From a virus, in IMG/VR virus record IMGVR_UViG_3300042691_019772, positions 1-33,118 of that record: a stretch of DNA of 33,118 nucleotides; one strand, given 5' to 3'. Under the pieces are notes generated by a model that worked only from the letters and a program-made list of their open reading frames with translations, was not told the DNA's origin and ran no database searches. The translations under genes were made by a program, and so were the position numbers. Numbering within the stretch: the first letter of the stretch is position 1; each line of letters starts with the position of its first letter. Of this stretch, positions 1 through 33,118 are shown one piece after another.

Positions 1-1
1 A

Positions 2-2347
2 TCTACAAGTAGTTTAAATTCCTATACTGCATCTAGTAATGCTATATTAAGTAATTTAACTAATTATACTTCATCACTAGATAATGCAATAGAATTAACT
101 GGTTCACACTTAACCGTTAAAGGAAACTTATTAGTTAAAGGAACTACAACAACAATTAATTCTACAACCGTAGATATTGGTGATAATATTATTTCACTTA
201 ATGGAACTGGTGCTACAAATGGAGGTATTATAGTAAGAGATGCAACCGGTGGTACAACTACATCTGGATCTTTACTATGGGATACTACAAATGATTATTG
301 GAAAGCGGGCGCCAATGGTGCTGAAGAACAAATAATTTTAGAAAATCGATATAACACTTTTAGCTCATCTATTAATAATAGAACACAAAATTTAGAGGCT
401 CAAAGTGCAAGTTTTCATTTGTATAGTGGTTCTATAAATTCTTATACTGCATCTACAAATCAGAGATTGAATTCTATTGAATCAACAACTTCTTCATTTA
501 ATGGTAGAATAAATTCATTAGAAACCGAAAGTGGTAGTGTAAGAACTACATATAATTCTTATACGGCATCCGCTAATGGTAGATTAAATTCATTAGAAAC
601 TGAAAGTGGAAGTGTTAGAACAACTTACAACTCATATACTTCTTCTGCTAATTCTAGATTATCCTCAATCGAAACTGAAAGTGGTAGTATAAGAAATGAT
701 TTTAATTCTCATACCGCTTCTTTCACTGTTGCAAGTTCATCATTTAATACTAGAGTAGGAGCCTTAGAAGCATTTAGTTCTTCTTTAGATAACACATTTG
801 TTTCTGAAACAGAATTCGGTATATATACAGGTTCTATAAACTCATTTACTCAATCAGTTAATACAACTACTGGTTCACAAAATAGTAAATTAGGGGCTTT
901 AGAAGCGGCTACCTCTTCTTTAAATACCGCTACTGCGAGTTTGTTTGTTTCATGTTCACAAATCACATCTTCTTTCTCACAAGTTTCAGCTTCATTAAGT
1001 TTAAGAATTAATAATTTAGTAGCGGGAACAGGATTTGCGGATAACGATTATTTTGTTGAATTTTCAGCTTCAGTAAATAATACTACTTCATCTTTAAATT
1101 CATTTACTTCATCTGCTAGTGGTAGATTAAGTGCATTGGAATCATTTACATCTTCACTTGATACAACTTATGCAACTGATGCAGATGTAAGTGCGTTAAG
1201 AGGTACATTAAATACTTACACTTCATCTACTGACGGAAAAATATCTGAAATTCATACTTCAACGGGAAGTTTAAATACATTTAGTGCTTCGGCTATTAAT
1301 AGATTAAATGCAATAGAATCATTTACTGCATCAATCGATACAACTTATGCAACTGATGCTGATGTAACCGCATTGAGAGGTACGTTGAACTCATATACAT
1401 CTTCAACCGATGGTAAAATAAGTTCAATACATACTGCAACATCTTCATTAAATTCATATACTGCATCTAATGATGTGAATATAAGTGCAATACACGCTTC
1501 AACATCATCATTAAATTCATATACCGCATCTAATAATAGTGTAATAGCTAATTTAAGTGCATATACTTCATCGAACACTACTAATATAAATGCAATTCAT
1601 ACTTCGACAAGTAGCTTGAATTCTTATACTGCATCTAATAATACTAATTTCAGTTCTTTATACACTTATACTGCAAGTATAAATTCTTATACTGCATCTA
1701 ATAATATTAATATAAGTGCAATACATACATCAACTGGAAGTTTGAATTCTTATACTGCATCTAATAATACAACTATTAGTGCAATAAACACTTCTACAAG
1801 TAGTTTAAACAGCTTTACATCATCGATTAATACTACTATAAAAAATAAATTAAATACCGATGGTGTAGTTAGTGGATCTTCACAAGTTTCAATTGCATCA
1901 ACAACTGGATTTGGTACATATATAAATCAATCTATATTAACCACTTCAGATGTTAGATTCAATTCATTAGGAGTTGGAATGGCTGCGAGTGCAACTGCCG
2001 GAAGAATAGATGCTACTAATGATATTGTGGCGTACTCTTCATCCGATAAAAGATTTAAAACAAATATTGTAAGAATTGGTTCTCCGATTCAAAAAATCAA
2101 AGAAATCGGTGGATATGAATTTGATTGGATTCCAAATTTAGAGCATGGATATGAGGGACATGATGTTGGTGTAATTGCGCAAGAAATAGAGGCAGTGGTT
2201 CCGGAATTAGTTCAGACAAGAGATAGTGGATACAAAGCTGTTAAATACGATAAACTTACTGCACTCCTTATAGAAGCAATCAAAGAACAACAAACCACGA
2301 TTGAAAAATTAGAGGAAAGAATTAATAAATTAGAAGCAGGAAAGTAA
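2..2347 (+). CDS. Long tail fibre with C-terminal S74 self-cleaving chaperone domain (5' end outside window)
   Basis: The frame is open from the first bases, so the start lies upstream; 781 residues are visible. It is a Ser/Thr/Asn-rich fibre built of heptad-like units (SLNSYTASNN..ISAIHTSTS), expected to form a trimeric stalk that binds host receptors. Residues about 30-110 form a compact module (VKGNLLVKGTTTTINSTT onwards) shared with the 7382-11119 fibre. The last ~135 residues are a Peptidase_S74 intramolecular chaperone: the SDKRFK motif gives the Ser681/Lys686 dyad (TCC at 2042), followed by HDVGVIAQEIE, GYKAVKYDKL and a terminal coiled coil. In this family the domain trimerises the fibre and then cuts itself off just before the serine. 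The fold and processing are family knowledge; the target receptor cannot be read. The call is secure, the length unknown. Confidence 0.85.
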   Translation, partial: STSSLNSYTASSNAILSNLTNYTSSLDNAIELTGSHLTVKGNLLVKGTTTTINSTTVDIGDNIISLNGTGATNGGIIVRDATGGTTTSGSLLWDTTNDYWKAGANGAEEQIILENRYNTFSSSINNRTQNLEAQSASFHLYSGSINSYTASTNQRLNSIESTTSSFNGRINSLETESGSVRTTYNSYTASANGRLNSLETESGSVRTTYNSYTSSANSRLSSIETESGSIRNDFNSHTASFTVASSSFNTRVGALEAFSSSLDNTFVSETEFGIYTGSINSFTQSVNTTTGSQNSKLGALEAATSSLNTATASLFVSCSQITSSFSQVSASLSLRINNLVAGTGFADNDYFVEFSASVNNTTSSLNSFTSSASGRLSALESFTSSLDTTYATDADVSALRGTLNTYTSSTDGKISEIHTSTGSLNTFSASAINRLNAIESFTASIDTTYATDADVTALRGTLNSYTSSTDGKISSIHTATSSLNSYTASNDVNISAIHASTSSLNSYTASNNSVIANLSAYTSSNTTNINAIHTSTSSLNSYTASNNTNFSSLYTYTASINSYTASNNINISAIHTSTGSLNSYTASNNTTISAINTSTSSLNSFTSSINTTIKNKLNTDGVVSGSSQVSIASTTGFGTYINQSILTTSDVRFNSLGVGMAASATAGRIDATNDIVAYSSSDKRFKTNIVRIGSPIQKIKEIGGYEFDWIPNLEHGYEGHDVGVIAQEIEAVVPELVQTRDSGYKAVKYDKLTALLIEAIKEQQTTIEKLEERINKLEAGK
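1445..1864 (+). repeat. 63-nt in-frame repeats coding 21-residue fibre stalk units
   Basis: Units beginning S-L/I-N-S-Y/F-T start at 1445, 1508, 1613, 1676, 1739 and 1802. Spacing is 63 nt except for one 105-nt step (63 plus 42). Because 21 residues equal three heptads, insertion or loss of a unit keeps both frame and coiled-coil register. Confidence 0.8.
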
Positions 2348-2371
2348 ATATATTTAATATATCCTCTTTCT

Positions 2372-2381
2372 CATATTTATA
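2372..2381 (+). promoter_or_regulatory. Late-type motif CATATTTATA before gene at 2415
   Basis: Nine of ten bases match the window-wide motif AATATTTATA, and it ends 33 nt before the ATG at 2415. It starts the two-gene unit 2415-3493. Promoter function is inferred from recurrence. Confidence 0.5.
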
Positions 2382-2414
2382 GTAGTTAAACACTAAATAA
2401 TTTATTAATTACAA

Positions 2415-2831
2415 ATGGCAGCGGGTAAATATTCATTTTCAATAGAGCAGGGAGCAACTTATCGATTTTCCATAGAATATACTGATTCTTCTGGTTCGGC
2501 TATTGATTTGCAAGGATACAATATGAAAATGCAAATTCGTTCCGATTACGCTGATAATTCAAACACTTTATATGCTACTTTAACTGATATAACTTCTTCT
2601 TCTGCGAGAACAGGAAGTTATTTATGGTTTACCGGTAGTGCAGGAACTGGAAGTAGCGGTTCAGGTTCAGCAGCTGCTTTAGGGCAAATTGGTGTTTATT
2701 TAAATGCGGATACAACTGCTGATTTCACATTTGAAGAAGCATACTATGATATAGAATTATATAGTGGAGATGAAGTTTACAGATTATTAGAGGGTGTGAT
2801 AACCAATAGAAAAGAAGTAACTAGAATTTAA
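2415..2831 (+). CDS. Small tail-fibre-associated structural protein
   Basis: 138 residues. The sequence suggests an all-beta protein: an N-terminal stretch (KYSFSIEQGATYRFSIEY), then DLQGYNMKMQIR, a Gly/Ser linker (GTGSSGSGSAAALG, about residues 75-90), and a closing part IELYSGDEVYRLLEGVI. This layout resembles the N-terminal adaptor domains of baseplate upper proteins (BppU-like) found next to fibre genes in many phages, so an adaptor between baseplate and fibre is plausible; that is inference. It is preceded by a late-type motif and followed after 2 nt by the next fibre gene, so the two are probably co-translated. Confidence 0.6.
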   Translation: MAAGKYSFSIEQGATYRFSIEYTDSSGSAIDLQGYNMKMQIRSDYADNSNTLYATLTDITSSSARTGSYLWFTGSAGTGSSGSGSAAALGQIGVYLNADTTADFTFEEAYYDIELYSGDEVYRLLEGVITNRKEVTRI

Positions 2832-2833
2832 TA

Positions 2834-3493
2834 ATGGCTAGTAATAAAGTAATTATAAATAGTGAAGCGAATTCAGTTGTAATTTCTGAGCCAGTAGAAG
2901 GGTCTAGAATAGTAAAAGTAATTGCTGCTGGGCCACAAGGTGCTAGGGGTGAAGGATTTAATACCGTATCATCTTCTTTAAATGCAAGATTAGATGTATT
3001 AGAGGATTATAGTGGTTCTTATACGGGCTCTTTTAGTGGAGCATTTTTTGGAGATGCGAGTGGATTAATTAATATACCTGCTGGAGGAGTTGTTGGATTG
3101 CAATTAAATCAAATTGCAAGTGGAGATGTAACCGCATCAGTAAGTAGTGGTGGAACTTCATTTAGAATTTTTGATACAAAAGATTTATTATCATTAGATG
3201 ATACTGGAAAACTTTGGGTAACGGGTTCAGTAAGTGCATCATTAATATTCGGACAAGTTGTAAGTGGTAGTGAATTAATCTTTAATAAATTAAGTACATC
3301 TCAAAGTTCCAATTCTCAATTAGTAATTGGAAATTCTTTCGATGATTATTCTAATAAGCAAACAACAATATTTAAAAATGGAGATGTTATACTAAGTGGA
3401 AGTTTAATATTGGAAGCTAAGAATAGCCCATCTGCAATAGCTGGTGGATTAATTTATTCTTCTTCAAATGAATTTTATTTAGGTTTTAGTTAA
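2834..3493 (+). CDS. Short tail fibre protein with collagen-like GPQGARG turn
   Basis: 219 residues. N-terminal beta-rich stretch (NKVIINSEANSVVISEP) followed by GPQGARGEG at about residues 33-41, a miniature collagen-like motif often used in phage fibres as a trimeric linker. Then a short coiled-coil segment (SSLNARLDVLEDY) and the repeated fibre phrase SGSYTGSFSGAFFGDASGL, which is also found in the 3559 and 5084 fibres. The C-terminal half is beta-rich and ends in SSSNEFYLGFS. There is no chaperone or enzyme domain. It starts 2 nt after the preceding stop (TAATAATGG), implying translational coupling. Probable minor fibre or fibre connector; the exact role is unknown. Confidence 0.65.
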   Translation: MASNKVIINSEANSVVISEPVEGSRIVKVIAAGPQGARGEGFNTVSSSLNARLDVLEDYSGSYTGSFSGAFFGDASGLINIPAGGVVGLQLNQIASGDVTASVSSGGTSFRIFDTKDLLSLDDTGKLWVTGSVSASLIFGQVVSGSELIFNKLSTSQSSNSQLVIGNSFDDYSNKQTTIFKNGDVILSGSLILEAKNSPSAIAGGLIYSSSNEFYLGFS

Positions 3494-3506
3494 ATCGTAT
3501 TTATTA

Positions 3507-3516
3507 TATATTTATA
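3507..3516 (+). promoter_or_regulatory. Late-type motif TATATTTATA before gene at 3559
   Basis: Nine of ten bases match AATATTTATA, and it ends 42 nt before the ATG at 3559. A second partial copy (GTATTTATTATA) lies just upstream. Inferred late promoter. Confidence 0.5.
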
Positions 3517-3558
3517 CGTGTTATAGAAGACCCCAAAAATAAAAGTAAATAAAAGAAA

Positions 3559-4587
3559 ATGGCAGTTTGGAAAAAAGTCATAGTATCCGGTTCGGTAGCT
3601 GAACTAAATACCGTATCAGCATCATTAGCAGTAGTTGTTGGTGCAAATGGATACAATACAATAGGAACGAACCAATCAAATACGGTTCTATCTGGTTCAT
3701 TTACCGGTTCATTTGTCGGTGAAGGTAGTGGTTTGACAGGATTGGTATCAACTTTAAATATTAGTGGATCAGATGCATCAACTGGAACAGTTCAACTAAA
3801 AACTCAAAACTTAACCATTGATGGTGCATCTAATGAAATTAATACAACCGTAAGTGGTCAAACCGTAACGATTGGTTTAGTAGATAATCCTGTAATTACA
3901 GGTGATATCACAATCGGTGGTAATACAATTAGTTCATCAACTTCAACTGCGATAGAATTAAATGGCTCTGATGTTGAAGTAAGAGGAGATTTGCAAGTAA
4001 CAGGTAATGATATTAAATCATCAACTGGTGCAACTAATATTACTTTAACTGCTAATACATTAACTACTTTTGCGGGGGATATTAAAGTTAATGGAAATGA
4101 TATTAGTTCATCAACTGCAACTGCATTAACTTTAGATGGTGAAAATGTAAAAGTTGTTGGCGATTTAACCGTAGGTGGTAATGATATTAAATCTAGTACT
4201 AATGCAACTGCGATTACATTAAGTGGTGCAAATGTTAGTATGCCAGGTAATTTGAGTGTTTCTGGCGATTTAACAGTTGATGGTGATTTAACCTATCTGA
4301 ATGTAACCAATTTAGCAGTTGAAGATAAATTTATTCTTTTAAATAGTGGTTCGGCAAGTGCACCAGCGGAAGCGGGTATTATAGTTGATCAAGGTGGACA
4401 GAGTGGTTCAGCGTATGCGTGGGATGCAGGGCAAAGTAGATGGGGTTTCACTGGATCTTTAGCACACAATGCAACATCATTTGCACCAGATGCATTTGTG
4501 GCATCGGTAATTACATCTGATATTCCTGCGTATCAAAAAGTAGGAAATATAAGAGTTGAAAGTGGTGAAATTTATATATACGTTTAA
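3559..4587 (+). CDS. Tail fibre protein with WKKVIVSGS anchor and GNDIKSST repeats
   Basis: 342 residues. The N-terminus AVWKKVIVSGSVAEL is nearly the same as that of the fibre at 5084 and probably attaches the fibre to the baseplate or tail. Next comes a SGSFTGSFVGEGSGLTGL phrase. Residues about 110-235 hold four beta-repeat units of the form GD(I/L).V.GNDI.SST.AT.I/L.L.G (each about 30 residues), typical of a beta-helical shaft. The C-terminal part (VEDKFILLNSGSASAP, GGQSGSAYAWDAGQSRWGF) resembles the head-like module of other phage fibres. No enzymatic motif is visible. It is the first gene of a two-gene unit ending at the terminator at 4849-4881. Confidence 0.75.
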   Translation: MAVWKKVIVSGSVAELNTVSASLAVVVGANGYNTIGTNQSNTVLSGSFTGSFVGEGSGLTGLVSTLNISGSDASTGTVQLKTQNLTIDGASNEINTTVSGQTVTIGLVDNPVITGDITIGGNTISSSTSTAIELNGSDVEVRGDLQVTGNDIKSSTGATNITLTANTLTTFAGDIKVNGNDISSSTATALTLDGENVKVVGDLTVGGNDIKSSTNATAITLSGANVSMPGNLSVSGDLTVDGDLTYLNVTNLAVEDKFILLNSGSASAPAEAGIIVDQGGQSGSAYAWDAGQSRWGFTGSLAHNATSFAPDAFVASVITSDIPAYQKVGNIRVESGEIYIYV

Positions 4588-4605
4588 TAATAATTAAAAT
4601 AGGTT

Positions 4606-4857
4606 ATGGGAATTTTTACAAAAAACCAAAAGGTTGTACCTACTGAATTAGAAACAAAAAAAGAAGAGGTTCAACCGCAAGAAGAACAAGTTGTTGAACC
4701 AAAGAAACCAAAAAATGGTGGGGTTGATTTAACAATAGAAGAGTTTGAGTATCTCTTCAATCTAATTAAAAACTCAACATTTAAAGGTACTGAATTAGAA
4801 ATTATTTACAGTATCATTTTAAAATTACAAAAAAGATATTTAGAGAAGAAACAATAA
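4606..4857 (+). CDS. Small charged protein of unknown function
   Basis: 83 residues, not recognised. The first ~40 residues are low-complexity and highly charged (Lys, Glu, Gln, Pro; EVQPQEEQVVEPKKPK), so probably disordered. Residues 42-83 look like two amphipathic helices (LTIEEFEYLFNLI, LEIIYSIILKLQKRYLEKK). It follows the fibre at 3559 by 18 nt in the same unit, and its stop codon lies inside the stem of the rho-independent terminator. A fibre-assembly or accessory role is suggested only by position. Confidence 0.6.
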   Translation: MGIFTKNQKVVPTELETKKEEVQPQEEQVVEPKKPKNGGVDLTIEEFEYLFNLIKNSTFKGTELEIIYSIILKLQKRYLEKKQ

Positions 4858-4881
4858 CCAAAAGGTTATTGTTTTTTTTTT
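4849..4881 (+). terminator. Rho-independent terminator
   Basis: An 11-bp perfect stem (AAACAATAACC / GGTTATTGTTT) with an AAAA loop runs into an unbroken T tract to 4881. It ends the 3559-4857 unit and isolates the downstream RNA leader. Confidence 0.92.
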
Positions 4882-4900
4882 AACTAATAAAAAATAATAT

Positions 4901-4910
4901 AATATTTATT
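4901..4910 (+). promoter_or_regulatory. Late-type motif AATATTTATT before the structured leader
   Basis: Nine of ten bases match AATATTTATA. Unlike the other copies it lies 173 nt from the next start codon (5084), with the structured RNA element between. Transcription starting just downstream would carry the whole element as a 5' leader. Confidence 0.5.
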
Positions 4911-4915
4911 GTTGA

Positions 4916-5058
4916 TATTGTTGGCCCGAAAGGGAAGTGGGCAGTCGATGTGATTGTATCCAACCGCGATAGAAAAAAGATTTATTTAAAAAGACTCATT
5001 TGGGGAAGACCCATGGTGTGTCATTCTTATATTCTATCGAACCCTTTTTCCAACGATA
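4916..5058 (+). ncRNA. Structured RNA leader (multi-helix) upstream of fibre gene 5084
   Basis: This GC-richer stretch can fold into a closed, branched structure. A closing helix of 9 bp pairs 4916-4924 with 5050-5058 (one G-U). A CCC-GAAA-GGG tetraloop hairpin lies at 4925-4934. A perfect 8-bp helix pairs CGATAGAA (4967-4974) with TTCTATCG (5032-5039). Inside it a hairpin at about 4993-5021 pairs GAC..CATT..GGG with CCC..GGTG..GTC around a GAAGA loop. GTTGG at 4920-4924 can instead pair with CCAAC at 4960-4964, so two mutually exclusive folds exist. CCCTTT at 5042-5047 is complementary to AAAGGG at 4929-4934, a possible pseudoknot or switch. There is no tRNA shape, and I do not match it to a known riboswitch or ribozyme. 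It may act in cis on the fibre mRNA or be a separate RNA. Confidence 0.6.
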
Positions 5059-5083
5059 CTAACCTCTCAAATTATAGTGTTAG

Positions 5084-6586
5084 ATGCCAAATTGGAAAAA
5101 AGTCATAGTAAGTGGTTCGGAAGCCTCACTTAGCAATTTAATAGTAGATAATAACGTATCCGCATCCATATTCTCAGGGAGTGCATTTAGCGGTTCATTT
5201 TATGGAGATGGTAGTAATTTATCTGGAATCATTGTAGATGATGGATTACCTGATAACAATTGGGATTTTAATATTCCTGATGAAACTCCTATAAATGATT
5301 TTTTAACTCAATCATTAGTTTATTTAATTGATTTTAATAACTTACCTTTAGTAGGAACTGAAGCAGGTAAAATTGGTTGGTTTGGTAATACTACCGGAGA
5401 AACTCAATTGATTCCTTCTAATACCGGATTGTATATTGTAGCGGGAGATTCAACCGTTGGATATATAACTACAAATGGATATAGTGGTAGTGTAGTTGGT
5501 ATAGGAAATGTAATGAATTTCAGTTCTTCAATAAATCAAAGAATTAATGATTTGGGAGGAGCAGGAGGAGTAGTATCTGGATCTCTACAAATAATAAATT
5601 TAGGATTTTTACAAACTTCATCATTTGTAGCAGTATCAGGGGCATTAGACACTCGATTGGATGTTTTGGAATCATACAGCGCATCACAACAAGTTCCTAC
5701 TTCATCATTCTCATTTAGAACTGCTCAAACTGATGTTTATTGTAAAAATTCATCTGGATATCAAATTGATAAAGGAATGGTAGTTAGAATCACTGGCTCA
5801 GTTGGTGATAATCCATTAATCGTAACTGCTAGTTGGAATAATGAATTAGGTTCTGCTAATACTTTAGGAATAGCTACTGAAACTATTGCAAATGATGCGT
5901 TTGGAATGGTAATTACCGAAGGTGTATTATTAGGGGTTGATACACAAGGAATGACTGCCGGTCAACTTATTTATTTAGGAGCAAATGGAGCTTTCACAAC
6001 AACTGTTCCAACCCCCCCATCTCATAGTGTAAGATTAGGAGAAGTATTAAGAGTACAACAAAATGCTGGCTCAATATATGTTAGAGTAGATAATGGTGCG
6101 GAACTAGAAGAATTGCATAATGTAATAGATACTTCTACTGATGCATCTTATGGTGATTTATTAGTAAAAAGCGGAAGTCTTTGGAAAAACTCTAAACAAT
6201 TGACAGGCCCATATGCTATAACAGGTTCTCATATTGTAACCGGAAGTTTAGTAGTAACGGGAAGTGTAGCCGGAAATGTTGTAGCATTAAGTGTGACAAG
6301 TGGAACTGCGAGTATTGATTTTAATAGAGGAACTTTCTTTACACTAACAATCCCTTCTTCATCTATAACTCATATAACTGCATCTAATATGCAACCAGGT
6401 TTAACTGCAAACATAGTATTAACTCAGCAGGCAACAACCGGAAGTGTGAGATGGGATAGTGGATTCAAATTTCCTTCTGGTTCATTCAATACCGGAAGTG
6501 CAAGTGGAAGTGCGGTAGATATAGTTTCAATGATGATGGTTAATAATTCAACAATCCTTTCAGTAGGAGCTAATAGAATACAATAA
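5084..6586 (+). CDS. Tail fibre protein with WKKVIVSGS anchor
   Basis: 500 residues. The N-terminus PNWKKVIVSGSEASL matches the 3559 fibre, and 19 bases are identical at DNA level, so both probably occupy the same attachment site. An SGSAFSGSFYGDGSNLSGI phrase follows. Residues about 215-345 form a beta module (KGMVVRITGSVGDNPLIV, LGIATETIANDAFGMVI, GQLIYLGANGAFTT, YVRVDNGAELEELHNVI) common in phage fibre shafts and tips. The C-terminus (TGSHIVTGSLVVTGSVAGN onwards) is repeat-like and beta-rich. It has an unusually long structured leader and overlaps the next gene by one base (TAATG). Confidence 0.75.
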   Translation: MPNWKKVIVSGSEASLSNLIVDNNVSASIFSGSAFSGSFYGDGSNLSGIIVDDGLPDNNWDFNIPDETPINDFLTQSLVYLIDFNNLPLVGTEAGKIGWFGNTTGETQLIPSNTGLYIVAGDSTVGYITTNGYSGSVVGIGNVMNFSSSINQRINDLGGAGGVVSGSLQIINLGFLQTSSFVAVSGALDTRLDVLESYSASQQVPTSSFSFRTAQTDVYCKNSSGYQIDKGMVVRITGSVGDNPLIVTASWNNELGSANTLGIATETIANDAFGMVITEGVLLGVDTQGMTAGQLIYLGANGAFTTTVPTPPSHSVRLGEVLRVQQNAGSIYVRVDNGAELEELHNVIDTSTDASYGDLLVKSGSLWKNSKQLTGPYAITGSHIVTGSLVVTGSVAGNVVALSVTSGTASIDFNRGTFFTLTIPSSSITHITASNMQPGLTANIVLTQQATTGSVRWDSGFKFPSGSFNTGSASGSAVDIVSMMMVNNSTILSVGANRIQ

Positions 6587-7314
6587 TGGGGTTATTTACT
6601 ACCATAGCGTTTAATAATTTTCGACCTACAATAATTGCGGGAGGAGGTGCTCCATCTGGAACATTGATAACTTCTCCTACAATAGCAGGTAGTATAACAA
6701 CTGTGGCGCAATCTCCATTTAGTGGAGGGGGTAATTCATATTCATTTCCAAATAGTTCAACATCATACATTTATGCAGCGGGACAAGATGGATTTGCATT
6801 TGGAACGGGTGATTATACTATTGAATGGTTTCAATATCAAACCGATTCAAACTCATTTCCAAGAATATTCTGGTATGGAGCTGGGACAGGCCTATTTGGA
6901 GTAAGTATTGAAGGGGGTACATTTTATGTTTGGAATTCGGCTCCATCGGCCCTCAAAACTGGATTAAGCCAAAAAAATGCTTGGAGACATTTTGCATTAG
7001 TTCGTATTAGTGGTAGAGCTTATTTATATTATGATGGAGTTATTCAAAATAGCGGAGGAACTGCTAATACGGCCAATCTTACCACCAATGCACCTAATAA
7101 TTTTGTATTTGGTGCAAAAGTAGGAGGATTGGCATCGGAGCAATATGGGGGTTATATGACTAATATTAGAATAGTAAAAGGGTTGGGAGTTTATACTGGA
7201 AATTTTACAATCCCAACATCCACCCTTTCTGCGGTAGCAAATGCAAATCCATTCGGTGGTTCAAATACGGTAGCGATACCAGATGGTTATACTAAATTAT
7301 TATTAGTTCCTTAA
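6586..7314 (+). CDS. LamG/concanavalin-A-like lectin-domain protein (probable fibre tip)
   Basis: 242 residues. Residues about 50-225 match the laminin-G/ConA-like jelly-roll pattern: SPFSGGGNSYSF, then the hallmark FGTGDYTIEWFQY, WRHFALVRISGRAYLYYDG, NFVFGAKVGG, GYMTNIRIVKGLGVYTGNF. In phages this fold usually binds carbohydrate on the host surface. The start codon overlaps the stop of the preceding fibre by one base, suggesting coupled translation at matched levels, so it may be the receptor-binding partner or cap of that fibre. No signal peptide or catalytic residues are visible. The fold call is fairly sure; the ligand is unknown. Confidence 0.78.
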   Translation: MGLFTTIAFNNFRPTIIAGGGAPSGTLITSPTIAGSITTVAQSPFSGGGNSYSFPNSSTSYIYAAGQDGFAFGTGDYTIEWFQYQTDSNSFPRIFWYGAGTGLFGVSIEGGTFYVWNSAPSALKTGLSQKNAWRHFALVRISGRAYLYYDGVIQNSGGTANTANLTTNAPNNFVFGAKVGGLASEQYGGYMTNIRIVKGLGVYTGNFTIPTSTLSAVANANPFGGSNTVAIPDGYTKLLLVP

Positions 7315-7342
7315 TGTTAAGATACTGATAGTTAAGAGAAAC

Positions 7343-7352
7343 AATATTTATA
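7343..7352 (+). promoter_or_regulatory. Late-type motif AATATTTATA before gene at 7382
   Basis: Perfect copy of the recurring motif, ending 29 nt before the ATG. It starts the three-gene unit 7382-13415. Confidence 0.55.
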
Positions 7353-7381
7353 TAATATAAAAAGAATTAAATACAAAATAG

Positions 7382-10300
7382 ATGGCACTTAAATTTAGAA
7401 GAGGTTCAACAGCAGACAAATCAGGTTCATTATCATTTGGTGAACCGTATGTAAACACCTCATTAGGAACTCTACAAGTTGGGGGAGCTAGTGGTGATAT
7501 AACTTTAGCAACAGTGGGAGATTCTTCCGCACTAAATGTGTTAAGCGTTTCCGCATCCACATTTGTATCTGCATCAACTTTGCATATAACATCAAATGCT
7601 GAAATTAAAGGAAACTTAACATTAGGAGGTAATATAACAATCGGAGATCAAACTTCTGATACCGTTGCAGTAAATGCAAATCTTAGTTCATCTCTTATAC
7701 CATCTATTACTAATACATTTGATTTAGGTAGTTCAACAAAAATTTGGAAAGATATATACGTCTCAACTGGCTCAATTAAATTTGTTGATCCAGGTACAAA
7801 TGCAGTTGTAGGAACTATATCTTCTAATGCAAGTGGTGATTTTATAATATCGGGTGAATTAAGTGGTTCAACTGTTGCTGGTTTAGGAAACGCTGAGGAA
7901 TTTAGTTCTTCTCTAAATAGTAGATTAGATAGTATTCAAACTACAACTGCTTCTTTAAATGGAAGAGTTGGAGCATTGGAAGTAAAAAGCGGAAGTTTAG
8001 AACAATCATTCCATACATATTCTGGATCTATCAACACATACACCGCTTCTAACAATACTACTAATAATACTCAAAATAGTAGATTAAGTGCGATTGAAAC
8101 ATCGACAAGTAGTTTAAATACACATACTGCATCAGCTGAAGGAAGATTAAATTCATTAGAAACAACAAGTGGTAGTTTAGTATCATTCTCTTCATCAGTT
8201 GCAGCAGCAATTCAATTAACAGGTTCTAACTTAACAATTAAGGGCGACCTTTTAGTTAAAGGTACTACAACTACAATTAACTCTACAACCGTAGATATTG
8301 GTGATAATATTATTTCACTTAATGGAACTGGTGCTACAAATGGAGGTATAATTGTTAGAGATGCGACTGGTGGTACTACTACTTCAGGTTCTTTATTTTG
8401 GGATACTACAAATGATGTTTGGAAAGCTGGGGCAGCGGGAGCTGAAGATAAAATATTGTTGGCACAAGAATTCTACATATTCACCGCTTCAAATGCATCG
8501 ACGCATGATAATCACGATGGTAGATTAGATAGTTTAGAAAATTCTAGTGCAAGTATAAATTCATTTACCGCATCTCAAACAACTGCACAAAATGAGCAAA
8601 ATGTTAGATTAAACACAATTGAAAACACAACTGGAAGTTTAAATACTTATACTGCTTCAAATGATTCTACAAACAATGCTCAAAATAATAGATTGAGTTC
8701 ATTAGAAACTGCAAGTGGAAGTATAAGAAGTGATTTTAATTCATTTACTTCTTCTAATGCAGGAACTAACGATAGTCAATCTTTAAGAATTGATGCATTA
8801 GAAACTGCAAGTGGAAGTTTGAATTCTTATACTGCATCACAGGATAGTAGAAATACTGCATTATTTACTGCAACTTCTTCGTTGAACTCATATACCGCAT
8901 CTAATAATACAAACATTAGTGCGATTCATACCTCGACTGCAAGTTTAAATTCATATACCGCATCTAATAATACAAATATTAGTGATATTCATACCTCAAC
9001 TGCTTCATTAAACTCATTCACATCATCTATCAATACTACTATTAAAAGTAAATTAGATGCTGATAGTGTAATAAGTGGTTCTTCGCAAGTAACTATTTCA
9101 AATACAACAGGATATTCAGCATTTAGTTCATCTATTGCCGCTATACCAAATGCATTAAGTAGTTCAGTTGCTGTAACAAATGCTTCGCAAGATAGTAGAT
9201 TAAATTCTATTGAAGGGGTAAGTGGAAGTTATGCAACTACTGGAAGTAATATATTTCAGGGTAATCAAATAATTACCGGTTCATTATACATTTCACAGGA
9301 TTTAATTATAGCAGGTTCATCATCAATTCAAAATATTAGTTCTTCGCAACTTAATATTGGTGATAACATTATAACCGTAAACGCAATAAATCCATCGGTT
9401 AGATTTGGTGGATTGGCAGTAATTGATAGTGGTTCATCGCCACAAGTATCTGGTTCAATGTTATTTGACTCGGTGAATGACCAATGGCTGTTTATTCATC
9501 AAAATCAATCTGCAATTACCTCATCAGTTTTACTTATGGGGCCAGCTACATTTGATAATTTAGGTTCGGAAACTTATTTAACTCAAAATAGAATTCCAAA
9601 AGGTTCTGGTATAGAACACTTAAATGATAGTAACATTACTGATACTGGAACAAAGGTATCAATAAATTCAAATACTGAGATAACAGGATCAATAGTTTCA
9701 ACTGTAACACCATTAGTATCAGGTTCTTCTCAAATTAATGGTACTCAGATTACAAATAATACAATAACAATTGCAGGTAGTTCAACTGCATTAGGTGGTT
9801 CAATTACTGCTGCAACAATAGGTAATGCGATTGGAGCTTTCAGTAGCTCAGCTCAAATTACTACATTACCATCGGTAGATACTGATGATTTGACTGAAGG
9901 TACTACTAACAAATACTATTTAGATTCAAGAGTTAAAACTAAATTGAGTGCAGAAGGAGTAATATCTGGTTCATCTCAAGTTTTCTCAGGTGTTAGCGGT
10001 GATGTTGTAATTGCATCAAATGGTGTTGCCACAATTCAAGCAAATTCAGTAGCATTAGGAACTGATACGACGGGTGATTATGTTGCAAGTTTAGTAGCGG
10101 GTACAAACATCACTCTTACTAATAATAGTGGTGAAGGTGCAACACCTACAATTGCATTGACAAATAATTCTATAACAATCGCAGGGCAGTCGACATCATT
10201 AGGTGGAACTATAACTGCGGCAACGATAGGTAATGCAATTGGAGCATTTAGTGGTTCATCGCAGGTATCACATGATTCAACAACTGGATATTCGGCAAAT

Positions 10301-11119
10301 AGACACGTTGACCATACTGCAGTATCAATTACCGCAGGAAGTGGATTGACAGGTGGTGGAGATATTTCAACAACTAGAACAATTTCGATTGCAACCGGAG
10401 GAGTAACTAACGCGATGTTAGCAGGTTCTATTGCAAATGATAAACTTACAAACTCTTCTGTAACCGTTACTGCGGGAACGGGTATGAGTGGTGGTGGAGC
10501 GGTGTCATTAGGTGGTTCGATAACTCTAACCAACGCAGGTGTAACTTCAAATGTAGCAGGAACAGGTATTTCAGTAAGTGGTGCTACCGGAGCAGTAACA
10601 ATTACAAACACCGGTGTAACATCAAACGTAGCTGGTACTGGTGTGTCTGTGAGTGGTGCAACGGGAGCAGTAACAATCTCTATCGGACAGGCGGTAGCGA
10701 CTTCTTCCGATGTTAGATTTAACTCATTAGGAGTTGGAATGGCAGCGAGTGCAACTACCGGTAGAATTGATGCTACAAACGACATCGTAGCGTACTCTTC
10801 TTCAGATAGAAGATTTAAGAATAATATCAAACCAATTGAAAATCCATTAGATAAGATTAACAAAATTAGTGGTAATACTTTCGATTGGAATGAAGAAACT
10901 AAAATTGAGCATGGGTATGATGGAAACGATGTTGGTGTTATTGCGCAGGAAATCGAAGAAGTATTGCCTCAATTAGTTCAGACAAGAGAAAGTGGATATA
11001 AGGCGGTTAAATACGATAAGTTAGTTGCTTTATTGATTGAAGGTATAAAAGAACAACAAATTCAAATCAACGATATGAAAGTTGAAATTGAAAATTTGAA
11101 AAGACAAAAAGGTTTATAA
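7382..11119 (+). CDS. Long tail fibre with S74 self-cleaving chaperone domain
   Basis: 1245 residues. The N-terminus ALKFRRGSTADKSGSLSFGEPYVN is the typical 'hyaluronidase/fibre start' phrase (KFRRGT..) used as a tail anchor. Then comes a beta module, heptad-like stalk repeats, and a module at about 275-365 almost the same as in the first fibre (68 identical bases at 8282-8349). Residues about 560-1110, absent from the paralogue, contain GSGLTGGGD and repeated GTG(I/V)SVSGATGAVTI units. The C-terminal S74 chaperone has the dyad Ser1141/Lys1146 (SDRRFK), then NDVGVIAQEIEEVLP, GYKAVKYDKL and a terminal coiled coil. Self-cleavage before Ser1141 would release the last ~105 residues. It is followed after 3 nt by a glycosyltransferase-like gene. 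Confidence 0.88.
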   Translation: MALKFRRGSTADKSGSLSFGEPYVNTSLGTLQVGGASGDITLATVGDSSALNVLSVSASTFVSASTLHITSNAEIKGNLTLGGNITIGDQTSDTVAVNANLSSSLIPSITNTFDLGSSTKIWKDIYVSTGSIKFVDPGTNAVVGTISSNASGDFIISGELSGSTVAGLGNAEEFSSSLNSRLDSIQTTTASLNGRVGALEVKSGSLEQSFHTYSGSINTYTASNNTTNNTQNSRLSAIETSTSSLNTHTASAEGRLNSLETTSGSLVSFSSSVAAAIQLTGSNLTIKGDLLVKGTTTTINSTTVDIGDNIISLNGTGATNGGIIVRDATGGTTTSGSLFWDTTNDVWKAGAAGAEDKILLAQEFYIFTASNASTHDNHDGRLDSLENSSASINSFTASQTTAQNEQNVRLNTIENTTGSLNTYTASNDSTNNAQNNRLSSLETASGSIRSDFNSFTSSNAGTNDSQSLRIDALETASGSLNSYTASQDSRNTALFTATSSLNSYTASNNTNISAIHTSTASLNSYTASNNTNISDIHTSTASLNSFTSSINTTIKSKLDADSVISGSSQVTISNTTGYSAFSSSIAAIPNALSSSVAVTNASQDSRLNSIEGVSGSYATTGSNIFQGNQIITGSLYISQDLIIAGSSSIQNISSSQLNIGDNIITVNAINPSVRFGGLAVIDSGSSPQVSGSMLFDSVNDQWLFIHQNQSAITSSVLLMGPATFDNLGSETYLTQNRIPKGSGIEHLNDSNITDTGTKVSINSNTEITGSIVSTVTPLVSGSSQINGTQITNNTITIAGSSTALGGSITAATIGNAIGAFSSSAQITTLPSVDTDDLTEGTTNKYYLDSRVKTKLSAEGVISGSSQVFSGVSGDVVIASNGVATIQANSVALGTDTTGDYVASLVAGTNITLTNNSGEGATPTIALTNNSITIAGQSTSLGGTITAATIGNAIGAFSGSSQVSHDSTTGYSANRHVDHTAVSITAGSGLTGGGDISTTRTISIATGGVTNAMLAGSIANDKLTNSSVTVTAGTGMSGGGAVSLGGSITLTNAGVTSNVAGTGISVSGATGAVTITNTGVTSNVAGTGVSVSGATGAVTISIGQAVATSSDVRFNSLGVGMAASATTGRIDATNDIVAYSSSDRRFKNNIKPIENPLDKINKISGNTFDWNEETKIEHGYDGNDVGVIAQEIEEVLPQLVQTRESGYKAVKYDKLVALLIEGIKEQQIQINDMKVEIENLKRQKGL
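8816..9067 (+). repeat. Four 63-nt in-frame stalk repeats in second long fibre
   Basis: Units beginning SLNSYT/SLNSFT start at 8816, 8879, 8942 and 9005, exactly 63 nt apart. They are homologous to the repeats at 1445-1864 in the other long fibre. Confidence 0.8.
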
Positions 11120-11122
11120 TAA

Positions 11123-12136
11123 ATGTTTGATGTATATTTTACCACAGGAATAGGTAAAATCAATACTGGAGTAGATATTTGGGTAAATAACTGGTTGAGT
11201 GAAATAGGTAAGAACTTAGACACTCAGCCGGTTTTACTTATTTATAGAAACAAACCGATTGATTTTAATTTTGAAATACCAATTGAACACTATTGGTACA
11301 ATGATGAGAATGGTAATCACAAAGATATTTTTGAGGAAAAGTTTAAAGAATGTAGAAGAGTAAATATTCTTCACGCTCATTATACACCATTAGAATTAAT
11401 CGAAGAAAACTTAGATAAATTATGGAGTTATATTATACACAATGATTTATCAAAAGTTTATGTTCAGAGTGGGTTATCGGATTTACAATTCGGTTGGATA
11501 CCACACTATTCAAAAGAATGGGAAAATAAAATTTTAGTTAAAGCTAAGAATAAGGTTTGGGTTGGATTGTATGAGTTGTATGAAGATGTATTTGAAAATT
11601 ATGTTTCAATACCTTCTTATTACAAATTCATAAAAAACAACGAATTATCTAACTCAAATAAAATAGGATTTACATCAAGATGTGAAGTAAGAAAAAATCC
11701 ACATTATTTGGATGGATTGGAAGGTTATATGTTTACAAATATAAGACCTTTTCAAAATACTTGGAAAAAGGAATTAGATTTAGATTTTTCAAAATTAAAA
11801 AAGATACAATTTGAAAGCGAATATAGTGAAAAGTATTATCAGATGGATTGGGGAATTTCTCATTCCGCTTTTAGTGCTGAACCATTTGGTTATTCAATAT
11901 TTCAAAGTGTAGATTGGGGAAAATTACCTATTCTAAGTGAAGACTGGTGTCCTGATATAAATTATAAATTCAGAGCTAGTAGTAAAACAGAATTTGTAAA
12001 TATTTATAGGAGTATCACAGAATTATCTTATGATGAAAAAAATGAAGAGTTTAGTTCTTTAAAATCTCAGCTCATAGGTAAATTTAGTGATGATACAAAT
12101 TGGACAAAAAAATTATTAAACATATACAATGCCTAG
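11123..12136 (+). CDS. Glycosyltransferase-like protein (GT-B fold, GT4-type)
   Basis: 337 residues. The C-terminal half has the GT4-type nucleotide-sugar-binding arrangement: KIGFTSRCEVRKNPHYLDGL at about 180-200, and EPFGYSIFQSVDWGKLPILS at about 252-271, which lines up with the E-x7-E/'EPFG..E..A.G.P' motif of this fold, with a serine/valine-rich variant of the second half. The N-terminal half begins YFTTGIGKINTGVDIW and has ILHAHYTPLE, like a Rossmann acceptor domain. No membrane segment is visible. It sits 3 nt after the long fibre and overlaps the next tail gene by 8 nt (ATGCCTAG), so it is made with virion proteins and may glycosylate them. Host surface sugars are the alternative target. 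The family call is moderate; the substrate is unknown. Confidence 0.6.
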   Translation: MFDVYFTTGIGKINTGVDIWVNNWLSEIGKNLDTQPVLLIYRNKPIDFNFEIPIEHYWYNDENGNHKDIFEEKFKECRRVNILHAHYTPLELIEENLDKLWSYIIHNDLSKVYVQSGLSDLQFGWIPHYSKEWENKILVKAKNKVWVGLYELYEDVFENYVSIPSYYKFIKNNELSNSNKIGFTSRCEVRKNPHYLDGLEGYMFTNIRPFQNTWKKELDLDFSKLKKIQFESEYSEKYYQMDWGISHSAFSAEPFGYSIFQSVDWGKLPILSEDWCPDINYKFRASSKTEFVNIYRSITELSYDEKNEEFSSLKSQLIGKFSDDTNWTKKLLNIYNA

Positions 12137-13415
12137 AACAGCCGGAAATACCCTTTCATTGGGAAATCTTAAAGTAGCTACTGCAGCGGCAGCAAGTTCA
12201 CTTTCCTCCGCAGCGGGGACTACAACGGGGCCAATTGCAATGTCTCAATTCGGTATTGATTCCGTTGATTCAATAAGTGGATTTACTTATGTGAAAGAAT
12301 CTACTGGTGAAACTTATACATTAGGATTTACTGATGCGGGTAGCCGTTTTTTAAGTAGAATAGGAAGTGTAACTAATAACTTTACTTGGTCTTTATCAGT
12401 TGGAGCAGAATTCTCAATTCAATCAAGTCCTCCATATAATCCAACCGTAACTGCAAACGCAATCGGAAACTCAACTACATTATCTACGCCAGTTGCTAGA
12501 ACACTATCAGTTGTATTTAGAGATACCTTTAATGATCACGCAACTGGATATAATACTCAAAAAGATAAAACTGTATATAATGTAGATGATTATGCGGGTG
12601 CGAGTGGATTGTGTTTACATTTAGATGAAGATGTATTGATGGCGGATGGAACAACTAAAAAGGCAGGTGATTTAGTAGAAGGTGATATAGTTCGTTCTTA
12701 CTATCCTCCTCATGTTGATACTCTTACCGATTTCAACTTCTATGATTGGACATACTATACACCTGGTGGTATTATGGTTGATTCCTATGTTAAAGATGTA
12801 GCATATACATTTGTTGATAGATGGAATATTGTAACTACCGATAGTGGTTCAGTAAAAGGAAATGGTGAACACCCTATGATGGTTTTTGATATTAATGAAG
12901 AAGTTTATAAATTTAAACCATTAGGATTAGTTCAACCAAACGATAGATTTATTAAAGTAAATTTAGATGGAAGCATTGAAGAAGTGAATGTATTAACAAA
13001 TGAAGTTCAAAACACTACAATAGAAGTTGTATCAATTGACGTGGAGGAAGTGGATACATATATTGTAAATGGATTTGTAACTCACAACAAAGGTGCTAAC
13101 TCATTTGCCGGATATTCAATTTCAGCTACACCAACCGTATCAGTTTCAACTGTAACTATTGGTGGTGAAACTTATAGAAGATTAACACTTTCAACGAATA
13201 GTGCCGTAACTTCTCCTGGCTCAACTGCAATTACTGCGAATTATAATTATGATATTCAGATTGCATCGGATTCAGGATTTTCAAATATTTTGGCTACCGT
13301 AACTTCCTTTAGTTCAAACACTTATGATTATAAAAGTGGAACAGCGGTTTATGCAAGAGCTAGATTGAATTTTGCAGGATTGCAGACGGGATATGGAAGT
13401 AGTGCGACTGGATAA
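12129..13415 (+). CDS. Tail/fibre structural protein interrupted by an intein-like Hint domain
   Basis: 428 residues in three parts. Residues 1-161 are a fibre-like N-domain (TAGNTLSLGNLKVATAA..). Residues 162-320 are a Hint domain: block A starts with Cys162 (CLHLDEDVLMADGTTKKAGDL), block B carries His248 (GNGEHPMMVF), and block G ends YIVNGFVTHN with His319-Asn320. Residues 321-428 form a beta-rich C-domain (TPTVSVSTVTIGGETYRRL). The residue after Asn320 is Lys, not Cys/Ser/Thr, so classical splicing is doubtful. This resembles bacterial intein-like domains that cleave or join by side reactions. At 159 residues there is no room for a homing endonuclease. The start codon overlaps the glycosyltransferase stop. 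Confidence 0.78.
   Translation: MPRTAGNTLSLGNLKVATAAAASSLSSAAGTTTGPIAMSQFGIDSVDSISGFTYVKESTGETYTLGFTDAGSRFLSRIGSVTNNFTWSLSVGAEFSIQSSPPYNPTVTANAIGNSTTLSTPVARTLSVVFRDTFNDHATGYNTQKDKTVYNVDDYAGASGLCLHLDEDVLMADGTTKKAGDLVEGDIVRSYYPPHVDTLTDFNFYDWTYYTPGGIMVDSYVKDVAYTFVDRWNIVTTDSGSVKGNGEHPMMVFDINEEVYKFKPLGLVQPNDRFIKVNLDGSIEEVNVLTNEVQNTTIEVVSIDVEEVDTYIVNGFVTHNKGANSFAGYSISATPTVSVSTVTIGGETYRRLTLSTNSAVTSPGSTAITANYNYDIQIASDSGFSNILATVTSFSSNTYDYKSGTAVYARARLNFAGLQTGYGSSATG
12612..13088 (+). other. Hint (intein-like, BIL-type) domain coding segment
   Basis: It runs from the Cys162 codon (TGT, 12612) to the Asn320 codon (AAC, 13086-13088). Block A, block B and the terminal His-Asn are present, and the +1 residue is Lys. 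Expected chemistry is N-terminal and/or C-terminal cleavage. Confidence 0.75.
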
Positions 13416-13446
13416 TTTATTCTTAAAATATTTGTATATAAAAACA

Positions 13447-13486
13447 CTATAAATATGGGTTATGTAAAAAAACTCAATATTTATAG
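13447..13486 (+). repeat. 10-bp perfect inverted repeat around the late-type motif
   Basis: CTATAAATAT (13447-13456) and ATATTTATAG (13477-13486) are perfect reverse complements, 20 nt apart. The right arm overlaps the late-type motif before the 13517 gene; the left arm contains TATAAATA, the T4 late-promoter core, on the + strand. No T tract follows, so it is not a normal terminator. Confidence 0.5.
13476..13485 (+). promoter_or_regulatory. Late-type motif AATATTTATA before gene at 13517
   Basis: Perfect copy ending 31 nt before the ATG, and part of an inverted repeat. Confidence 0.55.
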
Positions 13487-13516
13487 ATATACATTTTTAT
13501 AATCTAAAAAAACAAA

Positions 13517-13771
13517 ATGGAAATCAAAAAGTTATCGCAAGAAGAGTTACAAGAAATTAGTCAAATCAGAGTTGAATACAATAATTTATACTCAAACATT
13601 GGTTTGATTCAGGTTAAAATTAAAGAATTGGAAGGAGAAAGTTTATCTTACTACCAAAGTTTAGAAATTCTTAGAGGAAAAGAAGACCAACTTTTTCAAA
13701 AATTAAAAGAAACTTATGGTAACGGAACGATAGATTTGGATACCGGAGAGTTCAGACCGACAGAGGAATAA
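13517..13771 (+). CDS. Small coiled-coil protein of unknown function
   Basis: 84 residues, not recognised. Residues 5-68 are a nearly uninterrupted amphipathic helix pattern (LSQEELQEISQIRVEYNNL, IGLIQVKIKELEGE, LEILRGKEDQLFQKLKE), consistent with a two-helix coiled coil broken near residue 30. The C-terminal tail YGNGTIDLDTGEFRPTEE looks like a short beta turn. It has its own late-type motif and lies directly before the sheath gene, so a structural or assembly role in the tail is plausible, but only position supports that. Confidence 0.6.
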   Translation: MEIKKLSQEELQEISQIRVEYNNLYSNIGLIQVKIKELEGESLSYYQSLEILRGKEDQLFQKLKETYGNGTIDLDTGEFRPTEE

Positions 13772-13789
13772 CTTTTCGTTGTTGGATTT

Positions 13790-13799
13790 AATATTTATT
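13790..13799 (+). promoter_or_regulatory. Late-type motif AATATTTATT before sheath gene
   Basis: Nine of ten bases match AATATTTATA, and it ends 33 nt before the sheath ATG at 13833. Confidence 0.55.
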
Positions 13800-13832
13800 A
13801 TAGATTAACTTAGAAATTAAATTAGAATTAAT

Positions 13833-16133
13833 ATGGCAGAAAAAATTGTATCACCTGGTGTTTTTACGAGAGAAAACGACCTTTCTTTCTTACCACAAGG
13901 TATATCACAAATAGGTGCAGCTGTCGTTGGGCCAACCGAAAAAGGGCCAGCATTCCTTCCGACATTAATCCAAACACAGGCTGAATATGAAGCTATCTTT
14001 GGAACACCTAAAGACTATTATACAGGTTATGCAGTTCAGAATTATCTTAGAGATGCTGGAGCTGTGACCGTAGTAAGAGTAGCGGGAGTGAGTGGATATG
14101 CTAAGACTGGTTCAGCGGCTATTAAAGTAAGTAACGGAACTACTGAAAGTATTGTTGCCGTATTATTCCATTCATCTTCAAATTTCAGTTCATCTATTTC
14201 TTTAGGTGATAGTGGAAGTGGACTTATTGCATTAAACGTAAGTAGTAGCATATATAGTGCAAGCGTAAAAGTAAGTGATTCAAATACAATAGATGATATT
14301 GTAGGTAGAACCCCTAACTTCGGAAAATTGGTATTTGCGGATTCATTCTTTAATTTAGATGAAGCTGGTTCACCATTGAGTGGTTCAGCTAGGGGATTAT
14401 TGAGTGCAAGTTTGGTAAGTTTAGATCCTCAAGATTTTACAGGTGTAAGCACTAATCCTGCGTATAGTGGAGCTTCTACACCTTGGATTAAATCACAAAC
14501 TTATAGTGGAACAAGATACAACTTATTTAAAATTCATACTTTATCAGATGGTGAAGAAGAAAATACAAGATTCAAAATCCAAATTTCTTCAATCAAATCA
14601 TCTAATGGAACTGATTACGGTACATTCTCTTTATCAATAAGAGCTCATGGTGATACCGATAAGAGAAAAACTGTATATGAACAATATAATAATTTAAACT
14701 TAGACCCCGCTTCTCCTAATTTTATAGCTAGAAGAATCGGTGATAGAACTATATCAATAGATGCTAATGGTAAAATTACTGAAAGTGGAAACTATTCGAA
14801 TAGAAGTAAATATATTAGAATTGAAACAGCGGAAGAAGGAACTTATCCATTAACTGCGATTCCATTCGCACATGACAAATATACTATTCCTTACAAATTA
14901 GTAGCGGGAGCATTGAATGCTTTCCCAATCGTACTTTTGACAAGTGCATCAGTAGCAGATGGTTCAGTATATTCTAGTGGATTTGATTATGATTCAACAA
15001 ATAACACAAATTATTTAAAACCATTACCAGTTGGAGCAGCTAATGGTTCAAACAAAGTATTTGCATTAGATACTAGTGGTTCAAACTCAGTAACAGATGA
15101 ATTTAACGCAAATTTAAGTTCAGCTGAAACAACAAATTCAACTGAAAATGCTAAAAGAAACTTTGTAATTGCATTTCAAGGTGGATTTAGAGGTGTTGAT
15201 CCATCAAAAACAATTAATAAAGGAGCAGATATAAACGCAACTAATACTCAAGGATTTGATTGTGCAACTTCAACATCAGGTGGTTCAGTAGCATACGCAA
15301 AAGCATTAAACGCTATATCAAATCAGGATGAATTTGATATCAATCTATTAGTAACTCCTGGTATCGTAAGACAATATCATCCTTATGTAACAACTAAGGC
15401 AATTGATGTGTGTGAAAGTAGAGAAGATGTATTCTATATTGCTGATTTCGCCGGTGCAGATGCATCAATTGCTGAAGTAGTGGAGCAAGCAGCAGGAGAA
15501 GATACAAATTATGCCGGAACTTACTATCCGTGGGTTAAAACAATTGATGTAAATACAAATAAATTAGTATCAGTTCCACCTTCAGTATTGATGGTAGGTA
15601 CATTCGCACAAAACGATAGATTAGGAGCTGAATGGTTCGCACCTGCTGGTTTAAATAGAGGTGGTATTGCTGGAGCAGTTCAAGTAGTAAATAGATTAAC
15701 GCAATCTGAAAGAGATACATTATACGAAGGAAAAGTAAACCCAATTGCAACATTCCCTGGACAAGGTATTAGTGCATTCGGACAGAAAACTTTACAAGAT
15801 AAGGCATCGGCTTTAGATAGAATCAATGTAAGAAGATTGTTAATTAACTTGAAGAAGTTTGTTGCATCTACATCAAGATTCTTAGTATTCGAACAAAATA
15901 CTGCACAAACAAGAAGTAAATTCTTAAACACTGTAAACCCTTATTTAGAGAGTGTTCAACAAAGACAAGGTTTATATGCGTTCAGAGTGGTTATGGATGA
16001 AACAAATAATACACCAGATGTAATAGATAGAAACATTTTAGCTGGAGCTATCTTCTTACAACCTTCGAAGACCGCGGAATTCATTACAATTGATTTCAAC
16101 ATTCTTCCAACAGGAGCTACATTTAATGTATAA
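13833..16133 (+). CDS. gp18: Contractile tail sheath protein (T4 gp18 type)
   Basis: 766 residues, longer than T4 gp18 (659). The N-terminus SPGVFTRENDLSF..IGAAVVGPTEKGPAF, followed by YFxxF-like YEAIFGTPKDYYTGYAVQNYL and AVTVVRVAG, is the standard sheath start. The C-terminal domain is typical: RLLINLKKFVASTSRFLVFEQN, PYLESVQQRQGLYAFRVVMDE, then FITIDFNILPTG, the strands that weave sheath subunits together. The central part (about 110-450) is Ser/Gly-rich and probably a surface-exposed insertion domain. The protein forms the contractile cylinder around the tube, polymerising from the baseplate. It is a separate transcription unit with its own late-type motif, fitting its very high copy number. 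Confidence 0.96.
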   Translation: MAEKIVSPGVFTRENDLSFLPQGISQIGAAVVGPTEKGPAFLPTLIQTQAEYEAIFGTPKDYYTGYAVQNYLRDAGAVTVVRVAGVSGYAKTGSAAIKVSNGTTESIVAVLFHSSSNFSSSISLGDSGSGLIALNVSSSIYSASVKVSDSNTIDDIVGRTPNFGKLVFADSFFNLDEAGSPLSGSARGLLSASLVSLDPQDFTGVSTNPAYSGASTPWIKSQTYSGTRYNLFKIHTLSDGEEENTRFKIQISSIKSSNGTDYGTFSLSIRAHGDTDKRKTVYEQYNNLNLDPASPNFIARRIGDRTISIDANGKITESGNYSNRSKYIRIETAEEGTYPLTAIPFAHDKYTIPYKLVAGALNAFPIVLLTSASVADGSVYSSGFDYDSTNNTNYLKPLPVGAANGSNKVFALDTSGSNSVTDEFNANLSSAETTNSTENAKRNFVIAFQGGFRGVDPSKTINKGADINATNTQGFDCATSTSGGSVAYAKALNAISNQDEFDINLLVTPGIVRQYHPYVTTKAIDVCESREDVFYIADFAGADASIAEVVEQAAGEDTNYAGTYYPWVKTIDVNTNKLVSVPPSVLMVGTFAQNDRLGAEWFAPAGLNRGGIAGAVQVVNRLTQSERDTLYEGKVNPIATFPGQGISAFGQKTLQDKASALDRINVRRLLINLKKFVASTSRFLVFEQNTAQTRSKFLNTVNPYLESVQQRQGLYAFRVVMDETNNTPDVIDRNILAGAIFLQPSKTAEFITIDFNILPTGATFNV

Positions 16134-16145
16134 TTTGAATTAGGT

Positions 16146-16155
16146 AATATTTATA
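16146..16155 (+). promoter_or_regulatory. Late-type motif AATATTTATA before tube gene
   Basis: Perfect copy, ending 17 nt before the ATG at 16173, the shortest such distance in the window. Confidence 0.55.
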
Positions 16156-16172
16156 TAAAAGATTAATATAAC

Positions 16173-16664
16173 ATGGCAGAAGTATTAGAATTTAATGAGA
16201 TGTTCTATACGAACTTCGAACCAAAGATGAAAAACCGATTCATCTTCGAAGTTGACGGTATCCCTTCATATTTAGTAAAAGCTGGTAACAGACCTACTAT
16301 TCAGTTTGAGAAGGTAACATTAGACCACATCAATATCAAAAGACAGTTAAAAGGTAAAGGTGAGTGGCAAGATTTAACAATTACTCTTTATGACCCAATC
16401 GTTCCTTCTGGAGCACAGGCAGTAATGGAGTGGATTAGAACTTCTCACGAATCTTTGACAGGTAGAGATGGATATGCTGAGTTCTATAAGAAAGATGTAG
16501 ATTTCTATATGTTAGGGCCAGTAGGTGATAAGATTGAACAATGGAAGTTAAAAGGAGCATTTATTTCTCAGGCTAACTTTGGTGAGTTAGATTGGGCAAA
16601 TGCTACTGACCCAGCAACAATCGAATTAACACTTACTTACGATTACGCAATCTTAGAATTCTAA
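16173..16664 (+). CDS. gp19: Tail tube protein (T4 gp19 type)
   Basis: 163 residues, the same as T4 gp19. NRFIFEVDGIPSYLVKAGNRPTI, the charged loop KRQLKGKGEWQDLTITLYDPI, and the closing strand pair GELDWANATDPATIELTLTYDYAIL are the signature of the gp19 tube family (beta-barrel hexameric rings). It forms the inner tube through which DNA and internal proteins pass. It has its own late-type motif upstream and a strong terminator downstream, giving a single-gene unit beside the sheath. C/G-ending codons seem more frequent here than in neighbours, as expected for a highly expressed protein, though I did not count them. Confidence 0.96.
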   Translation: MAEVLEFNEMFYTNFEPKMKNRFIFEVDGIPSYLVKAGNRPTIQFEKVTLDHINIKRQLKGKGEWQDLTITLYDPIVPSGAQAVMEWIRTSHESLTGRDGYAEFYKKDVDFYMLGPVGDKIEQWKLKGAFISQANFGELDWANATDPATIELTLTYDYAILEF

Positions 16665-16682
16665 TAACTCTCAATATAAATT

Positions 16683-16717
16683 AAAAAGGATATCAGAAAT
16701 GGTATCCTTTTTTTTTT
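16683..16717 (+). terminator. Rho-independent terminator after tail tube gene
   Basis: AAAAAGGATATCA pairs with TGGTATCC plus T's around a GAAA tetraloop (one T-G wobble), followed by an unbroken T run to 16717. It separates the tube gene from the moron unit. Confidence 0.93.
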
Positions 16718-16738
16718 GCAAAATATTTTCGAAAAGAC

Positions 16739-16769
16739 TTGTTTTTTTCAAATTTTTTTATTACCTTTA
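16739..16769 (+). promoter_or_regulatory. Bacteroidetes-type promoter of the moron gene
   Basis: TTG at 16739-16741 and TACCTTTA at 16762-16769, 20 nt apart, match the Bacteroidetes housekeeping promoter (TTG, ~19-21 nt, TAnnTTTG) with one mismatch at the last base. No late-type motif is present here. The predicted transcript start is near 16775, leaving a ~37-nt leader before the ATG. Confidence 0.65.
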
Positions 16770-16811
16770 CTATGTAATAAGAGATGAGAGATAACCCTAA
16801 CCCCCTAAAAT

Positions 16812-17090
16812 ATGAACGATTTTGATTTCTTCACCGTCAACGCTTCCTCTAACCGAATCACTTCTCTAATGAAACTTCCAAATGTAAAGCGAGAGAATAT
16901 CGAACATAGAGTACACTATGGTAGTGGTAAGTTTCCTACTCACATCTATAAAGTAACCCTTGGTTTTTACGATGTGATGGAGTTCGGACACTTCGGAGCT
17001 AGAGAACGAGCCAATAAACATATAGAGGCTCTATTGGCTACAAAGCCTGATAATGTGATACTGAGTACTAAATTCTATCCTGTGGATTAA
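16812..17090 (+). CDS. Moron-like small protein of unknown function
   Basis: 92 residues, not recognised. It starts MNDFDFFTVNASSNRITSL and has alternating beta-like strands (HIYKVTLGFYDVMEFG, NVILSTKFYPVD) and one helix (ARERANKHIEALLATK), a small alpha/beta fold. There is no membrane segment and no cysteine. It sits alone between the tube gene's terminator and its own terminator, behind a host-type promoter, inside an otherwise late structural block. That layout is the classic 'moron': an added gene expressed independently, often modifying the host. Codon choice also looks less AT-biased than in the flanking genes (CTC, ACC, GCC, GAG used freely), compatible with separate acquisition. Confidence 0.75.
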   Translation: MNDFDFFTVNASSNRITSLMKLPNVKRENIEHRVHYGSGKFPTHIYKVTLGFYDVMEFGHFGARERANKHIEALLATKPDNVILSTKFYPVD

Positions 17091-17116
17091 GAATATCTAA
17101 AATACAATATAATTTG

Positions 17117-17145
17117 AAAAGTGATTGAACCCAATCACTTTTTTT
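17117..17145 (+). terminator. Rho-independent terminator after the moron gene
   Basis: AAAAGTGATTG / CAATCACTTTT, a perfect stem with an AACC loop, followed by T's to 17145. It closes the 16739-17145 unit. Confidence 0.93.
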
Positions 17146-17154
17146 ATTTTTTAA

Positions 17155-17164
17155 AAAGTTTATA
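17155..17164 (+). promoter_or_regulatory. Late-type motif (degenerate, AAAGTTTATA) before gene at 17194
   Basis: Eight of ten bases match AATATTTATA, and it ends 29 nt before the ATG. It restarts late transcription after the moron terminator. Confidence 0.4.
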
Positions 17165-17193
17165 TATATCTATATACAAAACAAAGTTTTATT

Positions 17194-17955
17194 ATGCAAG
17201 AACAAAAATACGATTTTCCAACGGAGGTTATTGATTTACCATCACAAGGTTTATGTTATCCAGAAGGTCACCCATTATCAAAGGGACAAATTACACTCAA
17301 ATATATGACCGCAAAAGAGGAAGATATCCTTTCTTCTCAAAACCTAATTAAAAAGGGTATTGTATTAGATAAGTTATTGGAATCAGTTGTAGTGGATGTA
17401 TCAATTGATGATTTGGTAATCGGTGATAAAAATGCAATTTTTTTAGCTACTAGAATATTAGGTTATGGGCCAAGCTATGGAGTAGAAGTAACCGACCCGT
17501 TTAGTGGAGAAAAACAAACAGTTGACATTAATTTAGGTGAGGTAAAGACAAAAGAAATTGATTATTCAAAACTAAGAAGAGATAATAAATATGAATTTTC
17601 TCTACCATCAGATGGAACTAAAGTTAAGTTTAAACTATTAACTCATAAAGATGAACAAAGTATAACATCTGAAATTCAGGCATTAGATAAATTATCAAAA
17701 GGTAATAACCCATCTGATGTTACCACTAGATTGAGGCACATGCTATTAGAAGTTAATGGTAATACTGATAGAGCATTTATTAATAAATGGGTGAATAATA
17801 GTTTTAAAGCACAGGATAGTAGAGCATTAAGAAATTATGTAAAAGAAATTTCTCCTGATTTAGATTTAAAATTCACTTTTGTATCAGATGTAACTGGTGA
17901 GACGGAGGCGCTAGATATCCCATTTGGGATTAACTTTTTTTACCCTTCCAACTAA
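17194..17955 (+). CDS. gp26-like baseplate hub/assembly protein, upstream frame of an overlapping pair
   Basis: 253 residues. EVIDLPSQGLCYPEGHPLSKGQITLKYMTAKEEDIL at about 12-48 is the signature start of the T4 baseplate family that includes gp26 ('LPSkG..Y....G.i.lk..t..eEd.L'), followed by LDKLLESVV, DLVIGDKNAIFLATRILGYGPSY and a C-terminal helical region. In T4 the relatives are needed for hub assembly. It is the second gene upstream of the small pre-tape-measure gene, the position where tail-assembly chaperones sit in other phages. The last 41 nt overlap another open frame at a run of seven T's (17935-17941), so part of the product may be a longer frameshifted fusion. Confidence 0.75.
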   Translation: MQEQKYDFPTEVIDLPSQGLCYPEGHPLSKGQITLKYMTAKEEDILSSQNLIKKGIVLDKLLESVVVDVSIDDLVIGDKNAIFLATRILGYGPSYGVEVTDPFSGEKQTVDINLGEVKTKEIDYSKLRRDNKYEFSLPSDGTKVKFKLLTHKDEQSITSEIQALDKLSKGNNPSDVTTRLRHMLLEVNGNTDRAFINKWVNNSFKAQDSRALRNYVKEISPDLDLKFTFVSDVTGETEALDIPFGINFFYPSN

Positions 17956-18166
17956 TTATTCCGCACAACTACATGAAGAGTTGTGGAGTATGGTTCAATT
18001 CGGTAATGGATTTACTTGGAGAGATGTTTACACAATGCCAATGCATTGGAGAAGATTCTATCTTAAAAAATTAATTGAATTAAAAAAGAAGGAAAAGGAT
18101 GAAGTAGATAAAGTTAAGAGATCTAGAGCACCATCTATATCCGGTAGTAAAGTCAGAAGAAGATAA
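17924..18166 (+). CDS. Second frame of gp26-like pair; probable frameshift extension (gp51-like?)
   Basis: The frame is open from 17915 to 18166 and gives about 80 residues: FFTLPTNYSAQLHEELWSMVQFGNGFTWRDVYTMPMHWRRFYLKKLIELKKK, then a basic tail. The pattern of a helix, then 'F.W..V..MP...R.FYLKKL', recalls small baseplate assembly factors such as T4 gp51. It has no ATG near its start, unlike every other gene in the window; only TTG (17924) or ATA (17915) is available, the latter 6 nt after a GGAGG at 17904-17908. Phe codons at the T7 run allow a +1 slip from the upstream gene (TTT TTT T then ACC), giving a ~325-residue fusion. Which route is used cannot be read. Confidence 0.65.
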   Translation: MGLTFFTLPTNYSAQLHEELWSMVQFGNGFTWRDVYTMPMHWRRFYLKKLIELKKKEKDEVDKVKRSRAPSISGSKVRRR

Positions 18167-18190
18167 GGGGATTTTTCCCCTTATTTTTTT
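18163..18190 (+). terminator. Rho-independent terminator after the overlapping pair
   Basis: ATAAGGGG / CCCCTTAT stem with an ATTTTT loop, followed by T's to 18190. The stop codon of the upstream frame lies in the stem. It could also reduce read-through into the tape-measure unit. Confidence 0.9.
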
Positions 18191-18195
18191 ATTAC

Positions 18196-18205
18196 AATAT
18201 TTATA
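18196..18205 (+). promoter_or_regulatory. Late-type motif AATATTTATA before gene at 18227
   Basis: Perfect copy ending 21 nt before the ATG. It begins the long tape-measure/baseplate unit, which continues without a visible terminator. Confidence 0.55.
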
Positions 18206-18226
18206 TTCGTATAATAAGAACCTAAA

Positions 18227-18442
18227 ATGAAAAATAATAAATCATTAAAAAACGAAGGATTGTTTTCTATGGCTGATAGATTTGTAGCAGATTTTTTTGA
18301 CCATTTAAAAAGAGGTGCAACTGATCAAATGATTAAAAAAGCTGAGAAAGCTAAACTACCCCCTCCCGTTGTTCAAAAATTAATAGATATAGATAGAGAA
18401 GTTAAAGAGCTGGAAAAGTCTCTTAAAAAATATGAAAAATAA
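18227..18442 (+). CDS. Small helical protein before the tape measure
   Basis: 71 residues, not recognised by name. It is almost entirely helical in pattern: SMADRFVADFFDHLKRGATDQMIKKAEKAKLPPPVVQKLIDIDREVKELEKSLKKYEK, given here in outline, with a PPP kink near residue 46 and a coiled-coil C-terminus. It is the first gene of the unit and lies 8 nt before the tape measure. A role in tape-measure folding or initiator assembly is suggested by position and size only. Confidence 0.6.
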   Translation: MKNNKSLKNEGLFSMADRFVADFFDHLKRGATDQMIKKAEKAKLPPPVVQKLIDIDREVKELEKSLKKYEK

Positions 18443-18450
18443 TTAAGAAG

Positions 18451-21126
18451 ATGGCAGATTTTTCAAAAATGAATTACAAAGAGTTGATTCAGCAATCAAA
18501 AGAATTGAGAGCTGAAGAAGAGGCTCGACTTGCCATTTTACGAGAAAACAATAACGTATCTGCTCAAGAACTTCAAGAGATAATAAAAAAAGATGCGGTA
18601 TTACAAAATATTAAGGTCAAGCAGGCGGATGCCGTTAAATATTTAAAAATCCAAAGAGATACCCAAAAGGTTATCACCGATGATTTAGTACGACAAGAAG
18701 CATCGTTAAAAAGTATTTCAGCTGAATTAGCTCCTATTGCAGCATTAGATAGAAAAAGATTAGATTTACAAAAAGCACAATCAAACATAAGTGTAGAGGT
18801 AGCGGAATCGTATAATAGTATTGCTGAAAAAAGTCAACAATTAGCAGCTTTAACAAAAGAAGATAGTGTAGGTAGAGCGATTTTAAAAGATCAAATTGAT
18901 GCGGAGATAAAAGATTTAGAATCGAAGGGTGGAATTGATAAGGAAATACTAGAAAATCTTAAAGAGCAGAGAAAACTCGCGGATAATATTTCCTCATTAT
19001 CGGCGGAAGAAAGGGATATATTAACTGAACAAATAAGAGCATACGATTCAATGAAAAAAACCATTAGAGGTACATTGGATACTATTCGTATGACACTTCA
19101 AACACCACAGGCAATGATTGTTGGTGCTTCAGTAGCAGCAGGAAAGTTTGTAGGAGCAATGGCTGATGTAAATAGACAGACTGGTATGTTTATGGCATCA
19201 ACTGCTGGATTATCTTTTGTTTTTGATGATGCAGCCGGAACATTATCACAAATGGCAAAATTAAGTGGTGATGTAAATAAGGCAACATTTATGGCCCAAC
19301 TTAATACTAATGTTTTAGCAACAAGTATGGGTATTGGAGGAGAAGAGGCCGCTACATTAGTAAACGCTTTTGGTAATTTATCTGGCCAATCAATGGAAAC
19401 CGGAGAGAATATGGTTTCTGCTATGGGAGCAACTGCGAGAATGAAAGGTGTACTACCTTCTCAAGCTATGAAAGATATGGCAGCCGCAACCGAAGCGATG
19501 GCAGTGTACTCAAAAGGAACAGGTGAAAATTTTGCAAATGCTGCGATTCAAGCTGCACAATTAGGTATATCAGTTGCAGATACTTCTAAGATGGCGGATA
19601 CTTTATTGGATTTTGAAACCTCCATAGAAAAGGAATTGGAAGCAAGTGCGATGTTAGGTAAAAATATAAATCTTCAAAGAGCTAGGGAATTAGCTTATGC
19701 GGGAGATTTAGAAGGAATGACAAAAGAAATTCTTAATCAAGTTGGTGAATTTCCAGATGACCCATATCAACAAAAAGCATTAGCAGATGCATTAGGCATA
19801 GGTGTAGCTGAATTAAAACAAATGGTTGCAAACCAGGAAAACCTTAATACATCAACCGGAAAACTGGAACAAACTTATGGTATGGTAAATGACTATATGA
19901 GAGCCATAGGTGATAAGTTTGGTGGGCCTATTGCAAGTGGTGTAACATTTTTCGTAGGAGAGTTGATTAGAGCCAAACTTACTGCAATGGCTATGAATGG
20001 AACAAGTATGTTTGGTGGATTGGGTGAAACATTTGGAAAATTAGGGGATAAATTCAAATCTATTTTTAGTGGAGCTGGTGGTGCAACTGATGCAGTTGAA
20101 AAAAGTATATCTGAGAAAGCTACTGAAACTATACAGGATAAAGCATCTGAAAAAGCAGAAGATTTTGTAGATAATAAAATGGATTCAGTTGTGAATCCGG
20201 AAGAGGCTACCACTTCCATAAATTCTGATAGAACTATGGGTGATAAGCTAAAAGATTTAGCTAAAGGTTTAAAAGCTATGGGTAATGCAAAAGTATTATT
20301 TGGTGCTTTGAATTTAATCCCAACTGCAATAGGATTTGCAGCAATGGTAGTGGGAATTCCTTCTTTGATAGCAATAGGTGCTTTTGGAACAAACGCTGGC
20401 TTAGGGCTAACCGAATTGGGTAAAGGATTAAGTAAGATGGGAAGTGGAAAAGCATTAATGGGTTCAATTGTATTATTACTTGCCGCAACGGGATTTGCTT
20501 TAATGACTGCTGGTATAATCGGTTTAGCAGGAATTGCACTTTTAGGAGCGGCCGCTGGTGGCGGGTTAATCGCATTAGGAGCAGGATTGGCATCATTTGG
20601 TGCAACTGCGGGAACTGTGGGGTGGTTAGGAGTGGCAGTAATTCTCGCATTAGCAGGAGCCTTTACATTATTTACATTTGGATTAAGTTTATTAGCACCA
20701 TTAGTTCAGGCAATTGGAAATGTAATTGTAGGTGTAATTGGGGCAATAGCAGGCGGCATTTCAGCTATTATAGGTAGTATCACAACTATGATGGCTACTT
20801 TATTACCATTATTAAATGTGGAATCGGCATTGGGAGTAATTGGATTAGCAGCGGGGTTCATGTCGTTATCATTGGCATTGATGATGTTTGCGCAAGCAGG
20901 AATAATGGCATTACCTGCTTTGGCAGCAGTTGGAGCTTTTGCAGCAGTAGGTGGTGGGGATTTGATGACCAGTTTACTTGGTGGAGGTAAAGAAGAAGGT
21001 GGAGTTATAGATGAAATAAAAGGATTAAGAGCAGATTTAAATGCCGGTAAAATAGCAGTTTATATGGACGGTAATTTAGTTACATCAAAGGTAGCAAACG
21101 TTGCATCTAAAAACCCAGTAACATAA
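18451..21126 (+). CDS. Tail tape measure protein
   Basis: 891 residues. The first ~215 are long coiled coils (KELRAEEEARLAILREN.., LDRKRLDLQKAQSNI..). Residues about 225-500 hold Gly/Ala/Met-rich helices (MAKLSGDVNKATFMAQL, AAATEAMAVYSKGTGENF, ALGIGVAEL) typical of tape-measure 'TP901-like' domains. A charged spacer follows at about 545-610. Residues about 615-835 are a chain of strongly hydrophobic segments (IPTAIGFAAMVVGIPSLIAIG; LLLAATGFALMTAGIIGLAG; GNVIVGVIGAIAGGISAIIG) able to enter the host membrane during DNA delivery. The C-terminal ~35 residues (DEIKGLRADLNAGKIAVYMDGNLV) are a conserved ending seen in such proteins. The protein sets tail length and is ejected at infection. Placement between tube/chaperone genes and baseplate genes fits. 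Confidence 0.9.
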   Translation: MADFSKMNYKELIQQSKELRAEEEARLAILRENNNVSAQELQEIIKKDAVLQNIKVKQADAVKYLKIQRDTQKVITDDLVRQEASLKSISAELAPIAALDRKRLDLQKAQSNISVEVAESYNSIAEKSQQLAALTKEDSVGRAILKDQIDAEIKDLESKGGIDKEILENLKEQRKLADNISSLSAEERDILTEQIRAYDSMKKTIRGTLDTIRMTLQTPQAMIVGASVAAGKFVGAMADVNRQTGMFMASTAGLSFVFDDAAGTLSQMAKLSGDVNKATFMAQLNTNVLATSMGIGGEEAATLVNAFGNLSGQSMETGENMVSAMGATARMKGVLPSQAMKDMAAATEAMAVYSKGTGENFANAAIQAAQLGISVADTSKMADTLLDFETSIEKELEASAMLGKNINLQRARELAYAGDLEGMTKEILNQVGEFPDDPYQQKALADALGIGVAELKQMVANQENLNTSTGKLEQTYGMVNDYMRAIGDKFGGPIASGVTFFVGELIRAKLTAMAMNGTSMFGGLGETFGKLGDKFKSIFSGAGGATDAVEKSISEKATETIQDKASEKAEDFVDNKMDSVVNPEEATTSINSDRTMGDKLKDLAKGLKAMGNAKVLFGALNLIPTAIGFAAMVVGIPSLIAIGAFGTNAGLGLTELGKGLSKMGSGKALMGSIVLLLAATGFALMTAGIIGLAGIALLGAAAGGGLIALGAGLASFGATAGTVGWLGVAVILALAGAFTLFTFGLSLLAPLVQAIGNVIVGVIGAIAGGISAIIGSITTMMATLLPLLNVESALGVIGLAAGFMSLSLALMMFAQAGIMALPALAAVGAFAAVGGGDLMTSLLGGGKEEGGVIDEIKGLRADLNAGKIAVYMDGNLVTSKVANVASKNPVT

Positions 21127-21132
21127 TAGAAA

Positions 21133-23133
21133 ATGCCAACAATATTAGAATTATTTAATTCTTCAAAAGAGAGAAAACAAATACCACAAAATAAGCCAAC
21201 AACTTATATTGCGGATACTGGGCAATTTCTTATTGATAGAGAAAACAAATTGGGGAATTCATTAGAAAAAAGATTTGACCCTTTAACTGAAACTGCATTA
21301 GAACAGGAGTTAAGTGGTTTGAGGCCTATGAGATTGGTAAATGCGCCAACATTATATGGGACTGAAATTATTAGAATTACCACACAAAAGACATCTGATG
21401 TAGATGCGATGAAACTTTCCAAAAATCCTAATCAGCAAATCAGTTTAGGAAAGATAGGAAGATTTATAGAAAAAGGTGTAAACTTTGTAAATAAAACATT
21501 AGGTATTCCTCAAAATGTATTTCCAACTTATGTAATCAATACAAAAGAATTTAAGGAGGGTAGAACTCCTAATAAGATGATTGTGTTAGGCGATATAAGA
21601 AAAGATGCTAGAGGGACTGCATTGGGAAGATTTTTAAAAGAAACTGGAGCAGGAACTCCTTCACAATTGGCTAAACAATCATTTGGAAAGGGGATAAACT
21701 TAGCTAAAACTGCTTTTAGAACAGTTCTATTAGGAGATAGAATGATACCCGTAACATCTGGTAGTTTAGACAATTTTGTTCAAAAATACTATTATCCGAA
21801 AGAAGACCAATTCACAGGTACATATACCTATTCGATGAAAGATTTAACCATCGGGGATGCAAAACAATCATTCGATATTTCAAAGGTATCACCTGTATTT
21901 GGGTTAGATAGAACTGCTAATGGAAACTTATTTGGTACACCTAGAAGGTTTGCAAATAGAGAAGTGGTGTATGGATTTCAGCTATCGGATGGAACTCGTC
22001 ATCAGAAAAAAGGTGAGCCAACCATCGATAAGCTAATACAATATAATTCATTTAATGCCACATACTCACAGGAAAATCCCGAAACTGCTGTAAGTGGTAG
22101 TTTAAAAACAAATCCTATTTTAGAATTCATCAAACCAAAATCATTGCAAAGAGCAAATTGGAAAAAAGATAGATATTCAACTGATACCACATCTAAAACT
22201 TATCATAATGGTACTGAAACCGTTTATAGTAACAAATTAGAAGGTCGTAGAGGTTTATTTAAAGATAGGGATATTCTAAATCAAACTGGTAGAATGGCCG
22301 CTGGAGAAGTTGCTAGTCTAAAATATAATGGGAAAACATTAGATGAAGTAGATTTAATACCATTGAAGTTTCAAAGAGTGAATGATAATGCTGTTGTATT
22401 TTTTCGTTCAATTATAAGTGGATTTAGTGAGCAGTTTTCTCCATCTTGGGAAAGTAGTAGAATGCTAGGTTCTCCATTTAACTTTTACAACTACACTTCA
22501 GTTGAAAGAAAATTGACATTCAATATGAAATTATATGCAATGTCTCAGGCTGAATTAGTTATGATGTGGAGAAGAATAGAATTTTTAGCACATTGTGCGT
22601 ATCCATATCAATATAATCAAGGTATTATTGAACCAACATTATTGTATTTTACATTAGGTAGTGTATATAATAAAAAAGCATGTTTTTTGGATAGTTTATC
22701 TTATACAATTGAAGATTCGGAAAATCTTTGGGAAATTGGAGGGGGATTATTAAAAACAAAAGACGGCACTTTTGAAAATACATTTAATAACGTATTCTAT
22801 GCTACTCAGCAAAATGGACAAGAAAATTCAAGAGAAAATGGAGTTGGTGCAACTACATCGGAAAGTAAATTAAGTGTAGCTCAATCATCAACTGGCGTGT
22901 ATAACACAAAGGCTGATAGAATTAAAGAAGGTGAAACTACCATTTACAACAAAAATTTAAAGGTCACAAATTTAGAAGAATTTAATAGGGAAACAAGAGT
23001 AAGTCAGGGTAATTACAATATGGATCAATACAAACTTCCTAAGTTTTTAAACGCTTCGGTGGGATTAACATTTATTGAAACAAAGAATACTACTGATTAC
23101 AACCTTTATGGGTACGGTAAAAAAATTGAATAA
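21133..23133 (+). CDS. Baseplate protein, candidate tail-tube initiator/junction component
   Basis: 666 residues. The N-terminal ~390 residues have no recognisable signature and contain Lys/Asn-rich linkers. Residues about 405-540 form the most conserved-looking part: DLIPLKFQRVNDNAVVFFRSII, FNFYNYTSVERKLTFNMKLYAMSQAELVMMWRRIEFLAHCAYP, FTLGSVYNKKACFLDSLSYTIED. This 'F..KLYA.S..EL..MW.RI.fL....YP' pattern occurs in tube-like baseplate proteins that carry the LysM-like neighbour, compatible with the T4 gp48/gp54 class, though it is about twice their size. The ~130-residue C-terminal extension is polar. It overlaps the next gene by one base. The exact T4 equivalent is uncertain. Confidence 0.6.
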   Translation: MPTILELFNSSKERKQIPQNKPTTYIADTGQFLIDRENKLGNSLEKRFDPLTETALEQELSGLRPMRLVNAPTLYGTEIIRITTQKTSDVDAMKLSKNPNQQISLGKIGRFIEKGVNFVNKTLGIPQNVFPTYVINTKEFKEGRTPNKMIVLGDIRKDARGTALGRFLKETGAGTPSQLAKQSFGKGINLAKTAFRTVLLGDRMIPVTSGSLDNFVQKYYYPKEDQFTGTYTYSMKDLTIGDAKQSFDISKVSPVFGLDRTANGNLFGTPRRFANREVVYGFQLSDGTRHQKKGEPTIDKLIQYNSFNATYSQENPETAVSGSLKTNPILEFIKPKSLQRANWKKDRYSTDTTSKTYHNGTETVYSNKLEGRRGLFKDRDILNQTGRMAAGEVASLKYNGKTLDEVDLIPLKFQRVNDNAVVFFRSIISGFSEQFSPSWESSRMLGSPFNFYNYTSVERKLTFNMKLYAMSQAELVMMWRRIEFLAHCAYPYQYNQGIIEPTLLYFTLGSVYNKKACFLDSLSYTIEDSENLWEIGGGLLKTKDGTFENTFNNVFYATQQNGQENSRENGVGATTSESKLSVAQSSTGVYNTKADRIKEGETTIYNKNLKVTNLEEFNRETRVSQGNYNMDQYKLPKFLNASVGLTFIETKNTTDYNLYGYGKKIE

Positions 23134-23414
23134 TGAGATATAATACTAAGAATACTAAAAGATTGGCGGATGGTAAAAAAGTATTAAAGAGTTCAATACT
23201 AAAAACCATACCAAAAAAGGATGATGATATATATATTATTACACAAGAAACTGATAGATTGGATTTATTAGCTCATCAGTTCTATGGTGATAGCACTCTT
23301 TGGTGGATTATTGCAAATGCTAATAATTTAAACGGTGTAAATATCGGATTAGATTCAGGGATACAATTAAGGATTCCTAAAAATAAATTTGATGTATTAA
23401 ATAATTTATACTAA
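23133..23414 (+). CDS. LysM-like baseplate protein (gp53/gpX type)
   Basis: 93 residues. Residues about 35-83 read DIYIITQETDRLDLLAHQFYGDSTLWWIIANANNLN...LDSGIQLRIPKN. This is the LysM-like phage pattern (D.L..lA..fYGd..lWw.Ia.aN.l....l..G..L.IP) found in P2 gpX and in the C-terminal part of T4 gp53, which clamps baseplate wedge or hub parts together rather than binding peptidoglycan. A basic ~30-residue N-terminal extension precedes it. The start codon shares a base with the preceding stop (TAATG) and the stop shares one with the next start, so three baseplate genes are translationally coupled. Confidence 0.72.
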   Translation: MRYNTKNTKRLADGKKVLKSSILKTIPKKDDDIYIITQETDRLDLLAHQFYGDSTLWWIIANANNLNGVNIGLDSGIQLRIPKNKFDVLNNLY

Positions 23415-25528
23415 TGTCATTTCCTTTTTATAAAGCAATAGATTCTTATATTGGAGCCGAGTTAAAAGCTAGAACTTCTAATAATAATGTTGAGTTATCA
23501 AAATTAGTTCCGTGGATTAAAGCCACTTCAAACTTAGGAGATAGATATTCATTAGGAACTGAAACGTATTCTACTTTATTTGACGGAGGAAGTAGCGATG
23601 CGTATCGTAATAATAGTGGTGATGCTTGGAGATTTAGGCCAAACCCAATAATAACAGACTTTTCAGTAGATTTTGCTAGTAGAGGTACTCTAAGAAGAAC
23701 AACTCTTAAAATAAAATGTTTTTCACCGGAACAATTGAATAAAGTTCAAACTTATTTTTTAGAACCTGGTATTTCATGCTATATTCAATGGGGATGGAAT
23801 TATTCGGTAAGTGGTAAAAAATCTGTTGGGCCAACCGCGATTGATAAAAATACTATTTTAAAATATTATAGAAATGCATCAGAATTAAATAGTATTAGGG
23901 CAGCAAATAACGGTTGTTATGATAATTTTGTTGGAATTATAAGTGGTGGAGAATCAACAATAAGTGGAAATGAGTTTGATGTTACTATCAAATTAGTTTC
24001 TATGGGTGAAGTTTTGATGGGATTACCAAGAGATGGGGCTCAGGATGATAAAACTAAAATAGAGCCAACAAATTATCCAGTTCATAAAATAAATAGTTAT
24101 TTGCAATCCAGAAATATTGCAGTAAATTTTGCTTATTTCTTTGATCAATTACCCGATTCATTAAGAACTCCTGAACTATTGGCGAGGGAAAGAGAATTTA
24201 GATTTGCAAGTGATTTTATAAATTATAATGAATCACTGGTAGAAGAGGCAAAATCCGAAACAACAAGTGGGTGGTTTAGTGGAAATTTAACAATCCAATC
24301 CTCCCCCGCTTTATCAATAGAGGCAATAGATGCGGAGAGTCCAATAACATCGTGTAAATATGTAAGTTTTGAAGCATTTTGCAAGCTTTTAAATATGACG
24401 AGAATTAAGTTTAAGGATCAGGGACTTAATCCAAACATAGATTTAACTAATTCATATTGTGGTGCATTTAAGGGCATGTTTTCAACCGATGAAACAGTTT
24501 TTATACCTAATAAAGAATGTAGAGGTTTTTTAGGTGATATAGGATTATTAAGAGAAAAGGTAGGTAGTTCAATAAATAAAACTCTCGATAATTCTGTGGC
24601 AGGTAGAAGTTTTGTAAGAACGAGTGCAACCACTGTAACGGCTGATGGGGAAACGTTTACACTCGCTCCATATACACATGGATGGATAGGAGATTTGTAT
24701 ATTGAAAATAGTATTGCTATGGATGCATTGGAAAATCAAACCGCATCTATTAAGGAAGTTTTAGATAGTGTATTATCTAGAATAGAGGAAGCGGTAGAAG
24801 GATTGTGGCACTTTCAAATAACTGAAGATAGAACTGGAAATTCTTTAAAACTAAGAATAGCAGATGGTAATTTAAGAAATCAACGAAGCGGGACTAGTAT
24901 TGAAACTTACGATATGTTCGGAACAGATAGTTTCTTTTTAGATGCAAATTTTAGTTTAGATATTCCGAAAGGCATGATGAGTATGATGGTAATGGAAAAA
25001 TCTAATCCAGATCTTAAATCAACTGATACTTTGACCAGAGGATTATTTTCTGATAAGATTGATAGTGTGATGATAGATGAGTTAAAGAAACTCGACACCG
25101 CAAGTAAAGAAGCACCTGCTCAAACTGAATTTGAAGAAAGATTGTGGATTGAATTTAGAAGAAATATAAGAATTGCATTAAATCCAAATTATGTGGTTAA
25201 AGCAGATATTGGAGATGGTAATTTATCACAATGGTGTTTATATTCTCATTTTTTAAATAAAAGAGTTTTTAATGACCAACGAAAAGGAGATTTATATGAT
25301 GGGGGAGGAGAAGTTTACAATGGAAGACCTGCTCCAGTAGAATTTAATTTTACTGTATTAGGTATGAGTGGATTTCAAGTTGGACATTTATTTAATGTAA
25401 AAGGCTTACCTCCTCAATATGTAAGTGGAAAGGGTGCATTTCAAGTTGAAGAAGTTACACATAAGGTTGATTCAAAACAATGGATTACCGAAGTAAAGGC
25501 GAAGTTTAGACCATTTTATAAAGATTAA
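23414..25528 (+). CDS. Baseplate hub protein (gp27/gpD-like)
   Basis: 704 residues. The N-terminal domain has NPIITDFSVDFASRGTLRRTTLKIKCFSPEQLNKVQTYFLEPGISCYIQWGWN at about 77-130 (shown in outline), the beta-barrel beginning of hub proteins. A middle part includes a SIKEVLDSVLSRIEEAVEGLWHFQI stretch. The C-terminal segment MSGFQVGHLFNVKGLPPQY..GAFQVEEVTHKVDSKQWITEVKAKFRP is the typical ending of the late-control-D/gp27 hub family. The hub forms a trimeric ring joining tube, spike and baseplate. There is no lysozyme or spike repeat in this chain, so the spike must be encoded elsewhere. Family assignment rests on layout and C-terminal pattern. Confidence 0.68.
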   Translation: MSFPFYKAIDSYIGAELKARTSNNNVELSKLVPWIKATSNLGDRYSLGTETYSTLFDGGSSDAYRNNSGDAWRFRPNPIITDFSVDFASRGTLRRTTLKIKCFSPEQLNKVQTYFLEPGISCYIQWGWNYSVSGKKSVGPTAIDKNTILKYYRNASELNSIRAANNGCYDNFVGIISGGESTISGNEFDVTIKLVSMGEVLMGLPRDGAQDDKTKIEPTNYPVHKINSYLQSRNIAVNFAYFFDQLPDSLRTPELLAREREFRFASDFINYNESLVEEAKSETTSGWFSGNLTIQSSPALSIEAIDAESPITSCKYVSFEAFCKLLNMTRIKFKDQGLNPNIDLTNSYCGAFKGMFSTDETVFIPNKECRGFLGDIGLLREKVGSSINKTLDNSVAGRSFVRTSATTVTADGETFTLAPYTHGWIGDLYIENSIAMDALENQTASIKEVLDSVLSRIEEAVEGLWHFQITEDRTGNSLKLRIADGNLRNQRSGTSIETYDMFGTDSFFLDANFSLDIPKGMMSMMVMEKSNPDLKSTDTLTRGLFSDKIDSVMIDELKKLDTASKEAPAQTEFEERLWIEFRRNIRIALNPNYVVKADIGDGNLSQWCLYSHFLNKRVFNDQRKGDLYDGGGEVYNGRPAPVEFNFTVLGMSGFQVGHLFNVKGLPPQYVSGKGAFQVEEVTHKVDSKQWITEVKAKFRPFYKD

Positions 25529-25530
25529 AA

Positions 25531-25911
25531 ATGATAGAAAATTATAAAAATCTAAAATCAATAAACATTAAAAATTTACCACCAAAAACGTTTTTCCCTA
25601 AACCTAATCAAACCGATTATGATAGAGGATATATAACAAGATATTTTACTCAAATGAGAGGAACTTCTGGTGCACCAATTTTCGAAGTTAATAGTGATGT
25701 ATTTAGAAATTATTCAAATACTAATTACTATTTAGGAGTTGAATTAAATTGGAAAATTAAAGGGGATTTAGAGGATAAATATACTGAGAAAGGTGAGTTT
25801 ATACCATCGGTTCACACTGTAAATTCTTTGGCAATTAGAGAAGCAGAAAAAATATTACCAGAGATAAATTTATATTTGGTAAATACAAAACAATTTCATA
25901 AATTAGCATAG
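25531..25911 (+). CDS. Conserved-looking small structural protein, function unknown
   Basis: 126 residues, not recognised by name. YDRGYITRYFTQMRGTSGAPIFEVNSDVFRN, NTNYYLGVELNWKIKGDLED and a helix ending AIREAEKILPEINLYL suggest a compact alpha/beta domain. It starts 2 nt after the hub stop codon, so it is the tail end of the coupled baseplate run and probably a minor baseplate or hub-associated component. There is no membrane segment, cysteine cluster or enzymatic motif. Confidence 0.6.
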   Translation: MIENYKNLKSINIKNLPPKTFFPKPNQTDYDRGYITRYFTQMRGTSGAPIFEVNSDVFRNYSNTNYYLGVELNWKIKGDLEDKYTEKGEFIPSVHTVNSLAIREAEKILPEINLYLVNTKQFHKLA

Positions 25912-25934
25912 TTATAAACAAACAACAAAGTTAT

Positions 25935-26717
25935 ATGGCAAATTTCAAACACTTATCGGATTTAGAGATCCAACAAATGACCTTCGATTGGAGGTATAGA
26001 GGGTTTACAACCTTAGACTTACTCACAGAAGAAGAATGTGATGAAGTAAACGATGAATTAGAAAGATTAAGACAAGAAAGAAAAGGAACTCTTACACCAG
26101 ATGGTAAAGAATGGGGAGAATGGGATCCATTTGCGTACCCTCATAAAATTTCTGAAAAATTAGAAAAATTATTTGTTCACCCAAAAATTATTGAAGCGTG
26201 TTCGTTTCTTATGGAAGGTGAAATAGTTGGTATGCAGACGTGGGCGTACTTTAAACCACCTGGGCAATTAGGTAGAGATATGCATCAAAACGCATTCTAT
26301 ACAGGATGTGGGCACAATGAAATCATCAACACCGCATTGGCGTTGGATAATCATGATGCAGGAAATGGTGCAGTATGGAATTACGAAGGTTCACATCGAT
26401 TACCAACATTACCAATTGAAGTAGATGAAGAGAGAACAAAAACTAACCCATCATTTTGGAGAAATGAAAGAGGTAAGCCGTGTGTGATGCCGGAAGGGCA
26501 TGACTTCCGTAAAGTAGAAGGAGTTCTTAAAAAGGGACAAGTTGTATTGTTACACTCACATTGTGTACACGGTTCAGAGCCAAACAACTCTCAGCGATTC
26601 AGAAGAAACTTTTTGGGTGGATATCTTAAAAAAGGAGCATTTTTTAATCAGGGTTCACACATGAAAAGAGAACCAATTGATTTAAATCCATTAGTAGAAA
26701 AGTATTGGAATTCTTAA
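25935..26717 (+). CDS. Phytanoyl-CoA dioxygenase (PhyH)-family protein with HxN instead of HxD
   Basis: 260 residues, the usual PhyH length. Family landmarks: the N-terminal FTTLDLLTEEECDEVNDEL, the central WAYFKPPGQLGRDMHQNAFY with the iron-ligand site, LALDNHDAGNGAVWNYEGSH, and the C-terminal HSHCVHGSEPNNSQRFRRNF, giving the distal His212 and 2-oxoglutarate-binding Arg (R222 or nearby). The normal H-x-D ligand pair is His117-Gln-Asn119 here (CAT CAA AAC). Such enzymes hydroxylate small molecules using Fe(II) and 2-oxoglutarate; relatives occur in T4-like marine phages. The Asn change could lower activity, alter the reaction or make it non-catalytic. It lies 23 nt after the baseplate run in the same unit. 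The substrate is unknown. Confidence 0.75.
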   Translation: MANFKHLSDLEIQQMTFDWRYRGFTTLDLLTEEECDEVNDELERLRQERKGTLTPDGKEWGEWDPFAYPHKISEKLEKLFVHPKIIEACSFLMEGEIVGMQTWAYFKPPGQLGRDMHQNAFYTGCGHNEIINTALALDNHDAGNGAVWNYEGSHRLPTLPIEVDEERTKTNPSFWRNERGKPCVMPEGHDFRKVEGVLKKGQVVLLHSHCVHGSEPNNSQRFRRNFLGGYLKKGAFFNQGSHMKREPIDLNPLVEKYWNS

Positions 26718-26735
26718 AAATATTTCGTATATTTG
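26705..26735 (+). promoter_or_regulatory. Bacteroidetes-type promoter of the DNA polymerase gene
   Basis: TTG at 26705-26707 and TATATTTG at 26728-26735, 20 nt apart, match the Bacteroidetes consensus exactly. The -7 element ends 6 nt before the ATG at 26742, so transcription would start at or next to the start codon. It overlaps the end of the dioxygenase gene. Confidence 0.65.
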
Positions 26736-26741
26736 TTTCCT

Positions 26742-27983
26742 ATGGTAAAATTCGTAGAGAACAAAGATAGCGGAAAAGAATTCTTAGGAAAATACACTAC
26801 TGAAAAAAGTGTAATATTTCCTCTATTCCAAAATAGAAAAGAGCACCCCATAGTAAATAAACTATTGGGTGCTTTTGTTTTTATTGGAGAGGATTGTTAT
26901 GTTCTTATGAATGGGCACAATGATTGTTTAGATGTTCCACTCGAAGTTTTACAAAAAGGAGATTCCCCTAAATTTATTTTTGATAGTAAATGGTTTCCAC
27001 ATCAGTTGGAATTACCTAATACACATAGTGTTGATGTTTTATATCATCTCAGTCAGTTTAAACCTTACGAATATGATATGATATATAACTCTTTTACAAA
27101 GGGGTATAGAGGTAAGGATGATTTAAGATGGATTCCAATAACAACCATAACGAAGATTGTAGTAGATTTTGTAAATGAAAACCTAAAGTATGCGAATACT
27201 GAGGGGGTTGGGGGTTACGATTTCTACAATTCCTTAGTCCTTCCGGAGTTCAAAAAAATTGAGAGTAATGGAATACCTACAACTTATGGAAATGAATACT
27301 CCCTCTACAACAACTTTACAACCACAGGGCGACCTTCAAATACTTTCGGAGGGGTAAACTACTCCGCACTAAATAAATCCGATGGCAGTAGGGATTACAT
27401 TGTTTCTAGGGGTGGCGATTTGGTTCAGTTCGATTTCGATGGATATCACGTTCGTCTGATAGCTCGTTTAGTGGGAGAACCTATACCGGAAGAATCCGCT
27501 CATGAATGGTTAGGGAAACAATATTTTGGTAAAGAGGTGTTGAGTGATGAGGATTACATTAATAGTAAGAAATTAACATTCCAGCAATTATATGGAGGTA
27601 TAGATGTAGAGAATTTGGAGATTCCATTCTTTAAAAAGACTGATGAATTTATTAGGGAGATGTACAAACGATTCTTAATCAATGGATATTTGGAAACTAA
27701 GATTGGGAAACGAATTCCATTTCAAAAGATAGATAACCATAATCCCCAAAAAGTATTCAACTATTATCTACAAGCATTAGAAACTGAAACTAATGTAATG
27801 GTGATTAAAAAAATCAATCAATTATTAGAAGGAAGAAAAACAAAATTAGTTTTATATACATACGATTCATTTTTATTTGATTTACACATCGAGGAGGAAG
27901 GGGTTTTAGATAAAATTAAAACCATTTTAGATGGAATTGCTCCGACAGAGATGAGTAGAAATAAGACTTATGGAAATATTTAA
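26742..27983 (+). CDS. Family-A DNA polymerase, polymerase domain only
   Basis: 413 residues from the ATG. A TTG 9 nt upstream is rejected because it lies in the -7 promoter element. Motifs of the Pol I palm and fingers appear in order: TTGRPSNTFGGVNYSAL, motif A DFDGYHVR (Asp231, with His236 where Pol I has Glu710), motif B NSKKLTFQQLYGG (Lys276, Phe280, Tyr284 kept; the Arg replaced), and motif C YTYDSFLF (Tyr-Asp375-Ser for His-Asp-Glu). The two catalytic aspartates are retained. Only ~130 residues precede the palm and no exonuclease motif is clear, so proofreading, if any, must be on another chain, as in Rhodothermus phage RM378. It copies phage DNA, or has a specialised repair role. It is odd among late structural genes. 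Confidence 0.8.
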   Translation: MVKFVENKDSGKEFLGKYTTEKSVIFPLFQNRKEHPIVNKLLGAFVFIGEDCYVLMNGHNDCLDVPLEVLQKGDSPKFIFDSKWFPHQLELPNTHSVDVLYHLSQFKPYEYDMIYNSFTKGYRGKDDLRWIPITTITKIVVDFVNENLKYANTEGVGGYDFYNSLVLPEFKKIESNGIPTTYGNEYSLYNNFTTTGRPSNTFGGVNYSALNKSDGSRDYIVSRGGDLVQFDFDGYHVRLIARLVGEPIPEESAHEWLGKQYFGKEVLSDEDYINSKKLTFQQLYGGIDVENLEIPFFKKTDEFIREMYKRFLINGYLETKIGKRIPFQKIDNHNPQKVFNYYLQALETETNVMVIKKINQLLEGRKTKLVLYTYDSFLFDLHIEEEGVLDKIKTILDGIAPTEMSRNKTYGNI

Positions 27984-28020
27984 TACTTATATAGGAGAAA
28001 AAAGTATTAAAATATTTTAA

Positions 28021-28416
28021 ATGAAGACACAGTTACTATGTACCTTTGCGGAGACAGATAATTTGCAGGATATTCTTCAAAAAGTAAGAGAGAATTATAA
28101 AATTGTATATAACTACATTTACGTCTTACAAAATAAAACTAATATAGAAGAATTATATATTACCTATAATATTGATGTGGAATTTAGACCGCCAATTCAA
28201 TTAGAAAATACGATATTAGTTCATCGTAAAAAACAATCAAATACTCTTTATACAATAAACGCATTGAACCAATTAATAAAAGAAGAAAATGGTGGAGTAT
28301 TGGATACAAATTTTCCTTTGGATTGGGAGAAATATAAAAATTGTATAATCCTAACAGGAGCGACGGGGATACGAAAAATTCCAACAAGAATATTCCAAAA
28401 AATAGAATTCAATTAA
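28021..28416 (+). CDS. Protein of unknown function
   Basis: 131 residues, not recognised. It begins MKTQLLCTFAETDNLQDILQKV, then YNYIYVLQNKTNIEELYITYNID, a central ILVHRKKQSNTLYTINALNQLI and the ending IILTGATGIRKIPTRIFQKI, suggesting a small alpha/beta domain with a basic centre. There is no signal peptide and no metal motif. It lies between the polymerase and the giant protein, 8 nt before the latter's start. A 7-bp inverted repeat (27982-27988 with 28002-28008) sits in its leader around an AGGAGA. Its A-rich leader fits Bacteroidetes-type translation starts. Confidence 0.55.
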   Translation: MKTQLLCTFAETDNLQDILQKVRENYKIVYNYIYVLQNKTNIEELYITYNIDVEFRPPIQLENTILVHRKKQSNTLYTINALNQLIKEENGGVLDTNFPLDWEKYKNCIILTGATGIRKIPTRIFQKIEFN

Positions 28417-28424
28417 TAGATAAA

Positions 28425-31400
28425 ATGATTGATATTAATAAGATTATAGATGAAATTTTATTAGAACACTCTCAAAGATACCCAATCCCTTCATTAGAAG
28501 AAAGGGAGCAGGTAGAGAATATGATAGAGTGTTGCTATAAGTTAGGATATGATGAATATGCTGATATTATAGAAGAATTTTTTATTACTGAAGCAGAGCC
28601 TAATATAAAATCAAAATCTGCGACAACTGCTAGAATTTCTAGGAACGTATCTTCCCCAAAAGCTAATACTGGTGTAAAATCAAAATCTGCAACACCTGCT
28701 AGGATTTCTAAGAATGTATCTCAAAAAGCGGATGCTGGTAAAGAAGGTGAATCAAAAGAATTTCCTGGTAAATATCATTTAGGAGCAGGGTATTATTCAT
28801 CTAAGCAGGGTGGTGAAGCTGAATTTAAGAATGATGGGGGAAACCTTAGACCAATAACTCCTCAAGAAAAAGAAAAACTCAAAGGAAGTAAAGGAGGAGC
28901 GGGGGCAGGAAAAGTTGCTTCCCAATCACCTGCTGGCGTTCAACCAAAATCTGCAACACCTGCAAAACTTGATAGAAATATACCTCAAACACCTCCGGGT
29001 GTTCAACCAAAATCCGCAACACCTGCAAAATTAGATAGGGATATACCTCAAACACCTACTGGTGTTCAACCAAAATCTGCAACACCTGCAAAATTGGCTA
29101 AGGATATACCTAATGATAAATGGGGTGATAATCCTCAAGAACCTGATTGGATGAAAGGTGGTGACCCTACATGGGGTGGCGCTGCTAATCAAAATTCCAC
29201 TTGGGGTGATAATCCTCAAGAACCTGATTGGGCTAAAGGGCCTGCAATGTGGGATAAAAAAGTTCCACCTAGAAATGCAGAACCACCTGTTGGAACTAAG
29301 GTAGGGGGAGCAGTGCCACCGCCACCACCACCACCGCCACCACCACCTCCTCCGCCACCGCCAAAAGTTGAATTACCATATAAGGCCAAAATTCAAAATT
29401 GGGCTAAAAAAGAAAAAGAATTTTTTGATAAGGGACAGGATAAACCTGGATCTGAAACAAGAAGAACCTTTGCTCAGGCCCTAAAAGATAAAGTAAAGGG
29501 AGCCGCTCAGGCGATAAAGCATGGATTTCAACATGAAGTTCATACTTTTAAAACTGCTGCGAAAGCTGTTGGAAAAGTATTTAGTGAGCCAGGTGGATTC
29601 AGAAGTTTAGAGAAAGAAGAAAAGAAAGCATTAGTATCCGTTGGTATTAAGGTAGCAACTACTGCATTATTTGCAGCGGCAGGCGGTGGATTGGCACATG
29701 GTGCAGTTGCTTTTGCAAAACACGTTGCCGTTGAATTAGTCCCACACGCAGTTGCTGAAACAATTGTATTAGGTGTTGGTAGGGCATCTTTGTTCGCAAG
29801 TTCAGATGGTAATGATGAAAGATTGTTAAGTGATTTTATGGATGCCGTTGCTGATAGATTGGAGAATATGGAAATCACACCTGAAATGATGGATAAAATG
29901 GTTGATAGTTTTAATGCTAAAAATCCAACTGATACTCAATCAGAAAACATTTCGTTAGATGAGATACTATTATCTTATTTGATTAAAGAAGAAAGTGAAG
30001 GAGAATCAACACAATTTCCTGGTAAATTCCATTTAGGGGGAGGGTTTTACTCTTCTAAACAAGGAGGTGAAGCTGAATTCAAAAACGATGGTGGTAATTT
30101 AAGACCAATTACACCTGAGGAAAAAGAAGAATTTGAAGGAGGGAACGCGGGTGATACAGATCAGAATGCCCTTATGAAAACTGCTGAAGATGAATTGGCA
30201 AAAAAGGAGAAGGAGTATGAAGAAGAGAATCCAATTGATCCTAAAACTGATTATGATAAAATATTAAAAGACCCATCTGCAACTGCTCAAGATATAGCAA
30301 AAGCTAAAGCATTTAAAAGAAAGAACGATATTCTAAAACAAAAACAAAAAGATGATCCTGAGTATCAATCTAATTTGAAAAAAGAAGTATCGGATAAAAA
30401 TAATGAAATTGCTGAAGATTTAAGAGGTCAGAAAGATAGTGAGGGGAATCAGTTAGATGCCGAAACAACTGAAAATGGTTCTTTACTTATTGGAGTTGAG
30501 CATGGAGAGGGAAATGAGAGTACAAAAAATACAATTGAAAAAATCAAATCACTTCCAAAGGATGCAAAAGTAATGTTTGTTGGTGAGGGTGGAGTTGGAT
30601 TAGATGATAATGGTAAGATTGACTTTGTCGGAGAACAGGCTGAATTAAGAGATGCGTGTTTAGAACATTTTGATGATGCAAGAGAAGAAAGTTGGGATGA
30701 AAATGGGGATGTTAGAGATTCAGATGCTCCTATATTTGATGAAATTGCTAAATCATTTGGAGGTGATAAGGAAAAAGCAATGGCATCAGTTTGGACTAAT
30801 ATGGTTGGACAAGGTGATGATTTAGACGCTGATGATTACCTTACTGAAGAAACAAAAGAATGGATTAAGGGGGAAGCGAGAAAAGGTGGAAGTAAAGAAT
30901 TTGATGGAGATGTAGATTGGAATAACCTTACATTAGAACAAAAAGAAGACCTTTATCAACTTAATTATAGAGATGACCAGAACTATGGGGAAACTGATTT
31001 ATCCAAAGGTCAAAAAGCATTTAATGATTATAGACAACAAGAGTTAGATAGAAAAATAAAAGAGGCTGAAGAAAAAGGTTACACTGTTATTGCAACGATG
31101 GGTAATTCCCACGTTGGAATGTGGAGAGAAAGAAATAAAAAGAAAACTGATTCGTTCAAACCTCAATCTTTAAGAAACTTACAAAAAGAATTACCTGAAG
31201 CAGATAAAGAAGTATTCAATAAAGAATCAGATTTAGATAAAATACCTTCTGATAAAAAAGAAGAAATATCTATGAAAATTGATGAATTGGCGGATAAAGC
31301 ATCTAAAGGAGAAGATTTTAACCTTTGTCAAATTACTGTTCCTGGAACCAACTTATATTGTGATGATAATCAAGGAATTCCTAGAGAAGAAATGCCACAA

Positions 31401-33118
31401 TTCAAAGGTAAGCCATTACCTGGAACACCAGCTGAAGACTTACCAAAAGATAGTAAGGGTGAAGTAGATACCGAACCTCTTTTCAAAAAAATGTTAAAGG
31501 AGAAGGGTATTAAAACCGTAGAAACGGAATTACCTTCAGATAAATTAAAGGCAACTCAAAGTGAATTAGTTGGTAGTAAAGTAGCAGGAATGACGAAGGC
31601 TTTAGAAGAAGACCCTCAAAATCCTGGTATTACTGCACCAATTTATGTAAGTAGAGATGGATTCGTAATCGATGGACATCATAGATGGGCAGCCGTTACA
31701 TCTGCCGCTATCAAAGCTGGAAAACCTGCAAATATGAAAGTTATTGTTGTGGATATGGATATTAAAGATGCTATCCCAATGTGTAATCAATTTGCAGAAG
31801 AACAAGGTATTGCAGCTAAAAAAGCGGATGCTAATGATGGCGAACAACCAAAACCAAAAGAACCAAACAAAAAAGAAGGTGGTGTAATTTATCCTATTGG
31901 AGGAAACTATTATTCAGATACTCCTAATGGGCCTGCACAATATATTAAATCAGAGAGTGTAGTAAGAGAAGTATTTGAGAATGAAAATGAAAAGTTTTTA
32001 AAACTTTTGTTTGAGGCTAATGTTACAAAAAAATTACCTGATGGTGATACGGTTAGAGTAACTCCAATTGATGTAAAAGATCAACCGGAGGCAACACAAA
32101 AAGCAGATGCAGAAGATGTAGCAAAAGAAGCTCCCGAATCATTTAAAGCCGCGTTAAGTTCAACTGCTGGAAAAAAGGGTGAAGAATTTATTGCTAAGAA
32201 GAAAAATGATTTAGGTAAATTGGTTACGAAAATGCTTACTGATGGTAAATTAAATTTAATTGGTGAAGATGGTAAGCCTATTTCAATTGAAGGAGATGTC
32301 TTACAATCATTAGTAGATAAGGTTTTTGACGGTGAAGATTTATCGGATAGTGAAAAAGAAACATTTAATCAAGTCTTTAAATTCGTTACTACTGTATCCG
32401 GTGATGTTAAAATATATGTTGCTAACAAAATAGCGGGTAGGCATCCGCAACAAGGATATAAGAGTATTGAATTAAAGAAAAATAATGCAGCTATGGGTGA
32501 GGCCGTTAGGGCATTCGCTTTAAAAAATGGATTGAATGTAGGTAGATCTTCCGAAGGAGCTATTGGTAAAAAGGTATTGAATCCAAAGAAAATGGCGAGT
32601 TCGGTAAATCCTGATGAGCCGGAAATGATGGTGGAAATTTCAACAACAAAAAATGGAGTCAATATCGGTGGAAAGGAATTCAAAAGACTTAAAGAAATTG
32701 ATGAAGAAAGCCTTACAAAACAATTAATAAAGCAAGGATTCACTCCACAGGAAGCTGCTAAAAAAGCCCGTTTATTGGCGTTACAAACAATGGCCTATAA
32801 TCAGAAATTAGGTGATTTGGCCAAAATAGGTGAAGAGTCCGGAGGTAAAATACCTATGGCAAATTTCGGAGATGTAACAAATCCAGAAGGCCGTAAACAA
32901 ACCGCCAATAATATAATAGATGGTGCAATCAAACGCTTTACAACTGAATTGGAAGAGTATGGAAAAATGTTTGGTAAAGAAAATCTTGCAGATACACCTG
33001 AAAATAAAAAAGTATTTGATACTCTAAATAAATTAAAAGAATTAAATGCTAATAGTGATTTAGAAAACGATGAAACCGCGAGAGAGGAGTATAAGAAATT
33101 ATTGAATCAACTATTAGT
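28425..33118 (+). CDS. Giant modular virion/capsid-associated polyprotein-like protein (3' end outside window)
   Basis: At least 1564 residues, open to the window edge. Order of parts: residues 1-56, a helical leader ending EEFFITE|A, like T4 capsid-targeting sequences cut by the prohead protease ((I/L)xE|A). Repeated KSATPA(K/R) phrases follow, with three 21-residue tandem units at 171-229. Linker 1 (FPGKYHLGAGYYSSKQGGEAEF) starts at 113. There are 16 prolines at 298-313. Next is a helical domain at ~320-520 (ALVSVGIKVATTALFAAAGGG) and linker 2 (FPGKFHLGGGFYSS) at 531. A TIKI/ChaN/EreA-like domain spans ~680-900 and a ParB-like domain ~968-1140 (DGHHRW at 1083-1088). A degenerate third linker (YPIGGNYYSDTPNGPAQY) starts at about 1157, before LFE|A at 1195-1198. 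The remaining ~360 residues are unrecognised. Packaging and injection are inferred. Confidence 0.75.
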   Translation, partial: MIDINKIIDEILLEHSQRYPIPSLEEREQVENMIECCYKLGYDEYADIIEEFFITEAEPNIKSKSATTARISRNVSSPKANTGVKSKSATPARISKNVSQKADAGKEGESKEFPGKYHLGAGYYSSKQGGEAEFKNDGGNLRPITPQEKEKLKGSKGGAGAGKVASQSPAGVQPKSATPAKLDRNIPQTPPGVQPKSATPAKLDRDIPQTPTGVQPKSATPAKLAKDIPNDKWGDNPQEPDWMKGGDPTWGGAANQNSTWGDNPQEPDWAKGPAMWDKKVPPRNAEPPVGTKVGGAVPPPPPPPPPPPPPPPPKVELPYKAKIQNWAKKEKEFFDKGQDKPGSETRRTFAQALKDKVKGAAQAIKHGFQHEVHTFKTAAKAVGKVFSEPGGFRSLEKEEKKALVSVGIKVATTALFAAAGGGLAHGAVAFAKHVAVELVPHAVAETIVLGVGRASLFASSDGNDERLLSDFMDAVADRLENMEITPEMMDKMVDSFNAKNPTDTQSENISLDEILLSYLIKEESEGESTQFPGKFHLGGGFYSSKQGGEAEFKNDGGNLRPITPEEKEEFEGGNAGDTDQNALMKTAEDELAKKEKEYEEENPIDPKTDYDKILKDPSATAQDIAKAKAFKRKNDILKQKQKDDPEYQSNLKKEVSDKNNEIAEDLRGQKDSEGNQLDAETTENGSLLIGVEHGEGNESTKNTIEKIKSLPKDAKVMFVGEGGVGLDDNGKIDFVGEQAELRDACLEHFDDAREESWDENGDVRDSDAPIFDEIAKSFGGDKEKAMASVWTNMVGQGDDLDADDYLTEETKEWIKGEARKGGSKEFDGDVDWNNLTLEQKEDLYQLNYRDDQNYGETDLSKGQKAFNDYRQQELDRKIKEAEEKGYTVIATMGNSHVGMWRERNKKKTDSFKPQSLRNLQKELPEADKEVFNKESDLDKIPSDKKEEISMKIDELADKASKGEDFNLCQITVPGTNLYCDDNQGIPREEMPQFKGKPLPGTPAEDLPKDSKGEVDTEPLFKKMLKEKGIKTVETELPSDKLKATQSELVGSKVAGMTKALEEDPQNPGITAPIYVSRDGFVIDGHHRWAAVTSAAIKAGKPANMKVIVVDMDIKDAIPMCNQFAEEQGIAAKKADANDGEQPKPKEPNKKEGGVIYPIGGNYYSDTPNGPAQYIKSESVVREVFENENEKFLKLLFEANVTKKLPDGDTVRVTPIDVKDQPEATQKADAEDVAKEAPESFKAALSSTAGKKGEEFIAKKKNDLGKLVTKMLTDGKLNLIGEDGKPISIEGDVLQSLVDKVFDGEDLSDSEKETFNQVFKFVTTVSGDVKIYVANKIAGRHPQQGYKSIELKKNNAAMGEAVRAFALKNGLNVGRSSEGAIGKKVLNPKKMASSVNPDEPEMMVEISTTKNGVNIGGKEFKRLKEIDEESLTKQLIKQGFTPQEAAKKARLLALQTMAYNQKLGDLAKIGEESGGKIPMANFGDVTNPEGRKQTANNIIDGAIKRFTTELEEYGKMFGKENLADTPENKKVFDTLNKLKELNANSDLENDETAREEYKKLLNQLL
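28935..29111 (+). repeat. 63-nt tandem repeats in the giant gene
   Basis: Two full units (28935-28997, 28998-29060) and one partial unit (29061-29111) code GVQPKSATPAKLDR(N/D)IPQTP. Two older KSAT.AR copies lie upstream at about 28606 and 28678. Confidence 0.85.

Follow-up and report, generated by a model that had tools for sequence, protein, structure and literature searches.

The leader of a fibre-type gene in the phage contig studied here begins with a conserved three-way-junction RNA of about 50 nt, which precedes the same gene in a large family of phages, covaries in its helices, occurs once in each long record examined and lies close to the start codon in most members. The window, i.e., the whole stretch of DNA analysed, comprises positions 1-33,118 of the 33-kb virus contig IMGVR_UViG_3300042691_019772, which belongs to a contractile-tailed phage: it holds fibre-type genes and those of sheath, tube and baseplate hub. 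That the three-way junction is a real structured RNA appears to us practically certain, and with moderate confidence our analysis takes it for a new leader RNA that acts in cis and governs how translation of the late fibre-type gene is initiated. A cis-regulator of fibre expression, one of the readings offered in the preliminary description of this DNA, thus seems the best one, supported by covariation, gene specificity and position.

In the window, the leader is the stretch between a terminator-like hairpin with a T-run (4849-4878, plus strand), read directly in the sequence and closing the upstream unit after the open reading frame (ORF) at 4606-4857, and the ORF starting at 5084. The preliminary description had placed a terminator on one side of a structured leader and a late-type motif before it. 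This picture is borne out: besides the hairpin, a late-promoter-like ATATTTAT, a variant of the T4-type late promoter, was found at 4902-4909 (plus strand), eight of its nine plus-strand copies in the window lying upstream of ORFs, and the predicted fold of 4914-5060 (-44.5 kcal/mol) was equalled by none of 200 dinucleotide shuffles (z -3.5). The late-type motif is also enriched in the genome of Flavobacterium phage immuto (9 copies vs 3.0 expected), and in most family members having one it lies 10-19 nt 5' of the conserved core.

This core is described by the covariance model R1 (58 positions), whose sole significant match in the window covers 4915-4973 on the plus strand (65.2 bits, E 1e-22). 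It consists of P1, P2, a junction J2/3, a variable P3 and a junction J3/1. The 5' strand of P1, AUUGU followed by a bulged U (4922) and GG (4917-4924, plus strand), pairs through 4917-4921 and 4923-4924 with the 3' strand CC-G-CGAU (4964-4970, plus strand); family-wide, P1 shows an outer stem of at least four pairs, a single bulged base and GG/CC inside, its outer R-Y pair alternating between GC and AU and its inner G-C, otherwise nearly invariant, being A-U in immuto (L397). The GAAA tetraloop hairpin noticed previously is real and corresponds to P2, CCC-GAAA-GGG at 4925-4934 (plus strand), the third pair of which covaries between C-G and U-A; the family pattern is CCY/RGG, and 66 of the 90 four-base loops are GNRA. 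P3 (4938-4962, plus strand) has a UGG/CCA base, a G-U pair, a 2-nt bulge at 4958-4959 and a variable stem-loop, matching the family-wide succession of URG/CYA base, G-U, two-base bulge and variable stem-loop. According to the alignments, J2/3 is a conserved AAG (4935-4937, plus strand; GAG in a few members) and J3/1 a single A (4963, plus strand), so that the junction lengths of the core are 0 nt, AAG and A. The core is the minimum free energy (MFE) structure of the isolated 5' ~57 nt in all six members of the window subtype, and unaided single-sequence folding recovers on average 75% of the consensus pairs.

An exact 25-mer of the leader was also detected in three other virus contigs with much shorter leaders, to which homology is restricted to the first ~57 nt of the window leader. 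Relatives were gathered by two DNA patterns, a variant pattern and an unbiased protein search, the query being residues 1-72 of the protein encoded downstream. R1 matches 53 of 54 sources in the mainly protein-selected set and all 97 pattern-selected loci; the core was found at 150 of the 151 homologous phage loci examined. At least 147 members are distinct, and as two of the pattern scans contributed just the matches listed, the family is larger than this. Each of the 150 elements precedes ATGCCNNNNTGG (ORF start MPxW) within 160 nt, and a single significant element was present in each of 18 long records of up to 187 kb as well as in the immuto genome. The carriers are aquatic phages, mostly uncultured; immuto is a cultured carrier, and the cultured phages searched revealed none besides its four records. 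Among genome contigs, the 50 loose pattern matches included just two, L356 and L391, that had a good score and were followed by an MPNWKK start; the other eight genomes tested for host or bacterial homologues gave no significant match. L391 stems from a Flavobacteriales MAG and L356 from a Pelagibacter MAG, and both are possibly binned phage contigs.

A structure set by hand on 30 aligned sequences leaves 95.8% of cells paired, and unaided RNAalifold returned the same fold. Of all pair cells in the protein-selected set, 95.9% are paired, and ten pairs show two-sided change, with 119 double compensatory changes vs 35 expected by shuffling; covariation was seen again in the pattern-selected set. 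Using a custom tree-based null on two alignments, A3 (the protein-selected set) and A4, the significant pairs fell inside the structure in four of four and seven of eight cases, respectively. The R-Y pair of P3 (A3 48-82) displays 33 GC, 18 AU and no mismatches and is significant against this null; in A4, the patterns used for searching constrain this pair in part. Columns 47 and 82 of A4, which hold the purine of P3 and the base bulged out ahead of CYA, covary outside the secondary structure, which may reflect a tertiary contact, possibly a base triple. The covariance analysis over related phages that had been suggested for the leader showed covariation in the three-way junction core.

The helices originally proposed for the leader, a 9-bp helix (4916-4924/5050-5058, one G-U) and an 8-bp helix (4967-4974/5032-5039), do exist as complementarities and appear in the single-sequence MFE, but they are not the structure conserved across the family. 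The leaders of the window subtype (six sequences) carry an insert of about 100-110 nt (4971-5083, plus strand), P1 being 109-121 nt away from the ATG vs a family median of 12. Among the six, both helices are conserved, but neither shows two-sided compensatory change; one pair of the 9-bp helix runs U-G/U-A/U.U, and the outermost pair of the 8-bp helix forms in two. The second CCAAC (5050-5054) sits inside the insert. In a two-state switch, GTTGG would pair with this second CCAAC while the 8-bp helix is formed. Such a fold comes out as the MFE of the complete window leader and as the consensus of all six sequences of the subtype, yet we regard the switch as improbable, given the lack of compensatory change, the absence of the insert with its two helices from the other 141 distinct relatives and the preference of the complete leader for the core over second-CCAAC pairing in two of six subtype members. 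A GTTGG/CCAAC switch is not a family-wide feature, shows no covariation and is conceivable in the window's own subtype only; the conserved P1 uses another register. GTTGG/CCAAC was also tried as P1 itself and rejected, 84.7% of helix cells being paired vs 93.9% for the final P1 and two of five pairs being broken in 8-15 of 30 sequences. With the core imposed in folding, UUUUUCCAA (5045-5053, plus strand) tends to pair around the AUG with UUGGAAAAA in the region of codons 4-6 (5092-5100), forming an extra hairpin that could enclose the start codon in this subtype; the complementarity is (near-)invariant in the six members and hence gives no covariation signal.

In agreement with the earlier impression that the leader fits no known class, Rfam 15 yielded no match at gathering score for the window and nine diverse relatives, and permissive scans of three core regions produced sub-threshold matches only, mostly to the AT-rich flank. 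No description of the element was found in the open-access literature. The glnA and Downstream-peptide glutamine riboswitches, which we take to resemble the core superficially in their three-stem layout and a GGAAGUAGG-like segment, were not among the Rfam matches up to E 10 or E 5, and the element matches neither model at any tested threshold. Hammerhead ribozymes possess the core CUGANGA...GAAA; the junctions of the element are 0 nt, AAG and A, and no hammerhead match was obtained for the window or the nine relatives. Beyond the compact structure, nothing speaks for a trans-acting, self-cleaving or packaged small RNA, the last two of which had been considered previously: every copy is linked to the same ORF start, the leaders read have no terminator between core and ORF, and no known ribozyme was matched, all of which makes such a role hardly credible. 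A metabolite-binding riboswitch would suit a compact junction with conserved unpaired bases, and aptamer-like RNAs (manA, wcaG) have been reported in T4-like cyanophages (PMC2864571); as the element serves a single structural gene and no metabolic ones, and as no riboswitch of Rfam was matched even when E-values were permissive, we consider it very improbable.

The putative regulated gene (5084-6586, plus strand; N-terminus MPNWKKVIVSGS) encodes a protein without PHROG match in the window. It is called a tail fibre because the immuto gene at the matching position is annotated as "putative tail fiber-like protein" and because downstream proteins of some members have S74 or tail-fibre matches. 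Residues 1-12 of the downstream proteins display 85% pairwise identity, residues 25-100 near 10%, and beyond residue 60 resemblance is limited to 688 of 5778 pairs; what is conserved across members is the element and the first ~12 protein residues, the remainder being highly variable. The element is not found upstream of the MAxWKK companion paralogues, which are located a short way upstream of the MP gene. In the window, this paralogue, MAVWKKVIVSGS (342 aa; 3559-4587, plus strand), has no element upstream and is separated from the element-bearing MP gene by a small ORF. A crude-pattern survey of paralogues scored some MP cases as "absent" that R1 does find, e.g., L112. Paralogous fibre-type pairs (window 3559-4587; L397:7275-8417) share the N-terminal tag WKKVIVSGS on otherwise unrelated bodies, and the tag may be a modular anchor.

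The small ORF in the window (4606-4857, plus strand) codes for an 83-aa protein, a predicted helical hairpin, and nearly all elements have a relative of it immediately upstream; an ORF of 50-110 aa is directly upstream in 132 of 139 members. Aligned, these small proteins form two related groups (hhalign E 1e-5, probability 83%), and the AlphaFold model reveals two helices (pLDDT about 95). PHROG gave no convincing match for the small protein and PDB sequence matches were uninformative; it is a candidate RNA partner or fibre chaperone. At two loci, another ORF lies between element and fibre gene. In L118 (1550-1795, minus strand), an 81-aa ORF, HNH endonuclease-like by eye, precedes the MPSWRK gene and starts where the fibre ATG normally sits, the element being intact. 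In L153 (10522-11247, minus strand), a 241-aa ORF is GIY-YIG endonuclease-like by eye, the ATG of the fibre gene is displaced and a TTG start is called; upstream, both groups of small hairpin proteins occur in tandem.

As the late-type motif lies 10-19 nt upstream of P1 in most members with one, the late transcript would, by analogy with T4 late promoters, start at about P1. The leader would then fold into the P1/P2/P3 junction during transcription, with the last helix ending ~12 nt before the AUG of the MP[N/S]WKK gene, in the landing zone of the 30S subunit; the P1-to-ATG distance is 7-25 nt (median 12), within the 30S footprint. A factor may recognise the junction AAG/A and the bulges of P1 and P3; it would probably be a protein and perhaps act autogenously. 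What the analysis shows directly is conservation, covariation, gene specificity, copy number and position, whereas regulation by the element is inferred. A transcript start near P1, as suggested by the late-type motif, would also suit a 5'-end stabiliser or processing element, the fold capping the 5' end, shielding it from RNases or directing them, and so setting mRNA life instead of ribosome access. For this a plain hairpin would suffice, however, and an element that keeps its junction bases, sits so near the AUG and is confined to one of the paralogues is more likely to be recognised specifically, so that this role seems unlikely.

Several T4 leaders offer comparisons. The pseudoknot in the T4-type gene 32 leader is an autogenous operator (PMC3014915); like our element, it is a structured RNA that has been conserved in the leader of a phage mRNA, at the 5' end (PMC3014915). 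It acts on translation of its own gene (PMC3014915), as the element is proposed to do, but it is located 67 nt upstream of a replication gene, whereas the element is a nested three-way junction ~12 nt before a fibre-type gene; by gene and by fold it is no gene 32 operator. The helices of T4 e, soc, 49 and I-TevI likewise lie near a T4-type late promoter and may occlude SD or AUG. In contrast to the element, whose presumed transcript would keep the whole fold and whose sequence is conserved across very distant phages, gene e late transcripts lose the 5' arm, in which the promoter lies. SD pairing in P1 is only slightly above control (p 0.026), with an SD-like sequence in 62 of 141, making SD sequestration weak as a general mechanism. 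T4 genes 25 and 38, with their split ribosome-binding sites, are likewise tail or fibre genes whose initiation region is structured; in these two, the helix separates SD from AUG, whereas any SD used with our element would be 3' of the fold. A translation enhancer bringing a distant signal near the AUG, as in genes 25 and 38, would have this T4-type precedent (PMC3014915) and would fit the many leaders lacking an SD-like sequence in the spacer. The position of the late-type motif leaves little room for an upstream SD, though, with few nucleotides expected 5' of P1 in the transcript and hence no general SD there, and GGAAG in P2/J2-3 would match the SD poorly and be too distant from the AUG; we think an enhancer quite unlikely.

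Translational control in cis may in part involve the start codon itself. In 34 of 147 members (about a quarter), the P3 loop reads GGCAU(AA), the reverse complement of AUGCC, and is kept while its stem changes. The GGCAU loop could pair with AUGCC, whereby the folded element would cover the start codon. It is usually placed in a 7-nt anticodon-like loop, and CAU in a seven-base loop presumably recalls the initiator anticodon loop; the invariant GG before CAU is predicted by pairing with AUGCC but not by tRNA mimicry. Spacers are longer in GGCAU-loop than in ordinary members (median 16 vs 11, p 9e-15), also within the R=A group (16 vs 12, p 4e-7), p-values that are to be read in light of the phylogenetic non-independence of loop classes and spacers; the three GGCAU-loop members with the other P3 base have spacers of 16, 16 and 22. 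A long P2 ending in a UGGY (UGGC-type) loop, which could pair with GCCA, occurs in 20 other members, in which codon 2 is always CCA, and the two loop classes never overlap. Loop classes and spacers would thus fit start-codon capture, while AUGCC is invariant and hence gives no covariation signal for its pairing with GGCAU. Such pairing is not general, since ~60% of members have neither loop, and simple steric blocking does not apply to the window subtype with its P1 109-121 nt from the AUG. We put forward only tentatively, as rather doubtful, a new class of junction RNA in which a hairpin loop captures the start codon of one host-recognition gene in cis, release being gated by a junction-bound factor, possibly the fibre or the small hairpin protein.

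Here, we have uncovered a widespread, strongly covarying RNA family without Rfam entry that is tied to a single fibre-type gene. The body of this gene varies strongly, in contrast to the RNA and the first ~12 residues, which remain constant. With immuto, a cultured carrier opens the family to experiment. The findings suggest that aquatic phages, most of them uncultured, control a probable host-recognition protein at the RNA level by a dedicated element, which probably sets the timing or amount of host-contact protein made.
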